Shown here in pieces: positions 1-64,000 of a stretch of DNA of 64,000 nucleotides; position 1 is the stretch's first letter; the number at the start of each line of letters is the position of its first letter. The notes under the pieces are model-generated. The model was not told the DNA's origin, did not search any database, and saw only the letters and a program-made list of their open reading frames with translations. The DNA lies in contig NZ_FPEJ01000013.1 in NCBI RefSeq assembly GCF_900117445.1, positions 434,001-498,000 of the forward strand, in the 5' to 3' direction. This DNA comes from Hyphomicrobium sp. NDB2Meth4 (GTDB taxonomy: Bacteria; Pseudomonadota; Alphaproteobacteria; Rhizobiales; Hyphomicrobiaceae). Position numbers and translations under genes: made by a program.

Positions 1-1
1 G

Positions 2-250
2 GTTGCAGCGCGCTACCGCAATACGTGCTGGTCTCTTCTCGCCGCGGACGACAGCATAAAGATCGGCGCCGACTACACGCCGGGCGAGAAAGACGGCAAG
101 CCGCTGCTCGTCCCGCACGGGCCTTTTGTTTCTCAGGCGCACGAAACAGCCGCGATGCGCCGCAAGAACTACGAAGAGGGCCTGGCGTGGTACCACGCCA
201 TCATCGCCGATGCTTTCAACGATAATACCGCTTTGATGCATAAGGGCTGA
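2..250 (+). CDS. C-terminal fragment of an unrecognised protein (left edge)
   Basis: An open frame enters from the left edge and stops with TGA at 248-250, leaving 82 residues. The fragment is hydrophilic, contains GADYTPGEKDGKPLL and ends AFNDNTALMHKG. I recognise no family. The composition is normal for a coding frame and the stop precedes the fadE promoter region by about 210 bases, so I take it to be the end of a real upstream gene. The beginning is missing, so no function is offered. Confidence 0.55.
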   Translation, partial: VAARYRNTCWSLLAADDSIKIGADYTPGEKDGKPLLVPHGPFVSQAHETAAMRRKNYEEGLAWYHAIIADAFNDNTALMHKG

Positions 251-462
251 TCTGCAGCCAGCGGCTGACACTTAAGTCTCACACGCAACATAAACGCGCT
301 ATAATCCGCCGCTGCGATCACCGAGCGGCCGGTTTGCGGTCGCGTCGACAAATTGGCACATACTGCAAGCAGGCATTGAGCTTAACGCCAATGCAACGTG
401 CCGAGCGTTAGGTTGCCGTCTGAAGCGGGCCTGCCCAAGTTACGAACCGCGGAGACAAAAAC

Positions 463-2958
463 ATGATCGAGCTCTTCTTCTGTCTGGCGCTTCTGGCTGG
501 CACGCTCGCTCTAGGTATGTACAAGCCCCCGCTGTGGGGCTGGGCTGCGGCGCTCGCGCTGTCAGCGCTCACTTGGCAATCTGCCGCCGTGCATGGCTCG
601 ACCGGGCTGTTCGGCGCCATCCTCTGGATCATGGCGCTCGCCTTCGCCGCCCTCGCCATTCCTTCAATTCGCCGCGACTTCGTCAGCGCCCGCGTGCTGA
701 AATTCGTGCGCGGTACGCTGCCGAAGGTATCCGATACCGAGCAGCAGGCACTCGACGCCGGCACGACTGGCTTCGACGCGGAACTTTTCTCCGGCACACC
801 TGACTGGAACAAGCTGCGCGCTATCGCGCCGGTCGTGCTGACCCCCGCCGAGCAGGCATTCCTCGACGGACCGACCGAGGAGCTGTGTCGCCTCGCCAAC
901 GATTGGCAGATCCGCCACGCACAGCGCGAGATCCCCGACAACATCTGGGACTTCGTCAAGAAGCACGGCTTCCTGGGCATGCTGATCTCCAAGGAGCACG
1001 GCGGCCTCGGCTTCTCTCCCCAGGCGCAGTCTCTCATCATCGGCAAGATCGCCTCGCGCTCGCCTGACGTTGCTATCATCGTGATGGTGCCGAACTCGCT
1101 CGGCCCTGGCGAGCTTATCGAGAAATACGGCACCGACCAGCAGAAGCGCTACTACCTGCCGCGCCTCGCCCGCGGCGAGGAGATCCCGTGCTTTGCGTTG
1201 ACCGGCCCGACCTCCGGTTCCGACGCAGCGACGATGCGCGATATCGGTACGGTTATCCGCGGCCCCGACGGCAGCCCCGCTATTCGCCTGTCGTGGGACA
1301 AGCGCTACATCACGCTCGCCCCCAAGGCGACGCTTCTTGGCCTCGCATTCCGCCTGTTCGATCCGGAGAACATTCTCGGCGAAGGCGAGAACCCCGGCAT
1401 TACGCTGGCGCTCATACCGACGCATCATCCCGGCGTGCAGATCGGTCGCCGCCACTTGCCGGCAGGCAATGCCTTCCCCAACGGTCCGACCACAGGCCGC
1501 GATGTCACGATCCCGGTGGAATGGATCATCGGCGGACAGGAGATGGCCGGCCGCGGCTGGAGCATGTTGATGGAATGCCTCGCTGCCGGCCGCGCGATTT
1601 CGCTTCCGTCTACGGCAACGGCGGGCGCCAAGGCGATGCTGCGTTTCTCCAGCGCCTACGCGCGCATTCGCAAGCAGTTCGGCCTTCCCATCTCGCGCAT
1701 GGAAGGCGTTGAGGAGGCGCTCGCGCGCCAGGTCGAGACCGCATATGCGACGGAAGCCGCCCGCGCCGTCACCGCGGCCATGGTCGCACGCGGCGAGCGC
1801 CCGTCGGTCATCTCTGCACTGATGAAGTATCAGACCACCGAGCGCATGCGCCGTGCGGTCAACGACGCCTTCGACATCCACGGCGGCCGCGCCATCTGCG
1901 ACGGTCCTTCGAATTATCTGCAAGCGCCCTATCAGATGGTGCCCATCGGTGTCACCGTTGAAGGTGCCAACATCCTGACGCGCACGCTCATCACGTTCGC
2001 GCAGGGCACGCTGCGCTCGCATCCCTATCTCTATCGCGAGATCAAGGCGGCGCAAGATCCAGATCGCACGCGCGGGCTCGACGATTTCGACCGCGCCTTC
2101 GGCGAGCACGTCTCGTTCTCGGTCGCCAATGCTTGCGGCGCGCTCGCGCACAATCTCACCGGCGCCATCTTCGCATCCGCGCCCGAGAAGGCGTTTGATA
2201 CCGCCAACTGGTATCGCCAGCTTGCACGCTGCGCCCGCAGCTTCGCCTTCGTCGCCGACGTGACGGTGGCAACGCTCGGAGGCAGCCTCAAGACCAAGCA
2301 GAAGCTCGCCGGCCGCCTCGCCGATGCGCTATCGGAGCTCTACATCCTCGCCTGCGTACTGAAGCGCTACGAGGACGACGGCCGCCTCTCCAGCGACCGC
2401 GTCTTCGTCGACCTCGTCGCCATGAACGCGCTCTATCGCTTCCAGGAGGCAATGCGCGGCGTGATCGACAACTTCCCGATCCCCGCCGCGCGCTGGGCGA
2501 TGCGCCTCGTCGTCTTCCCCTTGGGCGCACGCTTCCGTCCGGCGCCCGACAGGCTCGGCCATCGCGCCGTGAAGACAATCATGGAGACGCCTGCCGCCCG
2601 AGATCGGCTCACGCGCTACATCTACGTATCGAAAGATCCCGATGACGCGACTGGCTTGCTTGAAATTGCCATGAAGAAGTCGATCGCCGCCGAGGAAGCC
2701 GAGAAGAAGCTCGACCGCGCCATCCGTTCCGGCCTGATCCGCTGCTATCACGGCATCGATTGGATCGGTGAGGCGATCGACAAGGGCGTCGTAACGGAGA
2801 GCGAGGGACAGCAGCTGCGCGAGCTGGAAGCGCTCGTTGCCCGCGCCATATCTGTCGATCATTTCGACGCTGCCACGTTGAAGCCCAACTATCGCGCGAC
2901 CCCGGGCACGGCGATGCACACCAACGCACGCGGGTACGGAAACGAAGCCGCCGAGTAA
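463..2958 (+). CDS. fadE: FadE-type acyl-CoA dehydrogenase
   Basis: FAD-dependent acyl-CoA dehydrogenase that would carry out the first oxidation of fatty-acid beta-oxidation. The 831 residues match the FadE class (about 815), which is longer than ordinary acyl-CoA dehydrogenases. The first 70 residues are two hydrophobic helices, typical of FadE and suggesting membrane association. The catalytic core follows at roughly 120-500 (CFALTGPTSGSDAATMRD is the flavin-domain signature; EGANILTRTLITFAQG lies near the end of the core), then a C-terminal FadE-specific domain. The ATG at 463 follows GGAGACAAAAAC. The gene leads a plus-strand run with the bifunctional enzyme and thiolase, so one locus supplies most of the cycle. 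Confidence 0.93.
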   Translation: MIELFFCLALLAGTLALGMYKPPLWGWAAALALSALTWQSAAVHGSTGLFGAILWIMALAFAALAIPSIRRDFVSARVLKFVRGTLPKVSDTEQQALDAGTTGFDAELFSGTPDWNKLRAIAPVVLTPAEQAFLDGPTEELCRLANDWQIRHAQREIPDNIWDFVKKHGFLGMLISKEHGGLGFSPQAQSLIIGKIASRSPDVAIIVMVPNSLGPGELIEKYGTDQQKRYYLPRLARGEEIPCFALTGPTSGSDAATMRDIGTVIRGPDGSPAIRLSWDKRYITLAPKATLLGLAFRLFDPENILGEGENPGITLALIPTHHPGVQIGRRHLPAGNAFPNGPTTGRDVTIPVEWIIGGQEMAGRGWSMLMECLAAGRAISLPSTATAGAKAMLRFSSAYARIRKQFGLPISRMEGVEEALARQVETAYATEAARAVTAAMVARGERPSVISALMKYQTTERMRRAVNDAFDIHGGRAICDGPSNYLQAPYQMVPIGVTVEGANILTRTLITFAQGTLRSHPYLYREIKAAQDPDRTRGLDDFDRAFGEHVSFSVANACGALAHNLTGAIFASAPEKAFDTANWYRQLARCARSFAFVADVTVATLGGSLKTKQKLAGRLADALSELYILACVLKRYEDDGRLSSDRVFVDLVAMNALYRFQEAMRGVIDNFPIPAARWAMRLVVFPLGARFRPAPDRLGHRAVKTIMETPAARDRLTRYIYVSKDPDDATGLLEIAMKKSIAAEEAEKKLDRAIRSGLIRCYHGIDWIGEAIDKGVVTESEGQQLRELEALVARAISVDHFDAATLKPNYRATPGTAMHTNARGYGNEAAE

Positions 2959-3019
2959 CACAGCACGCACATTGGGCGGCTAGATCACATCCGTCCGAGC
3001 CTGCGTGAGAGGAGTAGCG

Positions 3020-5026
3020 ATGTTCAAAGCCGTTTCCCGGCCTTTGCCGAACTTGAAGGACTGGCGCTTCTCCATTGATCAGTGGGGCATCGCCTGGGCC
3101 GAGTTCGACCGCGAAGGCGAAAGCCAGAATGCGCTTGGCCAGCGTCCGCTCGAAGAGCTGGGCGAGATCATCGCCGAGATCGAGAAGCGTGGACGCGACA
3201 AGCAGGTCGTCGGCCTCGTTATTCTCTCCGGCAAGGAGCGTGGCTTCATCGTCGGCGCCGACATCCGCGAGTTTGCCGACCTGCGAACAGAGACCGACGT
3301 CGTCGACAAACTGCGCCCCGTGACGGGCCTCTTCGACCGCATCGAAAATCTGCCGATCCCCGTGGTGTGCGCCATCAACGGTTTCTGCCTTGGCGGCGGG
3401 CTGGAGCTGGCCCTCGCCTGTCACTATCGCATAGCCACGCGCGATTCCGGTACCAAGCTCGGTTTTCCCGAGGTCAAGCTCGGCATCTTCCCTGGCTTCA
3501 ATGGAACCGTGCGGGCGATCCGCCAGGCCGGTGCGCCGGCTGCCATGACGGTGATGCTGACCGGCAAGATGATGTCGGCATCAGCCGCGCGCGCCATGGG
3601 CCTCGTCGATCAGCTCGTCGAAAGCCGTGGTGCGCTCCCCTGGGCTGCGCGCAAAGCAATCCTGTCAAAACGCAAGTCCAAACCAGCGGGCTTTGCCAAG
3701 CGCATGCTCGATGTATGGCCGGTACGCAATCTGCTCGCGCGCCGCATGCGCGATCAGTTGTCGAAGAAGGCACGCGAAGCACACTATCCCGCGCCCTACC
3801 GGCTCATCGACCTTTACGAGACCTACGGCGGCAACGACGAGGCGATGAAGGCCGCTGAATCGCGCGCCTTTGCACCGCTGATGGTGTCCGACCAGTCGCG
3901 CAATCTGCGTCGGGTATTCTGGCTTTCAGAACTGCTGAAAGGGCAAGCGCCCAAAAAGCTCGATTGGCGCCCGCAGCGCGTGCACGTCATCGGTGCCGGC
4001 ACCATGGGCGCCGATATCGCCGGCTGGTGTGTTGCCGCGGGAATGGAAGTGACGCTGCAGGATGTTTCGCCCGAGCAGATCGCCAAGGGTATCGCCGCGC
4101 AAGGCAAGCTTATCGCCCGCAAGTTCAAAACCAAGGCGCAGCGCGACGCCGCCAAGACGCGTCTGATCGCAGATCCGGCTGGCGATGGCATCCCGCGCGC
4201 CGATGTCGTTATCGAGGCAATTGTCGAGAAGCTCGACATCAAGCGCAAGGTGCTCGCCGACGTCGAAGCGCGTATGAAGCCCGGCTCGGTTCTAGCGACC
4301 AACACATCCTCGCTGCAGATCGAGGACATCGCCGCCGGCCTCGCCGATCCCGGACGTTTGATTGGCCTGCACTTCTTCAATCCCGTGGCGCTGATGCCGC
4401 TCGTCGAAGTTGTGCGCGGCACGCAATCGCGCGAGGACGAGGTAAGGCGCGGTGCCGCCTTCGTCGCTGCCATCGACAAATTCCCGCTCATCACCAAGAG
4501 CGTGCCTGGCTTCCTCGTCAACCGCGTGCTGACGCCATACATGTTCGGCGCCATGAAGCGGCTGCAGGAGGGCGAGAGCAAGGAGCGCATCGACGAGGCC
4601 GCGCGCGCCTTTGGCATGCCGATGGGCCCGATCGAGCTGGCCGACACCGTCGGCCTCGACGTCTGCGCCCACGTCGCCAAGATCCTCAATTATCCATCGG
4701 CCGGATCGGCGCTCGAGCAACTCGCTGCTGCCGGCAAGCTCGGCAAGAAGACAGGCGAGGGCTTCTACGTCTGGCAGGCCGGGAAGCCGATCAGGGATCC
4801 GCGCCGCACCGATACGGAAGAGATGGAAGAACTCGGCCGCGAGCTGATCCAACCGCTGATCGACGAGGCGCAGAAGTCCCTCGACGCCGGCATCGTGGAG
4901 AACGCCGATCTGGTCGACGCGGCCGTCATCTTCGGAACCGGCTTTGCGCCGTTCCGCGGTGGACCGTTGCATTACAAGGCATCAGAGAGCCCTCCAGCCC
5001 CCGCGCATGCGGCGGCTGCAGAGTAG
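3020..5026 (+). CDS. fadJ: 3-hydroxyacyl-CoA dehydrogenase / enoyl-CoA hydratase (FadJ/FadB type)
   Basis: Bifunctional beta-oxidation enzyme of 668 residues that hydrates enoyl-CoA and oxidises the 3-hydroxyacyl-CoA. The N-terminal crotonase domain shows the oxyanion-hole and catalytic segment FCLGGGLELALACHYR and PEVKLGIFPGFNGT with both glutamates. The dehydrogenase half begins near residue 320 with the NAD-binding motif VIGAGTMGADIAG and carries the catalytic segment GLHFFNPVALMPLVEVVRG. I chose ATG 3020 because GAGAGGAG lies just upstream; a GTG at 3005 would put that site inside the gene. It sits 61 bases after fadE and 19 before the thiolase. The length and a FadI-sized partner favour FadJ over FadB, but the distinction is uncertain. 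Confidence 0.93.
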   Translation: MFKAVSRPLPNLKDWRFSIDQWGIAWAEFDREGESQNALGQRPLEELGEIIAEIEKRGRDKQVVGLVILSGKERGFIVGADIREFADLRTETDVVDKLRPVTGLFDRIENLPIPVVCAINGFCLGGGLELALACHYRIATRDSGTKLGFPEVKLGIFPGFNGTVRAIRQAGAPAAMTVMLTGKMMSASAARAMGLVDQLVESRGALPWAARKAILSKRKSKPAGFAKRMLDVWPVRNLLARRMRDQLSKKAREAHYPAPYRLIDLYETYGGNDEAMKAAESRAFAPLMVSDQSRNLRRVFWLSELLKGQAPKKLDWRPQRVHVIGAGTMGADIAGWCVAAGMEVTLQDVSPEQIAKGIAAQGKLIARKFKTKAQRDAAKTRLIADPAGDGIPRADVVIEAIVEKLDIKRKVLADVEARMKPGSVLATNTSSLQIEDIAAGLADPGRLIGLHFFNPVALMPLVEVVRGTQSREDEVRRGAAFVAAIDKFPLITKSVPGFLVNRVLTPYMFGAMKRLQEGESKERIDEAARAFGMPMGPIELADTVGLDVCAHVAKILNYPSAGSALEQLAAAGKLGKKTGEGFYVWQAGKPIRDPRRTDTEEMEELGRELIQPLIDEAQKSLDAGIVENADLVDAAVIFGTGFAPFRGGPLHYKASESPPAPAHAAAAE

Positions 5027-5045
5027 GCAAGGGGAGATAGTCACG

Positions 5046-6350
5046 ATGCAACGTTTCTTGAGACGCGTCGCGGTGATTGGCGGAGCCCGCATTCCCTTCT
5101 GCCGCTCGAACACGCTTTACGCTGATCAGACCAATCTCGACCTGATGACGGGCGCGCTCAATGCACTCGTTGATCGCTACAACCTAAAGAACCAGCACAT
5201 CGACGAGGTCGTCGGCGGCGCGGTCATCACGCACTCGAAGGACTTCAACCTGACGCGCGAAGCCGTGCTCGGCACGCGTCTCAAGCCGTCTACGCCAGGC
5301 ATCACCATGATGCAGGCATGCGGCACCAGCCTTCAGGGCGCGCTCGGCAGCGCCGCAAAGATCGCTACGGGAGACATCGATTGCGCCATAGCCGTCGGCT
5401 CCGATACGACATCTGATGCGCCGCTCACCGTTTCGAAAAAACTGGCGCAACGTCTGATCAAGCTTGGTCAGCAGAAGACGTTCCTCGACAAGCTGAAGCT
5501 GTTCAAAGGCTTCTCGCCTAGGGAGCTGGTGCCTAACGCGCCGGCCAACGCCGAGCCTCGCACCGGCCTGTCGATGGGCCAGCACGCCGAGCTGATGGCC
5601 CAGGAATGGAACATCTCGCGCGCCGAGCAGGACGCGTTCGCGCTCGAAAGTCATCGCAAGGCGGCTGAAGCCTATCGCTCCGGCTACATGGACGATCTCG
5701 TCACGCCCTTCGCCGGTGTCTTCCGCGACAACAACATCCGGGCCGATGCCACAGCCGAAAAGCTCGCGTCCCTCAAAACCTCGTTCGACAAGACCGAGCG
5801 AGGCACGCTGACGGCAGCCAACTCGACGCCCCTGACCGACGGCGCCGCCGCCGTGCTGCTGGCCTCTGAGGATTGGGCGACGAAGCACGGCCTTCCCGTC
5901 CAGGCCTACATCACCTATTCGCAGACCGCCGCGAACGACTTCGTCGGCGGGGACGGCCTGCTGATGGCCCCAACCATCGCCATCTCGCACATGTTGGAGC
6001 GCGCCGGCCTCACACTTCAGGATTTCGACTTTTACGAGATCCATGAGGCGTTCGCCGCGCAGGTGCTGGCCACGCTCAAGGCATTCGAGGATCCGATCTA
6101 TTGCCAGGAGGTGCTCGGCCGCGCCGCGCCAATGGGCAGCATCGACCGCGCCAAGCTCAATGTGCACGGCTCCTCGATCGCCGTCGGCCATCCGTTTGCG
6201 GCAACCGGCGCGCGCATCCTCGGCAACCTCGCGCACATGCTCTCGCAGCATCACGGCCGCGGCCTGATCTCGATTTGCACTGCCGGCGGCATGGGTGTCG
6301 CGGCGATTCTCGAATCGAAGGATGCCGCCGAGTTGCACCAAGCCGCCTAG
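5046..6350 (+). CDS. fadI: Acetyl-CoA C-acyltransferase (FadI-type thiolase)
   Basis: Thiolase that cleaves 3-ketoacyl-CoA to release acetyl-CoA, the last step of beta-oxidation. The protein has 434 residues, close to FadI (436) and longer than FadA (387). All three catalytic regions are visible: the acylated cysteine in MMQACGTSLQGALG, the histidine in NVHGSSIAVGHPFAATGAR, and the second cysteine in ICTAGGMGVA. ATG 5046 is preceded by AGGGGAG at about 5029-5035. An upstream in-frame extension overlaps the previous gene and was rejected. It is probably the FadI partner of the preceding multifunctional enzyme. Confidence 0.93.
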   Translation: MQRFLRRVAVIGGARIPFCRSNTLYADQTNLDLMTGALNALVDRYNLKNQHIDEVVGGAVITHSKDFNLTREAVLGTRLKPSTPGITMMQACGTSLQGALGSAAKIATGDIDCAIAVGSDTTSDAPLTVSKKLAQRLIKLGQQKTFLDKLKLFKGFSPRELVPNAPANAEPRTGLSMGQHAELMAQEWNISRAEQDAFALESHRKAAEAYRSGYMDDLVTPFAGVFRDNNIRADATAEKLASLKTSFDKTERGTLTAANSTPLTDGAAAVLLASEDWATKHGLPVQAYITYSQTAANDFVGGDGLLMAPTIAISHMLERAGLTLQDFDFYEIHEAFAAQVLATLKAFEDPIYCQEVLGRAAPMGSIDRAKLNVHGSSIAVGHPFAATGARILGNLAHMLSQHHGRGLISICTAGGMGVAAILESKDAAELHQAA

Positions 6351-6352
6351 TA

Positions 6353-6388
6353 CCTCGACACGGGCGGCTAGCCCCTCGACACAGGCGG
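6353..6388 (+). repeat. Imperfect 15-bp tandem direct repeat
   Basis: CCTCGACACGGGCGG at 6353-6367 is repeated as CCTCGACACAGGCGG at 6374-6388, one mismatch, 21 bases apart, in the gap between the thiolase and the cyclopropane synthase. It may be spacer DNA or a tandem protein site; nothing decides between these. Confidence 0.6.
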
Positions 6389-6438
6389 GAAGGTATGCGA
6401 GCACCGCGGGCGGGTAGCAACGCGGGGTCTCATCCGGC

Positions 6439-7809
6439 ATGGGCAAGGACAAGAGCGGCAAGGCCGAAAAACAGCTTGCAGCGGCCAAGGCGCTGGCGCG
6501 CGATCTGGGCAAAAAGCTCGACCTCAACGCCTCGCTGCGGCTGTGGGACGGTTCGCTGACTCCGCTCGGCAAGAACGTCACTGGCCCGTTCGAGCTTTCC
6601 ATCGCCGACGCCGGCGTGATCGGCTCGCTGCTGCGCTGGCCGACGCTCGACAACTTCATCCGCCACTACGTCGACAAGGGCATCGACTTTTCCGGCGGCA
6701 CGCTGATAGACCTCGGCTCGCAACTCAACAAGGGCGGCCGCTCGGTGAAGCTCAAGGGCCGCGATGCCCTGAAGCTGCTGGGCCAGCTTTCGCCCTTCCT
6801 GTTTGCACGCACGGACGACGCTGCCGACAATCAGGGCTTCGAAGGCGAGATCACCGGCCGCCGCCGCAAGGTCGCCGACAACAAGGATTTCATCCAGTTC
6901 CACTACGACCTGTCGAATGATTTCTACGCGCTCTTCCTCGACCCCGAGATGGTTTATTCGTGCGCGTACTACACCGACTGGAACAACGACGTCGCGCAGG
7001 CGCAGCGCGACAAGCTGGAAATGATCTGCCGGAAGCTGCGGCTGAAGCCCGGCGATCGCTTCCTCGACATCGGTTGCGGCTGGGGTGGCCTCATCTGCCA
7101 CGCGGCCAAAAACTACGGCGTCACTGCGCACGGCATCACCTTGTCGGAAGAGCAGCTCGCCTTCGCCAAGGAGAAAATCAAGCGCCTTGGCCTTGAGGAC
7201 CGCGTCACCGTCGAACTGAAAGACTATTCGATGATGACGGGGACCTTCGACAAGATTGCCTCCATCGGCATGTACGAGCACATCGGCCTCAAGAACATCC
7301 CCGGCTACATGGGCAAGATGCAGTCATTGCTGGCGCAGGACGGACTGTTCCTCAATCACGCCATTTCTCGCCGCGCGCCCAAGCAGGGCTGGTTCAAGCG
7401 CCGCATGCGTCCTGAGCAGAAGGCGATCGCCAAGTACATCTTCCCCGGCGGCGAGCTGGACGACATCGGGCACTCGATCTTCGCCATGGAGCGCGCCGCC
7501 TTCGAGGTGCTGGATGTCGAGGCATGGCGTCTGCATTACGCGCGCACCTGCAAGCTCTGGTGCGAGCGCCTGACCGAACGGCGCGAGGAAGCCCTGAAAT
7601 ACGTCAGCGAGGAAAAGTACCGCATCTGGGTGGCATATCTGGCCGGCGTCTCGCTCGCGTTCTCGCGCGGCACGCTGCGCATCTACCAGACGTTGGTTTC
7701 AAAGAACGCCAAGCGCCCGCCCGCCGTGCCCCCATCACGCGCCGATCTCTACCGCCGAGCGGGGCCGCTTACGCCGGAGCACGCGCCTTTGCGTCTTCCT
7801 CGGCCTTGA
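6439..7809 (+). CDS. cfa: Cyclopropane-fatty-acyl-phospholipid synthase
   Basis: SAM-dependent enzyme that adds a methylene bridge to unsaturated acyl chains of membrane phospholipids. The 456 residues fit the Cfa/SAM methyltransferase family. MVYSCAYYTDWNN and FLDIGCGWGGLICHAA (SAM-binding glycine loop) are diagnostic, followed by GITLSEEQLAFAKEKI and SIGMYEHIGLKNIPGYM. The N-terminal 130 residues are the usual lipid-facing domain. The ribosome site before ATG 6439 is weak. The last 40 bases overlap the 3' end of the converging fadD, and the terminal proline- and arginine-rich residues encoded there are unlikely to be conserved. Confidence 0.92.
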   Translation: MGKDKSGKAEKQLAAAKALARDLGKKLDLNASLRLWDGSLTPLGKNVTGPFELSIADAGVIGSLLRWPTLDNFIRHYVDKGIDFSGGTLIDLGSQLNKGGRSVKLKGRDALKLLGQLSPFLFARTDDAADNQGFEGEITGRRRKVADNKDFIQFHYDLSNDFYALFLDPEMVYSCAYYTDWNNDVAQAQRDKLEMICRKLRLKPGDRFLDIGCGWGGLICHAAKNYGVTAHGITLSEEQLAFAKEKIKRLGLEDRVTVELKDYSMMTGTFDKIASIGMYEHIGLKNIPGYMGKMQSLLAQDGLFLNHAISRRAPKQGWFKRRMRPEQKAIAKYIFPGGELDDIGHSIFAMERAAFEVLDVEAWRLHYARTCKLWCERLTERREEALKYVSEEKYRIWVAYLAGVSLAFSRGTLRIYQTLVSKNAKRPPAVPPSRADLYRRAGPLTPEHAPLRLPRP

Positions 7810-9502
7810 GCTCCTTCTTCGACAGCTTGCCGATCATCGTCTTCGGCAGCTCGTCGCGGAATTCGATCTGCGAGGGCATCTCGATCTTGGAGATGCGCGC
7901 GGCCAGGTGCTCGAGCATCTCCTCGACCGTGGCGCTCATGCCTTCCTTCAGGCGCACGAACGCCTTCGGCGCCTCGCCGCGCTTCTTGTCGCGGATGCCG
8001 ATCACTGTCACCTCGGCCACGGCAGGGTGCTCGTAGATCGCTTCCTCGACGCGCCGCGGATAGACATTGAAGCCCGACGAGATGATGAGGTCCTTGATCC
8101 GGTCCTCAATGAAGAAATACCCGTCCGCGTCCATGCGTGCCACATCGCCCGTCCGCAAGAACTCGCCGACCATCTGGTCGGCCGTCTCCTTCGGCCGCTT
8201 GTAATATCCGCGCATCACCTGCGGACCGCTGACGCAGATCTCGCCCTTTTCGCCGAGCGGCACCTCCTGCGTCGGATCGGCAAGGTCGCGCAGTGACACT
8301 ACGGTTCCCGCCAGCGGCATGCCGATCGATCCAGGCTTAACGGGACCGGCGATCGGATTGCAGGTCACCACGGGCGAAGCCTCGGACAACCCATAGCCCT
8401 CTACGACATTGCACCCGGTCACCTTCTCGAAACGCTGCTTCACCTCGATGGGCAACGCCGCGCCGCCGCACAGGCAGAACTTCAGCGAGGACAGGTCATG
8501 GCTGCCAATCTTCGGATGGTTGAGCAGCGCGTTGAACAGTGTCGGCACTCCCGGCAGCACCGTCGGCCGCGTCTTGTCGATCAGCTTCAAAGCCTCATCA
8601 AGGTTGAAGCGCGGCATGATGATGATCTCCGCCGCGTGCGCGATGCCAAGGTTCATGACGACGGTCAGCGCAAATACGTGGAAAAATGGGAGCACCGCAA
8701 ACACCCGCTCCACGCCGTCTTCCAGCTCCGGCGCCGTCGCCGACACCTGCTGCACGTTCACGTAGACGTTGGCATGGCTCAACATGGCCCCTTTGGGGGT
8801 GCCGGTGGTCCCGCCCGTGTACTGCAGCACGGCGATATCGTTGATGGGGTCGATTGCGACGGGGGCAGGCTGGCCGCTGGCAGCCATCACTTCGGCTTCG
8901 AGAAGCAGCTTCTCGCGCACGGGAGAGGCCGCGGGATTGCCCAACTCACGTGCCCGGAACAGCCGGAACAGCGTCGCCTTGGCCAATGGCAGCAACGCAG
9001 GAAACGAAGCGACGACAGCGCGTTGCAGGCAACCGCCCGTGATGAGCTGCTCCACCTTGTCCAGAAGCACTTTGAGGTCGAGCGTCACCATCAGCTCGGT
9101 GTCGCTGTCCTTCACCTGCTGGCTCAGCTCCGCCACAGTATAGAGTGGATTGAAATTAACGACGGTGCCGCCGGCCTTGAGGATCGCGAAGAAGTAGACG
9201 ATGAACGTCGGGGAGTTCGGCAGCAGAAGGCCGACTTTCGTGCCTTTCTTGACGCCTAGCTGCTGCAACCCGAGCGTCGCCTGCTCGACTTGCCGCCCAA
9301 GCTCGGCGTAAGTCAGTGTCCGACCTAGGAAATTGGTACAGGTGAGGGACCCGAAGCGCGCCACTGCGTCGTCGAGCAACTGATAGAGTGGCGCGACCTT
9401 TAGAGGCATATGCCAGTCAACGCCGCGCGGGTAGTGATCCAGCCAAGGCATGGCTGGCTGCGACGCGTTGGCCGGAGGCCGGGTGCGGACCATCGTCGAC
9501 AT
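7769..9502 (-). CDS. fadD: Long-chain fatty-acid-CoA ligase
   Basis: AMP-forming acyl-CoA ligase of 577 residues that activates fatty acids with ATP and CoA, feeding the beta-oxidation enzymes encoded just to the left. The ATP-binding P-loop LQYTGGTTGTPKGAML, the motif EGYGLSEASPVV, and TGDVARMDADGYFFIEDRIKDLI with the following SGFNVYP are all present; the C-terminal catalytic lysine is in PKTMIGKLSKKEL. The gene converges on cfa with a 41-base overlap. Start choice is between ATG 9502 and ATG 9493, the second having GAGG at better spacing. Confidence 0.92.
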   Translation of the reverse strand: MSTMVRTRPPANASQPAMPWLDHYPRGVDWHMPLKVAPLYQLLDDAVARFGSLTCTNFLGRTLTYAELGRQVEQATLGLQQLGVKKGTKVGLLLPNSPTFIVYFFAILKAGGTVVNFNPLYTVAELSQQVKDSDTELMVTLDLKVLLDKVEQLITGGCLQRAVVASFPALLPLAKATLFRLFRARELGNPAASPVREKLLLEAEVMAASGQPAPVAIDPINDIAVLQYTGGTTGTPKGAMLSHANVYVNVQQVSATAPELEDGVERVFAVLPFFHVFALTVVMNLGIAHAAEIIIMPRFNLDEALKLIDKTRPTVLPGVPTLFNALLNHPKIGSHDLSSLKFCLCGGAALPIEVKQRFEKVTGCNVVEGYGLSEASPVVTCNPIAGPVKPGSIGMPLAGTVVSLRDLADPTQEVPLGEKGEICVSGPQVMRGYYKRPKETADQMVGEFLRTGDVARMDADGYFFIEDRIKDLIISSGFNVYPRRVEEAIYEHPAVAEVTVIGIRDKKRGEAPKAFVRLKEGMSATVEEMLEHLAARISKIEMPSQIEFRDELPKTMIGKLSKKELKAEEDAKARAPA

Positions 9503-9905
9503 CCTCGAGCGTCTCCCGGGCTAGACTACTGGTCGCAGTATAGCGCCAGGCCTATTGCCGGACAGTTGCGGTCGCTCAGCCGCAAATGCAATAACAGGAG
9601 CTTGAAAGCCGCCTTGTTATTGAACACGTTTCGCCCGCAAGGACCAAGCGGAAGGTTACGGCGATCGGCGGCAGAGCAACGGTTGTGAAGAGGTTTTGCT
9701 GTACCTTGAATGACAGCTGGCGCATGGAAACCGCTCTATGCGTTTGCCAACCCGGCCCCTCCGGCCGGCTGCTGGCCCTCTGCTAGACTTGGCTGGCGTT
9801 TAAGGATATGTGACGCCTCAGCTTGTTGTGCTAGTGGGCTGGCACTAGTTAGAAACGAACGAACACGGGCCCCAGGCTTCAATAAAGCGGGGGTGGGAGA
9901 CTGAT
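9503..9905. other. Intergenic region between divergent fadD and the acyl carrier protein
   Basis: About 400 bases with no credible gene; short frames here have poor codon character and no ribosome sites. It must contain the promoters of fadD (leftward) and of the acyl carrier gene (rightward). The stretch 9770-9900 is less GC-rich than its surroundings. I could not fix a specific -35/-10 pair. Confidence 0.5.
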
Positions 9906-10178
9906 ATGGACGAAGTTGGCACCAAGATCGTCGAGATCCTGAAGAAGCACATGAAGGAGCCGCGCGACGACATCTCGATGTCGACGCCGCTTACGGATCT
10001 CAAGATTGAATCCCTCGATCTGGCGATGATCGTTTTTGATATCGAAGATACGTTTGGCATTGAAATCCCTTACAACGCCAACGAGGATGTCGAGGATTTC
10101 AAGACCGTTGGTTCGGTTGTCGATCGCGTTAAGGAGCTGGTTGCTAAAGGCCCAGCCGCTGCCGGCGCCAAGGCCTAA
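9906..10178 (+). CDS. Acyl carrier protein
   Basis: Small acidic carrier (90 residues) that holds growing acyl chains on a phosphopantetheine arm. The attachment serine is predicted at residue 36 in LKIESLDLAMIVFDIE; the usual DSL is ESL here. Helix III residues FGIEIPYN match acyl carrier proteins. ATG 9906 follows GGGAGACTGAT. Length and sequence differ from the specialised rhizobial AcpXL, and housekeeping acpP normally sits with fabG and fabF, so this is probably an accessory carrier. The ketosynthase 145 bases downstream on the same strand is its likely partner. Confidence 0.9.
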   Translation: MDEVGTKIVEILKKHMKEPRDDISMSTPLTDLKIESLDLAMIVFDIEDTFGIEIPYNANEDVEDFKTVGSVVDRVKELVAKGPAAAGAKA

Positions 10179-10323
10179 CCTACAGATACGAACGCTGGCA
10201 TCGGGGCACTTAAGTGTGCCCTTGCCATATCTCTCAGCGAGCTCCCCCCCGAGGCGCTTTTGCCGGCTCGCATCATAACTCTCGCGGCGCCAGTGCGCCG
10301 CTCACAACCGAGCAGGTAACTAG

Positions 10324-11568
10324 ATGTCAAACGCGAACGGCGCGCGCCGCGTCGTGGTGACCGGAATGGGCGCCGTGACGCCGATCGGCCTCAATGTGGC
10401 CGATCTCTGGGCCTCGATGCACGAGGGCAAGTGCGGTGTTACCGAGCTTGGCGGTTTTCCCGTCGACGATCTGAAGATCCTGATCGCCGCTCAGATCAAG
10501 GACTTCGATCCTAAAGTACGTCTCAAGCATTTCCAGCGCGATAAGCTGGTTATGCACGCCGACCGCTATTCCTGGTTCGCCGCTGCCGCCGCCGACGAGG
10601 CCGTGCGCCAATCGGGCCTCACATTCCCTGTCGCCGATCCTTATCGCTCGGCCTGCATCATCGGTTCGGGCGCTGGCGGTCTGACGACCTACGAGCAGTC
10701 CTACCGGGCCCTGTTCCTCGAAGGTAAGCGCGCCACTCATCCGTTGACGCTTCTGCGCATCATCGGCTCTTCGGCCAGCGCTCACGTCGGCATTGAGTTC
10801 GGCATCAAGGGACCGACCTTCGCGACCTGCAGCGCCTGCTCGACGGCAACCCATGCCATCGGCATCGCCCGCGACTACATCAAGAACGGCGTCGTCGACG
10901 TCGCCATTGCCGGCGCCTCGGAGTCGGTCATCAACTACGGCACCATGAAGGCCTGGCAGGCATTGCACGTGCTGTCGCCGGAAGGCTGCTTCCCGTTCGC
11001 CAAGAAGCGCAACGGCACCGTGCTCGGTGAGGGCGCAGGTGTCCTCGTGCTGGAATCCTATGAGCATGCCAAGGCGCGTGGCGCCACCATCCTGGCCGAG
11101 ATCGCCGGCTACGGCATGACCTCGGACGCCAAGGACATGGTGAACCCCGACATCGAAGGGCCGCGCGAAGCCATGCGCATGGCGCTCGACGATGCTCAGA
11201 TTTCGCCGGCGGACATCCAGTATCTCAACGCGCACGGCACCGCGACGACGATTAACGACGCCAACGAGACGCGCGCAATCAAGGCAGTCTTTGGCAACCA
11301 CGCCAAGAACCTCGCCATCTCCTCGACCAAGTCGATGACCGGCCACCCCCTCGGTGCGGGCGGCGGCATCGAAGCAGCGGCCTGCATCAGCGCGATGCGG
11401 GAGGGATGGGTCCCGCCGACCATCGGCCTGGACGATCCCGATCCCGAATGCGACCTCGATTACATCCCCAATGTCGGCCGCAAGCTCGACGTGACGTACG
11501 CCATGTCGAACTCGTTTGCCTTCGGCGGCCTCAACGCCGTGCTGGTTTTTGGTCCTCCGCCCGCCTGA
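10324..11568 (+). CDS. Beta-ketoacyl-ACP synthase, catalytically complete
   Basis: FabF-like condensing enzyme of 414 residues. The thiolase-fold active site is intact: Cys172 in FATCSACSTATHAIG, the first histidine in LNAHGTATTINDANE, and the second in STKSMTGHPLGAGGG. The segment around residues 70-100 ([24 protein letters not shown]) is shared with the second ketosynthase at 23.6-24.8 kb but is not typical of housekeeping FabF, which marks both as one subfamily. ATG 10324 follows AGGTAACTAG. It probably extends acyl chains held by the carrier protein just upstream; the final product is unknown. Confidence 0.9.
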   Translation: MSNANGARRVVVTGMGAVTPIGLNVADLWASMHEGKCGVTELGGFPVDDLKILIAAQIKDFDPKVRLKHFQRDKLVMHADRYSWFAAAAADEAVRQSGLTFPVADPYRSACIIGSGAGGLTTYEQSYRALFLEGKRATHPLTLLRIIGSSASAHVGIEFGIKGPTFATCSACSTATHAIGIARDYIKNGVVDVAIAGASESVINYGTMKAWQALHVLSPEGCFPFAKKRNGTVLGEGAGVLVLESYEHAKARGATILAEIAGYGMTSDAKDMVNPDIEGPREAMRMALDDAQISPADIQYLNAHGTATTINDANETRAIKAVFGNHAKNLAISSTKSMTGHPLGAGGGIEAAACISAMREGWVPPTIGLDDPDPECDLDYIPNVGRKLDVTYAMSNSFAFGGLNAVLVFGPPPA

Positions 11569-11605
11569 TAGGCGGCCGATCAACAACGCGCACTGACAGT
11601 CTTTT

Positions 11606-11635
11606 GCGCCACGCCTCATCGGGCGTGGCGCTTTT
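11606..11635 (+). terminator. Rho-independent terminator after the ketosynthase gene
   Basis: A perfect stem GCGCCACGCC / GGCGTGGCGC (11606-11615 with 11622-11631) with a six-base loop is followed by TTTT. It lies 38 bases after the stop at 11568 and should end the acp-ketosynthase transcript. Confidence 0.85.
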
Positions 11636-11830
11636 GCATCCACCAGTTCGCTCCGGATTCATCTTGTTTCCCAAAGCCTTTCAGCATGCAGCGTGAAGTG
11701 CTTAGGTCCAGCAGAGCTTGCGGGCGCCCCGCGCCGCTGGTGATGGTGCACGCCAGGGTATTGCTGACAAACCGTGGCAATGACAGATTGTCGCCAACGG
11801 CAGCATGAGACTGACCGGCTTGGGAGGCGG

Positions 11831-12217
11831 ATGATGCGCGAGATTGTGATCCGTGCAGGGAAGGTGGCCATCCGCGCGCGCCTCCTCGAAACGCCTACCG
11901 CGGAACGCATTTGGGCTGCGCTCCCCATCCATGCTGAGGCCAGCCTGTGGGGACATGAAGTCTATTTCAGCGCTCCCGTCAGTTCCGAGACTGAGCCGGG
12001 TGCCCGCGAGGTCGTCAACGCCGGGGAAATCGCCTTCTGGCCGGATGGCGAGGCCATCGCCATCGGCTTTGGACCCACCCCATTATCTCGGCGCGGAGAA
12101 ATCCGAATGGCCAGCCCGTGCAATATCTGGGCAATGGCACTCGATGACGTCAGCCGGCTGAAGGGTGTGCATGCCGGCGAAGGCGTCTCCATCGTCGACG
12201 CCAACCTTGAGGCGTAG
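11831..12217 (+). CDS. Cyclophilin-like fold protein (DUF3830-like)
   Basis: A 128-residue protein starting MMREIVIRAGKVAIRARLLETPTAERIW. The pattern TAERIWAALP...GHEVYFSAP...GEIAFWPDGEAIAIGFGPTPLS resembles the small cyclophilin-like family (DUF3830/DUF369) of unknown function. ATG 11831 or the adjacent ATG 11834 is preceded by GGAGGC; the longer frame from 11774 has no ribosome site. It stands alone between the ketosynthase terminator and the convergent idi. Assignment rests on the overall pattern, with no catalytic motif to confirm it. Confidence 0.7.
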   Translation: MMREIVIRAGKVAIRARLLETPTAERIWAALPIHAEASLWGHEVYFSAPVSSETEPGAREVVNAGEIAFWPDGEAIAIGFGPTPLSRRGEIRMASPCNIWAMALDDVSRLKGVHAGEGVSIVDANLEA

Positions 12218-12463
12218 GGCGCGCTTCTGCGCGCAAGAGCGCCTTCTTGTGCAACGCAGCGATTGTGCTAGCCTTTAACTCCCCTCGATTGGTCACGAGC
12301 ATTGACCGCCACGAGGGGGAGGATCGCCAGTGGAAATGGTTTTGCGGTTTCTTGTCGGCGTCGCGGCGGCCTGGATCACCCCGGATCCCGCCCCGCAACA
12401 GGCCCAGCTGTCGGCCTACGAGGAGCGCTGTCCCGAGCAGCGTTGCCACCTGCGGCTCGTGCG

Positions 12464-12997
12464 CTAGGGGTCTACATTGGCCGCATTGGGAAGGTCTCGT
12501 TCCAGATATATTCGAAACCAGGTCGTGAACCGGTCCGGATTGCGCGCTGCATCGGCTTGAATGTCGGCCAGCGGGCGCCAGCAATGCGCCTCGGCCTCTT
12601 CATCGTCGGGCCGAACGTCCCCGTCCCAGCAGCCGGTGAAGATGTGCACGTACTCGTGCTCAATGAGGCCGCTGCCGACATCGGCGCGATAAACAAGGCT
12701 GTGCAGCGGCGTGAGCGGGCAGGAAAAGCCCATCTCTTCCTCGAGCCGCCGCGCGGCGGCAGCCGCAGTATCCTCTCCCGGACGCGGGTGGCCGCAGCAA
12801 GCATTGGTCCACAGTCCGCCCGAGTGATACTTGCCCGGATGCCGCTTCTGCAGGAGCATCTTGCCCGCGCCATCGTCAATGAGAACTGAAAACGCCCGAT
12901 GCAGATCGCCGCGCTGATGCGTCAGCAGCTTCGGCGCCGTGCCGAGCGGATTATCTTCGCGGTCGACGAGGATGACCTCCTCCAGAGCATCGATCAT
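12464..12997 (-). CDS. idi: Isopentenyl-diphosphate delta-isomerase, type 1
   Basis: Nudix-fold enzyme (177 residues) that interconverts isopentenyl and dimethylallyl diphosphate. The hallmark LWTNACCGHP (catalytic Cys67 or 68 region) and the Nudix-like LEEEMGFSCPLTP are both present, and GKMLLQKRHPGKYHSGG fits the family. The start codon overlaps the stop of the upstream phosphatase gene by four bases, so the two are co-translated. Alphaproteobacteria using the MEP pathway can live without type 1 Idi. Its place beside an EboF-like gene and across from a UbiA-type prenyltransferase suggests it supplies prenyl precursors to this island, which is an inference. Confidence 0.93.
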   Translation of the reverse strand: MIDALEEVILVDREDNPLGTAPKLLTHQRGDLHRAFSVLIDDGAGKMLLQKRHPGKYHSGGLWTNACCGHPRPGEDTAAAAARRLEEEMGFSCPLTPLHSLVYRADVGSGLIEHEYVHIFTGCWDGDVRPDDEEAEAHCWRPLADIQADAARNPDRFTTWFRIYLERDLPNAANVDP

Positions 12998-14415
12998 GCT
13001 CGCGTGTGCTCCATCTCCGCAGCCTTTTGCGGCTGTCTCTCCACCCCGAAAATGTGATCCAGCATAATCTGCTTGATCTCGCTAGCTTTGATCACGCCGC
13101 CCGGCAGCATGCCCGGCGCCGACGACATGACAAGCGGGCTGCGCTCCGGCGAATTGTCCGCCCGCCCATGTGAACCCCGCACCAGCGCGGCGTCGAGCGG
13201 AATGACGTCCATCAGGGCGCGCAATCCGAGCGCCCGCTTCAGCAGCCGCCAGCCGATTGCCAGTTTGGGCCACTTGATCTCAGGGTCGAGAAACAGCTCG
13301 ACCGGATCATACCCCGGCTTGCGATGAATCTCGACCAGCCTCGCAAAATCCGGCGCCCGGGCGTCATCGAGCCAGTAGTAGTAGGTAAACCACGCGTCTG
13401 GGCGTGCGATCGCAACAAGTTCGCCCGATCGCTCGTGGTCGAGACCATGCGCGCGTTTTTCCTCAGCCCCCCAGATCTCGTCGATACCACCAGTTTGCTC
13501 CAGCACGGCCCTGACCCGCGGGATGTCGTCCGGATCGGCGATGTAGACATGCGCCACCTGATGGTCAGCGAGCGCGAAAGCGCGCGACTGGGGCGCATCT
13601 AGCAATTCTCCGCCCAGCTCATCCCGGACCGCGAGGAAGCCAGATTGGCGCAGCGCGCGGTTGATGTGCACCGGCCGCTTCACCGGCACGATCCCGTACT
13701 CGGACACGATCATCACATGGCGTCCGGACGCGTCCGCAGCTTTGACGAGATCGCCTACGACATCGTCGATCTCGCGCAGGTCGGCTGCGATGCCCGGATT
13801 GTCCGGCCCCAGCCGCTGCAGCACGTAGTCGAGGTGCGGCAGGTAGGCGAGGGTCAGAGTCGGATTGCGGCTCGCCATGACGTGCAACGTGGCGTCCGCT
13901 ATCCACCGCGTCGATGATATGTTCGTCGCAGGCCCCCAGAACGAGAACAGCGGAAACGTCCCCAGCTTCGCGGTCAGCTCATCGCGAAGCTCCGACGGCT
14001 GCGCATAGCAGTCGGGGATCTTCCGTCCGTCCGCTTTGTAGATCGGTCGCGGCGTCACCGCGTAATCTGCACTGGAGGCCATGTTGAACCACCAGAACAT
14101 GTTTGCGCACGTGAAAGCCTTATCGCGCCGCTTGCCCGCGTCCCAAACCCGCTCTCCACTGAGCAGCTTGTTCGACTGGCGCCACAGCCAGATCTCCGCC
14201 AGATCCCGAAACAGCCAGCCGTTGCCGACCGCACCGTGATCAGTCGGCGGCGTGCCTGTGAGGAACGTCGCCTGCACCGAGCAAGTTACGGCGGGCGTCA
14301 CGGTTTGCAGCGGACGCACGCCCGAACGCTGGGCGAACGCCGCGAGATTGGGTGTGTGCTCCCCGATCAGCTCCGGTGTCAGCCCGACGACATTGAGAAC
14401 GAGGAGGGGATGCAT
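12994..14415 (-). CDS. eboF: EboF-like alkaline phosphatase / nucleotide pyrophosphatase family protein
   Basis: A 473-residue member of the phosphodiesterase/alkaline phosphatase superfamily. Visible metal-site segments are VLNVVGLTPELIGEHTP near the start, the nucleophile region TPAVTCSVQATFLTG, YLPHLDYVLQRLGPD, and VSEYGIVPV in place of the usual SDHGM. There is no signal peptide, so it is probably cytoplasmic. The family member in ebo clusters of cyanobacteria, Bacteroidetes and proteobacteria is called EboF, and the other five ebo genes lie 2.4 kb away in the opposite direction. The substrate is unknown. It starts 22 bases after the cytochrome gene and overlaps idi by four bases. Confidence 0.8.
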   Translation of the reverse strand: MHPLLVLNVVGLTPELIGEHTPNLAAFAQRSGVRPLQTVTPAVTCSVQATFLTGTPPTDHGAVGNGWLFRDLAEIWLWRQSNKLLSGERVWDAGKRRDKAFTCANMFWWFNMASSADYAVTPRPIYKADGRKIPDCYAQPSELRDELTAKLGTFPLFSFWGPATNISSTRWIADATLHVMASRNPTLTLAYLPHLDYVLQRLGPDNPGIAADLREIDDVVGDLVKAADASGRHVMIVSEYGIVPVKRPVHINRALRQSGFLAVRDELGGELLDAPQSRAFALADHQVAHVYIADPDDIPRVRAVLEQTGGIDEIWGAEEKRAHGLDHERSGELVAIARPDAWFTYYYWLDDARAPDFARLVEIHRKPGYDPVELFLDPEIKWPKLAIGWRLLKRALGLRALMDVIPLDAALVRGSHGRADNSPERSPLVMSSAPGMLPGGVIKASEIKQIMLDHIFGVERQPQKAAEMEHTRA

Positions 14416-14437
14416 GACCGAGCCGTAACGCCCTCCG

Positions 14438-14893
14438 CTACTTCTTCAGCGAGTCGATGAAGGCGATGATCTTCAGGATCTGATCCTGTGTCATGCCACG
14501 CTTGGAGAATGGACGCATCGCGCCGGCGGCACCCGAGTGGATGACCTCGAACTTGCCGACATCGGTGTTCGCGCGCGAGTTGATCACGACGTCGTCGATC
14601 AGGTTCGGACCCATGCCACCCGACGCATCTGGCTTGTGGCAGACTTGGCAGTTGTCATTGAAGATCTTCTTCCCTTCGGCAATCGCGTCGGCATTACCAA
14701 CGTATGGGTTCGTCCCCGTTTCGTGGAACGACTTCACGGCATCGGTGAACGTCTCTCCTTTGATGGGGCTGAGGTCCAGCGGCGAGTCATCAAGAGCGTT
14801 GCGGAACTCGATGGCGATGGCGGGGATGGCGAACGTGACCGCGGCAACGGTCAGGACTGCGAGAGTGCGCGACGCACGCTGTGTGAGGGACAT
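14438..14893 (-). CDS. Secreted c-type cytochrome resembling methanol-dehydrogenase cytochrome cL
   Basis: Periplasmic monohaem cytochrome of 151 residues. A signal peptide occupies about residues 1-27 (TLAVLTVAAVTFAIPAIA). Haem attachment is at Cys82, Cys85 and His86 in NDNCQVCHKPDASGGMGPNL, and a distal methionine is likely in AMRPFSKRGM. The stretch PLDLSPIKGETFTDAVKSF...TGTNPYVGN resembles the MxaG/XoxG group that accepts electrons from PQQ alcohol dehydrogenases. It follows the sugar dehydrogenase gene by 93 bases, so it is the probable electron acceptor of that enzyme. The specific partner assignment is inference from adjacency. Confidence 0.85.
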   Translation of the reverse strand: MSLTQRASRTLAVLTVAAVTFAIPAIAIEFRNALDDSPLDLSPIKGETFTDAVKSFHETGTNPYVGNADAIAEGKKIFNDNCQVCHKPDASGGMGPNLIDDVVINSRANTDVGKFEVIHSGAAGAMRPFSKRGMTQDQILKIIAFIDSLKK

Positions 14894-14926
14894 CGAGACT
14901 TTCCTATGGGATTTCGAGGCACCAAC

Positions 14927-14957
14927 AGGGCCTCTCGCAGACGGGAGCGAGAGGCCC
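14927..14957 (-). repeat. Intercistronic stem-loop
   Basis: A perfect 11-bp stem (GGGCCTCTCGC at 14927-14937 with GCGAGAGGCCC at 14947-14957) lies between the dehydrogenase stop and the cytochrome start. No run of U follows in the direction of transcription, so it is more likely an mRNA-stabilising or partial-termination hairpin than a full terminator. Confidence 0.7.
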
Positions 14958-14986
14958 TGGCGGTCAATGCAGGATCGTTTTGACGA

Positions 14987-16405
14987 TCACTTCCGGGTCT
15001 TGGCGACTTCCGCGCCAGCCGGCACTTTGTCAGCCGCTACCACGCGCCAGAGCGCGCCCGGCGGGTTCGCCAGCGGGCCCTTGTCGTCGGTGTAGAAGCA
15101 GTCGCAGTTGACGGCGAGCACGGTGCCGTCCTCGTCGTTGTTGCCCGAGGTGAACTGCAGAGAAGTCTGCAGCAGCTCCTGCAGCTGCCACTTCTTGCCG
15201 TCCCAACCCGTGCCGAACACGCGGCCCGAGCACCAGTCGCCGGTGAGGAACACGCCGTTCATGCCAGCGTAGTTGGCAACGCCGAGGCCCATGACCGAGC
15301 AGCCCCAGCCGTCCTTGAGCTTCTCAGCACCCGGATAGGGCTCCTGGTGCGGATACTCGGCGACCGGAAGCACGCCCACCTGCGGGCACTTGTCGTCGGG
15401 TCCCGTCATCGGATGGCAGTTCGTACCCATGTTGAACTTCCAGCCGTAGTTCTCGCCACCCTTGCTGTTGGCCGGCTGCCAGTCGATCTCTTCGAGATGG
15501 TTCTGGCCGACGTCGGCGATGAACAAACCGCCGTTCTTCCGGTCGAAGCGGAACGAGTAGGGGTTACGCAGACCGTAAGCCCAGATCTCCGGACGCGTGC
15601 CCATGTGGATCTTGGAGAAGCCTTCTTCGGTGATGCCGAAGAGCGCCATCATGCGATCCTGGTAGGCATGAGCAAAAGGATTGTCGTCAGGAACCTTGTA
15701 GCCGACGTTGTCCGGCGTATTGACGTCGATGCGGAGCAGCTTGCCCCACAGCACATCCTTGCGCTGACCGGCGTCGAGGGGGTCACCCTCCCAGCCGGCG
15801 TCACCCTTGCCGACATAGAGATAGCCGTCGGGCCCGAACTCGATGCCGCCGCCGTAGTGGTTGTAATAGGGCTGCGGGATGATGGTGATGACCTTGGCGG
15901 ATTTCTGCGCCTGATCGACCGTCACTTCATCGGGGCTGCCCGAATCCACTGTATAGCGCGTGATCATGTGCGCGCCGTTGAATGGCAGAGACGAGTAGCT
16001 GACGTAGAAGTAGCCGTTCTCTTTGAACTTCGGATCGAAGACGACGGACCACAGGCCCTGCTCGACGAAGCCGGTCTGAACTTCCGAGCCGAGCGGCGTA
16101 TTCTTTGTGAGGTCGAGGAACGGCTTCTCCAGAACCTTGCCGTCCTTTACGACCTTGATGCGACCAACGCGCTCCACCACGAAGATTCGACCAGAACCAT
16201 CAAATGCTGAAGCGACGCCGACTGGATCGTTGAACCCATCAGCGATCTTCACGAGCGCGATTTTAGGATCGCCAGGCAGCTTTCCTCCGGGACGCGCGAC
16301 CTGCGAGGCCTCGGTCGGCACTGTCTGGGCAGCGACCGCAGTCACTCCCAGAGTGCCGAGCGCGGCCATCCCTATCGACGCGGCCTTTAGCAACCGCATT
16401 CCCAT
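14987..16405 (-). CDS. PQQ-dependent sugar dehydrogenase family protein, secreted
   Basis: Six-bladed beta-propeller of the glucose/sorbosone dehydrogenase family, 472 residues. A signal peptide (LLKAASIGMAALGTLGVTAVAAQ) sends it to the periplasm. Family landmarks are DGFNDPVGVAS, GRIFVVERVGRIKVV, QGLWSVVFDPKF, NHYGGGIEFGPDGYLYVGKG (containing the catalytic histidine region), EIWAYGLRNPYSFRFD and ADVGQNHLEEID. ATG 16405 was chosen because GGGAGA sits eight bases upstream; ATG 16426 lacks this. It is first in the minus-strand run that continues with cytochrome, eboF and idi, and it faces eboD across a 450-base promoter region. The substrate cannot be read from sequence. Confidence 0.87.
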   Translation of the reverse strand: MGMRLLKAASIGMAALGTLGVTAVAAQTVPTEASQVARPGGKLPGDPKIALVKIADGFNDPVGVASAFDGSGRIFVVERVGRIKVVKDGKVLEKPFLDLTKNTPLGSEVQTGFVEQGLWSVVFDPKFKENGYFYVSYSSLPFNGAHMITRYTVDSGSPDEVTVDQAQKSAKVITIIPQPYYNHYGGGIEFGPDGYLYVGKGDAGWEGDPLDAGQRKDVLWGKLLRIDVNTPDNVGYKVPDDNPFAHAYQDRMMALFGITEEGFSKIHMGTRPEIWAYGLRNPYSFRFDRKNGGLFIADVGQNHLEEIDWQPANSKGGENYGWKFNMGTNCHPMTGPDDKCPQVGVLPVAEYPHQEPYPGAEKLKDGWGCSVMGLGVANYAGMNGVFLTGDWCSGRVFGTGWDGKKWQLQELLQTSLQFTSGNNDEDGTVLAVNCDCFYTDDKGPLANPPGALWRVVAADKVPAGAEVAKTRK

Positions 16406-16858
16406 TGAACGTTCTCCCATTTCCATTGTCGCGACTTATTCTCGCGTTGCGCGTTTGCGCTGGTAGCCGCATCAATTCGATGTCCCGGTGATCTGGAGCA
16501 CCTGCCCTGCGGCGTTTGAACGCTAGTGAATGGAATTCCCCGAGACAATGGATAGGGGGCGCAGTTCCAGAATTTGACGCAAAGAGGAAAGTGTACGCAC
16601 AAAGAATTGCCACGCATTCCCGATCATTTTTGCCGGATTATCCATTGCCAAAAAGCGACGTTTCTGTTCGCGCGAGCGTTATGAGCAAAACCATTGCTTG
16701 GCCGCGTCAAAACGCGCATGATCCGCACTCCCAACGGCGCGACTGACAAACGATTGGTTCGCCGGGGTCCGGAAGGCCGCAGTGGCAAAAGCTCAGGTCG
16801 TTTCCGGCAAATGCTGATGGCAAATCGGCAAATAAACGCACGTCGTAAGGGGAAATGC
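16406..16858. promoter_or_regulatory. Divergent promoter region between the dehydrogenase and ebo runs
   Basis: About 450 bases with unusually low GC for this window, especially 16560-16640 and 16900-16990. No gene is supported. Both the leftward run (dehydrogenase, cytochrome, eboF, idi) and the rightward ebo run must start here, so shared regulation is likely. I could not identify a convincing operator. Confidence 0.55.
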
Positions 16859-18070
16859 GTGGGCAAGGCACTTGGTGACGCGCTGTCGAAAATTGAATCG
16901 TACAGCGAAGAACGAACTTTCATACAGCGGTTTTCTGTTTCCTATGATTTCCCTGTCTATTTTGCCCGAGATATTTTTTCCGAAACGAGTTCTGTTCTCG
17001 CCGAAGCATTGACACGCACCCCGGGAACGCGCCGGCGCACGGCTGTGTTCGTCGATGAGGGCGTCGTGCGTGAAATGCCAGATCTGCCGCGCCGCATCGC
17101 GGCCTACCTGGGGTCGGCCGGAAATGGCATCGAACTCGCCGGACCGGTCGAGATCATCGCTGGGGGCGAGGGCTGCAAGAACGACCCAGGCTTGGTTCTC
17201 GACCTTCAGCAGACGCTCGTCGATGCCGGGCTCGACCGTCATTCATACGTGCTCGGTGTCGGCGGTGGGGCGCTGCTCGATCTGATCGGCTACGTCGCCG
17301 CGACGACGCATCGTGGCATCCGGCACATTCGTGTTCCGACCACGGTTCTGGCGCAGAACGATTCCGGCGTCGGCGTGAAGAACGGCGTCAACGCGTTCGG
17401 CTGCAAGAACATGCTCGGCACGTTCGTGCCGCCCGTAGCCGTCATCAATGACTCTGCCTTCATCGATATCCTGCCCGGCCGCGACAAGCGCGCTGGCATG
17501 GCCGAGGCCGTCAAGGTTGCGCTCATTCGCGATGGCGCGTTCTTCGACTGGCTGGAAGAAAAAGCTGGCGCACTCTCGCTGTTTGCCTCCGAGCCGCTCG
17601 ATCATCTCATTCGCCATTGCGCGCTTTTGCATATGCGCCAGATCGCAACCGGAGGCGATCCGTTCGAGCGCGGCAGTGGCCGACCGCTCGATTTCGGGCA
17701 CTGGTCGGCGCACAAGCTGGAGGGCCTTTCGGGCTACGAGCTTCGGCACGGAGAAGCGGTCGCCATCGGCGTTGCGCTCGATACGCGCTATTCGGTCCTG
17801 GCCGGGCTTCTGCCGCCAGGCGAGGATTTGCGCGTGCGCGCCCTGCTGCACCGCCTCGGCTTCACCCTCTGGCATCCGGCCTGCGAAGCGCGCAACGAGA
17901 ATGGCGAACTGAAGCTGCTCGCGGGCCTCGAGGAGTTCCGCGAGCATCTCGGCGGCGAGCTGACGGTGACGCTTCTGTCCGCGATCGGCACCAGCGTCGA
18001 CGTCAACACGATGGACTCGGCCCTGATCGAACAGGCGATCGATTGGTTGCGACCGCAGGACGGCGTGTAA
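16859..18070 (+). CDS. eboD: EboD: 3-dehydroquinate synthase-like protein
   Basis: NAD- and metal-dependent sugar-phosphate cyclase-like protein, 403 residues from GTG 16859. The core begins FSVSYDFPVYFARDIF. VGGGALLDLIGYVAATTHRG, RVPTTVLAQNDSGVGVKNGVN, GMAEAVKVALIRDG and the metal-site region FGHWSAHKLE...LRHGEAVAIGVALD match the dehydroquinate synthase superfamily. I prefer GTG 16859 because AAGGGGAA precedes it; ATG 16811 or the frame start at 16694 would add an unconserved basic tail. A housekeeping aroB is normally beside aroK; here the gene overlaps eboE by one base (TAATG), which identifies it as the ebo paralogue. Confidence 0.88.
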   Translation: MGKALGDALSKIESYSEERTFIQRFSVSYDFPVYFARDIFSETSSVLAEALTRTPGTRRRTAVFVDEGVVREMPDLPRRIAAYLGSAGNGIELAGPVEIIAGGEGCKNDPGLVLDLQQTLVDAGLDRHSYVLGVGGGALLDLIGYVAATTHRGIRHIRVPTTVLAQNDSGVGVKNGVNAFGCKNMLGTFVPPVAVINDSAFIDILPGRDKRAGMAEAVKVALIRDGAFFDWLEEKAGALSLFASEPLDHLIRHCALLHMRQIATGGDPFERGSGRPLDFGHWSAHKLEGLSGYELRHGEAVAIGVALDTRYSVLAGLLPPGEDLRVRALLHRLGFTLWHPACEARNENGELKLLAGLEEFREHLGGELTVTLLSAIGTSVDVNTMDSALIEQAIDWLRPQDGV

Positions 18071-19269
18071 TGCGTCTCCACCTGCCTGGCTCGCCCCATC
18101 TCTCCTACTGCACGAATATCCATGCAGGTGAGCGCTGGGCCGAGATCGAAGCCGCGCTACGCAAGCACGTCCTGCCGATCAAGGCAGAGGTGTCGCCCGA
18201 TCAGCCGATGGGCATCGGGTTGCGCCTGTCGGCAACCGCGGCTGACGAACTGGCCAAGCCGGAGGCACTCGCCGCTCTAAAGGCGTTCCTCGCCCAGTCC
18301 GATCTCTACGTCTTCACCATCAACGCGTTCCCGTATGGCAACTTCCACGGCACGCGCGTCAAGGAGCGCGTCTACGAGCCCGACTGGCGCGATGAGCGCC
18401 GGGTACTATTCTCCAACAAGGCCGCCGATATCTTGGAAGCGCTGCTGCCGGAGGGCGTGGAAGGCAGTATCAGCACCGTGCCCGGCGCCTACAAGGACGC
18501 CATCAACGGGCCGATCGATATCGCCCGCATGGTCTATCACCTGATCCGCCACGCGGCGTATCTCTATAGGCTTGCCGAGGAGACGGGAAAGCACATCTCA
18601 CTCGCGCTCGAGCCGGAGCCATGCTGCTTCCTGGAAACGATCGACGAGGCCATCGACTTTTTCAACGACCACCTTTTCGCCCGCCAGTCCGTCGAGACGT
18701 TCCGCCGCCTGACCGACATATCGAGCCGAGAGGCGCGTGAGGCCCTGCGGCGTCATCTCGGCATCTGCCTCGACGTGTGCCACGCCAGCGTCGAGTTCGA
18801 GGATCCGGTTGAATGCCTGGGCCGGTTGGCAGCCGTAGGCATCAAAGTGCCGAAAATTCAGCTCAGCTCCGCTCTGCGCATTCCCGTCGTCAACGCCAAC
18901 GCGGCAGAGCTTCTGGCCCGCTTCGATGATGGCGTCTACTTGCATCAGACAGTGGAAGTGCAAGCCGATCGCGTCACCCGCTATCGCGACCTGCCCGAAG
19001 CGTTCGATGCGCTGCGCAGCGGACGAGCGGGTGGCGAATGGCGCGTTCACTGTCACGTGCCGCTCTTTCAAGCGGACTACGGCGCCTTGCAGTCGACCCA
19101 GCAGCCGCTCGCAAACCTGCTGGCCGCATGCAAACGCAGCGCTCTCGCGCCGCATCTGGAAGTCGAAACCTATACCTGGGACGTGCTGCCCGCAGACATG
19201 CGCGGCATCGATGTCAGCAGCGATATCGCTCGGGAGCTCAAATGGGTTCGCTCGCAACTCGGCGCATGA
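18070..19269 (+). CDS. eboE: EboE: xylose-isomerase-like metabolite traffic protein
   Basis: A 399-residue TIM-barrel protein of the ebo cluster. The family pattern is clear: LSYCTNIHAGERWAEIE, MGIGLRLSATAADEL, VFTINAFPYGNFHGTRVKERVYEPDW, and EGSISTVPGAYK, followed by ALEPEPCCFLETIDE and LGICLDVCHASVEFE, where acidic and histidine residues could bind a metal. No signal peptide is present. Its ATG shares a base with the eboD stop and its own stop overlaps the eboC start, so it is translationally coupled on both sides. The biochemical reaction is unknown; in cyanobacteria the ebo genes are required for moving a scytonemin precursor to the periplasm. Confidence 0.9.
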   Translation: MRLHLPGSPHLSYCTNIHAGERWAEIEAALRKHVLPIKAEVSPDQPMGIGLRLSATAADELAKPEALAALKAFLAQSDLYVFTINAFPYGNFHGTRVKERVYEPDWRDERRVLFSNKAADILEALLPEGVEGSISTVPGAYKDAINGPIDIARMVYHLIRHAAYLYRLAEETGKHISLALEPEPCCFLETIDEAIDFFNDHLFARQSVETFRRLTDISSREAREALRRHLGICLDVCHASVEFEDPVECLGRLAAVGIKVPKIQLSSALRIPVVNANAAELLARFDDGVYLHQTVEVQADRVTRYRDLPEAFDALRSGRAGGEWRVHCHVPLFQADYGALQSTQQPLANLLAACKRSALAPHLEVETYTWDVLPADMRGIDVSSDIARELKWVRSQLGA

Positions 19270-20114
19270 GCGGTTGGCGCACAGCGCTGAAGCTCGGACG
19301 CGTCTCTAATCTGCCGACTATCTGGAGCAACGTCATTGCCGGCAGCGCGCTGGCGGGCGGTGCGCCGACCCACTGGCTCCTGATGATGGCCGTCGCCATT
19401 TCCGCGATGTACGTCGCCGGGATGTTCCTCAACGATGCCTTCGACCGCAATATCGACGCGCGCGAGCGTCCCGAGCGTCCGATCCCATCGGGTGAGGCCA
19501 GCGCCGACGCGGTGATCGTTGTCGGTGCCTCGCTTCTTGTCGTCGGTGTCGTCGGGCTTGCAACCGTAAACGATCACACCGGCCTTGTCGGTCTCGCGCT
19601 CGCGGGCGCGATTTTGCTCTACGACTGGCAGCACAAGGGCAATCCGTTTGCGCCCTTCGTCATGGGGCTGTGCCGCGCCCTGGTTTACATCGCCGCCGCA
19701 TCGGCAGCGCTGACGACGCTGTCACCAACTGTGCTTCTGCCGGCGGCCGCCATGCTGCTGTATGTCGCCGGCCTCACCTACACCGCGCGCCAGGAGAACC
19801 TCGACAGGGTGACCAACCTGTGGCCGCTGCCATTGCTCGCCGCCCCCGCTGGCGTGTCGCTCGTGGGGACCGACTTTTCCCTGATCGCCACCGTCTCATT
19901 CATCGCCTTGGCCGTTTGCGCACTGCGCGTGGGCCAGCTTCTCAAGCGCCGCCACGCGGGAGACGTGTCCCGCGCGGTCGGACTGATGATCGCCGCGATC
20001 TCCATCAATGACGCGCTCTTCGCCACAACGACTGGAATGGACTATGCAGCCATCGCCTGTCTCGCCTGCTTCATCCTCACCCTCGTCTTCCAGCGCTATG
20101 TCCCAGCAAGCTGA
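19266..20114 (+). CDS. eboC: EboC: UbiA-family prenyltransferase
   Basis: Membrane prenyltransferase of 282 residues with about eight hydrophobic segments. The first aspartate-rich motif, in LNDAFDRNIDARERPERPIPSG, matches the UbiA signature NDxxDxxxD followed by RPxRPIPSG; the second cytoplasmic loop has TARQENLDRVTN. It would attach an isoprenoid chain to an unknown acceptor in the inner membrane. ATG 19266 overlaps the eboE stop by four bases and the 3' end overlaps eboA by 17 bases. The idi gene on the opposite arm could provide its allylic substrate precursors. Confidence 0.9.
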   Translation: MSGWRTALKLGRVSNLPTIWSNVIAGSALAGGAPTHWLLMMAVAISAMYVAGMFLNDAFDRNIDARERPERPIPSGEASADAVIVVGASLLVVGVVGLATVNDHTGLVGLALAGAILLYDWQHKGNPFAPFVMGLCRALVYIAAASAALTTLSPTVLLPAAAMLLYVAGLTYTARQENLDRVTNLWPLPLLAAPAGVSLVGTDFSLIATVSFIALAVCALRVGQLLKRRHAGDVSRAVGLMIAAISINDALFATTTGMDYAAIACLACFILTLVFQRYVPAS

Positions 20115-21003
20115 ATCCCGCACCGCGATGATCGACGACGCCATGAAGGCGCGCATGGAGCTGTTGCGCAGCTGGCTCGCCCGCCGTCTCGCACCCGATG
20201 CGCTCGCCTGGGTCGACGAGCAGACCGCACGCATCGCCGACGCGCCCGCGGGGCTCCCGTTGGCGCGCGCGCTGGGGCTGGCGCCGCGCCGGGTCGGTCG
20301 CGGGCCGCTGCAACTCGACAGCAGCGAAATGGCGCAGGCGCAAGCTGTACGACCGGGACTTGATGCGAGCGACTGGACGCTCGACCAGGCGGCCCGCATT
20401 CTTTTTGCCCTGGCTAGTACCGCCGCAGGAGAAGAGCAGTTCGCGGCCCGCCTCGACGCCATTGTGCGATCGGGAGAGATCGGCGAGCAGATCGCGCTTC
20501 TTCGCGGTCTGCCTCTCTATCCGGCCCCGCAACGCCTGCTGCCTCTGGCAGGCGAGGGCATCCGCTCGGCGATGCAGCCCGTCTATGAAGCGGTTGCCCA
20601 TCGCAGCCCTTACCCGGCGGAGAACTTCAGCGAGCCGATGTGGAACCAAATGGTGGTGAAGGCTCTCTTCATCGGATCGACGCTCGCACCCATCCAGGGC
20701 CTCGATGATCGCCGTAACGCAGACCTCGCGCGCATGCTCATCGACTACGCCCACGAGCGCTGGGCGGCGTCGCGCGTCGTCAAACCCGAGCTGTGGCGTT
20801 GCGTCGGGCCGTTCGCCACATCGGAGGACGATTTCGCCGACCTGCTGCGCGTGTTCTCTTCCGGCAACGACACCGAACGCTGCGCAGCCGCCCTTGCGCT
20901 GTCGGAGTGCCCAACGCCCGATGCACTGGTGCTCCTCGAATCCGCGCCCGATCTGTGGCGTGACATCCGCAATGGAAAACTCACCTGGGAGAAGCTCGCA
21001 TGA
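20098..21003 (+). CDS. eboA: EboA family protein
   Basis: A soluble, largely helical protein of 301 residues from ATG 20098. Features include the amphipathic N-terminal helices (MELLRSWLARRLAPDALAWVDEQ), RILFALASTAAGEEQFAARLDAIVR, and a C-terminal ERCAAALALSECPTPDALVLL that resembles a HEAT-like repeat. No enzymatic motif is visible. It is assigned as EboA from position between eboC and eboB and from the family pattern, including NLARMLI-type text DLARMLIDYAHERWAA. The stop overlaps the eboB start (ATGA). Confidence 0.82.
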   Translation: MSQQAESRTAMIDDAMKARMELLRSWLARRLAPDALAWVDEQTARIADAPAGLPLARALGLAPRRVGRGPLQLDSSEMAQAQAVRPGLDASDWTLDQAARILFALASTAAGEEQFAARLDAIVRSGEIGEQIALLRGLPLYPAPQRLLPLAGEGIRSAMQPVYEAVAHRSPYPAENFSEPMWNQMVVKALFIGSTLAPIQGLDDRRNADLARMLIDYAHERWAASRVVKPELWRCVGPFATSEDDFADLLRVFSSGNDTERCAAALALSECPTPDALVLLESAPDLWRDIRNGKLTWEKLA

Positions 21004-21932
21004 ACGCCAACGCTAAAGCCCCGCACGGCGGCGAGCCGATGACCTACATCGATCCGCACGCGCATATGATCTCTCGCACCACCGACGACTACGAGGCCAT
21101 GGCCGCCGCAGGTGTCGTGGCTGTCATTGAGCCGGCGTTCTGGATCGGCCAGGCGCGGACCAACGTTGGCAGCTATAGAGATTACCTCTCGCACATTCTC
21201 GGCTTCGAGAGATTCCGCGCCAGCCAGTTCGGCATTCAGCACTATTGCTGCATCGGTCTCAATTCCAAGGAAGCCAACAACGAGGCCTTGGCCGAGGATG
21301 TGATGGCCATCCTTCCGGAGTTCGCCACCAAGGAGGGTGTCGTCGCCATCGGCGAGATCGGCTTTGACGAGCAGACCGCGCTCGAAGAGAAGTATTTCCG
21401 CCTGCAGCTCGATCTGGCGCGCGAGCTTGAGCTCCCTGTGATGATCCATACGCCTCATCGCGACAAGAAGCGTGGCGTCACCCGCTCAATGGACATCATA
21501 ATGGAACACAAGCTCTCGCCTTCGCGGGTCGTCATCGACCACGTCAACGAGGAGACGGTGCGCGAGGTGACGGAGCGCGGCTTTTGGGCGGCGTTCTCGA
21601 TCTACCCGCACTCCAAGATGACGGCGGAGCGCATGTGCGCCATCGTGCGCGACTATGGCGCTGGCCAGCTCATCGTCGACTCCGCCTGCGATTGGGGCAT
21701 TTCCGATCCGCTATCGGTGCCGAAGACCGCCATGCTGCTCGCCGAGCAGGGCGTCGCCGCGGCCGACGTCCGTCGCGTGACCTACGCCAATGCGCTCGCG
21801 GTCTACGGCCAGAGCGGCCAGATGGCGGAGGAAGATTGGGCCAACCGCGCCGTCGACCAGACCTCGCGCTACGATGGCAACACCATTCTCCGCGGTGGCC
21901 AGAACCCGCGCATCGAGACAACCAAAGGCTAG
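21000..21932 (+). CDS. eboB: EboB: TatD-like metal-dependent hydrolase
   Basis: Amidohydrolase-fold protein of 310 residues related to TatD nucleases. The metal-binding HxH is in YIDPHAHMISRT; further metal-site regions are AIGEIGFDEQT (glutamate), ELPVMIHTPHRDKKRG and VVIDHVNEETV (histidines) and IVDSACDWGISDP (aspartate). It closes the five-gene overlapping run. Nothing in the sequence fixes the substrate; DNase activity as in TatD is possible but not required by the context. The start at 21000 is supported by the ATGA overlap with eboA; an internal ATG at 21039 is just before the conserved region. Confidence 0.88.
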   Translation: MNANAKAPHGGEPMTYIDPHAHMISRTTDDYEAMAAAGVVAVIEPAFWIGQARTNVGSYRDYLSHILGFERFRASQFGIQHYCCIGLNSKEANNEALAEDVMAILPEFATKEGVVAIGEIGFDEQTALEEKYFRLQLDLARELELPVMIHTPHRDKKRGVTRSMDIIMEHKLSPSRVVIDHVNEETVREVTERGFWAAFSIYPHSKMTAERMCAIVRDYGAGQLIVDSACDWGISDPLSVPKTAMLLAEQGVAAADVRRVTYANALAVYGQSGQMAEEDWANRAVDQTSRYDGNTILRGGQNPRIETTKG

Positions 21933-22084
21933 GGTCAGCCTGAACATCGTCTCTCCGCGTCCTGGAGAGTTTGGAATGTGCGCCAGGAATACTTCCCGGC
22001 GCGCATTGCCGCGATTGATCACGGTTTGGCGGCAATGCTAGGCCCGCGCACACAAAAACCGCTCACAAGTCATTGGGGGAAACC

Positions 22085-22621
22085 TTGAACCGCATCGTAA
22101 TCGCTGCGCTTGCTTTGGCCGCAGCTCTGCCAATGCTGGCAAACGCCCATGGACCAAGCCGCAAGAAAGAAGTCTCGACCATCGAGATCGACGCCCCGGC
22201 CGATAAGGTCTGGGAGGTCGTCGGCAACTACCGAGACATGGGCTGGCATCCGCAGATCGCCAAAACCGAGGCCGATCCTGGCGAGTACAAGAAGGAAGTG
22301 ACGAAGCGCAAGCTCACCTTCAAGAACGGCGCGATTTTCACCGACACGCTGACCCGCTACGAGCCCGAGAACAAAACCATCGCCTTCCTCACCAATGATG
22401 AAGACCTGAAGACGCTTCCCGTCGAGGGCTACTCATCGACCATCTCCGTCGCCGACGAGGGCGGAAAATCGAAGGTCGAGTGGAAGGGTGCCTTCTACCG
22501 CGGCTACATGAACAACGATCCCCCGCCCGAGCTCAGCGATAAGGCAGCCATCGCCGCAGTGACGGCGTTCCAGAAGGAAGGCCTTGAAGCGCTGAAAGCC
22601 AAGCTCGAAGGCGGCAAGTGA
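22085..22621 (+). CDS. Secreted START/SRPBCC-like protein
   Basis: A 178-residue protein with a signal peptide (IVIAALALAAALPMLANAHG) and a helix-grip fold pattern: STIEIDAPADKVWEVVGNYRDMGWHPQIAKTEADPG is characteristic of the polyketide-cyclase/lipid-transfer SRPBCC family. It could bind a hydrophobic ligand in the periplasm. TTG 22085 is favoured because GGGGGA ends five bases before it; TTG 22073 would place that site inside the gene. The stop overlaps the start of the beta-propeller gene, so the two are coupled. Position just after eboB suggests it handles the ebo product, which is inference. Confidence 0.82.
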   Translation: MNRIVIAALALAAALPMLANAHGPSRKKEVSTIEIDAPADKVWEVVGNYRDMGWHPQIAKTEADPGEYKKEVTKRKLTFKNGAIFTDTLTRYEPENKTIAFLTNDEDLKTLPVEGYSSTISVADEGGKSKVEWKGAFYRGYMNNDPPPELSDKAAIAAVTAFQKEGLEALKAKLEGGK

Positions 22622-23592
22622 GCATGACGAGAAAAGGCTTGGCGCGCCGCATGGCGCTGGCCGTCGCGCTTTGCATCGCCGGTGCGATTGCGCCGGCGGT
22701 AGCGGGTGAAGCGGTGCGCGAAGCCTTCGTCACCAGCCAGCTTGCCGACAGCGTCGGCGTCGTCGATCTCGCCACCATGAAGCAGGTGGCCGAGATCGCC
22801 GTGCCCGGCAAGCCGGCGGGCATTGCCATGTCGCCGCAAAGAGACTTCGCCTATGTCACGACGCCCGACGGCAACGAGCTGGTTGCCATCGACACGTCCG
22901 TGCGCAAGGTGGTGTGGCGTCTGAACGTGGGTAAAGGTCCGCTCGGCATCGCCGTCAACCCGCGTTCGGGTGCCGTCTATGTCGCCAATTGGTACGGCGA
23001 TGAGATCGTATCGGTCGACCCGAAGACGCAGCAGGTGACGCATCGCGTCAAGGTCGGACGCGCGCCCTCCGGCATCGCTGTGACGGAGGATGGCACCACC
23101 ATCCTCTCCGCCGACCGCGAAAGCGACGCGATCAGCATTATCGATGCCGCGAGCTTCACGCGCACCGGCGAGGTAAAAGTCGGCGAGCACCCGTTCGGCG
23201 TTGCCATCGAGCCCGGCGGCAAGCGCGCCTTTGCCGCCAACGTCGTCAGCAACGACGTGTCCGTTATCGACCTCGGCACGCGCAAGGTGACCGCAACGGT
23301 CAAGGTCGGCGCACGTCCGTATGGTGTCGCCTTTGCCAACGGCAATGCCTTCGTCACCAACCAGGCTGCACGCTCGCTCAGCGTTTTTCGTCTGTCGGAC
23401 CTTCAGCCTGTCACCACGATTCCGGTCGGCGATTACCCGGAGGGCATCGAGGCGACCGCCGACGGCACTGCAGTCTACGTAGCCTGTTGGGGCGACAACC
23501 TCCTGCAGCGGGTGGATACCACCACGCTCAAAGCCGATGCCAAAGCGGAAGTCAGTGATGGGCCGCGCTCATTCGGCGCCTTCCTGCGCTGA
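22618..23592 (+). CDS. Secreted YVTN-family beta-propeller protein
   Basis: A 324-residue periplasmic propeller with signal peptide (MALAVALCIAGAIAPAVAG) and about six repeats of the type VDLATMKQVAEIAVPGKPAGIAMSP, each ending in xPxGIAV or similar. Such surface-layer or YVTN proteins often act as binding scaffolds and commonly occur near PQQ and cytochrome genes. GTG 22618 overlaps the previous stop; ATG 22624 is an alternative. It ends eight bases before the convergent ketosynthase, so the ebo run stops here. Confidence 0.85.
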   Translation: MSMTRKGLARRMALAVALCIAGAIAPAVAGEAVREAFVTSQLADSVGVVDLATMKQVAEIAVPGKPAGIAMSPQRDFAYVTTPDGNELVAIDTSVRKVVWRLNVGKGPLGIAVNPRSGAVYVANWYGDEIVSVDPKTQQVTHRVKVGRAPSGIAVTEDGTTILSADRESDAISIIDAASFTRTGEVKVGEHPFGVAIEPGGKRAFAANVVSNDVSVIDLGTRKVTATVKVGARPYGVAFANGNAFVTNQAARSLSVFRLSDLQPVTTIPVGDYPEGIEATADGTAVYVACWGDNLLQRVDTTTLKADAKAEVSDGPRSFGAFLR

Positions 23593-23600
23593 AGCGTTCG

Positions 23601-24842
23601 TCAGGCCTGGGCGGTCTCGAAAATCAGCGACGTCGCCATTCCGCAGATCGCCAGGTTGTTGCACATGGCATGGCTCACTTGTCGTCTGCGCGGCTGCATC
23701 GCCGTATAGTCGAGATCACAGCGCGGATCGGGATCATCGAGCGCGATCGTCGGCGGAATGATGCCGTCCTCGATGCTCTTGATGCAGGCAATTGCTTCGA
23801 TCGCAGCGGCGCCGCCGAGTGCATGTCCGTGCATCGATTTCGTCGACGAGATGGATAGTGCGTTCGCATGCGATCCGAATACCGCCTTTAGCGCTTCGGT
23901 TTCCGAGACATCGTCGCTGACGATGCCGTCCCCGTGCGCATTGACGTAGGCGATGTCCGCAGCATCGAGACCTGCGTCGTCCAGTGCCTCGCGCATCACG
24001 TGCTCGGTAACTTCCCTGTCGACGCCGAACATGCCGTCGGACCCGGTCGCCATACCGAAGCCGCGCATCTCCACCAGAGCCCGCGCACCGCGCGCCCGCG
24101 CATGACTCTCCGCCTCGAGGATGAGAACGCCGGCGGCCTCCGCCAGAACCGTCCCGTTATGCCGTTTGGCGAACGGGAAGCAGCCATCGGGCGACAAGAA
24201 ATGCAGCGCGTCGCAGGCGAGCAGCGCGCTGTAGGTTACGGTGCTGTCTGCGCCGCCAACGATCGCAACGTCGGCTATGCCACGTCGCACATGATCGAAG
24301 CCGAGACCGATCGCATGCGCCGCGCTTGCCCCGGCGCTGCACAGCGCGAACGTCGGCCCTTTGATGCCGAATTCGATGCCGATGTGCGCCGCCGCCGATG
24401 ACGACACGATGCGCGGCAGCAGCATGGGATGCACGGCGCGCTTGCCCGCGAGAAAGCGATCGCGTCCCGCGATCTCCACGGCGATATGACCACCCGCGGC
24501 CGAACCGATGATGCAGGCAACGCGCTCCGGTGCCTCAAGCGGAAACGACAGTCCCGCTTGCGCCATTGCCTCGTCTGCGGCCGCGGCCGCGAGCCAGCAG
24601 TAACGGCTCGAATGCATGATGGTCTTGTCGCGCCGCCACTTCGAGAACCGGCTGGTTGGATCGAAGCCGGTGATGCTTGCGGCGATGCCGATCGGAACCT
24701 CTTCGCCGATTCCGGTAACCGGCCCGATGCCCGATTTACCCATGCACAGCGACTGCCAGTAGTCGGCAACGTTCTGACCGATTGGCGTCACCGCGCCTAT
24801 CCCGGTCACGACGACACGACGATGTAGGTTTGCCTGCAGCAT
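23601..24842 (-). CDS. Ketosynthase paralogue lacking the active-site cysteine
   Basis: FabF-fold protein of 413 residues, paralogous to the ketosynthase at 10.3-11.6 kb: both contain [16 protein letters not shown] and [11 protein letters not shown]. At the position of the catalytic cysteine it has Gly171 ([15 protein letters not shown] against FATCSACSTATHAIG). Both histidine regions remain ([12 protein letters not shown] and [15 protein letters not shown]). A condensing enzyme without the cysteine cannot form the acyl-enzyme, so it may decarboxylate or act as a chain-length-factor-like partner of the intact paralogue. ATG 24842 aligns with the paralogue start; the longer frame to 24989 adds unrelated residues. 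It converges with the ebo run. Confidence 0.85.
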
Positions 24843-25009
24843 GAGGGCACGCACACGATGAATGCAAAGGAGATATCGCGCACAGTATGCCATCGACGTT
24901 GAAGCGGGATTACTACCCAGCCTATGCAGCCTTGTGACGTACTTTGCTAAAATTGCATCGTGAACGGAGTTTTGTGACAGCCGCGCCACCAGCGGGTTGC
25001 GCGGCGCCT

Positions 25010-26200
25010 CTATTTCGAATTCGCCGCGGCGCGCAACGGCGTCTCCATCACTTTGACCACGTCACCCGGCCGCAGCAGCGCGTTGGGACTGACGATGACC
25101 CGATCCTTGACGGTAAGCCCGAACGCGATCACCACCCGCTCTCCGAGGTCGCGCGTCACACTCACTGGCCGGAACGTCACGCGGCTATCGCCAGTGACGA
25201 TCGCCACCATCTGCCGGCCATTGCGCGTCGTCAGCGTATTCGTTGGCACGGTGACGAGGCCGCCGCCCTGATCCACTTCGATGGCAACTTGGCCGTTCAT
25301 GCCTGCCGGAATGCGATTGTCGCGATTTTCCATCAGCAACTCGGCACGCATGGTGCTCGACAACTGATCGATCTGCCCCGAAACCCGGACGATGCGCGCC
25401 GATAGTGCCTCAGGCAGTTCGGCGAAGATCACCTTCGCCCGCTGCCCCGGCTTTACGACCAGGGCAGAGGACTGCGGAATGTCGATTAGGATGCGCAACT
25501 CGTTCAGCCGCGCGATGCGCAGCAGGTAGCCACCCGGCTGGCTGGAATCGGCGAGCACCTTGTCGCCGCGCTCGATGTGACGGGCGACAATGGTGCCATC
25601 GAACGGCGCGCGCACCGTCTGGAAGCTTTGCACTTCCTCCAGCCGCTTCACCTCTGCAAGCGCCGCGGCAAGGTCCGCTTCCGCCGCGCGTTTGGTCGCG
25701 CGCCGCTCATCTACCGTCTGCACCGATACGTGACCCTTGTCGACCAGGCTCTCGCCACGCTGCAGCGTCGCATCGGCCAGCAATAGGCGAGCCCGCACCT
25801 GATCCGCCGCCGCCCGCGCTCGGCGCAGCTCCTGTTCGATCTCCGGCGCCTCGATGATGACGAGCACGTCGCCCGTCTTCACCTGATCGCCGATGTCGAC
25901 GCGGCGTTCCGAAACGATTCCGCTGGCGCGCGAGGAAAGCAGCGCTTCCTCGGCCGGGGCGGTGCGGCCGGACAATGTAAGCGTCGCGGTCCCTGGCACG
26001 GCCTCGGGCATCACGGTTCGCACACTGCGCACCACCGCGCCCGTCTGCTTCTTTTCCGGTAGAGGCACGCTACCATCGCTCAGCCCCGCGAGTTTCATCA
26101 CGTGGTCGAGCGCTGTCGCGCCGTCCGCTTGCGCCGCCCACACGGCGATGCCGCCGCACGCAGCGAGCACCGCAGCGAAGGCAATGAACTTGCGGTTCAT
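25010..26200 (-). CDS. RND efflux periplasmic adaptor (membrane fusion protein)
   Basis: Adaptor of 396 residues that would join an inner-membrane RND pump to an outer-membrane channel. An N-terminal membrane anchor ([21 protein letters not shown]) is followed by the lipoyl-like half [34 protein letters not shown], an alpha-helical hairpin (about 100-170), the second half [17 protein letters not shown], and a beta-barrel domain. ATG 26200 has AAGGAGCC nine bases upstream. It lies 16 bases after the pump gene in the same transcript. No outer-membrane factor is encoded nearby. Confidence 0.88.
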
Positions 26201-26216
26201 GAACGAGGCTCCTTGG

Positions 26217-29200
26217 TCATTCGGCTGGCACCGGGGCGTGCTCTGGGACGGTCTCGGTCTCACCGCGCGCATCGCGCCGGCGCCGGCCAAGACCCGCTAA
26301 GGTCGAGAACAGGAACGGCACGAACGTCAGGGTCGCGCATGTGCCGAATATGAGGCCGCCGACAACTGCGCGGCCGAGCGGGGCGTTCTGCTCACCGCCC
26401 TCGCCATGTCCGATCGCCATCGGCAGGATGCCGATGATCATGGCAGTCGCTGTCATCAACACTGGACGCAGGCGGGTGCGCGCCGCGTCTATTGCAGCCT
26501 GCTTGGGGCTTTCCCCTTCAAGCAGCCTGTCGCGGGCGAAGCTCGTGACCAGCACGCTGTTGGCGGTCGAGACGCCGATCACCATGATGAGGCCGGTGAG
26601 GGCGGGCACCGACAACGGCGTGCCCGTCATTACCAGCGCGAACAATGCGCCAGAGATCGCGATCGGCAGGCCGCCCATGGCAATCCCCGGCATGATCCAC
26701 GACTGGAAGTTCACCACCATGACGAGGTAGACGAACACCGCCGCCATCGCCATGCCACCCAGCATCTCCGCATAGGCTTGGTCCATCGACTGCGCCTGCC
26801 CGGCGATCTCGATGCGATTACCCGGCTTCAGCCGCGGCCGCACACTGTCCACCAGCGTGCGGATGTCGCTATACACGCCACCGAGGTCGCGCCCTTCCAC
26901 GTTGGCCAGCAGCGTCGTCGTCGGCTGCAGCGTCGTCCGGTCGATGTTGGCGGCAATCTTGCGCACTTGCAGGGAAGCGAAGGCGCGCAACGGGACGGTC
27001 TCGCCTCCCGTAGATGGCCGCACTGGCGTGTTCAGAAGCTGCTCCAGCGTCGTCAGATTGACCGGCGGCGCCACCACCTGCACCGTATAAGAAGCGCCTT
27101 GCGCCGGATCGGCCCAATAGCTGGGCGATACCGTGCCTGATGCCCCGAGCGCAGCCAGCAGCGCGGTCGCCGCATCCTGCGGTGTCACACCGATCTGCAG
27201 CGCACGGACCCGATCGATCTCCAGGTAGTAGGAAGTGAGGTCGCGCACCTGCCGCTGTGCAATGTCCACCGCACCGGGAACATCATGCATGCGCATCATC
27301 AGTTCGCGTGCGGTCTCCGCGTTGCCCGTCACGTCACGACCGATCAGCCGCACCTCGATGGCGGTCTGCGCCGAGCCGGCAAGCGTCTGCGAGGTGGCAT
27401 CTGCAGGGCGGAAATAGGTGACGAGATCTGGGAACTTCGAATTCAGCATCGCGCGGATTGCGCTCACGTAAATTGGCGTGGGCGCGTGCTTGTCGGCGAG
27501 CTGAATCAGCATGTCGCCATCGAACGAACCGATGACGCCGCTGTCGACCCAGGCGAGGTTTATCGGCTCCGGGCTGCCGATGTTCTCGGCGATAAAGCCC
27601 ACCTCGTCGGATGGGATAATGCGGCGGATCTCGCGCTGCACATCGGCAAACCGCGCCGCCGTCTCTTCCACCCGCAGTCCAGTTGGTGCACGCAGATAGA
27701 TGCGGATCATGCCCGCGTCAGTCTCTGGAAAGAACTCGCGTCCTAGATGGATGCCAGACCACGCACCGATACTGAGCGCAACAAACAGGCCCAACAGTGG
27801 GATCGCCTTCCACCGCAATAGCAGCGCGGCGATGCCGGCAACGATGCGCTCGAGCAGCGACAGAAGCTGGTCGACCCGCGCCGTTACCCAGCCGAAAAAG
27901 CCCTGCGGCGCATGGTGCGGACCGGCGGACAGCATCATTGACGCCAGCGTCGGCACCAACGTGCGCGACAGCACGTAAGATGCTGCCATGGCGAACACCA
28001 CCGACAGCGCGAGAGGGATGAACACGAACGCCGCCGTCCCGGTCAGCAGGAACAGCGGCGAGAAGACGATGCAGATCGACACGGTCGACACAAATTCCGG
28101 GAACGCCACCTCGCTGGCGCTCTTGAGGATCGCTTCCTTGAGCCCAAGTCCCAATTCCAGGTTGCGGTTGATATTCTCGATCTCGACCAGAGCGTTATCG
28201 ACCAGAATGCCGATGGCCAGCATCAGGCCGCCGAGCGTCATCAGGTTGAACGTATTGCCGGTCAAGGCGAGCCCCGTGATCGACGCCAGCAAGGCCAGCG
28301 GGATCGACGTCAGCACGATCAGCGAGGAGCGCCAGCTGCCAAGGAAGACCAGCACGACCAGCGCAACGAGACAGCCGACGACGATCGCCTCCGTCATCAC
28401 GTTATCGATGGCACTGGCGACGAACACCGATTGATCGAACACCGGCGCAATGCTGATGCCTTCCGGTGCTGCCGCCTGCAGCTCCGGCATGCGTGCCTTG
28501 ATCTGGCTGACGATGTCGAGCGTCGAGGCATTGCCGAGCTTCAGGATCGACACGATGACCGCGTTCTGCCCATCGAGGCGCGCGATGTTGCTTTGCACCG
28601 CCTGGCCATCACGCACGCTTGCCACGTCCGAGACGCGAATAACCCGCCCGTCGACCGACCGCAGCGGAAGATCGGCGAAATTCGCTACGGTCTCCGGGCT
28701 GGCGTTCGTGGTGATAGTGATCTCACGCGTGCCCACCCGCAGCGCACCAGATGGCAGCGTAAGGTTCTGCGTTGCGGTTGCCTTTGCAATATCGCTCGCC
28801 GCAATTCCATAAGCCTGCAGCGCCTCTGGCTTCAGGTCGATCATTACCTGTCGTGCTGCGCCACCATAGGGTAGCGAGAGACGGATGCCGCGGATCGACT
28901 GAATCTGTGCGCGCAGCTGCAGGCGTGCGTAATCATAAAGCGCACCATCGGTCAGCGAGTCCGATGCCATCACCAGCTGCAGGATCGGGACGCTCGAAGG
29001 CACATAGGGCACGATCAACGGCGGGTTCGTGCCGGTCGGCATACGCCGCAGGATCGTCTGGCTGACGGAAGTGACCTGTGCGAATGCATCGGTCACGTTC
29101 GTGCCTGGCTGAAAGGTGACGCGGACGATGCCGACGCCGTTGATCGTCTCGGAACGCACCTCCTTGAGGTTGTCGACGTTGTTCATGATGGCGAGTTCGC

Positions 29201-29399
29201 TGAATGAAGTCAGCTTGCTTGCCATCTCCTGCGGATTGAGCCCCTGATACGTCCAGATCAGGTTGATCGCCGGAATGTTCACCGAGGGCAGGATGTCCGT
29301 CGACATCCGCTTGGCGCTGAGGCCGCCAAGCAGCAACAACAGCATGGCGAGGACACCGATGCTGTGGCGGTGCCCCAATGCGTATTTGACGATCCACAC
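26217..29399 (-). CDS. RND-family efflux transporter permease
   Basis: Inner-membrane proton-driven exporter, 1060 residues, with the twelve transmembrane segments and two large periplasmic loops of the AcrB/HAE1 superfamily. TM1 is YALGHRHSIGVLAMLLLLLGGLSA. TM4 carries LGGLMLAIGILVDNALVEIENI, where one aspartate is retained and the second is asparagine, as in several RND subgroups. The C-terminal half repeats the topology (VMVVNFQSWIMPGIAMGGLPIAISG, LTGLIMVIGVSTANSVLVTSFARDR). The adaptor follows and a histidine kinase gene precedes, all on the minus strand. The exported compound cannot be deduced. Confidence 0.9.
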   Translation of the reverse strand: MWIVKYALGHRHSIGVLAMLLLLLGGLSAKRMSTDILPSVNIPAINLIWTYQGLNPQEMASKLTSFSELAIMNNVDNLKEVRSETINGVGIVRVTFQPGTNVTDAFAQVTSVSQTILRRMPTGTNPPLIVPYVPSSVPILQLVMASDSLTDGALYDYARLQLRAQIQSIRGIRLSLPYGGAARQVMIDLKPEALQAYGIAASDIAKATATQNLTLPSGALRVGTREITITTNASPETVANFADLPLRSVDGRVIRVSDVASVRDGQAVQSNIARLDGQNAVIVSILKLGNASTLDIVSQIKARMPELQAAAPEGISIAPVFDQSVFVASAIDNVMTEAIVVGCLVALVVLVFLGSWRSSLIVLTSIPLALLASITGLALTGNTFNLMTLGGLMLAIGILVDNALVEIENINRNLELGLGLKEAILKSASEVAFPEFVSTVSICIVFSPLFLLTGTAAFVFIPLALSVVFAMAASYVLSRTLVPTLASMMLSAGPHHAPQGFFGWVTARVDQLLSLLERIVAGIAALLLRWKAIPLLGLFVALSIGAWSGIHLGREFFPETDAGMIRIYLRAPTGLRVEETAARFADVQREIRRIIPSDEVGFIAENIGSPEPINLAWVDSGVIGSFDGDMLIQLADKHAPTPIYVSAIRAMLNSKFPDLVTYFRPADATSQTLAGSAQTAIEVRLIGRDVTGNAETARELMMRMHDVPGAVDIAQRQVRDLTSYYLEIDRVRALQIGVTPQDAATALLAALGASGTVSPSYWADPAQGASYTVQVVAPPVNLTTLEQLLNTPVRPSTGGETVPLRAFASLQVRKIAANIDRTTLQPTTTLLANVEGRDLGGVYSDIRTLVDSVRPRLKPGNRIEIAGQAQSMDQAYAEMLGGMAMAAVFVYLVMVVNFQSWIMPGIAMGGLPIAISGALFALVMTGTPLSVPALTGLIMVIGVSTANSVLVTSFARDRLLEGESPKQAAIDAARTRLRPVLMTATAMIIGILPMAIGHGEGGEQNAPLGRAVVGGLIFGTCATLTFVPFLFSTLAGLGRRRRDARGETETVPEHAPVPAE

Positions 29400-29454
29400 G
29401 GTCCGCCCCCAACCCTTGGTCTATCTCGTGCTACGCTGACGGGCCTTGAGACAC

Positions 29455-30873
29455 TCACACGGCATCGGCGACGTCCTGCATTCTCAGCGGCCGCTCATCG
29501 CTCGGGTCGATCGACATCCGTTCGGCCGGAATCATGATCTGCACGCACAGGCCGCTCCCATGCGGCTTGTTCTCCAGATGCAAACCGAGCCCATCCTTGT
29601 CGAGCGCCGTCTGCGCGATGGCTAGTCCCAGCCCGCTGCCAATCGGGCTCTTGTTGCGCCCGCGGTAAAAGCGCCGCGTCACGGCAAGCAATTCGTCTTC
29701 AGGAATGCCGGGGCCGGAATCCTGCAGCTTCAGCAATGTCCCCTTTGGTGTCGGCAACAGCGACCAGCGCACAGTTCCGTTGCCAGGCGTGTGCTGCAAC
29801 GCGTTCTCAGTGAGGTTGCGCACCGCCATATGGAATGCGTCCGGGTTGACGCGAATCCGGCAGCGGAAGAGGGCATCGTCGATGATGGGTGGAGCGTCGC
29901 GCTCTCCTGCATGCAGCGCATCGCAGATCGTCTTCAGCTTTGGACCAACCACGATCCATTCCTGTATGGCGTGTTGTTGCTCTGCGTCCGCGCTGGCCAT
30001 GGCCAGGAGCTGCGTCGCCATCCGGTTGGTGCGATCCGCCGCGGTAATTGCGTTCTGCAATGCATGATGACGGATGGCGGGGTCGGCCGCGGCAAGCGCG
30101 ATCTGCACCTGCGTGCGCAGGCCCGCCAGCGGTGTACGTAACTCGTGCGCGGCAAAGGCAGTCACGCTGCGCTCGTGTTCTCGCGCAGCCACAACCTTCT
30201 CGAACAGCTCGTTGAGTTCGTCGACGACCGGCTGGATTTCACTCGGGGTGCGCGCAAGGGCAAGCGGGCCCAAGGCATCGGGTGAGCGCTCGGCAAGCGC
30301 CGCTGTCAGGCGCCGCAAAGGCTCGAGCCCCTGCCTCAGCGCCAGCCAGATCAGCCCTGCCAAGACGCCGAGCACAATCAATCCGGGAACGGCAAGTCCC
30401 CACATCAGCTCGCGCACCAGCCGCTCGCGATGCGCGATGCTGTCACCGACCAGCACGCGAAAGCCGCGGCCGCGATCCTCGCTGGCGAAAACGCGCCAAC
30501 GTGTTCCGTTGATGACCTGGTTGGAATAGCCGCTGCTGACGTTGGTGAGCTGCGTCGTTGGCGCTTCACTCGACTTTCCGACGAGCCGGCCGTCGATCGA
30601 CCAGATCTGGCACGCGAGGCGGAAGTTCGTATCGAGCGTGGGGATCGGCACCGTCTGGTTGGCAACGCGTACGCCGGAAACGGCACCCACGACGTGCACG
30701 CCCGCATCGTCCATCAACGATGATACCATTCGCGTCGCTTCCTCGAGGCGAACGTCGAGAACGCGTTCGAGCTCTTTGCGGTTGCCCGAATAGATCCAAG
30801 CCATACCGCACAGCCACACGATGCCCGTGGCGAGCATCAACAGGCCGAATAGACGCGCTGTCATCGACTTCAT
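29455..30873 (-). CDS. Sensor histidine kinase
   Basis: Membrane sensor kinase of 472 residues. Two transmembrane segments (about 7-30, and VPGLIVLGVLAGLIWLAL near 170) flank a periplasmic sensing domain. A HAMP-like linker precedes the dimerisation histidine in VTAFAAHELRTPLAGLR. The ATPase domain has an N-box (HMAVRNLTENALQHTP), G1 (LLKLQDSGPGIPEDEL) and G2 (NKSPIGSGLGLAIAQ). ATG 30873 follows GAGGTGATT; the longer frame to 30909 has no support. Its likely partner is the OmpR-type regulator at 31.8 kb on the other strand. Adjacency to the pump suggests pump control. Confidence 0.9.
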   Translation of the reverse strand: MKSMTARLFGLLMLATGIVWLCGMAWIYSGNRKELERVLDVRLEEATRMVSSLMDDAGVHVVGAVSGVRVANQTVPIPTLDTNFRLACQIWSIDGRLVGKSSEAPTTQLTNVSSGYSNQVINGTRWRVFASEDRGRGFRVLVGDSIAHRERLVRELMWGLAVPGLIVLGVLAGLIWLALRQGLEPLRRLTAALAERSPDALGPLALARTPSEIQPVVDELNELFEKVVAAREHERSVTAFAAHELRTPLAGLRTQVQIALAAADPAIRHHALQNAITAADRTNRMATQLLAMASADAEQQHAIQEWIVVGPKLKTICDALHAGERDAPPIIDDALFRCRIRVNPDAFHMAVRNLTENALQHTPGNGTVRWSLLPTPKGTLLKLQDSGPGIPEDELLAVTRRFYRGRNKSPIGSGLGLAIAQTALDKDGLGLHLENKPHGSGLCVQIMIPAERMSIDPSDERPLRMQDVADAV

Positions 30874-30970
30874 AATCACCTCTCGATGAAGAACGCTGCA
30901 GGCAGCCAACCGAACGGCTGCCAGCTTAAGCCAGCCTTAAGAATGCGCGAACGACGTGGCGCGTGCTGCA

Positions 30971-31666
30971 TCATGCCTGCGATCCGGGACCGTTAGCCGG
31001 TGCGCGGCTGATCTGCGGATCGGGCAGCACCACGGTGCGCGAACCTGGCGGAACGCGATCGAAGAGGTCGATCACGTCATGGTCGAGCAACCGGATGCAC
31101 CCGCTCGACGTCGCCTTGCCGAGCGAGGCCGGACGCCCGCCGCCGTGAATGCGGTAAAGCGTGTCGCGCCCGTTCTGATAAAGATAGAGTGCGCGCGCAC
31201 CGAGTGGATTTTCAGGCCCTCCGGGCATGCCTTTGGCGAACGGCGCGGTTCGAGGATCACGCGCCACCATCTCAGCCGGTGGCGTCCACGTGGGCCATTG
31301 CGCCTTGCGTGCGACTGTCGCGGTGCCACTCCAGCCAAAGCCTTCGCGGCCCACTTCAATCCCGTAGCGAAGCGCCCGACCCTCGGCGGTTACAAGATAG
31401 AGATAGCGGTTCGGCGTATCGACGATGATTGTTCCCTTCGGCTCGCTGCCGCGGTAGGCAACTTCCTGCCGCCGGAAGCGCGGATCCAGACGGCCGACGT
31501 CGACTGCGGCCAGCGGGAACTTCTCGTTCGGCCGCGCGCCATATTCCCGGCGCTCCGATTCTGACGCATCGAATGGCAGGCCCAGCCACGAATACTCAGT
31601 TGAAGCGCACCCTGACAGGGATACCAAAAGCGACAATCCAGCGATAATCCCACGCAAGTTCGGCAT
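30971..31666 (-). CDS. L,D-transpeptidase (YkuD domain) lipoprotein
   Basis: Cell-envelope enzyme of 231 residues that forms or exchanges peptidoglycan cross-links. The N-terminus (IIAGLSLLVSLSGCAST) is a lipoprotein signal with the lipobox cysteine. The YkuD catalytic region is YRIHGGGRPASLGKATSSGCIRLLDHDVIDL, with the histidine and the nucleophilic cysteine. The upstream segment IIVDTPNRYLYLV...RYGIEVGREGFGWSGTA is typical. ATG 31666 starts the lipoprotein signal; the frame to 31723 extends it without cause. It precedes the kinase gene by 97 bases on the same strand. Confidence 0.9.
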   Translation of the reverse strand: MPNLRGIIAGLSLLVSLSGCASTEYSWLGLPFDASESERREYGARPNEKFPLAAVDVGRLDPRFRRQEVAYRGSEPKGTIIVDTPNRYLYLVTAEGRALRYGIEVGREGFGWSGTATVARKAQWPTWTPPAEMVARDPRTAPFAKGMPGGPENPLGARALYLYQNGRDTLYRIHGGGRPASLGKATSSGCIRLLDHDVIDLFDRVPPGSRTVVLPDPQISRAPANGPGSQA

Positions 31667-31843
31667 CGAGCCCGTCCCCCAACGAATGTCACGCCATATT
31701 CGCCGCACACGAATAGTCGGCATGGGGCACCCTAGCGGCCTACATTAAGGCAAGCTTAAGTGACGGCTGGCGCGCTGACCGCCGCTGCGCGACACTTTGG
31801 CCGTCCGGGCTAAACGCATCCATCCAACGAGGGAACACGGCAA

Positions 31844-32500
31844 ATGCGACTGTTGGTGGTCGAGGACGACGCAGTTCTGCGCAGCGGCCTCACCGTCGGT
31901 CTTGGCCTCCACGGCTTCACAGCGGAAGCGGTAGAAACATGTGCCGATGCCCTTTCCGCACTCGCGAGCACAACCTTCGACGCGGTCGTTCTCGACCTAA
32001 TGCTGCCCGATGGCTCCGGCTTCGACGTGCTGCGCGAACTGCGCCGGCGCAACGATCCGGTGCCGGTTCTGCTGCTGACCGCGCGCGATGCCGTGAGCGA
32101 TCGCGTGCGCGGCCTCGACGACGGCGCCGATGATTACATGGGCAAGCCGTTCGATCTCGACGAGCTTGCCGCGCGCCTTCGTGCATTGCGTCGCCGCGCC
32201 GTCGGCCGCGCCACCGCGACGATCACTTGGCAGGGATTGCTGCTCGATCCGGAGCGCCGCACGGTTAGCAGCGGAGATGAACCGATCAACCTGTCGCGGC
32301 GTGAGTTCGCGCTGCTTCTCGCGCTCGTCGAGCGCCCCGGTGTCATTCATTCCAAGCCCGACCTCGAGGCTGTGCTCTACGGCTGGCAGGAAGAGGTCGA
32401 TAGCAACGCGGTGGAAGTCCACATCCACAATCTGCGCGCCAAGATCGGCCGTGATCGCATCGAGACGGTGCGCGGCCTCGGCTACCGCGCCAAGCAGTAG
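31844..32500 (+). CDS. OmpR/PhoB-family response regulator
   Basis: DNA-binding response regulator of 218 residues. The receiver domain has the acidic pair EDD at 7-9, the phosphorylated Asp51 in AVVLDLMLPDGSGF, threonine in LLLTARD and the lysine in DDYMGKPFDL. The C-terminal winged helix ends VEVHIHNLRAKIGRDRIETVRGLGYRAK, as in PhoB/QseB types. It is transcribed away from the transpeptidase-kinase-pump run; the 177-base gap between them probably holds both promoters. Pairing with the kinase is inferred from proximity. Confidence 0.93.
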   Translation: MRLLVVEDDAVLRSGLTVGLGLHGFTAEAVETCADALSALASTTFDAVVLDLMLPDGSGFDVLRELRRRNDPVPVLLLTARDAVSDRVRGLDDGADDYMGKPFDLDELAARLRALRRRAVGRATATITWQGLLLDPERRTVSSGDEPINLSRREFALLLALVERPGVIHSKPDLEAVLYGWQEEVDSNAVEVHIHNLRAKIGRDRIETVRGLGYRAKQ

Positions 32501-32772
32501 CCGCCTCCCGCGTCGCAGCCTTTGATCACCCAGAACGGCCATCGCGCGGGGCCATACAACGTATGCCGGCAGCCGCCCTGCAAACTTTGGAAGTACCCCC
32601 GCCCGCGGCACGCTAACTGCAAAGTCCCGCGTACGAGGAATGCTCGTCGCTGTCTGAAGGCTCACCGTATCGCTACTGGGCGATGGGCGCACGCAGGCGG
32701 GAGGTGACTGTTCCAAACTGAGGCAACGCGGGTGGCCAGGTTGGTCGGCCCCTACAGCGAGGAAACTTCCTA

Positions 32773-33447
32773 ATGCTGCTGTCTTCGATAGAGACCGCGG
32801 GACTTAAACGTCAGGTCCGGTTCTTAGGGATCGAACTCGAGATTCGCGGCTCCGTCCTCCGGCCGCGCAAGGAAACCGAACTCCTCGGACGCGTCGCTCG
32901 GCGGCTTCTGGACGACACCGCTGAAGCGTCCATGTGCATCGATATGTGCTGCGGTTCGGGAAATCTCGCCTTGGCGCTCGCAAGGCACGCGCCTGACCTT
33001 CAGGTAATTGCTTGCGACCTGACCGCCGGCGCTGTGCAGAACGCGCTTCACAACGTCGTCCAGCTGGGGTTCCAAGACCAGGTTGCGGTGGTGCAGGGTG
33101 ACATGTTCAAGCCCCTGGCCGGTCTCGAAGGCAAGATCGATCTGATCGTATCCAACCCGCCGTATATCTCGACATCGCGCTTGCTCAGCGGAGACCGCGC
33201 ACATCTGCTCATCAATGAGCCGCGCGAAGCTTTCGACGGGGGCCCCTACGGCATCAGCCTACATTCGCGATTGATCACCGAGGGCGTCGCGTTCCTCAAA
33301 TCCGGCGGATGGTTGGCCTTCGAGTTTGGTCTGGGCCAGGACCGTCAGGTCGCCGCGCTACTGAAGCGCGCGCGCGCCTTCGAGGAACCGCAGTGGCATC
33401 TCAATGAGGACGGCGACAAGCGCGTCGTCTGCGCCCGCAAGATTTGA
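32773..33447 (+). CDS. HemK-like N5-glutamine / small-molecule methyltransferase
   Basis: SAM-dependent methyltransferase of 224 residues. The SAM loop is CIDMCCGSGNLALALARHAP and the catalytic motif is LIVSNPPYISTSRL, the NPPY class used for amide or ring nitrogens. RPRKETELL resembles the RPxTE motif of PrmC/HemK. The usual N-terminal helical domain of PrmC is missing, so it is a short paralogue and not the housekeeping release-factor methylase. ATG 32773 follows GAGGAAACTTCCTA. It converges on the threonine-aldolase-like gene; the substrate is unknown. Confidence 0.8.
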   Translation: MLLSSIETAGLKRQVRFLGIELEIRGSVLRPRKETELLGRVARRLLDDTAEASMCIDMCCGSGNLALALARHAPDLQVIACDLTAGAVQNALHNVVQLGFQDQVAVVQGDMFKPLAGLEGKIDLIVSNPPYISTSRLLSGDRAHLLINEPREAFDGGPYGISLHSRLITEGVAFLKSGGWLAFEFGLGQDRQVAALLKRARAFEEPQWHLNEDGDKRVVCARKI

Positions 33448-33474
33448 GCGCCCGGCGCGCCAGCGGCGCTTTAT
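33447..33474 (+). terminator. Weak stem-loop after the methyltransferase gene
   Basis: AGCGCC (33447-33452) can pair with GGCGCT (33465-33470), followed by TTATT. The stem is only six pairs with a GC-rich loop. It may terminate the methyltransferase transcript at the convergent junction, but support is limited. Confidence 0.35.
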
Positions 33475-34553
33475 TCGCCTCCCGGAATGATGGGGCCAGT
33501 CAGCCTTTGCGGGCACATCATCGCATTAGCGGCGCAAGCAGCAATGTCGTCAGCCAGTTGGTCGACGCGCCCAGGGTCTGAATCCCACGCAAACATGAAG
33601 CGCGCCCCGCCACCGATAAAGGTGTAAAAGCTCCAACCGCGCTCGCGCAGCGCTGCAAGAACTGGTGCGGGCGCGCTCATGAACACGGCATTCGCCTGCA
33701 CCGGAAACATGAGCTCAACGCCTGGTATGCCTTCGATCCTTGAGGCCAACCGCGTCGCACAGGAATTGGCGTGCCTTGCGTTCCGCAGCCAAGCGCCACT
33801 TTCCAACAGACCAACCCAAGGAGCTGACAGGAACCTCATCTTGGCCGCAAGCTGCCCAGCCTGCTTGCACCGATAGCCGAACTCTTTGGCAAGCTCCCGA
33901 TCGAAAAACACGACCGCTTCGCCCACAGCCATGCCGTTCTTCGTGCCGCCGAAACAGAGAACATCGACCCCGGCTCGCCACGTCATTTCGGCGGGGGAGC
34001 AATCGATTTTTGCGCAGGCATGCGCGAAGCGAGCGCCGTCCATATGCAGCTTGAGACCAAGTGCTCGGCAGGTCGCTGAAATAGCCTCCAGCTCTTCAAT
34101 GCGATAGATCTGCCCGGTCTCGGTCGGCTGCGTGACCGTCACGACGCGCGGCTTAGGAAAGTGAATATCGGATCGGCTATTGGCCAAGGTGTGGATCGCC
34201 TGTCGCGTCAGCTTCCCGTTCGCCGTCTGCGCAACGAGCAGCTTCGATCCGTTGGAGAAGAACTCGGGAGCGCCGCACTCGTCCGTTTCTACATGCGCCG
34301 ACGATGAGCAGATGACGCTGTGATACGACTGGCAGAGAGTGGAAAGCGCTAGCGCATTTGCCGCTGTACCATTGAAAACGAAGAAGACCTCGCAGTTCGT
34401 CTGGAACAACTCCCTAAACGCGTCTGCTGCCCTTCGTGTCCAGTCGTCCTCGCCATAGGCCGCAGCGGAGCCGCGATTAGCGAGCTCCATCGCGGCCCAT
34501 GCATCGGGACAGATCCCTGCATAGTTATCGCTTGCAAACTGCTGACTTGTCAT
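33471..34553 (-). CDS. Threonine-aldolase-like PLP enzyme
   Basis: PLP-dependent enzyme of 360 residues of the low-specificity L-threonine aldolase/beta-eliminating lyase family, which splits threonine to glycine and acetaldehyde. The cofactor lysine is in VLCFGGTKNGMAVGEAVVF; HMDGARFAHACA carries the PLP-contacting aspartate; HVETDECGAPEF and QPTETGQIY are typical. ATG 34553 is 11 bases past the stop of the upstream fusion gene; a TTG at 34568 would overlap that stop. Sharing a transcript with a cystathionine-lyase fusion suggests a common role in amino-acid turnover or a specialised metabolite. Confidence 0.85.
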   Translation of the reverse strand: MTSQQFASDNYAGICPDAWAAMELANRGSAAAYGEDDWTRRAADAFRELFQTNCEVFFVFNGTAANALALSTLCQSYHSVICSSSAHVETDECGAPEFFSNGSKLLVAQTANGKLTRQAIHTLANSRSDIHFPKPRVVTVTQPTETGQIYRIEELEAISATCRALGLKLHMDGARFAHACAKIDCSPAEMTWRAGVDVLCFGGTKNGMAVGEAVVFFDRELAKEFGYRCKQAGQLAAKMRFLSAPWVGLLESGAWLRNARHANSCATRLASRIEGIPGVELMFPVQANAVFMSAPAPVLAALRERGWSFYTFIGGGARFMFAWDSDPGRVDQLADDIAACAANAMMCPQRLTGPIIPGGE

Positions 34554-34564
34554 GTTCCGGCGGC

Positions 34565-37123
34565 TCAAAGGAAGCTCATCAGTTCGGATTGTGGGGATTT
34601 CACAGAGGCGGCAGCGAGGCGCTCAAAGCCCGCCTCGAGGTCGGCGATCAGTTCTTCGACGTCCTCCAAGCCAATGTGAAGGCGCAGAGCTGGACCTTCC
34701 GCACTCCATGTGGTTGCGGTGCGGTAGCTTGTGGGATCAAACGGAATAATGAGGCTCTCATAGCCACCCCACGAGAACCCGATGCCAAAGAGCGTCAGCC
34801 CGTCGATCATCGCCCATACCGCCTCTTTGCTGGCAGGCTTGAGCACGATCGAGAACAAGCCGCTGGCCCCCAGAAAGTCACGCTTCCAGATATGGTGTTG
34901 GGGGTGACTGGGTAGGGCAGGGTGCAGCACGCGCGCTACTTCAGGCCGGCCCTCGAGCCATTCCGCCACGCGCACGGCCGACAGGTGGTGCTGTGCGAGC
35001 CGCATTGGGAGTGTGCGCAGACCGCGCATGCCCAGGTACGCCTCCTCGGAGCCTGGACAGATGCCGAGCAAGTCCTTTGTCTTTGCCACGTGCTTGGCCG
35101 CTGCAGCGGTGCAGGTGATGGAGCCGAGGACAGCGTCGGCATGGCCCCCGATATACTTCGTCGCTGCCTGGATCGACACATCGACCCCGTGCTCGAACGG
35201 CTTGAAGTAGAGCGGACTAGCCCAGGTGTTGTCGATTAAGAGCCAGATTCCTCGCTCCGCAGCGACACGCGATATGGCCCGGATATCCTGCACCTCGAAC
35301 GTCTGCGAGCCGGGACTTTCGCCGAAGATGAGACGCGTGTTCGGCTTCACCAGCCGTGCGATGCCATCGCCGATGAGCGGATCGTAATACGTTGTGCCGA
35401 CGCCGAATTTGGCGAGGATCCCGGTGCAGAATTCGCGCGTCGGCTGATAGACCGTGTCGACCATTAGGATGTGGTCGCCGGACTTGACGAAGGCCATGAT
35501 TGCAGCGGTCACTGCCTGATAGCCGGAGCCTGTCAGCGAGCAAGCGGCCCCGCCCTCGAGCTCGGCAATTGCTTCTTCGAGTGCCCGCACGGTCGGCGTC
35601 GATTTCCGCCCATAGACGTACGGCTGATCGCCATTGACGAATTTCTCCGCCGTAGGGAAGAGCACCGTCGAACCGCGGAACACGGGCGCATTGAGGAAGC
35701 CGAAGTTGGCCCCCGGAACCCGCCCCGCATGCGCAACCTTGGTCTGCGGCGTCCGCGGCCGTGGAGGTATGCGACCTGCTGGCCTCGCCAGAAATTCAGC
35801 CAATGCATGTGTGCTCGTCGGATGAACCGTTGCGTCGGTCGCGATGCTGGGTTTGTCGGCGATAGCCGATTGCGGCGACCGCCTCTCGCGCGCAAAGGCC
35901 ATCCCCCGTGGGCCTTCAACCCAGACAACGACGAGAAATGCGAGAACGCTCAGCGCTAATTGGCCCAACGCGAGCGGCAGCACCGTACCGTCGAAAAGGT
36001 GACCCACAATACCACCCGCGAGAGCGGCGATCCCAGTCGTAACGCATCCGACCACAGACGCGGCCATGCCGGCGTTGTCGCCCTGTGGCTCCATGGCCAA
36101 ACTATTGAAGTTCGGCGCCACGAAGCCGAAGAGCAACGATAGGATCATCATCGCGACCACAAACGGCCAGAGGCCCACGTGTCCAAAAACCGCCTCGACC
36201 ACGAACCCAGCGGCAATCGCGACGAAGCTTGCTAGAGATGCGTGAGACAACATCCGAACGCCAAAGCGGCGAATGAGCATGGCATTGGTGATGGACGCGC
36301 CCGCAATCATGATCGCGGTGGCGGCGAATGCCAGCGGGAACAGTTCCCCGAGGCCAAAGCCATCGACGAATATCTGCTGGGCGCTTGCGATATAGGCCAA
36401 GACGCATCCCAGCATCAAACCGGCTGCTACGGCATAGCCGGTCGTTTGACGCGTGCCGAGTGCGCCACGGAGCGCCAGCATGAGGGTGAGCGGTTTGGCT
36501 GCAAAGGTTCGCTTCGTCTCCGGCAGCCGCAAGCACCATAGAGATAGACCGATGCCTGCGATGACCAAAAAGTCAAAGATCCAGCGCCACGTTCCAGCAT
36601 GCAGCAATCCAAGGCCAATAGTTGGCGCGAGGACTGGAATACTAAAGAACACCGCCATCGCTAGCGACATTATGCGGGCCATCTCTCGCCCAACGTAGCG
36701 GTCTCGCACCAGTGCGATAGCAATCACACGCGGCGCGGCGGCACCGATGCCCTGTACGGCACGGGCCGCCAACATGGACTGCTCGTCGAACGACAAGGCT
36801 GCCCCTATCGACCCAACAACGAAGATGGTCATGCCCGCGAGAAGCACCGGCTTGCGGCCGTAGAGATCTGACAGTCGGCCAAACGCCAACTGGCCGATCG
36901 CGAACGCCAGCAAATAGACGATGATGATGCTTTGCCGATCGTTCGCTTCGGCGATGCCGAGCGCTGCGCCGACCTCCGGCAATGCGGGCAGCATGATGCC
37001 GATCGACAGAGCTGTGAGCGCCATCATGCAGGCCACGAGGCCGATGAACTCTCGCTGCCTCATCCTGCCGTCGACCGATGCGGCGGCTCCGAGAAACTGG
37101 TCGTAAGACTGTCGCGCGTCCAT
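34565..37123 (-). CDS. Fusion: MFS drug/metabolite exporter + cystathionine beta-lyase-like enzyme
   Basis: One continuous frame of 852 residues joins two normally separate proteins. Residues about 20-405 are a twelve-helix major-facilitator exporter of Bcr/CflA type; FGRLSDLYGRKPVLLAGM (81-98) is the loop 2-3 motif and RAVQGIGAAAPRVI follows. Residues 405-458 are a proline- and serine-rich linker. Residues about 459-852 are a Cys/Met-metabolism PLP enzyme (TKVAHAGR...NAPVFRGSTVLFP, PYVYGRKSTPTVRALE), with predicted cofactor Lys656 in IQAATKYIGGHADAVLG. The lyase would be on the cytoplasmic face. An assembly frameshift is not apparent, since both halves are intact and in one frame. A threonine-aldolase-like gene follows. 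Confidence 0.85.
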   Translation of the reverse strand: MDARQSYDQFLGAAASVDGRMRQREFIGLVACMMALTALSIGIMLPALPEVGAALGIAEANDRQSIIIVYLLAFAIGQLAFGRLSDLYGRKPVLLAGMTIFVVGSIGAALSFDEQSMLAARAVQGIGAAAPRVIAIALVRDRYVGREMARIMSLAMAVFFSIPVLAPTIGLGLLHAGTWRWIFDFLVIAGIGLSLWCLRLPETKRTFAAKPLTLMLALRGALGTRQTTGYAVAAGLMLGCVLAYIASAQQIFVDGFGLGELFPLAFAATAIMIAGASITNAMLIRRFGVRMLSHASLASFVAIAAGFVVEAVFGHVGLWPFVVAMMILSLLFGFVAPNFNSLAMEPQGDNAGMAASVVGCVTTGIAALAGGIVGHLFDGTVLPLALGQLALSVLAFLVVVWVEGPRGMAFARERRSPQSAIADKPSIATDATVHPTSTHALAEFLARPAGRIPPRPRTPQTKVAHAGRVPGANFGFLNAPVFRGSTVLFPTAEKFVNGDQPYVYGRKSTPTVRALEEAIAELEGGAACSLTGSGYQAVTAAIMAFVKSGDHILMVDTVYQPTREFCTGILAKFGVGTTYYDPLIGDGIARLVKPNTRLIFGESPGSQTFEVQDIRAISRVAAERGIWLLIDNTWASPLYFKPFEHGVDVSIQAATKYIGGHADAVLGSITCTAAAAKHVAKTKDLLGICPGSEEAYLGMRGLRTLPMRLAQHHLSAVRVAEWLEGRPEVARVLHPALPSHPQHHIWKRDFLGASGLFSIVLKPASKEAVWAMIDGLTLFGIGFSWGGYESLIIPFDPTSYRTATTWSAEGPALRLHIGLEDVEELIADLEAGFERLAAASVKSPQSELMSFL

Positions 37124-37769
37124 GGGGTTATGGAACCGAATGGCTAAATAGTGGGCAACAAGGGAACGAGTTTGTATAACAAAACTGATTTAGGGTACGC
37201 CATACCCCAACAACGGTAGAAATTAGAAAAAGCAGCGAGTGTGTCAGATTTGCCCTGGTGCGGCTGGTCAACGCAAATACACGTCAGCAGCCCCGGTCAG
37301 CGCCAGGCCCGAAGGCGACGACACGGTCGGTCGACCGTCGATCCGTCGCCGTCACGAAGCCACTCGACTGGTGGCGAATGCGCTTGATCTCCAAGTCCCG
37401 CGCCGGCTCGATGGCGAATGCAGGCGTGCACGGTTTCAATTGTTCCGCGCCGAGCAGCAGGATCGCAAAAGGGCTGTGTCTAAAAAGAAATTGTGGTGGG
37501 ACCGCCAGCTCTGAGCATTGAGCTGCGCCCCGTCCATTTGGGGCGGTGATGTGCTTCCATGCGCGACAAGCACTTTGAGGCGGACAAGCGCCTTCACCAA
37601 AAGGTCGTGACGCCTCGGGGCGCTGCGTCCGGCTTCAAAAAAAACTCCACTGTCCCGCGGTGCCAAATGCCGGCCCAGCTTGGCCGGCTGTACCACTACG
37701 ACTCAATCAATCAGCTGGCTTGCGCGCACGCCAATTGCGATGTGCGCAAGCCAGCCCCGCCGAGTGCCT
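37124..37769. other. 646-base non-coding gap
   Basis: No frame here has a recognisable family, good start or ribosome site. Base composition is more mixed than in flanking genes, with an AT-rich stretch at 37145-37230 that probably holds the promoter of the fusion gene. The middle (37440-37660) could be decayed coding DNA, but I found no transposase motif and no terminal repeats. Confidence 0.5.
37715..37754 (-). repeat. Perfect 11-bp inverted repeat downstream of ridA
   Basis: CTGGCTTGCGC at 37715-37725 pairs with GCGCAAGCCAG at 37744-37754 around an 18-base loop. It lies 16 bases past the ridA stop on the transcribed strand. No U-run follows, so it may be a transcript-end hairpin or a protein site. 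Confidence 0.6.
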
Positions 37770-38156
37770 TCAGGTCAGCTTTGCGTAGGCCTCGATCTCG
37801 ACCTTCTGCCAGGGGCGCAACATCGAGGTGACCTGAACCAGCGTGCTGGCGGGACGGACCTCGCCAAAAACCTCGCGATGTGCACGGGCGACGAGGTCGG
37901 CGTCGGAGATCTCACGCACGTAGACGACGGTGCGAACTACATCACGAATGGCTCCGCCGGCATCGACCAGCGCCCTTTCGATGATATCGAGGGCGGCGCG
38001 GGCTTGCTCGTAGGCGTTGCTCGTCTCGTGCGTGACCGGCGCGCACGTGCCCGAAACATGGATGTCGGCACCCACGCGCACCGCGCGGGAGTAGCCGAAA
38101 ATATCTTCATACGCCCCGCCCGACGAGATGTTGTTTCGCGTTATTGTAGTCGACAT
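37770..38156 (-). CDS. RidA/YjgF-family enamine/imine deaminase
   Basis: A 128-residue RidA-fold protein that hydrolyses reactive enamine or imine intermediates. The family text is visible in AVRVGADIHVSGTCAP, ARAALDIIERALVDAGGAIRDVVRTVVYV and the C-terminal VEIEAYAKL. The RidA arginine is represented in the VRPAST segment. ATG 38156 follows GGGAGAAAAAC. It lies 18 bases after an amine-oxidising flavoenzyme, whose imine product would be a natural substrate; this link is inference from the arrangement. Confidence 0.88.
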   Translation of the reverse strand: MSTTITRNNISSGGAYEDIFGYSRAVRVGADIHVSGTCAPVTHETSNAYEQARAALDIIERALVDAGGAIRDVVRTVVYVREISDADLVARAHREVFGEVRPASTLVQVTSMLRPWQKVEIEAYAKLT

Positions 38157-38174
38157 TGTTTTTCTCCCTTGGTC

Positions 38175-39512
38175 CTAGAGGTTCGTCGCATCGCGGAGGC
38201 GGTACCAAGTCTCGACGAAGGGCACCGCGCGCTTGGCGATCGGATGAGCTGGGAACGCAGGGAACGTCAGATCGTCGAATGCGGTACGGCCGTCTTTCCT
38301 GCCGAGTACCTGCAGAGCGATCTTGTGTCCGAAGTAGGTCGCGCGCGACACGCCGGTGCCGCAATAGCCGAGGGCATAGTGCAGGCCGGCCGCGGTTCGA
38401 CCTAGGTGCGGGATCTCGTCGTAGGTGTAGCCAATGAGGCCACTCCACGCGTGGGTAACAGGGACGTCGCCGATCTCGGGAAAAACGCGCAACATGTCCT
38501 CGGCGAGGTGGCCGTATGCGCGCGGAGAGTTTGCCGCCGCGAGCCGGCCGACGCGACCACCCCAGATGATGCGGCGTGCAGCTGGCGCAACGCGGAAGTA
38601 ATAGAACACCCGGTTCGTATTTCCGTAGACGCGACTTTTTGGGAGCAGGCGATCGAGCGTCGATTGCGGGATCTCACCAGTCGCAATCAGTCCAGAGCCG
38701 ACGGGCACGATGCGGCGCTTGAGTTCGGGGACGAGAGCGTCCGTATAGCCGTTGGTGGCAATGATGACGTTGCGGGCGCGCGTCTCGCCGCGGGCGGTGA
38801 GCAGGCGAAAGCCGCCAGGTTCGCGAGCGATTTCGAGCACAGCGGCATTGCCGATCACGCGACCACCCTTGGCGTTGACCCGTGCCAGCAATCCAGCGTG
38901 GTAAAGGCCGGGATGGAGCGAAGCATCCTGCGGGAGCACGGAGCCGCCGCAGAACGCGTCCGAGGCGATCTCCGACGCCTGCTCGGAGCGCGGCACCATG
39001 AAGCTCTCGACGCCCGCGATGCGCTTCAAATCATCCATGTCGCGTGCCATCGCGTCGTAGTGCTCGGGCCTGATCGCGCCGCGAAACCGACCGCAGCGGC
39101 GGAAGTCGCAATCAATGTTCTCGGAGGCGACGAGCCGGTCGATGTAATCGAGCATGGCGGTGCCTTCGCGGATCATCGCGACAGCCTTGGCCTCGCCGCG
39201 CATGGCGATCAGCGTCTTGACGCGAAACTTCTGATTGCCGCTGCCTATCTGACCGCCGTTGCGCGTCGACGCCCCAAAGCCGGGAACGTCACGATCGAAG
39301 ACGACCGCGCCCGAACCGTTGTCGAGGAGCGTGTTTGCCGCTGACAGCCCCGTAAAGCCGGAGCCGACGATCGCCACATCGCACTTCTTCGGAACGGGAA
39401 TGTCTTCGCTTGCGCGCGGGGCTTCGTCCCACCAATACGGCTGATACCGGAGCCCAGTGTCACCGCGAAAGCCGCCGGCTGCGAGCTGGCTCGCGCTGAT
39501 CGATGCCTTCAT
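38175..39512 (-). CDS. FAD-dependent amine/amino-acid oxidoreductase (DAO family, PuuB-like)
   Basis: Flavoprotein of 445 residues. The Rossmann motif CDVAIVGSGFTGLSAANTLL lies near residue 48; GFGASTRNGGQIGSG is the second FAD-contact segment; TRARNVIIATNGYTDALVP and VTHAWSGLIGYTYDEIPHLG close the fold. YQPYWWDEAPR before the first motif resembles gamma-glutamylputrescine oxidase (PuuB). It would oxidise an amine or amino acid to an imine. ATG 39512 was chosen over 39575, which would run through the palindrome at 39565-39579. The likely operon is this gene then ridA. Confidence 0.87.
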   Translation of the reverse strand: MKASISASQLAAGGFRGDTGLRYQPYWWDEAPRASEDIPVPKKCDVAIVGSGFTGLSAANTLLDNGSGAVVFDRDVPGFGASTRNGGQIGSGNQKFRVKTLIAMRGEAKAVAMIREGTAMLDYIDRLVASENIDCDFRRCGRFRGAIRPEHYDAMARDMDDLKRIAGVESFMVPRSEQASEIASDAFCGGSVLPQDASLHPGLYHAGLLARVNAKGGRVIGNAAVLEIAREPGGFRLLTARGETRARNVIIATNGYTDALVPELKRRIVPVGSGLIATGEIPQSTLDRLLPKSRVYGNTNRVFYYFRVAPAARRIIWGGRVGRLAAANSPRAYGHLAEDMLRVFPEIGDVPVTHAWSGLIGYTYDEIPHLGRTAAGLHYALGYCGTGVSRATYFGHKIALQVLGRKDGRTAFDDLTFPAFPAHPIAKRAVPFVETWYRLRDATNL

Positions 39513-39564
39513 CACGCTTTCCCTGCAGAACGCTTCTTGTTCTGTTGCGCTTGGTACAAGTAAT

Positions 39565-39579
39565 TTGCATGGCATGCAA
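39565..39579. promoter_or_regulatory. TTGC-N7-GCAA palindrome, probable operator (copy 1)
   Basis: TTGCATGGCATGCAA is a near-perfect palindrome 53 bases upstream of the oxidoreductase start. The same TTGC-N7-GCAA pattern occurs twice before the permease gene. The XRE-cupin regulator encoded between them is the natural candidate to bind it. Confidence 0.65.
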
Positions 39580-39669
39580 TAGTGGAGCGAGGCTCACGCC
39601 GCGCTCGCATGGGTGCGGCGGCTTGTGATGGCGCGCGCAAAACGACTGCAGGCCTTCTTGCCGCCGGCG

Positions 39670-40344
39670 CTACTCGGCGTACACGATGATGGCGAGGAAG
39701 CGAACGCGCTCGTCGAGCACCTTTTCGGGACCATGGACCACGTTGCCCGAGAAGGTGAAAGCGTCGCCTGGCTCGATCAGATAAACCTGCTCGCCGAAAC
39801 GATACTCCATGCGCCCCTGCAGCATATAGATGAACTCGGTGCCGGGGTGCGAGAAGCGCGGGAACGTTTCGCTCTTCTTATCCAGCTCGATGAAGAACGG
39901 CTCGAAGAGCTTGTGCGGGCCGCGGTCGTAGGAAAGCAGGCGATAGGTGTGGCCGTACTTCGTGCCGACGCGCACGACCTCCATCTGCTCGGACTTCTTG
40001 ACGAGCTGAGCGCTTCCCTGACGTGACTCCGACTCGCGGAACAGTTCGGACAAGTTGACTCCCACCGCAGCCGCGATGCGTTCCAGGGCATCGAGGCTTG
40101 CCGATGCCATGCCGTTCTCGATCCGGCTGAGCATGGCACTTGAGAGACCGGCACCGGTGCTGAGGTCCGAAAGGGTAAGGTTGGCCTCGAGGCGGCGCCG
40201 CTTGATTGCGGCGCCGATGCGCGATTCAAGCGGAAGGTTGGCCTGTTCGCCCTTGACGTCGGGCTCGGCCGGGACGGGCGCGCGCCGCTTAGACGCCGAC
40301 GGCTTGGCACGGCGAGGCATCGACTTCCTCACAGGTTTCGTCAT
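39670..40344 (-). CDS. XRE-cupin transcriptional regulator (PuuR-like)
   Basis: A 224-residue repressor-type protein. Residues about 40-95 form the XRE helix-turn-helix (IGAAIKRRRLEANLTLSDLSTGAGLSSAMLSRIENG), preceded by a basic tail of 35 residues. The C-terminal half is a cupin (FSHPGTEFIYMLQGRMEYRFGEQVYLIEPGDAFTFSGNVVHG) that would sense a small ligand. This architecture is shared with PuuR, which controls putrescine use. It sits between the oxidoreductase-ridA pair and the divergent permease, close to three copies of a palindrome. Confidence 0.88.
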   Translation of the reverse strand: MTKPVRKSMPRRAKPSASKRRAPVPAEPDVKGEQANLPLESRIGAAIKRRRLEANLTLSDLSTGAGLSSAMLSRIENGMASASLDALERIAAAVGVNLSELFRESESRQGSAQLVKKSEQMEVVRVGTKYGHTYRLLSYDRGPHKLFEPFFIELDKKSETFPRFSHPGTEFIYMLQGRMEYRFGEQVYLIEPGDAFTFSGNVVHGPEKVLDERVRFLAIIVYAE

Positions 40345-40452
40345 CGGCCGCCCCCTCTCATCTCAGTCAATTGAATGCCCCGACCCGCGTAGACCACACG
40401 TTGCAAGCGCAGAGCGACATTCTCAATCGCGCCCCCTACCAAAGTCTAATGC

Positions 40453-40467
40453 TTGCGCACCCTGCAA
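40453..40467. promoter_or_regulatory. TTGC-N7-GCAA palindrome, probable operator (copy 2)
   Basis: TTGCGCACCCTGCAA shares the TTGC-N7-GCAA form of the copies at 39565 and 40498. It is 45 bases from copy 3, about four helical turns, in the divergent region between the regulator and permease genes. Confidence 0.6.
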
Positions 40468-40497
40468 CTTTTTTGCGGTTCGCGAGATGCAAAATAC

Positions 40498-40512
40498 TTG
40501 CGTGTAATGCAA
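40498..40512. promoter_or_regulatory. TTGC-N7-GCAA palindrome, probable operator (copy 3)
   Basis: TTGCGTGTAATGCAA lies 66 bases before the permease start codon. It matches the other two copies in arms and spacing and is well placed to overlap the permease promoter. Confidence 0.65.
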
Positions 40513-40578
40513 CTCCGCGAAATTATGTCGCGCGTAGATGAGGCACGTCAACGTGCCCATGGGAGATGGGAGACCCAA

Positions 40579-42333
40579 ATGACATTGGCGGCAGATAATC
40601 GTGATGTAGCAGGCGCGCCGGCGCATACGGAGCCGGGAGGCTTGCACCGGACCATCGACTGGAAAGGCGCTTTCTGGATCGCCAGCGGCGTTCCCGCTCT
40701 GGTGCTCATCTCGATCGGTGGGATGGGCGCGACTGCAGGCAAGCTGGCGTTCCTGGTGTGGACGATCTCCGTCGTGATGGGTTTCCTGCAGGCGTACAGC
40801 TACGCGGAAATCGCCGGGCTCTTTTCAAACAAGTCAGGTGGCGCGGCGGTGTACGGCGCTGCGGCCTGGCTGCGGTACAGCAAGCTGATCGCGCCGCTGT
40901 CCGTGTGGTGCAACTGGTTCGCGTGGACGCCGGTGCTTTCACTCGGTTGCGCCATCGCTGCGGGCTACATCCTCAATGCGATCGCGCCGATACCGTTGTT
41001 CTCGCCGGATTCGCCGCAGGTGGTCGCCTGGCTGCACGACATGGCCAACGCCGCTGCGATTGCCGGCAAATCAGGCGATGAGGCAGCGAAGATCGCAATC
41101 GCGGCTGTCACGGATTCAGCAACCCCCGCGCTGCGCACGTTCAAGGTTGTCGAGTTCAGCCTCTTCGGCCTCGCCAAGATCGAGGTCGGCGCGACGTTCT
41201 TCATCGGCGCTATCCTCATGCTCGTCGCGTTCGCGATCCAGCATCGCGGCATTCTCGGCACGGCCCGCATCCAGATGTGGATTGGATTGCTCGTTGTCGT
41301 GCCGATGCTGATCGTCGGCATCGTTCCGTTCTTCAATGGTGGCGTGAACTATCAGAACTTCACGCCCCTAGTGCCGCCTAACGGGGAGTGGAATAATTTC
41401 GGCTGGACCTTCTTCCTCGGCGCACTCTTCATCGCCGGTTGGTCGACGTACGCGTTCGAGACGGCGGTATGCTACACGCGCGAATTCCGCAATCCGAAGA
41501 CCGATACCAAGAAAGCAATCATCGCCGCGGGCGCGCTTTGCGTCGTCCTCTACTCACTGGTCGCGACGGCCTTCCAGGGCCACCTCGGACTCGAGGGCAT
41601 GACGCAACCGGGCATTGTCGACGGAACGGGCGTTGCGGCGGCCATGGGCGACATGGTCGGCGGCGGCAATGTCATCATCGTCCACCTTCTGGAAATGATG
41701 ATGATCCTCGCGCTCATCCTCGCCATCATGATGGCCATGGCAGGATCGTCGCGCACGCTCTACCAGGGCGGCGTCGATGGTTGGCTGCCGAAGTATCTCG
41801 GCCACGTCAACGAGCACGGCGCTCCAACGCGGGCGATGTGGACGGACCTCGTGTTCAATCTGGGTCTGCTGACGTTCGCCGCGTCGGATGCCACGGCGTA
41901 CTATCTGATCCTGTCGATCTCCAACGTCGGGTACATGATCTTCATCTTCCTGAACCTGCAGGCGACGTGGATTCATCGTATCGACAGCCCGCAGATCCCG
42001 CGGCCCTACAAGGCTCCGAACTGGCTCGTGGGCGTCAACGCTCTGTTGGGCTTCGTGAACCTCGTCCTGATGGGTGCCGGCGCCAAGGTGTGGGGCAATC
42101 CGAACGCGCTTTGGTACGGCCTCGCCTTCGCGGCGCTGATTATCCCCGTGTTCCTGTTCCGCCATTATGTGCAGGACCGCGGCAAGTTCCCCGATCACAT
42201 GCTCGAGGATCTCAACCTCAAGAGCCAGGATCTCGGCGCGCGAAAGGCAGGCATCCTGCCCTATCTGACGCTTCTGCTCGCCGCGGCTGTGGTTATCGCG
42301 TCGAACTACTATTTCCAGCTTCCGCCCGGCTAG
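40579..42333 (+). CDS. APC-family amino acid / polyamine permease
   Basis: Inner-membrane transporter of 584 residues with at least twelve hydrophobic segments. The first is GAFWIASGVPALVLISIGGMGATAG, and the second contains FLQAYSYAEIAGLFSNKSGGAAVYGA, the APC consensus with the SGG turn. Loops near 370-400 and a long hydrophilic C-terminus are typical. ATG 40579 follows GGGAGA; upstream starts at 40507 and 40453 would cross the operator palindromes. It probably imports the substrate of the neighbouring flavoenzyme. Confidence 0.88.
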   Translation: MTLAADNRDVAGAPAHTEPGGLHRTIDWKGAFWIASGVPALVLISIGGMGATAGKLAFLVWTISVVMGFLQAYSYAEIAGLFSNKSGGAAVYGAAAWLRYSKLIAPLSVWCNWFAWTPVLSLGCAIAAGYILNAIAPIPLFSPDSPQVVAWLHDMANAAAIAGKSGDEAAKIAIAAVTDSATPALRTFKVVEFSLFGLAKIEVGATFFIGAILMLVAFAIQHRGILGTARIQMWIGLLVVVPMLIVGIVPFFNGGVNYQNFTPLVPPNGEWNNFGWTFFLGALFIAGWSTYAFETAVCYTREFRNPKTDTKKAIIAAGALCVVLYSLVATAFQGHLGLEGMTQPGIVDGTGVAAAMGDMVGGGNVIIVHLLEMMMILALILAIMMAMAGSSRTLYQGGVDGWLPKYLGHVNEHGAPTRAMWTDLVFNLGLLTFAASDATAYYLILSISNVGYMIFIFLNLQATWIHRIDSPQIPRPYKAPNWLVGVNALLGFVNLVLMGAGAKVWGNPNALWYGLAFAALIIPVFLFRHYVQDRGKFPDHMLEDLNLKSQDLGARKAGILPYLTLLLAAAVVIASNYYFQLPPG

Positions 42334-42341
42334 GTGGAAGC

Positions 42342-42378
42342 CTGAAGGGCGGCCTTGTTCCCCTGGGTCGCCCTTCAG
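42342..42378 (+). terminator. Stem-loop terminator after the permease gene
   Basis: A perfect 10-bp stem (CTGAAGGGCG at 42342-42351 with CGCCCTTCAG at 42369-42378) begins nine bases after the permease stop. The following CCCTTTCC is only partly U-rich, so termination may be incomplete. Confidence 0.65.
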
Positions 42379-42495
42379 CCCTTTCCAGTAATGCGGAGCA
42401 CCACTACGACCTGCATGAGCGCCCGGATTTCGGCGCTCGAACGCCCAGCTGGAACCCGCAGGCAGCTTATAAACTGGTGCTTATCAATAAAGTAG

Positions 42496-42571
42496 TGGTG
42501 GGCCCGCCAGGATTCGAACCTGGAACCAGACGGTTATGAGCCGTCAGCTCTAACCATTGAGCTACGGGCCC
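42496..42571 (-). tRNA. tRNA with CAU anticodon, probably tRNA-Ile2
   Basis: A full cloverleaf of 76 bases including encoded CCA is read on the minus strand. The acceptor stem is GGGCCCG/CGGGCCC, the anticodon stem GACGG/CCGTC holds the loop CTCATAA, and the T arm is CCAGGTTCGAATCCTGG. The anticodon CAU allows Met, fMet or lysidine-modified Ile2. The GGxCCC acceptor and D arm (AGCTCAATGGTTAGAGC) resemble E. coli ileX, so Ile2 is favoured. Confidence 0.92.
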
Positions 42572-42721
42572 GTGCCACCCTGCGTGATCGAGAGATTCGC
42601 GGGCACGGCGACGCCCCTCATAGCAGACTTGGCCGCGCCTCCAAAAGCTACACTTTTCGCCGCGAAAGATCCCCCAAGCCGCAATAGGGTGATCCGAAGT
42701 TCAACACGCAAAGGTAATTGC

Positions 42722-43423
42722 ATGCGCTCCCTAGCCGTCTTCCGCCCAGCCATTGCCGGCCTTGCCATGCTCGGCGCCGCCACCACTCTCAGCGCTGCCG
42801 AAAGCCCGCAACGCTCCATCACCGTGACTGCCTCTGGCACCGTGTCGATCGAGCCGGACCAGGCGCGTGTCAGTACCGGCGTCACCGCCGAAGGATCGAC
42901 CGCCCGCGAGGCGCTCACTGGCAACACGTCCGCCATGCAGAAGGTCATCGGCGAGCTGAAATCCGCCGGCATCGATCCCAAGGACATCCAGACATCCTCG
43001 TTTCGCGTCGAGCCGCGATACACCCGCCCTCCCGAGGGGCAGGCACCGAAAATCGACGGCTATTCCGTTACCAACGAGGTCCACGTCCTCGTGCGCGACC
43101 TGGAAAAGCTCGGCGACATTCTCGACCGGCTCGTCACCGCCGGTGCCAATCAGCAGTCGGGCCTGAGCTTCGAGGTCAGCAAGGCCGAAGAAGCACGTGA
43201 TGAGGCGCGCAAGCAGGCCGTCGCTAATGCCCGCCGCCGCGCCGAGCTTTATGCGTCGGCCGCTGGCGCCGAGGTCGGCGAGGTGCTGACGATCACCGAA
43301 GGTGAGGCGTTTATGTCGCCGCGACCGATGTTTGCCCGCGCCATGAAAGCCGAGGCAGTGCCCATCGAGCGCGGCACCGAAACCCTGGAAGCGAGCGTCA
43401 CCATCACCTGGGCGCTGAAATAG
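42722..43423 (+). CDS. Secreted SIMPL (DUF541) domain protein
   Basis: A 233-residue periplasmic protein. A signal peptide (FRPAIAGLAMLGAATTLSAAES) is followed by the SIMPL domain: ITVTASGTVSIEPDQARVSTGVTAEG, IDPKDIQTSSFRVEPRY, and GYSVTNEVHVLVRDLEKLGDILDRLV, ending LEASVTITWAL. Relatives include the oxidative-stress-linked YggE and BP26 of Brucella; the molecular role is unclear. ATG 42722 starts the signal peptide; the frame upstream to 42557 passes through spacer next to the tRNA. Confidence 0.9.
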   Translation: MRSLAVFRPAIAGLAMLGAATTLSAAESPQRSITVTASGTVSIEPDQARVSTGVTAEGSTAREALTGNTSAMQKVIGELKSAGIDPKDIQTSSFRVEPRYTRPPEGQAPKIDGYSVTNEVHVLVRDLEKLGDILDRLVTAGANQQSGLSFEVSKAEEARDEARKQAVANARRRAELYASAAGAEVGEVLTITEGEAFMSPRPMFARAMKAEAVPIERGTETLEASVTITWALK

Positions 43424-43430
43424 GGGCCAT

Positions 43431-43454
43431 CGTCACGCTCATGCGAGCGTGACG
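43431..43454. terminator. Shared hairpin at a convergent junction
   Basis: CGTCACGCTC (43431-43440) and GAGCGTGACG (43445-43454) form a perfect 10-bp stem with a four-base loop. It begins eight bases after the SIMPL gene stop and overlaps the last codons of the converging amidohydrolase gene, so it may serve both transcripts. Confidence 0.6.
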
Positions 43455-44347
43455 ACCTCCACCTTGTCGGCGAGCTTTGCAGCGCCGGGCTGATTGAGCC
43501 AATCGACGTAATTGCGCATCTCGCCGGAGTTGCGCAGGTGGCGCAGACGGCCGAGATCGATGTCCGCGGCCACCCATTGCGCCGCGTTCAACTCGCCCTG
43601 GGCGAGGATGCCGGTATCGGAAACGGTATGCTCCGATGGCACGTAGATGCCCGCCGAACCCGAATTGTGATCGACCGCCGGTGACCACAACGCATCGCCC
43701 ACCGTCGGGCTTACGACGGCCGCGATCTGGTTCTCCAGCGCCCGCGCCCGCGAGCCGGTGCGTACACGATGATAGCCCGAGACGCGCTCCGTGCATGAAG
43801 GTACGAGCAGCAACTCGGCGCCGGCCTCGGCCATGGCCCGGGCCAGCAACGGGAATTCGCTGTCGTAGCAGATGTTGATGCCGATGAGCCCGAGGCTGGT
43901 ATCGAACACGCGCATCTCGTGGCTCGCCGAGATGCCCCAGTCGACTTCGAACGGCGTCATCACCAGCTTCTCTTGCACGCCGACATTGCCCTTGGGCGTC
44001 ACCAGCTGAGCCGCGTTGGTGTAGCGGCCAGGGCCTTTGCGCGAGGGGCCGCTGCCGACCAGAATGTGCACGCCGTGCTTGGCGGCCAGCTCCTGATGCA
44101 ACTGAACGCGCGCGCCTTCCAGCTCCGCCACGGCATCGAGGGTCGCGGCGAGGTCGCGATAGACCGCCTCGCCAAGCGCCGCCGCCTGCTCGATCGCGGC
44201 GTATTCGGGGAACACAAGCACTTCCGCGCCCGTGGCAGCGCCATCGGCAACCCAACGCGCGATCTTGTCCCGCCACGCATCGAGCGTGGCCGGCTGATCG
44301 ATGGGATACTGCGCAGAAGCGACTTTGAGGGTCTGGCGAGGGCTCAT
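43439..44347 (-). CDS. Carbon-nitrogen hydrolase (nitrilase superfamily)
   Basis: Amidase/nitrilase-fold enzyme of 302 residues that hydrolyses non-peptide C-N bonds. The catalytic triad is visible: Glu48 in VLVFPEYA, Lys127 in GVQEKLVMTPFE, and Cys160 in GINICYDSEFPLLA. It closes an operon of four genes (SnoaL-like, panD, GNAT, this gene) with gaps of 23, 16 and 7 bases. Its substrate is unknown; proximity to panD raises the possibility of an amide linked to beta-alanine or pantothenate, but nothing in the sequence proves it. Confidence 0.9.
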   Translation of the reverse strand: MSPRQTLKVASAQYPIDQPATLDAWRDKIARWVADGAATGAEVLVFPEYAAIEQAAALGEAVYRDLAATLDAVAELEGARVQLHQELAAKHGVHILVGSGPSRKGPGRYTNAAQLVTPKGNVGVQEKLVMTPFEVDWGISASHEMRVFDTSLGLIGINICYDSEFPLLARAMAEAGAELLLVPSCTERVSGYHRVRTGSRARALENQIAAVVSPTVGDALWSPAVDHNSGSAGIYVPSEHTVSDTGILAQGELNAAQWVAADIDLGRLRHLRNSGEMRNYVDWLNQPGAAKLADKVEVVTLA

Positions 44348-44354
44348 GACGGCG

Positions 44355-44957
44355 TTATGTAGTGCCTTCGAGCGGTTTCATCCAGAACTGCATCTGGTGC
44401 GTGGTCTCGTCGGCCTGGTCTATGTCCTTCCAGTCGTAGGTGGCGACGAGCCCCTCGACGGGCGCGTAGCCCCTCTTCGTCCAGAAGGCATCGAGCGGCA
44501 CGTAGTCCTTCGGCTTCAGCGGGTGATCATCGGGACGCACTACGCGGCAGAAAGTCGAATGCGTGAAGCCGCCGAGCTTCTTTGCGTGCGCCTCGCGTCC
44601 ATCGAAGAACGCATGTCCGAGGCCATGTCCGCGGTGCGATTTCAGCAGCACCGACTCGCCGCAGTAGAAGATCTTGTTGATGTCGTAGCCAGCCTTCTCG
44701 AACGGCTCGGCGAACTCATCGGCGTGTTCAATCATCGGCGCGGCCGTCGAGGCCCCGACGATCTCCTCGCCATCCTTGGCGATGATGCAAACCGCACCGG
44801 GCGCCGCCGCGAGCTTGGCCAGGTACTTCTCTTCGTAGTCCAGCGTGCCATCATAGAGATACGGCCAGTCGCGGAACACGACGATGCGCAGCCGCGCCAG
44901 CGCCGGCAGTACCGTATGAATCTCTTCGCCAGTAAGAGATTTGACTTCGATCGCCAT
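44355..44957 (-). CDS. GNAT-family N-acetyltransferase
   Basis: A 200-residue acetyltransferase using acetyl-CoA. FRDWPYLYDGTLDYEEKYL is typical of a conserved subgroup found beside panD in alphaproteobacteria, and the acetyl-CoA pyrophosphate loop is in LLKSHRGHGLGHAFFDGREA (R/QxxGxG/A pattern RGHGLG). The acceptor is unknown. It begins 16 bases after panD and ends seven bases before the hydrolase gene. Confidence 0.85.
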   Translation of the reverse strand: MAIEVKSLTGEEIHTVLPALARLRIVVFRDWPYLYDGTLDYEEKYLAKLAAAPGAVCIIAKDGEEIVGASTAAPMIEHADEFAEPFEKAGYDINKIFYCGESVLLKSHRGHGLGHAFFDGREAHAKKLGGFTHSTFCRVVRPDDHPLKPKDYVPLDAFWTKRGYAPVEGLVATYDWKDIDQADETTHQMQFWMKPLEGTT

Positions 44958-44973
44958 CAGGCCCCCGCAGAGC

Positions 44974-45348
44974 TTATTCGACGGTCGGCTTGTCGGTGAC
45001 CTGCTGGATCACGTTCGATTGGCCGAGCAGCACGATCTTCGGCTTGTGCGTCTTGGCTTCTTCGAGATCCATCTGCGCATAGGCGCAGATGATGATCCGG
45101 TCACCGATGCACGCCCGCCGGGCGGCCGCGCCGTTGAGGCCGATGACGCCACTGCCCGCCGGGCCTTCGATCACGTACGTCGCAAAGCGCTCGCCGTTGT
45201 CGATGTTGTAGATCTCGATGTACTCGTTTGCCAGGAAGCCGGCGGCACGGATGAGATCCGCGTCGATCTTCAGCGAACCCTGATAGTGCAGGTCGCATTC
45301 CGTGACGGTGGCCCGGTGCAGCTTGCACCTCAACATCTTGACGAGCAT
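44974..45348 (-). CDS. panD: Aspartate 1-decarboxylase
   Basis: Pyruvoyl enzyme of 124 residues that makes beta-alanine from aspartate for pantothenate synthesis. The self-cleavage site is Gly24-Ser25 in LHYQGSLKIDADL, which generates the pyruvoyl group. Other conserved parts are KLHRATVTECDLHYQGS, YIEIYNIDNGERFATYVI, GVIGLNGAAARRACIGDRIIICAYA. It is the second gene of the four-gene operon and the only one with a certain function. Confidence 0.96.
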   Translation of the reverse strand: MLVKMLRCKLHRATVTECDLHYQGSLKIDADLIRAAGFLANEYIEIYNIDNGERFATYVIEGPAGSGVIGLNGAAARRACIGDRIIICAYAQMDLEEAKTHKPKIVLLGQSNVIQQVTDKPTVE

Positions 45349-45371
45349 TACGCGTGCCTTCCGAGTGCGGC

Positions 45372-45800
45372 TCAGCCGGAAACCTGCGCGATCCAGTCGG
45401 TCAGGTTGTAATAGGTGGTGACGCGGGCGATCTTGCCGTCGCGAATGGCGAAGAACGTGCCGGCAGGCAGGATATAAGTCTGCCCCTTGGCTTCGGGCAG
45501 CCCGCTGTCCGTGGCTTTGTAGACGCCATGCACGTTGAACTCAGCCGAAGCGCGCGCGCCGTCCTTGCTCACCATCACCACGACGTTCTCGAGCTTCTCT
45601 TTGTAGTGGTGATCCATGCGCGCATTGAACGCTTTGAACTTGTCGATGCCGATGCGGCGCTCGCCCTGATTGACGTCATGGATGACGTCATCGGTGAGAC
45701 AGGCCAGCATCCCGTCGCTGTCGCCCGCGTTGAAGGCCTCGTAATAGCGGCGGATGAGAGCTGCGGTTGCACTCCGCGCTTGGCTTTCGGCGTCGCTCAT
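45372..45800 (-). CDS. SnoaL-like / ketosteroid-isomerase-related protein
   Basis: Cone-shaped NTF2-like fold protein of 142 residues. The pattern IRRYYEAFNAGDSDGMLACLTDDVIHDVNQGERRIGIDKFKAF is typical of the ketosteroid-isomerase-related subfamily (TIGR02096 type). The aspartate in DDVIHDVN could be a general base. Family members act as isomerases, hydratases or ligand binders; the specific role is not readable. It leads the panD operon. Confidence 0.87.
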   Translation of the reverse strand: MSDAESQARSATAALIRRYYEAFNAGDSDGMLACLTDDVIHDVNQGERRIGIDKFKAFNARMDHHYKEKLENVVVMVSKDGARASAEFNVHGVYKATDSGLPEAKGQTYILPAGTFFAIRDGKIARVTTYYNLTDWIAQVSG

Positions 45801-45942
45801 GGTCGCTCCAGTGATTGAAAGTTCGCTGCGCTCTTAGCAGGTTAGGGGGCCGACTGCTACTGGCCGGTACAGCGACATAGGGGCAGTATCACAGATGGCT
45901 AGAGATCGAAGCAGCCGGCAGGGGTTAACGTGCCGCCCAATA

Positions 45943-45972
45943 CAAAAAAGGCCGCGATTTCCGCGGCCTTTG
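45943..45972 (-). terminator. Rho-independent terminator for the small secreted-protein gene
   Basis: Read on the minus strand, GGCCGCG and CGCGGCC form a stem with loop GAAAT, followed by six U. It lies 20 bases after the stop at 45992. Confidence 0.85.
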
Positions 45973-45991
45973 TAGGGGAGCAGGGGATGGA

Positions 45992-46297
45992 TCAGCGGCG
46001 GTTGCTGGCCGAGCGACGGGCGATCTCTGCCTTGGAGACTTCGCCGGCAGCGGCGAGGGCGGAGATGCAACGTTTCGACAGCCGGTAGCCGACGGCGCGC
46101 ATGCACTTGCGGGTCTCGGCGCTCTCCGGCTTGAACTTGGCACAGTTGGACAGATAGTCGTTGGCACAGGCGGCGCGCACCTCGGGGCTGACGGCGCCCG
46201 CATGCGGAGCGGACGCGATGGCGGCCAGAAGGGCAACTGCGGCGACGAACGCAGCGCGGTACGCGTGAAGACCAAAACCCGTTGACGTTGCGAACAT
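45992..46297 (-). CDS. Small secreted cysteine-containing protein, unknown function
   Basis: A 101-residue protein with a signal peptide (AAFVAAVALLAAIASAPHAGA) and a short mature part with four cysteines: VRAACANDYLSNCAKFKPESAETRKCMRAVGYRLSKRCISAL. This spacing recurs in hypothetical proteins of rhizobia and hyphomicrobia. Disulphides in the periplasm are likely. No function is known. Confidence 0.8.
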   Translation of the reverse strand: MFATSTGFGLHAYRAAFVAAVALLAAIASAPHAGAVSPEVRAACANDYLSNCAKFKPESAETRKCMRAVGYRLSKRCISALAAAGEVSKAEIARRSASNRR

Positions 46298-46561
46298 GCC
46301 TACATTCCTCTAGCGAGCGCACAACTCACGGCGCTCAGGGATACCCGACAGGCACGCGTGCGGCTGTTCCCGCCGAGACGGGCTGCCGCTCGCGGCCTTG
46401 TTTACTTGGACGAAGTGCTCTCAGGGCGATTGGCTGACGACCAAACTGGCTCGTCGTCCTGCGAATGAGCATGAACCGTTAAGGTAACCGGCAGGTAAAC
46501 GAACGCGATTCACCGCGTCCTGGCGGCGTGTTAGCTCCGGTCGGAACCACTTGTGCGCAGA

Positions 46562-46894
46562 TCACCCGCGGCAGGGACGGGCGTCCACGTCGGCGCTCCA
46601 GCCCGCCGACTCCTTCGTGTAGCGGACCGACTTTCCGCCCGCGCGCGACCAGCGCGCCCACGCCGAACCGTATTCGAAGTTGGTGAAATCGGCCCAGGAG
46701 CGAGCAGCCGCAGCCTGCGCCGCCGCCTTGGTGCGGCCGGTTCCGGAACCCGAGTGATAGTGATCCGCCATGCACAGTCGGCCGCCTTCTTTCCGCAGCG
46801 TGTGCGTATAGGCAAAGCCCGTGTCGTCGGCCCAAGCGCCGGAGCAGAAAGCCAGCGACGTCAGAACGCCGGCCACGATGGCAATGCGGTGCAT
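46562..46894 (-). CDS. Small secreted protein, unknown function
   Basis: A 110-residue protein with a clear signal peptide (IAIVAGVLTSLAFCSGAWA). The mature part is rich in Gly, Ser, Ala and aromatics (HYHSGSGTGRTKAAAQAAAARSWADFTNFEYGSAWARW) and has two cysteines. The segment KAAAQAAAARSWADFTNFEYGSAWA resembles repeats of other hypothetical rhizobial secreted proteins. The start ATG 46894 has CGGGGGAAGAT upstream. Confidence 0.72.
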   Translation of the reverse strand: MHRIAIVAGVLTSLAFCSGAWADDTGFAYTHTLRKEGGRLCMADHYHSGSGTGRTKAAAQAAAARSWADFTNFEYGSAWARWSRAGGKSVRYTKESAGWSADVDARPCRG

Positions 46895-47000
46895 GATCTT
46901 CCCCCGGGTCAGTCCCCACAGTCGTCACGACTGTCAGACTATTCCTGCCACGGATGATCTGCAACGCCGTGCAGTGTGGGGTTGGCAGAAAACGCGCAGG

Positions 47001-47879
47001 CTACCAGCGCAGGCGATCCATCACCGCGATCGGTCGGGGGGCAGGGGGGGCAAAAAGCACGGCGAGCTTGCTTCCGTCGAGTTCGTCGGTGCCCATCGCC
47101 TCGTCGCGATGAATGCCGGAAGCGACGAAAATGGCGTCTATGCCGGCAGCCTCCGCACCCTTCAGGTCCGTGCGCAGACTATCGCCGACGGCAATGATCC
47201 GTGCGCGCTCGACGTTCGCTCCGCGCTTAGCCTCCGCCGCGCCGTGCGCCGTCTCGTATGCGTTAGCGTGCGGCTTGCCGGCCCAGAACACTTCCCCGTC
47301 CATGCGCTCGTACAGGTCGGCGATGGCACCGGCACACAGGTACTGCCGCCCGCCGACATCCACCACCAGATCCGGATTGGCACACACGAAGGGCAGCCCG
47401 CGAGCCTTGGCGCGCTCCAGCACGGGGCGGTAGTCGTCGGCCGTCTCGTTGAGATCGTCATTCAGACCGGTGCACAAGATGGCATCTGCCTCCTCGATCT
47501 CCGCAGGCGAGGCAGCGATGCGCGAGAAGGTGGCAGCGTCACGCTCGCGCGGCCCGATGCAGTAGAGCTGCGTGTATCCCTTCTCCGCGATGTGGCGCAG
47601 AGCGATTTCCCCGGACGCCACGATGCCGTCGTATGCGTCGCGCGGCACCGCGCGCGAATCCAGCATAACGGCCACGCGCTCACCCGGCACCGGCGCGTTG
47701 GAAACCAGGATCACCGTGCCCCCGCCGGCGCGAAAGCGCAGCAGAGCATCGCACGCCTCGACGAATGCCCGATTTCCATCGTGCAGCACGCCCCACACGT
47801 CGCAGAACATGACGTCATAGCGCGAGAGCAGGTCCCCGGCATGGGCCAGGATAGGCGGAGGCGAAGTGTGGCGAGGCAT
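47001..47879 (-). CDS. HAD-superfamily hydrolase, NagD-like (TIGR01459 type)
   Basis: Phosphatase-fold protein of 292 residues. The first HAD motif is MFCDVWGVLHDGNRAF with the nucleophilic aspartate, the second is ILVSNAPVPG, and the last is IAVGDSLRTDLKGAEAAGIDAIFV, the type II cap arrangement of NagD and related sugar-phosphate or nucleotide phosphatases. ATG 47879 begins MPRHTS; the frame upstream is unconserved. The substrate is unknown. Confidence 0.88.
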   Translation of the reverse strand: MPRHTSPPPILAHAGDLLSRYDVMFCDVWGVLHDGNRAFVEACDALLRFRAGGGTVILVSNAPVPGERVAVMLDSRAVPRDAYDGIVASGEIALRHIAEKGYTQLYCIGPRERDAATFSRIAASPAEIEEADAILCTGLNDDLNETADDYRPVLERAKARGLPFVCANPDLVVDVGGRQYLCAGAIADLYERMDGEVFWAGKPHANAYETAHGAAEAKRGANVERARIIAVGDSLRTDLKGAEAAGIDAIFVASGIHRDEAMGTDELDGSKLAVLFAPPAPRPIAVMDRLRW

Positions 47880-47971
47880 CGATTGGGGGATCCGGAATTG
47901 AACCGCGGTGGGCCTCAATACGTTGTGACAGCCAAAATGCCAAGCCAACCCATGGTCCTAGGGAGAAACCG

Positions 47972-48154
47972 ATGACTGAGCGCAAGCCGAGACAGCCGGA
48001 CGCACGTGAGACGCTGGGCGAGGGCGCACCACCGCGCAAGCGTAAGGAGAGCACTACCGCCGTGGAGAAGGCGCGCCCCACGCGCGGCAATGAGGAAGCG
48101 GACGCACGCATGATCGAGCGCAAGCGCGACGCCCGCATCCGCGACGGCCTCTGA
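47972..48154 (+). CDS. Small basic hypothetical protein
   Basis: A 60-residue frame with AGGGAGAAACCG before its ATG. The protein is very rich in Arg, Lys and Glu (RKPRQPDARETLGEGAPPRKRKE). No fold or family is visible. The good ribosome site is the main support; it could be a short DNA- or RNA-binding peptide or a chance frame. Confidence 0.5.
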   Translation: MTERKPRQPDARETLGEGAPPRKRKESTTAVEKARPTRGNEEADARMIERKRDARIRDGL

Positions 48155-48243
48155 CGCTCAGCCGCTGCGAAGGCGACAAGTGCTGCTAGGATGCATCGCG
48201 ATGGCGTTGCTCGCACTTGGTCGCAGGGGCAAGACACGGGTCA

Positions 48244-48891
48244 ATGGGAAAACACCACACGCCGAAATCAGTCTATCGCATCGGCGCTGGCGCCATCACT
48301 GCAGCCCTGGTTGTCGCGCAGTACTGGCTATCGGTCGTTGACGCCGCAGACAGTGCGCTACTGACCCGCTCACTGCAGTTCTTCAGCTTCTTCACCATCC
48401 TCACCAATCTGCTGGCAGCAGCGGCACTGCTTGCCCCGGTCATGGCCCCGGGCGCCGCGCTGGGCCGGCTTCTTGGTCGCCCAGGTGTGCGCACCGCTAT
48501 CGCCGGTTATATGATCATGGTGGGCGTCGTGTATTACCTGCTGCTCGTAGGGCTGAGCGATCGCCAGGGTGCGTCGCTCTTCATCGAGCACGCTCTTCAC
48601 GCCGTGACGCCACCTCTGTTCGTGGTCGACTGGCTGCCGTTCGTAGATCGCCGCTCGGTCGACTGGCGCGTCGGGCTTCGCGGTCTCGCCTACCCGCTCA
48701 TTTATCTGGCATGGACGCTCGGCCATGGCGCCACGTCGGGGTGGTACCCATACCCATTCCTCGACGTCGCCGATCTCGGCTACGCGCGCGTGCTCGGCAA
48801 TGCCGCCGGCCTTGTTGCCGTCTACATCGCCCTGGAAGCGGTATTGGCGGCTATCGGCAGAGCGCTTCCCGCGCGCTCCACCGAAGCTTAA
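48244..48891 (+). CDS. Pr6Pr family membrane protein
   Basis: A 215-residue integral membrane protein with about six hydrophobic helices. FFSFFTILTNLLAAAALLAP, FIEHALHAVTPPLFVVDWLPF and YPLIYLAWTLGHGATSGWYPYPFLDV match the Pr6Pr family, which is related to the FAR-17a/AIG1 group that includes lipid hydrolases. Its function in bacteria is unknown. ATG 48244 is preferred to the frame start at 48217. Confidence 0.8.
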   Translation: MGKHHTPKSVYRIGAGAITAALVVAQYWLSVVDAADSALLTRSLQFFSFFTILTNLLAAAALLAPVMAPGAALGRLLGRPGVRTAIAGYMIMVGVVYYLLLVGLSDRQGASLFIEHALHAVTPPLFVVDWLPFVDRRSVDWRVGLRGLAYPLIYLAWTLGHGATSGWYPYPFLDVADLGYARVLGNAAGLVAVYIALEAVLAAIGRALPARSTEA

Positions 48892-48900
48892 ATCCGAAGC

Positions 48901-49029
48901 TTACTTCGCTTCGATCTTCACGGCGGGTGTGTCGATGACGATGCCGTGGCGTGAATGCTCGTAGTAGAGATAGCCGAGTACTGCGACGGCAACGGCCAGC
49001 ACGGCGATAATGACTGTTTTCGCGTCCAT
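48901..49029 (-). CDS. 42-residue single-pass membrane protein
   Basis: A very short gene: MDAKTVIIAVLAVAVAVLG begins one transmembrane helix, followed by YLYYEHSRHGIVIDTPAVKIEAK. AGGAG is placed eight bases before the ATG at 49029, which supports translation. Tiny membrane proteins of this type occur across Hyphomicrobiales without known function. It converges on the Pr6Pr gene, nine bases away. Confidence 0.68.
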   Translation of the reverse strand: MDAKTVIIAVLAVAVAVLGYLYYEHSRHGIVIDTPAVKIEAK

Positions 49030-49177
49030 TACAGGTTCTCCTGCCTCGTTGGACTGACGAGTGCCACAAGGCCGTGCATTACGCAATCTCGGCCTGGGGG
49101 GATTACCCGGGTGCTCACCGCGCGCCTTCCAGCTATGATGGCCTCAGCTGAACTGGGCAATCTCGGGTATTCGTCTG

Positions 49178-49720
49178 ATGTCGAAGCGCTATCTCGCAGC
49201 CGTCTCGGCTCTCCTCGCCGCCGTCGTGAGCATTCCCGCGCTTGCAGCCCTGCAGGCGGGGGCACAGGCACCGATGTTCACCGCGCAGGCGACCTTGGCC
49301 GGAAAGCGATTCACGTTCTCCCTCGCCGACGCACTGAAGAAAGGGCCCGTCGTCGTCTACTTCTACCCCAAGGCGTTCACGTCCGGCTGCACAGCCGAGG
49401 CGCACGAGTTCGCCGAGGCCATGGACGACTTCAAGGCGCACAACGCATCCGTGATCGGCATTAGCGGCGACGACATGGACACGCTGGACAAATTCTCCGT
49501 GTCCGAATGCGGCGGCAAGTTTCCCGTCGCTTCCGACCAGGACCAGGAGATTATGACCGCATACAAGGCGGTCATGTTCGGCATCCTGCCTTACGCCAAC
49601 CGCACGTCTTATGTGGTCGCCCCGGATGGCACGATTGCCTACGAGTACACGGCGTTGAGCCCACACGACCACGTCAAGAACACGCTCGAGGCCGTCAAGA
49701 AGCTCGGGACGGCGAAGTAG
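49178..49720 (+). CDS. Exported peroxiredoxin (Bcp/AhpC-like)
   Basis: Thiol peroxidase of 180 residues. The peroxidatic cysteine is Cys71 in YFYPKAFTSGCTAEAHEF. The Bcp resolving cysteine five residues on is a histidine here; Cys in SVSECGGKF could serve instead. A signal peptide (LAAVSALLAAVVSIPALA) indicates the periplasm, unusual for Bcp-type enzymes, which are mostly cytoplasmic. The PDG and YVV regions of the thioredoxin fold follow. Confidence 0.88.
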   Translation: MSKRYLAAVSALLAAVVSIPALAALQAGAQAPMFTAQATLAGKRFTFSLADALKKGPVVVYFYPKAFTSGCTAEAHEFAEAMDDFKAHNASVIGISGDDMDTLDKFSVSECGGKFPVASDQDQEIMTAYKAVMFGILPYANRTSYVVAPDGTIAYEYTALSPHDHVKNTLEAVKKLGTAK

Positions 49721-49731
49721 CCACCCCACCT

Positions 49732-50622
49732 TTATCGCGTACCCTCATCCACTGAAACGGTCGCTGTCCGGCCGACGATCAGCTTCAAGTCGGACGGCAC
49801 CTTATCGAGCTTGACGCGGACGGGGATGCGCTGCGCCAGCCGAACCCATGAGAACGTCGGGTTGACGTTGGCCATCAGGCTTGAGCCATCCGAGCGTTCG
49901 CGATCCTCGATGCCGCCGGCGATGCTTTCGACACGGCCGTGCAGCGTCTCGTTCCCGCCCATCAGGTGCACGGTAACCGGGTCGCCCGTGCGGATGCGGT
50001 CCAGCTTCGTCTCCTCGAAATAGCCCTCGACCCGCAGCGTGTCGGAGTCGATCAGCGCCAGTACGCCCTTGCCCACAGTCACATACGCGCCAGGGCGCAG
50101 CGTCATGTTGGTCACGCGCCCGTTCACCGAGGCATGTATCGTCGAGCGTTCGAGATTGAGCTTGGCGAGATCCCGATCGGCTGTTGCACGCTCCAACTCG
50201 GCCCGTGCCTGCAGGGCGGCCGACAGGGATTCTTCCTTCTTCTGCTCTGAAGCTGCCACGGCGCTTAAGCTCGCGTAACGATGTGCATCTGCGTCGAGGT
50301 GCGCAACCGCTGCCTTCTTGCCCTCCACGGCCGCCTCGGCTTGTCGCAATGTGAGTTCATACCGCTCAGGGTCGACGCGGAACAACGGATCACCCCGCTT
50401 TACGTCCTGGTTGTCCTTCACCAGGACTTCCGTTACGAGCCCCGACACATCCGGCGCGACAGCAACGACGTCCGCCCTGACTCGGCCATCGCGCGTCCAT
50501 GGCGCCTCCAGGTAGTAGTCCCAGATCGCCATGCCGATCACCACCGCCAGCGCGACCGTTAGCAGTGTAACGGCGACACGAAGGATCGTTGAGGCGATGT
50601 TGCCAACGGAGAGACTGATCAT
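49732..50622 (-). CDS. HlyD/AaeA-like periplasmic adaptor
   Basis: Membrane-fusion subunit of 296 residues. An N-terminal helix (ILRVAVTLLTVALAVVIGMAIWDYY) anchors it; VRADVVAVAPDVSGLVTEVLVKDNQDVKRGDPLFRVD is the lipoyl-like half and VNGRVTNMTLRPGAYVTVGKG the other, flanking a coiled coil at about 90-150. It is the last gene of an FUSC-DUF1656-HlyD operon; four-base overlaps join all three. E. coli AaeXAB exports hydroxybenzoates, and a related role is possible. Confidence 0.9.
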   Translation of the reverse strand: MISLSVGNIASTILRVAVTLLTVALAVVIGMAIWDYYLEAPWTRDGRVRADVVAVAPDVSGLVTEVLVKDNQDVKRGDPLFRVDPERYELTLRQAEAAVEGKKAAVAHLDADAHRYASLSAVAASEQKKEESLSAALQARAELERATADRDLAKLNLERSTIHASVNGRVTNMTLRPGAYVTVGKGVLALIDSDTLRVEGYFEETKLDRIRTGDPVTVHLMGGNETLHGRVESIAGGIEDRERSDGSSLMANVNPTFSWVRLAQRIPVRVKLDKVPSDLKLIVGRTATVSVDEGTR

Positions 50623-50825
50623 GCGAGATAGCTTGCCGTCCAGACGACGGTCCCAAGAGTGACTACGTAAAGAGCCAGATCAAACAGCGGTCTGTGCCAG
50701 ATGAAGCGATAAGCGCCAGCAGCGGAAAGAAGATGCCGCAGCAGCATGGTCGCGAGAAAGGCGAGCACCATCCACACGAACAAGCTCGGTAGGAACACAC
50801 CGAAAAAGTCGACTTCCTCGATCAT
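50619..50825 (-). CDS. DUF1656 (AaeX-like) small membrane protein
   Basis: A 68-residue protein with two hydrophobic helices: SLFVWMVLAFLATMLLRHLL and DLALYVVTLGTVVWTAS. EVDFFGVFLPSL at the start is the DUF1656 signature. It is always found between an FUSC transporter and an HlyD adaptor and may be an assembly factor. ATGA overlaps link it to both neighbours. Confidence 0.9.
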   Translation of the reverse strand: MIEEVDFFGVFLPSLFVWMVLAFLATMLLRHLLSAAGAYRFIWHRPLFDLALYVVTLGTVVWTASYLA

Positions 50826-52852
50826 GCCGGCACCATCGTCTGATGAGTTTCGAAACCGTCTATTTCGGGGAAGAGTCCGCGCCGCAGACCGACGAGTCCC
50901 ATAAGTGCCTCATGCACGGAAGGTGTCTGTCGCTCTTCGAGGACCCTGCCTATTGCCGCATCTATGGTGGTGACAAGCGCAGCATCTCCGCCTTCGAGGT
51001 TGGCGCGGAAGTGACGCGCGACATCGACCAGAACGGATTCGACTGCGGCTTCCGCGCGAGGGGGCAGCAAGGCGCGCACCCGCCGCAGTTCGACGATATT
51101 GATGCCGCTGCGCACCTCTGCCAGCAACTCCTTCGTCCACTCGGCATCCTCCGGGGGTAGCGCGGCAAGGCGCGGCGCCATCAGCCCGACCCGATCGAGC
51201 ATCAGCGCGGCGAGTTCCAGTCCATGGCTTCGGCCGCCATGCGACGCCGAAAGAATGAGGTCACGCCGATTGACGTCGCGAAGGCGGTGCGCGCTCCACG
51301 CAGCCCCCACCGAACGCACCAGCCGGATCACGATGGCCGCCGTCCAAATCCCCACGAGCACGGCGATGGCCGAGTTCGCGAACGGCGTGAATTCGCCGAC
51401 CGCGCCGTTCTGGATAGCGATCATGCTGGTGCCGTTGACGGCGACGCCAGTCGCAAACACCGCTGTCCGCGGCTGCGCCATGAAGAGGCCGACGGTTATG
51501 AGCCAGGGCGCGAGGGCCAGGATCAGCATCTCGAATGTCGTCGCATGAGGGAGCACGCCGAACAGGTAGATTCCCGAGCAGATCGCGCCGACGATGGCCG
51601 CGTTGGCGAAACTAATGATGTAGGGAGCCGGATCGTCGAACGTCGCGAAGAACGAGCACGCTATCGCTGCCATCATCGGCGCGGCCGAGCCGTCCGGCCA
51701 GCCGGTTCCGATCCAGATCGCACAGGTGGCGACAATGGCAAGAAAAGCTCCGACGCCCGACAGCAGTGCCATGCCATGATCGCGGTGCCGGATAGACTGA
51801 ACATTGGCGCTGTACTCGAACGCCATCGGCTCGCTCAACGGTGTCCCGTTGCGCAGGAAGCCCTGTAGACGCCTCGTATCCTGGCGCAGGTTGATGAACT
51901 CCCTCAGCCGCATCAAGAGGCTGGCCAGAACCATATCTGTCCAGCGCGACCCAGGAGCGAGCGGAGGTTCGAGCGCGCTGGCTCGGGCTGAAAGCGCCCT
52001 CGCTACGTCGGGATCAGTCACATCTCCGTGCAGCCATTCTGCAGCATCGTGCAGCAGCTTTTGCACCGCGTCTGGTAACGCGTTTGCCCGGCGAAGGGCA
52101 CCGATGCGATCGGACATCGACGACGCAATCGGCAGAAACATCAGCATGTGCTGGCGTAGCGCGGTCAGTGCAGAGCCCGCCTTGGCCAGTCTGGACGACT
52201 CATAACGCAGAGAGGTCGCAAGGCTGTCCAGCGCGACGGCATCGGAGGCGAGCCGCAGCCGCTGACTTTGCGTGTCGAGGCTAGCGGGATGCCCCTCGAG
52301 AACTTCGATCGCCCATGCGCGAGCGCCCAAGATCCAATTGTCGAGACGCTGCGAGATGATCGGCAGCACTGACTGCGGAAACACGATGGACGAGACCGCG
52401 CTGGCGCATAGGATGCCGAGCGTGATCTCCTCGACGCGAGAGACGGCTACGTCGAAGATCGTGCCCGGCGCGTCCACCGTCGGAAAGCCGACGATCGCCG
52501 CAGTATAGCCGGCGAGCATTGGCACATAGCTGCGCGGTGTGCGATCGAGCAGCGACAGGTAAAGGCAGCCCGCCACCCATGCCGCAATCGCAACCGTCAG
52601 CAGCTCCGGCGAATTGACGAGGTTCGGCACCAGGACGACACTCACTGCAGCCCCAAGCAGCGTTCCGAGCACGCGATAGAGGGCCTTTGAACGTGTCGCG
52701 CCCGCGAGCACTTGGCTGGTGATGAAGACAGTGGTCAACGCCCAGTAGGGTCGTGCGAGGTCGAACCACATCGCCAAGTAGAGCGCGATGATCGCCGCTG
52801 AGAATGTTTTCAGCGCGAACAGCAAGTCGCGCGCAGTCGGAAGGGCTACCAT
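50822..52852 (-). CDS. FUSC-family transporter (AaeB-like)
   Basis: Aromatic-acid exporter-type membrane protein of 676 residues. The N-terminal block of helices begins LLFALKTFSAAIIALYLAMWFDLARPYWALTTVFITSQVLAG, an FUSC hallmark, and a second block lies around 330-470. A soluble C-terminal region follows. ATG 52852 is correct; the frame continuing to 53113 runs through the tRNA-Thr gene on the same strand and is not coding. It is the first gene of the three-gene efflux operon. No LysR-type regulator adjoins it. Confidence 0.9.
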   Translation of the reverse strand: MVALPTARDLLFALKTFSAAIIALYLAMWFDLARPYWALTTVFITSQVLAGATRSKALYRVLGTLLGAAVSVVLVPNLVNSPELLTVAIAAWVAGCLYLSLLDRTPRSYVPMLAGYTAAIVGFPTVDAPGTIFDVAVSRVEEITLGILCASAVSSIVFPQSVLPIISQRLDNWILGARAWAIEVLEGHPASLDTQSQRLRLASDAVALDSLATSLRYESSRLAKAGSALTALRQHMLMFLPIASSMSDRIGALRRANALPDAVQKLLHDAAEWLHGDVTDPDVARALSARASALEPPLAPGSRWTDMVLASLLMRLREFINLRQDTRRLQGFLRNGTPLSEPMAFEYSANVQSIRHRDHGMALLSGVGAFLAIVATCAIWIGTGWPDGSAAPMMAAIACSFFATFDDPAPYIISFANAAIVGAICSGIYLFGVLPHATTFEMLILALAPWLITVGLFMAQPRTAVFATGVAVNGTSMIAIQNGAVGEFTPFANSAIAVLVGIWTAAIVIRLVRSVGAAWSAHRLRDVNRRDLILSASHGGRSHGLELAALMLDRVGLMAPRLAALPPEDAEWTKELLAEVRSGINIVELRRVRALLPPRAEAAVESVLVDVARHFRANLEGGDAALVTTIDAAIGRVLEERQTPSVHEALMGLVGLRRGLFPEIDGFETHQTMVPA

Positions 52853-52959
52853 CGAGTTGAACTCTGGGCGGGCCGCAGCGGGCGTGTGGCGCCTCGAGCT
52901 GTGCCCTGAGGGTTGCCAGTCGCGCCTTAATTTTTCGCTGTGTCTGTAGTCGGTTGGGA

Positions 52960-53035
<76 letters not shown>

Positions 53036-53196
53036 ATCGCGGCCCGAGAGGGCACGCGGCTGCCTTATACAGCGCGTCGGCCGCGAGTGCCAATGCGCCA
53101 GATGCACCGCCACGGTGCGTCGATTAGGCCTTCATTATCCATATCCTGACATGGTGACGGCAGTTGCGTCGAGTTCATCAAGTCGAGGGTAAGCGC

Positions 53197-53559
53197 ATGC
53201 GTTTTGGTTCATTGCTCGCCGTCATCGGCATCGCCGGCACCATCGGCTTTGCTGGAGCGGCGCCCGCCCAGGCAGAGTGGTGCCGGGCTCCCAGGGGAGT
53301 GGCCTGCGGGCCAGCACCCGTCAGCCACTTCATCTACTATCCACGCTATTCCAACGTCTATTATTGGGCGACGCTCGTTCCGTACCCGGGCGCCTATCCC
53401 TACATGGCGCGCGGCTATTACGACCGCTACTACCGTCCTTATGGCCAATATGCCCGCCGCTTCTGGCAACCGCGCCGTGCGCGCGTTGCGCCGGTTGCGG
53501 TCGCATATCCAGTGGCAGCTCCACCTCCCGGCTGCTGCGCGGAAGGGCCCATCAAGTAG
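53197..53559 (+). CDS. Secreted tyrosine-rich protein, unknown function
   Basis: A 120-residue protein with a signal peptide (FGSLLAVIGIAGTIGFAGAAPAQA) and a mature part rich in Tyr, Pro, Arg (YYPRYSNVYYWATLVPYPGAYPYMARGYYDRYYRPYGQYARR). It ends with vicinal cysteines (PGCCAEG). GAGGG precedes ATG 53197. Similar YPR-rich secreted proteins are common and uncharacterised in rhizobia; an outer-surface or matrix role is possible. Confidence 0.75.
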   Translation: MRFGSLLAVIGIAGTIGFAGAAPAQAEWCRAPRGVACGPAPVSHFIYYPRYSNVYYWATLVPYPGAYPYMARGYYDRYYRPYGQYARRFWQPRRARVAPVAVAYPVAAPPPGCCAEGPIK

Positions 53560-53597
53560 ATCGCGAATGGTGGCCGGGTTACGCCCGGCCGCCGTTC

Positions 53598-54437
53598 TTA
53601 TTGTGCGTGATGCGTCCGCTTGAATGCGGCGTGGTGCAGGCTGATCGCCGCCGCGTTCGACACGTTGAGGCTGCCGATTGGCCCGCTGGTGGAAATCCGC
53701 ACCAGCCGGTCGCAGCTCTCCCGCGTCAGCTCTCGCAATCCCTTGCCTTCCGCACCGAACACCAGCGCCAGCCGGCCGGTCAGTGGCTCGGTTTCGAGCG
53801 CATGTTCGGATGAGCCTTCGAGCCCCAGCACTGTCGTGCCGTGCTCTTTCAATTCCGCGATCGTGCGCGCCAGGTTCTGCACCAGCGCCACCGGCACCAG
53901 CTCCAGCGCGCCCGAGGCCGACTTGGCCAGCGTGCCATCGAGCGGCGCGCTGTGCCGCCGCGTCATGATGAGGCCCGCTGCGCCAAACACCGCTGCCGAG
54001 CGCAGAATGGCGCCCACGTTGTGCGGGTCGGTCACTTGGTCGAGGACGACGAGGGGGCCGGCATCGGCGCGAGCTACGAGCTCGAACACGTCAGGCTCTT
54101 CCAGCGGTTCGGTCTCGAGCATCACGCCCTGATGCACCGTATCGGCACCTAGCAGCCGGTCGAGATCGCGCGGGCTGACCCGTTCCGGCGCGACATGCCT
54201 CGCCGCCACCGCCTCCGACAGACGATTCTCTGCATTCTCGGTCATCAGCAGCCGCAGAATCGATCGCCCGGGATTGCGCAGGGCAGCCTCGACCGCATGC
54301 ACGCCATAAAGCTGCACGTGACCGTCAGGGGCGCCTTTGGGCCCGTGATCGGCGGATCGATGGCGCTGGGGGCCGCGCGGACCGTTTTTGCGCGGCCGCT
54401 GGCCGTATTTTTGGCGGGGGGATGTGGGCTTCATCAT
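53598..54437 (-). CDS. rlmB: 23S rRNA 2'-O-methyltransferase, TrmH/RlmB type
   Basis: SPOUT-class RNA ribose methyltransferase of 279 residues. An Arg-rich N-terminus is followed by the substrate-binding domain (LYGVHAVEAALRNPGRSILRLL) and then the knotted SAM domain: LVVLDQVTDPHNVGAILRSAAVFGAAGLI, ALVFGAEGKGLRELTRESCD and IGSLNVSNAAAISLHHA are the three TrmH motifs. It would modify G2251 of 23S rRNA in E. coli numbering. It lies just left of tRNA-Tyr, at the edge of the chromosomal backbone. Confidence 0.92.
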   Translation of the reverse strand: MMKPTSPRQKYGQRPRKNGPRGPQRHRSADHGPKGAPDGHVQLYGVHAVEAALRNPGRSILRLLMTENAENRLSEAVAARHVAPERVSPRDLDRLLGADTVHQGVMLETEPLEEPDVFELVARADAGPLVVLDQVTDPHNVGAILRSAAVFGAAGLIMTRRHSAPLDGTLAKSASGALELVPVALVQNLARTIAELKEHGTTVLGLEGSSEHALETEPLTGRLALVFGAEGKGLRELTRESCDRLVRISTSGPIGSLNVSNAAAISLHHAAFKRTHHAQ

Positions 54438-54578
54438 TCAGCTCGTGGCAGGGAGGCGCATCCTGCCGCTTTTCCATTTGACATCCAAGGGCCTCCTGCG
54501 GATAAACGCCTCCGCCCCGCCGCCCCTAGCGCGGGGCGATTTCATTTAGGTGCCAAGGCACCTCAATGGATGGTGTGA

Positions 54579-54663
54579 GGAGGGGTGCCCGAGTGGCTAA
54601 AGGGGACGGACTGTAAATCCGTTGGCTTCGCCTACGCTGGTTCGAATCCAGCCCCCTCCACCA
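54579..54663 (+). tRNA. tRNA-Tyr (GUA), integration site
   Basis: An 85-base class II tRNA including encoded CCA. The acceptor is GGAGGGG/CCCCTCC, the anticodon stem ACGGA/TCCGT holds CTGTAAA (anticodon GUA), a long variable arm follows, and the T arm is CTGGTTCGAATCCAG. The recombinase gene on the opposite strand overlaps its last 32 bases, which marks the 3' end of this tRNA as an attachment site. Confidence 0.95.
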
Positions 54664-56197
54664 ATCCATACTTCCCTGTTCTAATCGCCTGCAAAGCCTT
54701 GAAGGGGTAGGCGATTTCACCGGTTCGATAACCCTCTTTTCGGTTGTAGTGCAGACCACGGCCAAACAGGAGTTTGGGCACCAATCTGCGCGAGGGCAGG
54801 TGGTCGGAAGCCCACATTTTCCGGGGGTTTGCGATGAAGGACAGGGCGGTTCGATAACCCAGATTGAAGTCGATTACTTCCTCGCCGCGTGAGGCGAGTC
54901 TTTCCTGCAGAACGATCCTGCGCTCCTGCAGCTTGCGCACCTCCGCTTCATAGGCCGCGATCAGCACGCCGTTGTCGGCGGCGATGAGACGTTCCATGAG
55001 CTGACTGCTCTTGCGCTCGATCTCCGTGAGTTCGGCCTTCAGCGTCTGGTGCTGTTCGGCTTGGCCCTTGCGTCCTGCCGCCCAGACTTCCGAGACCAGC
55101 TCATGAAAGGCGTCGATGAGAGGCGCATCGGGCCGGATGGCATCCAGCAACGTTTCGAAGTCACCCTCGATTCGCTCCTTGCGGATCGATTTGCGGCTCT
55201 CTTCGCAGCCCTTGGCCTGACAGAAGTAATAGGGATACTGGCCGTTGCGACCCTTCGACCAGCCAGCGGACATTGTGTGCCCGCAGCAGGCGCAGGCGAC
55301 GATGCCGCGCAAGGGAAAGTCTTCTCGCGTGTCCTTGCGTAGCGCGCCTACCGGGCGGCCCTTCAGACGTTCCAATACGCGCAGGTGCGTTTCGTAAGTG
55401 ATGAGGGGCTCGTGCTTTCCAAGCAAAGGCGCGATGCCCCACTGAGGGGCGTCGATATATCCGGCATAGGTGGGCCGCTCCAGCATCTCCCGGATTTTCT
55501 GCAGATGAACGGTCTTGCCGTGCCGGCTCGTGAAGCCCGGCTTGCCTTCCAAAAACCGCTTGATCTCCATCTGGCTCGCAAAGCGGCCGGTCGCAAACCC
55601 TTCCAGAACTTCGCGGACGATTGATGCCGTGGGTTCATCCGGCACAAGGATCTTCCCGTGACCGGGCTTTCGCTCGTAGCGGTAGCCGACGGGGTTGGCG
55701 AAAACCCAGTACCCGCTCATGACGCGGGCGCGCATGCGGTTGACAACCTGCTCGGCGTTCTTCTGGCGCTGATGCTGGGAAACGGAGGCCAGAAGGTTCT
55801 CGACAAGAATGCTGTCGGAATCCTCACCGAACTCGATGGAGGGGCTTTCCAGCTTGCCGCCTGCGTCGTCTATCGAATCCCTGAGCTGTCTGTGTGCCAC
55901 CACGTCGCGTGCAAGGCGGCTGATATCGTCGATGATGACGATGTGGCGCGCATGGGTGCGATGCTTGCGCAGGAAGCCCAGAAGCAGCTGCACGGCGGGC
56001 CGGTCGATCATGCCGCCTGAGACGCCTTCATCACGGAAGACCTGCACCACCTCATAGCCCCTGTGCCGCGCATATTCGCGGCAGCGCGTTTCCTGCGAGG
56101 CAAGGCCATCGCCCTCCTTCATCTGCCGCTGGCTGGAGACGCGGCAATAGATAACGGCTTGGGCAGGCGAGGCATTGAGTGCAGTGGTCTTGGTCAT
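54632..56197 (-). CDS. Large serine site-specific recombinase
   Basis: Integrase/excisionase of 521 residues. The resolvase domain begins VIYCRVSSQRQ with nucleophilic serine near residue 21; RDEGVSGGMIDRP and IDDISRLARD follow. A recombinase domain spans about 180-300, and a zinc ribbon has CACCGHTM and CQAKGCEE cysteine pairs at about 315-350. A coiled-coil region lies near 390-450. The final residues LVEGAGFEPA come from the complementary strand of tRNA-Tyr, so integration regenerates the tRNA and sets the recombinase C-terminus. It overlaps the small upstream gene by four bases. Confidence 0.93.
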   Translation of the reverse strand: MTKTTALNASPAQAVIYCRVSSQRQMKEGDGLASQETRCREYARHRGYEVVQVFRDEGVSGGMIDRPAVQLLLGFLRKHRTHARHIVIIDDISRLARDVVAHRQLRDSIDDAGGKLESPSIEFGEDSDSILVENLLASVSQHQRQKNAEQVVNRMRARVMSGYWVFANPVGYRYERKPGHGKILVPDEPTASIVREVLEGFATGRFASQMEIKRFLEGKPGFTSRHGKTVHLQKIREMLERPTYAGYIDAPQWGIAPLLGKHEPLITYETHLRVLERLKGRPVGALRKDTREDFPLRGIVACACCGHTMSAGWSKGRNGQYPYYFCQAKGCEESRKSIRKERIEGDFETLLDAIRPDAPLIDAFHELVSEVWAAGRKGQAEQHQTLKAELTEIERKSSQLMERLIAADNGVLIAAYEAEVRKLQERRIVLQERLASRGEEVIDFNLGYRTALSFIANPRKMWASDHLPSRRLVPKLLFGRGLHYNRKEGYRTGEIAYPFKALQAIRTGKYGLVEGAGFEPA

Positions 56198-56493
56198 GAT
56201 CGTGTCGTCTTTGTTTTTGGTTTTGGCTCCGCCTCCAGCACGGCAAGGTGCTCGGCGTAGTCTTCCAGCACCGGATCGTTGGCGGATTGCTCGAAGAATT
56301 CTACTACATTGAAGTTGCTCATGGAATCATTATCGTTCGCGGGCTGCAGGAGCTGGCAGGCGTGCCGCCCGAAGGCGAGATCGGCGAACGTCTCGGCAAT
56401 CGCATACAGCGCCTCGATGATATCCCGCTCTTGCTCTGGGCTGAGGTCATACTCTTTGAAGTAGTGGCGGTACTTGTCGATGTCGCGCGGCAT
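56194..56493 (-). CDS. Small acidic protein coupled to the recombinase
   Basis: A 99-residue protein whose stop overlaps the recombinase start by four bases. YFKEYDLSPEQERDIIEALYAIAETFADLAFG is an amphipathic helical region; the C-terminus EDYAEHLAVLEAEPKPKTKTTRS is charged. Proteins of this type commonly precede serine recombinases in alphaproteobacterial elements. It might be a recombination directionality factor or a structural helper, but this is a guess from position. Confidence 0.75.
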   Translation of the reverse strand: MPRDIDKYRHYFKEYDLSPEQERDIIEALYAIAETFADLAFGRHACQLLQPANDNDSMSNFNVVEFFEQSANDPVLEDYAEHLAVLEAEPKPKTKTTRS

Positions 56494-56616
56494 CCCTGCT
56501 CCCTTTCCCGCATCGGCGCGCCCGCCAGATTGGGACAGCAGCGCGGACTAGCGATTATGGAAACACTATGCGCGCTGCGCCGCCCGCGATCGGGTGGAAC
56601 CCTGATGGGCGAAAGT

Positions 56617-56650
56617 GCCCGGCTCAAGAGGCCGGGCGCGATTTTTTTTT
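56617..56650 (+). terminator. Rho-independent terminator, plus orientation
   Basis: GCCCGGC (56617-56623) and GCCGGGC (56631-56637) form a seven-pair stem followed, after GCGA, by nine T. No plus-strand gene in the element ends here, so it may end an unannotated plus-strand transcript or act as a barrier between the two minus-strand blocks. Confidence 0.65.
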
Positions 56651-56659
56651 GAGAATGGC

Positions 56660-56869
56660 TCAAGCGGGATCAGCGGGAATCTCTTGCTGTTCCCACACCT
56701 CGCATTCGGTGCTGCCGTCCTTGCAGGTGAATCCTTCATCGCCGTATTCGCAAAAATCAGTCTCGGCGCGTTTTATGGCTTCTTCGGCGCTCTCGGCCTC
56801 GATCCACCTGACATAACTGCTCCACTCGACCAGATTGACGAGATAGCGTTTGCGGGGGCTGGTGGTCAT
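56660..56869 (-). CDS. Small element-encoded protein
   Basis: A 69-residue acidic protein beginning MTTSPRKRYLVNLVEWSSYVRWIEAESAEEAIKRAE, with two cysteines. The pattern VNLVEWSSYVRWIEAESAEEA resembles a phage DpnD/PcfM-type short domain in outline. Function is unknown. The start overlaps the upstream stop (ATGA). Confidence 0.7.
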   Translation of the reverse strand: MTTSPRKRYLVNLVEWSSYVRWIEAESAEEAIKRAETDFCEYGDEGFTCKDGSTECEVWEQQEIPADPA

Positions 56870-57093
56870 GCGCCGCCGCCTTTCATCGTCCGGTGCAGGG
56901 CAATGGTGGCGCGGTGCAGTTGCAGGGCGGTTTCCAAGTCCTGCTCGATGATCAGCAGCGCGCCGATAGCCTCATTGCGGCGCTCGTGCTTGATGGCCTC
57001 ATGCGCTTCGGCGCTGTAATGTACGGCTGATAACAAGCGCTGGTCTATAGCGTTGATCAGCACGGCCAGCGTGCGGTTTTCGGATGTGCTCAT
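56866..57093 (-). CDS. Small helical element-encoded protein
   Basis: A 75-residue protein from ATG 57093, with GGAGAAAAAACC upstream. It is entirely helical in character (LINAIDQRLLSAVHYSAEAHEAIKHERRNEAIGALLIIEQDLETALQLHRATIALH). The frame upstream to 57276 crosses the methylase 3' end and is not used. No family recognised. Confidence 0.7.
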   Translation of the reverse strand: MSTSENRTLAVLINAIDQRLLSAVHYSAEAHEAIKHERRNEAIGALLIIEQDLETALQLHRATIALHRTMKGGGA

Positions 57094-57137
57094 GGTTTTT
57101 TCTCCTTCTTGTTTGAGCGTTGGGTAGTGACCGCGCC

Positions 57138-57743
57138 CTATTGGAAGGGCGCGGTTGAGAGCCAGCGGATGACGGAATCGCCCTCGTGCGCGTGATCCCA
57201 GATCAGCCACGCATAGCGGTGCTTCAATGTGTGGGCGGTGGCGCGGGCCGGATCGCCCAAGGGGAAACACACGCATTCATCCAGCGCATAAATCACGCTC
57301 GGCGGGCGGCGCACGAAATCATCATGCCGCTTGGGATGGCAGAGCGAGGCGATGTTTAAGAGCATGGCCACGCGCCCGCCTTTGTCAGCGGTGAAGGCTA
57401 ACGCCTTCTCTACAAACCTGTCGGCCATGCCCCAGCCGTAAGGCGGGTTCGTCACGATGTTGCGGGCAAAGGGCTTTTCTAGTTTGAGGAAGTCATAGCC
57501 GGGATGGCCGTAGCCCCAATCGGTAATGTCGGTGGCGATGACATCATAACCGGCCCGCACCAATTCCTTGCTGATAGCGCCGTCACCGCAAGCGGGTTCC
57601 CAGATGTCGCCCTCAAAACGCTCCGCCGAAAGCAGGGCGCGGATGGCGCTTGGCGGTGTCGGGTAAAACTCAAAGGCCGCGCGGCGCTCCGGCACGCGCG
57701 GCTTAAAGTAAGTTGGGTAATCAAAATCAGCAGTGACGCGCAT
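57138..57743 (-). CDS. DNA N6-adenine-methylase-like protein
   Basis: SAM-dependent methyltransferase of 201 residues. EFYPTPPSAIRALLSAE and WEPACGDGAISKELVRAGY form the SAM site, and NIVTNPPYGWGMAD (99-104 the NPPY catalytic motif) is the N6-adenine class signature. There is no target-recognition domain, so it is a minimal phage-type methylase. ATG 57743 follows AAGGAGCCGCCCC. It could protect the element DNA or regulate it; alternatively it may be RNA- or protein-directed. Confidence 0.85.
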   Translation of the reverse strand: MRVTADFDYPTYFKPRVPERRAAFEFYPTPPSAIRALLSAERFEGDIWEPACGDGAISKELVRAGYDVIATDITDWGYGHPGYDFLKLEKPFARNIVTNPPYGWGMADRFVEKALAFTADKGGRVAMLLNIASLCHPKRHDDFVRRPPSVIYALDECVCFPLGDPARATAHTLKHRYAWLIWDHAHEGDSVIRWLSTAPFQ

Positions 57744-57770
57744 GGGGCGGCTCCTTGGTCGGTTCTTCAA

Positions 57771-57802
57771 AACCCCTTAAAAAGAGGGGTTCGCATGAAC
57801 CC
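57771..57802. promoter_or_regulatory. Two overlapping alternative hairpins upstream of the methylase gene
   Basis: AACCCCT (57771-57777) can pair with AGGGGTT (57785-57791). GGGTTC (57787-57792) can instead pair with GAACCC (57797-57802). The two stems share five bases and exclude each other. They lie 28-59 bases before the methylase start on the transcribed strand, where a switch or attenuator could act. Confidence 0.5.
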
Positions 57803-57828
57803 TTGGCCCTCGCCGAGAGCGGGGAGCC

Positions 57829-57924
57829 AAGTGCAAGGAGGCTCCGAACGAGGGGGCCCCACGGATCAGTGGGGAGACGTTTGGATGCCTTGCGCGCGGC
57901 AGGGGCGGAGCCCCTTAGGCACTT
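57829..57924. other. Long imperfect inverted repeat with internal hairpin, possible structured RNA
   Basis: AAGTGCAAGGAGGCTCCG (57829-57846) pairs imperfectly with CGGAGCCCCTTAGGCACTT (57906-57924). Inside it, CCCCAC (57857-57862) pairs with GTGGGG (57869-57874). A further stem CCCCGGCC/GGCCGGGG stands at 57999-58018. The whole 57744-58055 gap has no gene. It may be a non-coding RNA, a transcript end, or a protein-bound element. Confidence 0.5.
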
Positions 57925-58055
57925 CACTTCGCGTCAGGGATGGAAGCCCGAAGGGCCGAGACAAGCGGGACGCGCAGGCTCGGCGCGCTACAGCCCGGCC
58001 CCGGCCAATGGGCCGGGGAGACGCTCAAAAATGCATTCTCAAGCTCAACGTTGAT

Positions 58056-59627
58056 TTAAGTGACTTTTTGAAGGATGCGGTCGATCAACGATTTAGCAGC
58101 GATCCTATTGGTGGAGCACTCGTAGATCAGAGCGAACATTTGCTCGTACATTCTTCGCTTTGCCGTCGGAAGATCTGCCAGAGGTGATTCTTCCAATTTG
58201 GCCCTAAGAACTTTGTCGAGTTTTTTTTGTGTCGCCCGAACCCGCGCCGCTAGGGCGTCTTCTGGGCCTAAGTCGAGGCCATCCATTTTCGCAATCTTTT
58301 CCATTGCGCCTATTGCTCGCTCAGCGCCGCGCGCAAATTCCGTTCGCTTCGCGGCTGCCAGCGTTCCTTGAGCGATGATAGCAATCTTTTCTTCGGCAAC
58401 CGCGGACTGCATGTCAAAGTCGCGCAGCCACTTCCGTTTGATTGAACTCGTGCGGCAGCGTCGCGACAAGTCCCGCGCAATGGGAGCAATTTGATTGAGG
58501 AGATTATTGAAGTGAGTGTTCTGCTCAAAATGATCGCGCCGTCCGTTTGGGACGATCCGCTCATCGAGGATGTGCACTTCGCCTACTACCCAGCCGCTGA
58601 AGCGACTTTCGGTAAACAGCTCTTCCAGGAGCAAATGGTCGCCGACCTGGATGTTTCCGACACGAAGTCTTAGTCCCTTGACGAGGCTACCCTGGGGAAT
58701 CGCTCCCGCATAGCTGTGGTGGAGCAGCCAACAGATGGCTGAGGGCTGACCATCCATTCCTGTCAAGTGAACGAACTCGACGTCGGTGTAGGAGTCGGCA
58801 CTCTCGCTGCCAACATCAAGCTCATTTCGGAATGGTCGGAACACTGGTTCTTCAAGGCCACTGATGACGACCCGCAGATCGCCAAGCGGGACGTTGGCCT
58901 TCAACGCAGAAGCAATCTCTGCTCCGAACTTGAAGGTCGGCGCGAAGGGGACCGGCGCGACCTGGCTAATGTAGTCAGCTACCGCTTCAGGACTGAGGAG
59001 ACGGTCGTTCTTGTGTCGAATGATCCCCTTTAATTCCACCTCGAAGAAATGTGGTGGCCAATCGTCGCCGTTGGTCTTGTGGTGGGTTACCACATCGACG
59101 ATCACGTCGCGCAAGTCAGCTTCACTCTCCGTGGATCGGAGAGCCGACTTCAAGCGACGGCAATCCCACCGCAGCTCTGAGATGTTGGATTCTCCACGCG
59201 CGCGTGATCGAAAAATGAGTTCCTGACAATATCCAAGTCCCGCCAGCCTGCCGACACCACGAAAGCCCCGCGCGGCTGCTCCGCGCTTCGAGCTTGCGCC
59301 AAGCGCAGTCATTTTCCGCGTAAACTGGCGACTGGGAATGCCAATACCATTGTCGCGAATACGCACGGTGCGGTTGGCCCCGTCGATAGATAGTTCGACG
59401 GCACCTTCATCGCTCTCACTGAGAACGCCCTTTTGTTTGGCTTCATCGATGGCGTCGGCCGCATTCTGAAGATATTCGCGATAGATCGTCATAGGATCGA
59501 CGTACATCGCGCTGCTCAGCAGCTCGAGAATATCTCGACCTATTGTAATATCGTTTGCTTGTACGGCCGAGATGGACTTGTCAGAACGATCAAGACTGCT
59601 GGCAGAGATCGAGTGGGTCCGTGTCAT
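58056..59627 (-). CDS. GHKL (Hsp90/MORC-like) ATPase
   Basis: ATPase of 523 residues. The Bergerat fold is clear: N-box YREYLQNAADAIDEA (Glu51, Asn55), VRIRDNGIGIPS (Asp92), and ARGFRGVGRLAGLG (120-132). A second domain with similarity in layout to HtpG or MutL/MORC middle domains spans about 200-400, and a long helical, charged tail ends the protein. It has no kinase H-box, so it is not a sensor kinase. It overlaps the radical SAM gene by four bases. Such GHKL ATPases occur in restriction-modification-like operons beside SNF2 ATPases, and a nucleic-acid clamp role is plausible. Confidence 0.85.
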   Translation of the reverse strand: MTRTHSISASSLDRSDKSISAVQANDITIGRDILELLSSAMYVDPMTIYREYLQNAADAIDEAKQKGVLSESDEGAVELSIDGANRTVRIRDNGIGIPSRQFTRKMTALGASSKRGAAARGFRGVGRLAGLGYCQELIFRSRARGESNISELRWDCRRLKSALRSTESEADLRDVIVDVVTHHKTNGDDWPPHFFEVELKGIIRHKNDRLLSPEAVADYISQVAPVPFAPTFKFGAEIASALKANVPLGDLRVVISGLEEPVFRPFRNELDVGSESADSYTDVEFVHLTGMDGQPSAICWLLHHSYAGAIPQGSLVKGLRLRVGNIQVGDHLLLEELFTESRFSGWVVGEVHILDERIVPNGRRDHFEQNTHFNNLLNQIAPIARDLSRRCRTSSIKRKWLRDFDMQSAVAEEKIAIIAQGTLAAAKRTEFARGAERAIGAMEKIAKMDGLDLGPEDALAARVRATQKKLDKVLRAKLEESPLADLPTAKRRMYEQMFALIYECSTNRIAAKSLIDRILQKVT

Positions 59628-61261
59628 GCAATCACTCGCTGCTTCTTGGTGCCCCGCACCTTGGCGGTTTCGGATCTGGAAGGAATTGGGACCTCGTCGG
59701 CTTCCAGCCCGGCATCCTCGACGCGTTCTTCTTCAGAAAGACCGTCATCGACGTTCATTTCACCCTGCTTGTCGCGAGCCCAGATTTTGAACAGCTCCGG
59801 CTTCGGTTTGGGCGTGTAAAACGGTAATAGCTCAAGAATGGCGCGGTTCTTGGTTGCTTTTGGAAGACTGCCAAAGTCCCTTGGATCGCATGATGAAAGC
59901 AGCCTCAAGAGCTCGTTCTCATCGTCGGGCGTTAGCGTCGAGGCCTTGATCGTGTACTCCTCGAATTCGGCCTTTCCGCCGTCCCGTTCATACCAATCTC
60001 TATTGAAAATAAAGTCATGCGGTAGAAGCAGCAGTTTCTGGAACTGCTCGAACGTATCGCCAAAAGCTCGCTTGAAGAAATCAGGCTCGCCGCTGACCAC
60101 TCCATGTGTGGCCTGCAGGATGATTTGGAGCGAGCGCAGCTGATAGCGGGTCCAACGCTCGCCAACGTGTCCACGATCCGGCCGGTTCGTTGGTTGGTAT
60201 CGCATCGGAAAGGACCAGATGCGTATGCCCAGCTCTTCGTTCAGCGTCACGTTCAACCGCATGCGCTCGAAGAGGTCCGCTGGATTATCATGAAAATTAT
60301 ACAGCATGTAGTTGGACAGCTCGGTGAGGCCGAACTCGTGCGCATATCTCACGGCTTGCTCATAGGGCTTGCGAAGGCCGAGGTGGTCAAAAGCGATGCG
60401 TAACGGCCTTAGACAGATGCTGGACAATTCCCGAAGGTACATCTTGTCCTTACACAAGATGCGCGCGTCGACGCCTTGATTGAAATCCACGCGTCTCTGG
60501 CTGGCGACTCGTTCGCCCGAGCGGCGAAGCTTCGCGCCGGGTGTAAAGCCTAGAGCTCTGATCTCCGCGATAATTTCCTTAAAGCGCGGGGACGCGACTA
60601 CGTTGTTGTCCATCAACACGAGGTCTTTTTTCGGCCCGTAGAGTGCGTCGATGCCGCGGACAACATCCGTCAATGATTCCGTGTCCCGCTGTGTGCCTTC
60701 AAGCTTGGGCACACCGCAGAAAGAGCATTTTCTAATGCAGCCCCGAGACGTGTAAGCGAAATAGGCATCGCTTACGGGGTAGTGGTATCCGATCTGCCCA
60801 AGAATCCCGTAGTCCGGGATGAGATCTTCGATCGGCTTGCCGTACTGATCGTCAGCATATAGCTCATCGGAGAAATCATCCAACTGCAGGGAGACGGCAG
60901 GCGCCTGGTTCAGGAGCCCCTTAATAAACCTGATGCCGTGCCATCTTCGTTCAGCCGCAAAGCGCTCAGGCATTAGAGAAGCTGCAATGCCGCCAACAAA
61001 TACCTTGTCGGCCTGACCGTTCGCCACCTTAAGGGCGAAGTCGATAGACTGAGCAATGCGGGGATACTCGAACGAGAAGAGCGTGGTGACATAAATTCGA
61101 TCCCACGCCTCGCCGAGAACGGACTTGTCCTCGCCCTTGATAAACTTGACGCGGTCCTTTTTTCCGTTTGGCCCGTGGTATTGAGCAATTTTCATAAGAC
61201 CAAGCGGCGGATACTTGTTCTTGTAGCCAGGCTCTATGAGTAGAATGTTCCGGTTAGCCAT
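59624..61261 (-). CDS. Radical SAM protein with degenerate B12-like N-terminal domain
   Basis: Radical SAM enzyme of 545 residues. The iron-sulfur cluster cysteines are Cys175, Cys179 and Cys182 in TSRGCIRKCSFCGVPKLEG. The N-terminal 160 residues (NILLIEPGYKNKYPPLGLMKIAQYHG) resemble a cobalamin-binding domain without the DxHxxG cobalamin motif. The TIM barrel continues to about 400, followed by a long extension ending in a charged tail (SEEERVEDAGLEADE...KKQRVIA). It overlaps both neighbours by eight and four bases. A radical enzyme inside this kind of operon suggests a base or nucleotide modification, which is inference. Confidence 0.87.
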   Translation of the reverse strand: MANRNILLIEPGYKNKYPPLGLMKIAQYHGPNGKKDRVKFIKGEDKSVLGEAWDRIYVTTLFSFEYPRIAQSIDFALKVANGQADKVFVGGIAASLMPERFAAERRWHGIRFIKGLLNQAPAVSLQLDDFSDELYADDQYGKPIEDLIPDYGILGQIGYHYPVSDAYFAYTSRGCIRKCSFCGVPKLEGTQRDTESLTDVVRGIDALYGPKKDLVLMDNNVVASPRFKEIIAEIRALGFTPGAKLRRSGERVASQRRVDFNQGVDARILCKDKMYLRELSSICLRPLRIAFDHLGLRKPYEQAVRYAHEFGLTELSNYMLYNFHDNPADLFERMRLNVTLNEELGIRIWSFPMRYQPTNRPDRGHVGERWTRYQLRSLQIILQATHGVVSGEPDFFKRAFGDTFEQFQKLLLLPHDFIFNRDWYERDGGKAEFEEYTIKASTLTPDDENELLRLLSSCDPRDFGSLPKATKNRAILELLPFYTPKPKPELFKIWARDKQGEMNVDDGLSEEERVEDAGLEADEVPIPSRSETAKVRGTKKQRVIA

Positions 61262-62285
61262 TGGCCACCATCCTTAGGTGCGCGCGCGCTCTGCTCTGGC
61301 GGATAAGCGAGACGGCCGTGGTGACACCGCTTTCGCCTCCCAACCCTTTCAATGGGCCGCTACTCGACCAATCGAACTGTGTCATGAAATCGCCGAGGAC
61401 AGCGCAGAAGTGCCGAGCCGTTGGCAGCATTTTGCGGTCAGCCTCGTTGCAGAGATCTGCTGCCAGTTCCATCAGCGCGTAGACGCCAATGCCCTTGGTA
61501 AGAAAATGTTTGCGTGGCTGAGCCCACTCGCGGGGCAGTGTCGCTGCGACGGCTTGCCAATAAGCGAGTGTCACTTGGCAGAGTTCTTCAGCCGTATGGT
61601 CCTTCGCAAGATTGGCGCGACACAGGAACAGCTTGATAGCCTTTTGGAGGGTCCGCAGCGAGGCCCGCCGCATCAACCCCGAGGTGCGTTCGCCGCCAAT
61701 ATCTAACTGCTGATGCCAGGGTGAAGAGGGTTCGTTGCGAAGGAATAATGCGATGAGAAGCTCAGGCCTGTCGCCCGCAAGATCCGTCGCAAGCTGCGCG
61801 TCGTGAAAATCAAGCAAGCTGGAACTTAGCCCCTTTGCCTTGCTGTTGATTGTATTGAAAACCTCCATCTCTTCGCGGTCGGATAGCCCGACAAAGCACA
61901 TAAAAGGAAGTTCTAGCGCGAGGTCAGCGAGGTGCCCCAATCGATGTTGGCAATCAACCTGTGTGAGCAGCGGACCTGCCGTGGTCGCTAAATTAAGACG
62001 CCGGTTGCGACCGGACTTCGAGACCAGCGTCCACGCTTGATCCTCACGGGGGCGCAGATTGAAGGTGAGCGGGATGGTGGTGCTGGTCGGCCGTTGAATG
62101 TACCTGCGGAAATCCAGACTATGCTGGGAGTTGAATCGGCGCTGGTATCCCCGGCCAGAATCCTCATTGAGCACGTCCGCAAAGCTCAGTGAGCAGAGGA
62201 GGGACGCGGGCGCGTAGCCGAGCAAGACCGGACGGTTGGCCGATTGACCAAGAAAACAATCAAGTGTGACGATTTTGGAGGCCAT
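61254..62285 (-). CDS. DGQHR-domain protein (DndB-like)
   Basis: A 343-residue protein of the DGQHR/DndB superfamily. The signature appears as TQVDCQHRLGHLADL, with the usual Gly changed to Cys, at residues 111-115 from ATG 62285. The second conserved segment FNTINSKAKGLSSSLLDFHD matches the family. DndB is a repressor and DNA-binding protein in phosphorothioate systems. Start ATG 62285 has GGAG five bases upstream; an alternative at 62312 would overlap the palindrome at 62310-62326. It overlaps the radical SAM gene by eight bases. Confidence 0.85.
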   Translation of the reverse strand: MASKIVTLDCFLGQSANRPVLLGYAPASLLCSLSFADVLNEDSGRGYQRRFNSQHSLDFRRYIQRPTSTTIPLTFNLRPREDQAWTLVSKSGRNRRLNLATTAGPLLTQVDCQHRLGHLADLALELPFMCFVGLSDREEMEVFNTINSKAKGLSSSLLDFHDAQLATDLAGDRPELLIALFLRNEPSSPWHQQLDIGGERTSGLMRRASLRTLQKAIKLFLCRANLAKDHTAEELCQVTLAYWQAVAATLPREWAQPRKHFLTKGIGVYALMELAADLCNEADRKMLPTARHFCAVLGDFMTQFDWSSSGPLKGLGGESGVTTAVSLIRQSRARAHLRMVANG

Positions 62286-62309
62286 TAGAGCTCCGAATCT
62301 GCAGCTGCC

Positions 62310-62326
62310 CACTGCATATTGCAGTG
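62310..62326. promoter_or_regulatory. Palindrome upstream of the DGQHR-domain gene
   Basis: CACTGCATATTGCAGTG has perfect seven-base arms around TAT and lies 25-41 bases before the DGQHR start. The gap between this gene and the ParB-domain gene is the only sizeable spacer in the operon, so an internal operator or promoter is plausible. The DGQHR protein might autoregulate here, as DndB does. Confidence 0.6.
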
Positions 62327-62410
62327 AAGGCTGGCTGCAGATTAGGCAAGCTCAAGCACGATGTCGATCGATTTTTTGGAGAGGAGAGGAACTGGGGACA
62401 CAGGGGGTGG

Positions 62411-63436
62411 TCAGTCGAGCTTGGCCTTTATTTTCTCAAGCTGTTCCCGGAACTTGCCTGCCCGTCGCTCGATATCCTTCAGCTCGTAGAGCATACGGTC
62501 TCGGATCGGCTTTTCCGCATCCTGGATGTCGTCCTTGGTATCGGCGCGTGCAAGCCACTCCCGAAATCGCTTCAGTTTGTTGAGAGCGTCGTTCTCGGCA
62601 CCGGCGTTCTTGGCGCTCTCGTACGCTTCCTCAAGGGAGTACCGGCCGTCGATGAAGCGGGTCAGAACCTTTTTGGGCGCGGTACAGATTGCAGGGAGCT
62701 TATCGCGAAGGTCCATCGCTGTCGGGATGGCCTTCGATTGTACCTGTTGAACGATAAGAGCGTCGAAGCCTGAGTGTTCTTCTCGCGCCTTTCTGATTTT
62801 TTGCGATTTTAGATACTCATCGTAGTAGCTCCAACGGTCGCGGTCAGTCTCGCCGTGAAGGATCATAAACTCAAAGACATTGACGATGTGCCGTGCTTCT
62901 TTGTCACTGATCCCGATCTCCTGAGCAACGGTTGAGAGCGGAATGGAATGTTGCTTGTGTCGGCGGAACAGAAAACCGGCCCGTTCATAGGGCAACCAGT
63001 CCTTCTTCCCCTTGATGTGGTACTCGCCAAGCAACGCGAAGACGAGTTTCTCATCGATGGTATCAGGGAGAACCGTGCAACGGATCTGCGCCCATTTAAC
63101 GGGATCTTTGGTTGCCAGATGGCGATAGGCTGCTAGCCTGCTGTTCCCTTCCAGGACAACAAAATCACCTGCGCGGACGATGATGGGATCGATGAGACCG
63201 CCATTTTCAGCAATACTGACGATCAGTTCCTTGACATGTTCGTGGTCTAGAAGCTTCTCGCATATTTCGTCTTGATCCGGTGTCCGGTCGTCCGAGCGCA
63301 CAAGTGAATAAATGCGCGGATTGTCAACGTAGAAGCGTAGCTTTTTGTGGTCGAGGTCGAGCGTCTGCGTAGGGAACGTTTGTCCGCGCAACGTAAGCGA
63401 CCCGACGAAAACGTTCGATCCTTGTATGGTCGCCAT
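62411..63436 (-). CDS. ParB N-terminal domain protein
   Basis: A 341-residue protein with a ParB/Srx nuclease-like N-terminal domain: IAENGGLIDPIIVRAGDFVVLEGNSRLAAYRHLA contains the GxxR motif (GNSR). A helix-turn-helix region follows (IPLSTVAQEIGISDKEARHIVNVF). The C-terminus is a long charged helix (IRDRMLYELKDIERRAGKFREQLEKIKAKLD). This domain is an NTPase/nuclease or DNA-binding module in several modification systems. ATG 63436 is five bases past the helicase stop; GTG 63445 would overlap it. Confidence 0.87.
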   Translation of the reverse strand: MATIQGSNVFVGSLTLRGQTFPTQTLDLDHKKLRFYVDNPRIYSLVRSDDRTPDQDEICEKLLDHEHVKELIVSIAENGGLIDPIIVRAGDFVVLEGNSRLAAYRHLATKDPVKWAQIRCTVLPDTIDEKLVFALLGEYHIKGKKDWLPYERAGFLFRRHKQHSIPLSTVAQEIGISDKEARHIVNVFEFMILHGETDRDRWSYYDEYLKSQKIRKAREEHSGFDALIVQQVQSKAIPTAMDLRDKLPAICTAPKKVLTRFIDGRYSLEEAYESAKNAGAENDALNKLKRFREWLARADTKDDIQDAEKPIRDRMLYELKDIERRAGKFREQLEKIKAKLD

Positions 63437-63441
63437 GATGG

Positions 63442-64000
63442 TCACTCTAGTCCTAGAACGTTGCGAACGATGCGGCCAAAGTCGTAGTTGGCAATGGCCT
63501 TATATTCATCCGGCGAGATGTCTGATTGAGCGAGCTGCGCAGCGAGCCGTTTTGCCATAAGGAGGGAGTCTACCCATTCGTCGACCGTGCCCGTCGCGAT
63601 TAGATTCCAAATGTAGCAAGTGCTTTTCTGCGAAATGCGATGGATGCGGTCCTGCGCCTGCAGATAGTCGTCGAGACTGAAGGACCGATCATAAAAGACA
63701 GCATGACTGGCCATCGTAAGAGTCAGCCCCTCCTTCGCGGCACCGGGTGTCGCGACCAATACCCGAACGGAAGGATCGATCTTAAACGCGCGTATGGCAT
63801 CGTTTCTTTCGGCGATGGGACGCGAGCCATGAACGTAGACGCAGCCGAAACTTGAAAGTTGATCGGCTAGCCACTCCGCGTTGTCGATGAAGTTAGTCCA
63901 GACGATTATTTTCGTATTCTCAGCCACGGCTCGCCTTACGAGCTCGACCAAAGTAGGCAATTTACCGGGTGCAGAGCTGTATGAATGGTCAACCAGTCCT
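63442..64000 (-). CDS. SNF2-type helicase, C-terminal part (cut by window edge)
   Basis: The frame is open to the right edge, so only the second RecA-like lobe is seen, about 186 residues. IIVWTNFIDNAEWLADQL is motif IV, VRVLVATPGAAKEGLTLTMASHAVFYD is motif V, and DYLQAQDRIHRISQKSTCYIWNLIATGTVDEW is motif VI with the arginine finger region. The QxQDRIHRISQ pattern is that of SWI2/SNF2 ATPases. It leads the operon seen in this window, with the ParB-domain gene starting six bases after its stop. The nucleic-acid substrate is unknown. Confidence 0.88.
   Translation of the reverse strand, partial: GLVDHSYSSAPGKLPTLVELVRRAVAENTKIIVWTNFIDNAEWLADQLSSFGCVYVHGSRPIAERNDAIRAFKIDPSVRVLVATPGAAKEGLTLTMASHAVFYDRSFSLDDYLQAQDRIHRISQKSTCYIWNLIATGTVDEWVDSLLMAKRLAAQLAQSDISPDEYKAIANYDFGRIVRNVLGLE

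Follow-up and report, generated by a model that had tools for sequence, protein, structure and literature searches.

A mobile, defence-like operon in which a conserved radical SAM and Hsp90-like ATPase gene pair is accompanied by exchangeable nuclease modules

The described systems that most resemble the operon reported here are Dpd, Dnd (with DndFGH), Zorya and the MORC/paraMORC restriction loci. The DGQHR protein of the operon is related to both DpdB and DndB. The SNF2 ATPase resembles DpdE (1.1e-33) and has ZorD as its best PADLOC-DB match (5.4e-41), and the HerA protein of a related locus (L056) resembles DndH (2.2e-47). The NCBIfam cut-offs are not reached for DpdB (43.7 versus 300 bits) or DpdE (42.4 versus 500 bits). 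Unlike Dpd, the operon has a radical SAM enzyme and an Hsp90-like ATPase, and no DpdA-type TGT among its genes; the single TGT gene of the genome is on another contig (C15). DndC has no match anywhere in the genome at E 0.001, and the matches listed for the operon genes include none of DndD, DndE, DndF and DndG. Unlike Zorya, the operon genes have no ZorA or ZorB among their listed PADLOC matches, and a small gene of its own encodes the nuclease-like part. On these comparisons a known Dpd, Dnd or Zorya locus is rejected. MORC/paraMORC loci, as presented in the main text of Iyer et al. 2008 (PMC2292703), likewise place a GHKL ATPase beside a SNF2 ATPase and a nuclease, whereas the GHKL protein here is Hsp90-like; that main text contains no occurrence of 'radical', 'ParB', 'DndB' or 'PIN domain'. 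Neither core gene has a match in PADLOC-DB, and no published description of the operon was found in the open-licence PMC literature. The initial annotation had proposed a novel combination in which a radical SAM enzyme replaces the known chemistry enzymes, and this holds up, the locus being mobile, restriction-like and without a counterpart among catalogued Dnd, Dpd and Zorya loci. Its context provides good support for an undescribed, defence-like operon.

The window analysed is a 64,000-nucleotide stretch of the Hyphomicrobium sp. NDB2Meth4 genome. The initial annotation had placed five minus-strand genes at 58056-64000, and all are found there, with overlaps of 4, 8 and 4 bp and one gap in the window part of the operon that measures 98 or 125 bp depending on the DGQHR start chosen (Table 1). 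The five genes are not the full operon, because two more co-directed genes precede the SNF2 gene beyond 64 kb, giving seven. A promoter and terminator scan returned 2 promoter-like sites (4.0 expected) and 12 terminator-like sites (10.3 expected).

Table 1. Features of the operon and of the left end of its element. Positions are those of the window unless prefixed.
Feature	Position	Strand	Details
tRNA-Tyr, element insertion point	54579..54663	+	ARAGORN
Large serine recombinase, element's left end	54632..56197	-	Resolvase 6.2e-24, Zn_ribbon_recom 3e-9
GHKLa, Hsp90-like GHKL ATPase, core gene 2	58056..59627	-	523 aa; HATPase_c_3 7.4e-10
Radical SAM, core gene 1	59624..61261	-	545 aa; Rossmann-like N-terminal region, helical C-terminal domain
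Small DGQHR (DndB/DpdB-like)	61254..62312	-	ATG at 62285 is the likelier start
ParB2, ParB-like, SNF2 module	62411..63445	-	ParB_N 0.0045 and parB_part 2.9e-5, each under cut-off
SNF2 ATPase	63442..64000 in window, continues to C4:498908	-	~488 aa from GTG; SNF2-rel_dom 4.5e-27
PD-(D/E)XK nuclease-like gene, beyond window	C4:498914-499324 = L002:12914-13324	-	Small; invariant motif residues
ParB1, second ParB-like gene, beyond window	C4:499324-500340 = L002:13324-14340	-	ParB_N 2.5e-6, over cut-off

The SNF2 consensus keeps the Walker A and DE motifs, and the family consensus for ParB2 has an EGNSR motif. The nuclease-like protein belongs to no family in Pfam, NCBIfam, PADLOC or PHROG, and a PDB profile search returned no relative, its three matches lying at E 0.5-0.99. 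Residues P49 D50, G64 E65 A66 K67 and Q80 are invariant across 27 aligned rows, and this PD...GEAK...Q pattern marks the protein, by sequence only, as a restriction-modification-like nuclease component. The small DGQHR protein matches TIGR03187 over cut-off (4.5e-33) and DpdB under cut-off (1.7e-11), and a VDCQHR motif is present in all seven aligned sequences. PDB profile searches with this protein and with DGQHR-large gave no match.

We compared 87 loci with a full-length radical SAM gene (this locus, 6 on plasmids and 80 on genome contigs from several phyla), calling ORFs from 80 aa upward. A GHKL gene lies directly downstream of the radical SAM gene in 86 of them, and the sole exception stops at a contig edge, indicating that the unit is a two-gene core of radical SAM enzyme and Hsp90-like ATPase. 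A fixed unit of the five genes is rejected: elsewhere PIN, DGQHR-large or HerA sets replace the SNF2 module, and the core pair is the constant part. The module of SNF2, nuclease-like and ParB genes occurs in 43 loci, each with a nuclease-like gene (7 of them weak matches, <50 bits) and at least two ParB-like matches. A second module, comprising a PIN nuclease and a second Hsp90-like ATPase, occurs in 29 of the 87 loci, and a DndH-like HerA set is rarer. Plasmid pNL1 of Novosphingobium aromaticivorans (NC_002033.1) has the core together with the PIN nuclease and second ATPase, a DGQHR gene and a DGQHR-large gene, and the record for strain DSM 12444 (NC_009426.1) shows the same match. Some DGQHR protein is found in 51 loci and none was counted in 36; the small form accompanies the SNF2 module in 25 of the 87, and the DGQHR and radical SAM genes overlap by 8 bases in 32 of 43 measured loci. 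None of the four counted modules is present in 11 loci and DGQHR stands alone in 16, some of the contigs being short. Among 96 genomes of the class, 4 (including this one) have a DGQHR match over cut-off and 1 has PIN_8, so the association of DGQHR and PIN genes with the core, mostly within about 10 kb of the radical SAM gene, is above chance. Suspected HerA/NurA genes in two loci (L094 and L085) were dropped because no Pfam family is present there. The radical SAM tree requires at least 16 SNF2, at least 11 PIN and at least 11 DGQHR state changes (raw counts on the observed labels), indicating that different arms accompany one core. What persists through these exchanges of nuclease-bearing modules is the core pair, to which an overlapping DGQHR gene is often added.

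The radical SAM enzyme is the slowest-evolving part of the system. Over the same locus pairs its mean identity is about 65%, whereas GHKLa reaches 42%, SNF2 49% and the nuclease-like protein 34%; in the pairs shared with PIN the values are 74% for the enzyme and 25% for PIN. The partners are the less conserved in 98-100% of compared pairs. This is expected if the enzyme has one fixed substrate and its partners are in an arms race. The favoured but still tentative reading is that the operon is a mobile, modular, restriction-modification-like defence in which the radical SAM enzyme writes a self mark and the nuclease modules cut unmarked DNA. Directed by the DGQHR protein, and with the Hsp90-like ATPase supplying power or assembly, the enzyme would place a single unvarying chemical mark on nucleic acid of the cell itself, most probably DNA. 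The SNF2 translocase, PD-(D/E)XK-like nuclease and two ParB-like proteins would track DNA and cut it where unmarked, and at other loci the PIN nuclease with its second Hsp90-like ATPase, DGQHR-large or the DndH-like HerA set would read the same mark. This reading is suggested by the constant core pair with its exchanged arms, the slow evolution of the radical SAM enzyme, the resemblance of the accessory parts to defence systems (DGQHR to DpdB, SNF2 to ZorD and DpdE, HerA to DndH), the intact nuclease motifs, the MiaB-type nucleic-acid modifier folds, the partnerless viral relatives, the mobile element with its lower GC, the lack of DndC and the location of TGT on another contig. The loci without modules or with DGQHR alone are not predicted by a strict writer-plus-cutter model. 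Also counting against the reading are the PIN modules (the PIN domains known so far are largely RNases), the loci with no counted DGQHR, the modest likeness to MiaB, the missing cluster cysteines and, among the viral relatives described below, their low identity, the few SNF2 matches and the GHKL genes beside closer copies.

The core pair might instead sense infection or make a signal, with the nuclease modules as triggered effectors in an abortive-infection-like response and no self mark, for which CBASS is a precedent. One constant core with exchangeable effectors, the fast divergence of the PIN effector and the recurrence of a GHKL ATPase in two module types would all fit. We nevertheless consider this unlikely, because Pfam scans of representative proteins show no common ligand-binding domain, the DGQHR, SNF2 and DndH-like parts occur in modification-linked systems, and the radical SAM enzyme resembles nucleic-acid modifiers.

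The radical SAM assignment itself rests on motif and fold. The Pfam Radical_SAM match (7.1e-5) is under cut-off, but the CxxxCxxC motif is present, and its cysteines (C175, C179 and C182) are the only ones kept in all 51 aligned rows, the next best being at positions 283 (37 rows) and 270 (34 rows). The AF2 model (pLDDT 85.9) has a helical C-terminal part and a barrel, and its best Foldseek match is MiaB (4.6e-11), followed within the first 12 by AprD4, CysS and RimO. The best matches include RNA-bound MiaB, a nucleic-acid modifier, at a modest level of likeness (TM 0.43-0.51, 17% identity). The enzyme shares the Rossmann-like N-terminal domain and radical SAM barrel of MiaB and RimO but not their three extra N-terminal cluster cysteines or C-terminal TRAM domain. 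A methylthiotransferase is ruled out because the 51 rows hold no further invariant cysteine for an extra cluster. A B12-dependent radical SAM methylase is also ruled out, since DxHxxG, the cobalamin motif of those enzymes, occurs in none of the 51 rows (first 170 aa). Identity to the compared relatives is 54-76%. The MiaB and RimO folds, together with the frequent PIN modules, could indicate that the enzyme modifies tRNA or other RNA, that PIN modules cut unmarked RNA and that the DNA-type modules are coupled in some other way. The SNF2 and PD-(D/E)XK-like genes, DNA-type parts present in almost half of the loci, the unconserved second-cluster cysteines and the helical C-terminal part make this distinctly unlikely.

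The GHKL protein resembles Hsp90 in both sequence profile and fold, combining a GHKL domain with a middle domain. Its profile (A7) has HtpG as best PDB match (1e-12, over the N domain), and all 50 Foldseek matches listed for its AF2 model (pLDDT 89.8) are Hsp90-type, spanning at least 450 columns at TM 0.38-0.44 by query length. The ATP-site motifs are conserved. GHKLa is not an HtpG orthologue (35.7 bits against an NCBIfam cut-off of 371), and a MORC-type GHKL was set aside given the Hsp90-like profile and fold matches. An Hsp90-like protein could handle a client, and radical SAM enzymes often modify peptides, so that the enzyme might act on a partner (ATPase, nuclease or short peptide) within a regulated nuclease complex. 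In the eight commonest classes listed, 54 of 80 loci have ATGA or GTGA at the end of the radical SAM gene, as would suit translational coupling to GHKLa. We regard such a protein-level function as quite improbable, given that the partners are swapped and show lower conservation than the enzyme; a gene for a short peptide would fall below the 80-aa ORF floor.

The operon lies in a 34.6-kb element at tRNA-Tyr that carries a serine recombinase, a relaxase and a coupling protein. A genome of the same genus (G006) is without the 34.6 kb after tRNA-Tyr, and this one comparison and the element's own genes support the earlier placement of the operon inside an integrative element. The 3' end of tRNA-Tyr does not recur, within 3 mismatches, in the 58 kb examined. 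The locus has lower GC and no match in 59 other relatives. A non-defence role in plasmid or element maintenance or transfer, which the ParB-like proteins, the carriage on plasmids (some typed conjugative) and the relaxase and coupling protein here would suit, is very improbable in view of the several exchangeable nuclease modules, the genome-contig copies across several phyla and the flanking ORFs of known and candidate defence families (PD-T7-1, PD-T7-5 and PDC-S68, with no control rate for comparison).

If the radical SAM enzyme does write a DNA mark, this is probably an unknown DNA modification; the plasmid annotations that list 'radical SAM - DGQHR - ATP-binding' genes in a row would then be explained, and a phage radical SAM family without a known function would acquire a testable role. 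Bacterial genome defence would gain, in its core machinery, a radical enzyme together with an Hsp90-like ATPase, in a layout where a single conserved pair serves several nuclease arms. The fullest form of the self-mark reading holds that the radical SAM enzyme, helped by the Hsp90-like ATPase, writes a universal mark on DNA, that no fewer than four unrelated nuclease arms read it interchangeably and that the phage relatives of the writer are counter-defence; this form is possible but rather doubtful. The phage family, phrog_9298, is a sequence relative of the radical SAM enzyme (2.6e-37), but is about 300 aa long (median 308) and lacks GHKL and nuclease partners in the screened loci. A viral scan with a Marinitoga phage radical SAM gave no confirmed match. 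All 69 loci with distant viral relatives are without GHKL, DGQHR, PIN, ParB or nuclease-like matches, although SNF2 is matched weakly in four of them (121-167 bits). Such partnerless enzymes could be phage-borne protective enzymes; they are 23-36% identical, and their function may differ from that of the operon enzyme. Closer radical SAM copies on viral contigs are accompanied by a GHKL gene in 9 of 10 cases.

The five minus-strand genes reported in the initial annotation are present with the overlaps given there, and extension past 64 kb adds two genes to the operon, encoding a 136-aa protein and a second ParB-like protein. Transcription runs in the order ParB1, nuclease-like, SNF2, ParB2, DGQHR, radical SAM and GHKL. 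The likely start of SNF2 is a GTG shortly past the stop of the nuclease-like gene, giving about 488 aa, close to the usual length of its family. Protein scans against Pfam, NCBIfam, PADLOC and PHROGs give a clear SNF2 family match, identify the GHKL protein as HATPase_c_3, and place DGQHR above the TIGR03187 cut-off (4.5e-33), ParB1 above that of ParB_N (2.5e-6) and ParB2 below profile cut-offs. The radical SAM protein matches the phage family phrog_9298 (2.6e-37) and, below cut-off, Radical_SAM (7.1e-5). In PADLOC-DB, the radical SAM, GHKL and nuclease-like proteins have no match at E values up to 0.01.

The location inside an integrative element, also proposed initially, is borne out by a 34.6-kb insertion at tRNA-Tyr relative to a genome of the same genus (G006) and by the element's genes for a large serine recombinase, a resolvase, a relaxase and a T4SS coupling protein. 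In G006, 182 bases past the tRNA, sequence resumes that in our genome starts 34.6 kb further (blastn); this reading comes from one of three relatives compared, the other two giving no blastn match past the tRNA. The gene preceding the tRNA is presumably RlmB-like, and a search for a second copy of the tRNA end was negative. GC content is 0.53-0.56 across the operon versus 0.60-0.65 before it. Both in 60 genomes of the relatives search (E 1e-50) and in 289 class genomes (E 1e-60), the radical SAM gene occurs in our genome only. Within the element, shortly 3' of the operon, a gene encodes a 210-aa product similar to DNA methyltransferases of phages (phrog_799, 1.3e-48).

Coordinates of features in the window (G000:C4:434001-498000), beyond its end and in related loci
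Feature	Coordinates	Remark
Insertion at tRNA-Tyr	C4:488669-523317	starts at window 54669, extends beyond window end
Methyltransferase-like protein	window 57138-57770	minus strand
Nuclease-like protein, 136 aa	C4:498914-499324	
ParB1, second ParB-like protein	C4:499324-500340	
Two genes without a Pfam match, GHKL and radical SAM	L094:218-8078	
Helicase/MZB/NERD set and radical SAM-GHKL pair	L117:999-11481	
Second, unrelated radical SAM	L056:17456-18334	
ORFs resembling it	L040:17516; L050:8722	start positions

A plasmid tblastn search for the radical SAM protein returned 17 records. In 12 the match, at 72-76% identity, extends over 80% or more of the query, and six of these 12 were read. A genome-contig scan, which favours close relatives because two conserved peptides served as query, found 145 relatives, and the 80 best were retained. 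Record titles of those kept include Proteobacteria, Acidobacteria, Verrucomicrobia, Chloroflexi/Dehalococcoidia, Nitrospirae, Gemmatimonadetes, Latescibacterota, Acidimicrobiia and Binatia, where single phylum labels may be wrong because many relatives are MAGs. The set contains near-identical loci (L013-L015, L016/L017, L004/L026, L059/L060/L064).

Clustering of ORFs of at least 80 aa from 90 loci, of which 87 have a full-length radical SAM and three, L010-L012, a distant relative, recovers radical SAM in 90, GHKL in 85, DGQHR in 51, ParB in 45, SNF2 in 43, PIN in 29 and nuclease-like in 27, and every other family in at most nine. A six-frame search of the 87 loci, with profiles made from these same loci, shows GHKLa directly downstream of radical SAM, in the same orientation, in 86; the exception, L076, ends at a contig edge. 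Each of the 43 SNF2 loci has a nuclease-like match, seven of these scoring below 50 bits, together with two or more ParB-like matches (two in 37, three in five, four in one); in one of the five, L071, ParB2 is split in two pieces. PIN occurs in 29 of the 87, together with SNF2 in 12, and any DGQHR in 51, in 16 as the sole counted module; 11 have none of the four modules counted. Among 96 class genomes used as controls, four, ours included, have a DGQHR above its cut-off and one has a PIN_8 above its own.

On a quick maximum-likelihood tree of the 87 radical SAMs, in which 23 of 83 inner branches are poorly supported, the raw minimum numbers of state changes are 16 for SNF2, 11 for PIN and 11 for DGQHR; they refer to 67 loci, comprising our own and those flanked by 5 kb on each side. 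The radical SAMs of L038 and L051 are closely similar; L038 carries PIN and L051 SNF2. Radical SAM is more conserved than each partner in 98-100% of locus pairs.

The SNF2 module comprises ParB1, nuclease-like, SNF2 and ParB2, or a version with three or more ParBs; L007, L034, L039, L044 and L081 have such a variant, with at least three ParB-like genes mostly on the strand opposite the core. The PIN module pairs a PIN_8 protein retaining conserved acidic residues with a second GHKL, GHKLb; PIN domains usually act as RNases. The small DGQHR lies upstream of radical SAM; in 32 of 43 measured loci the two genes share 8 bases. In DGQHR-large, a protein of about 790 aa, there is an N-terminal RQxD...EC(T) stretch, and residues 76-194 faintly match (0.0022) the C-terminal end of a ZorD profile, described as a helicase with an Mrr-like nuclease; by sequence, they are possibly a nuclease domain. 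A further set (L040, L050, L056, L074) joins a third GHKL to two other proteins, one of about 270-280 aa and one of about 460-490 aa; the latter matches DUF87 (5e-10) and DndH (2.2e-47) in L056. L117, whose radical SAM-GHKL pair is more distant (about 40% identical), has a DEAD helicase, an MZB-domain protein and a NERD-helicase ahead of the pair, a candidate further module. In the further set of four loci, the gene that is DndH/HerA-like in L056 encodes 457-489 aa; an additional GHKL is paired with a 316-340 aa protein in L025, L043, L079 and L091, making the GHKL-paired protein 267-340 aa across both groups. Near the system, L056 also encodes a second radical SAM, which matches the 'mobile pair protein A' type at 6.6e-22, short of the cut-off.

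The structure predicted for the core radical SAM (pLDDT 85.9) has MiaB, AprD4, CysS and RimO as its nearest folds, with TM 0.38-0.54 and large rmsd; MiaB carries a TRAM domain. By common motif definitions, the enzyme has only three invariant cysteines and no cobalamin motif. GHKLa (model pLDDT 89.8) is Hsp90-type in all 50 fold matches listed and all 60 profile matches listed.

The locus is mobile and joins a conserved core to exchangeable nuclease-bearing modules, with intact catalytic motifs. The radical SAM enzyme would make a constant nucleic-acid mark and the module would cut DNA lacking it, with loading, a conformational switch or chaperoning as candidate roles for the Hsp90-like ATPase. 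A signal-effector scheme, the type of defence to which CBASS belongs, could stand in place of mark-and-cut; we favour the mark model because radical SAM evolves slowly and accessory parts of the operon and its relatives are akin to those of Dnd, Dpd and Zorya. The combination of radical SAM, DGQHR and Hsp90-like ATPase is undescribed in the passages retrieved by term from PMC10853773, PMC12839542, PMC2292703, PMC7159879, PMC12458937, PMC3226654 and PMC5512222; the one paper found to contain both 'DGQHR' and 'radical SAM' mentions them in separate contexts.

Among viral contigs, a GHKLa match adjoins radical SAM in nine of the ten closer loci (L109-L118). Of 79 viral loci retained, 69 have a distant radical SAM, and in these 69 no DGQHR, PIN, GHKL, ParB or nuclease-like match exceeds thresholds; four have a weak SNF2 match. 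The distant enzymes (L119-L187, L093, L095, L096, L010-L012) are about 300 aa and 23-36% identical to the core enzyme, one annotated case being phrog_9298. In L094, an unannotated 8.9-kb gut phage-like record, GHKL lies ahead of radical SAM (about 38% identical), and the two genes preceding GHKL have no Pfam match. By depositors' labels, the distant radical SAM of L095 neighbours a PAPS-reductase-like gene and DNA methyltransferases, and that of L010 a thymidylate synthase and a PAPS-type enzyme.
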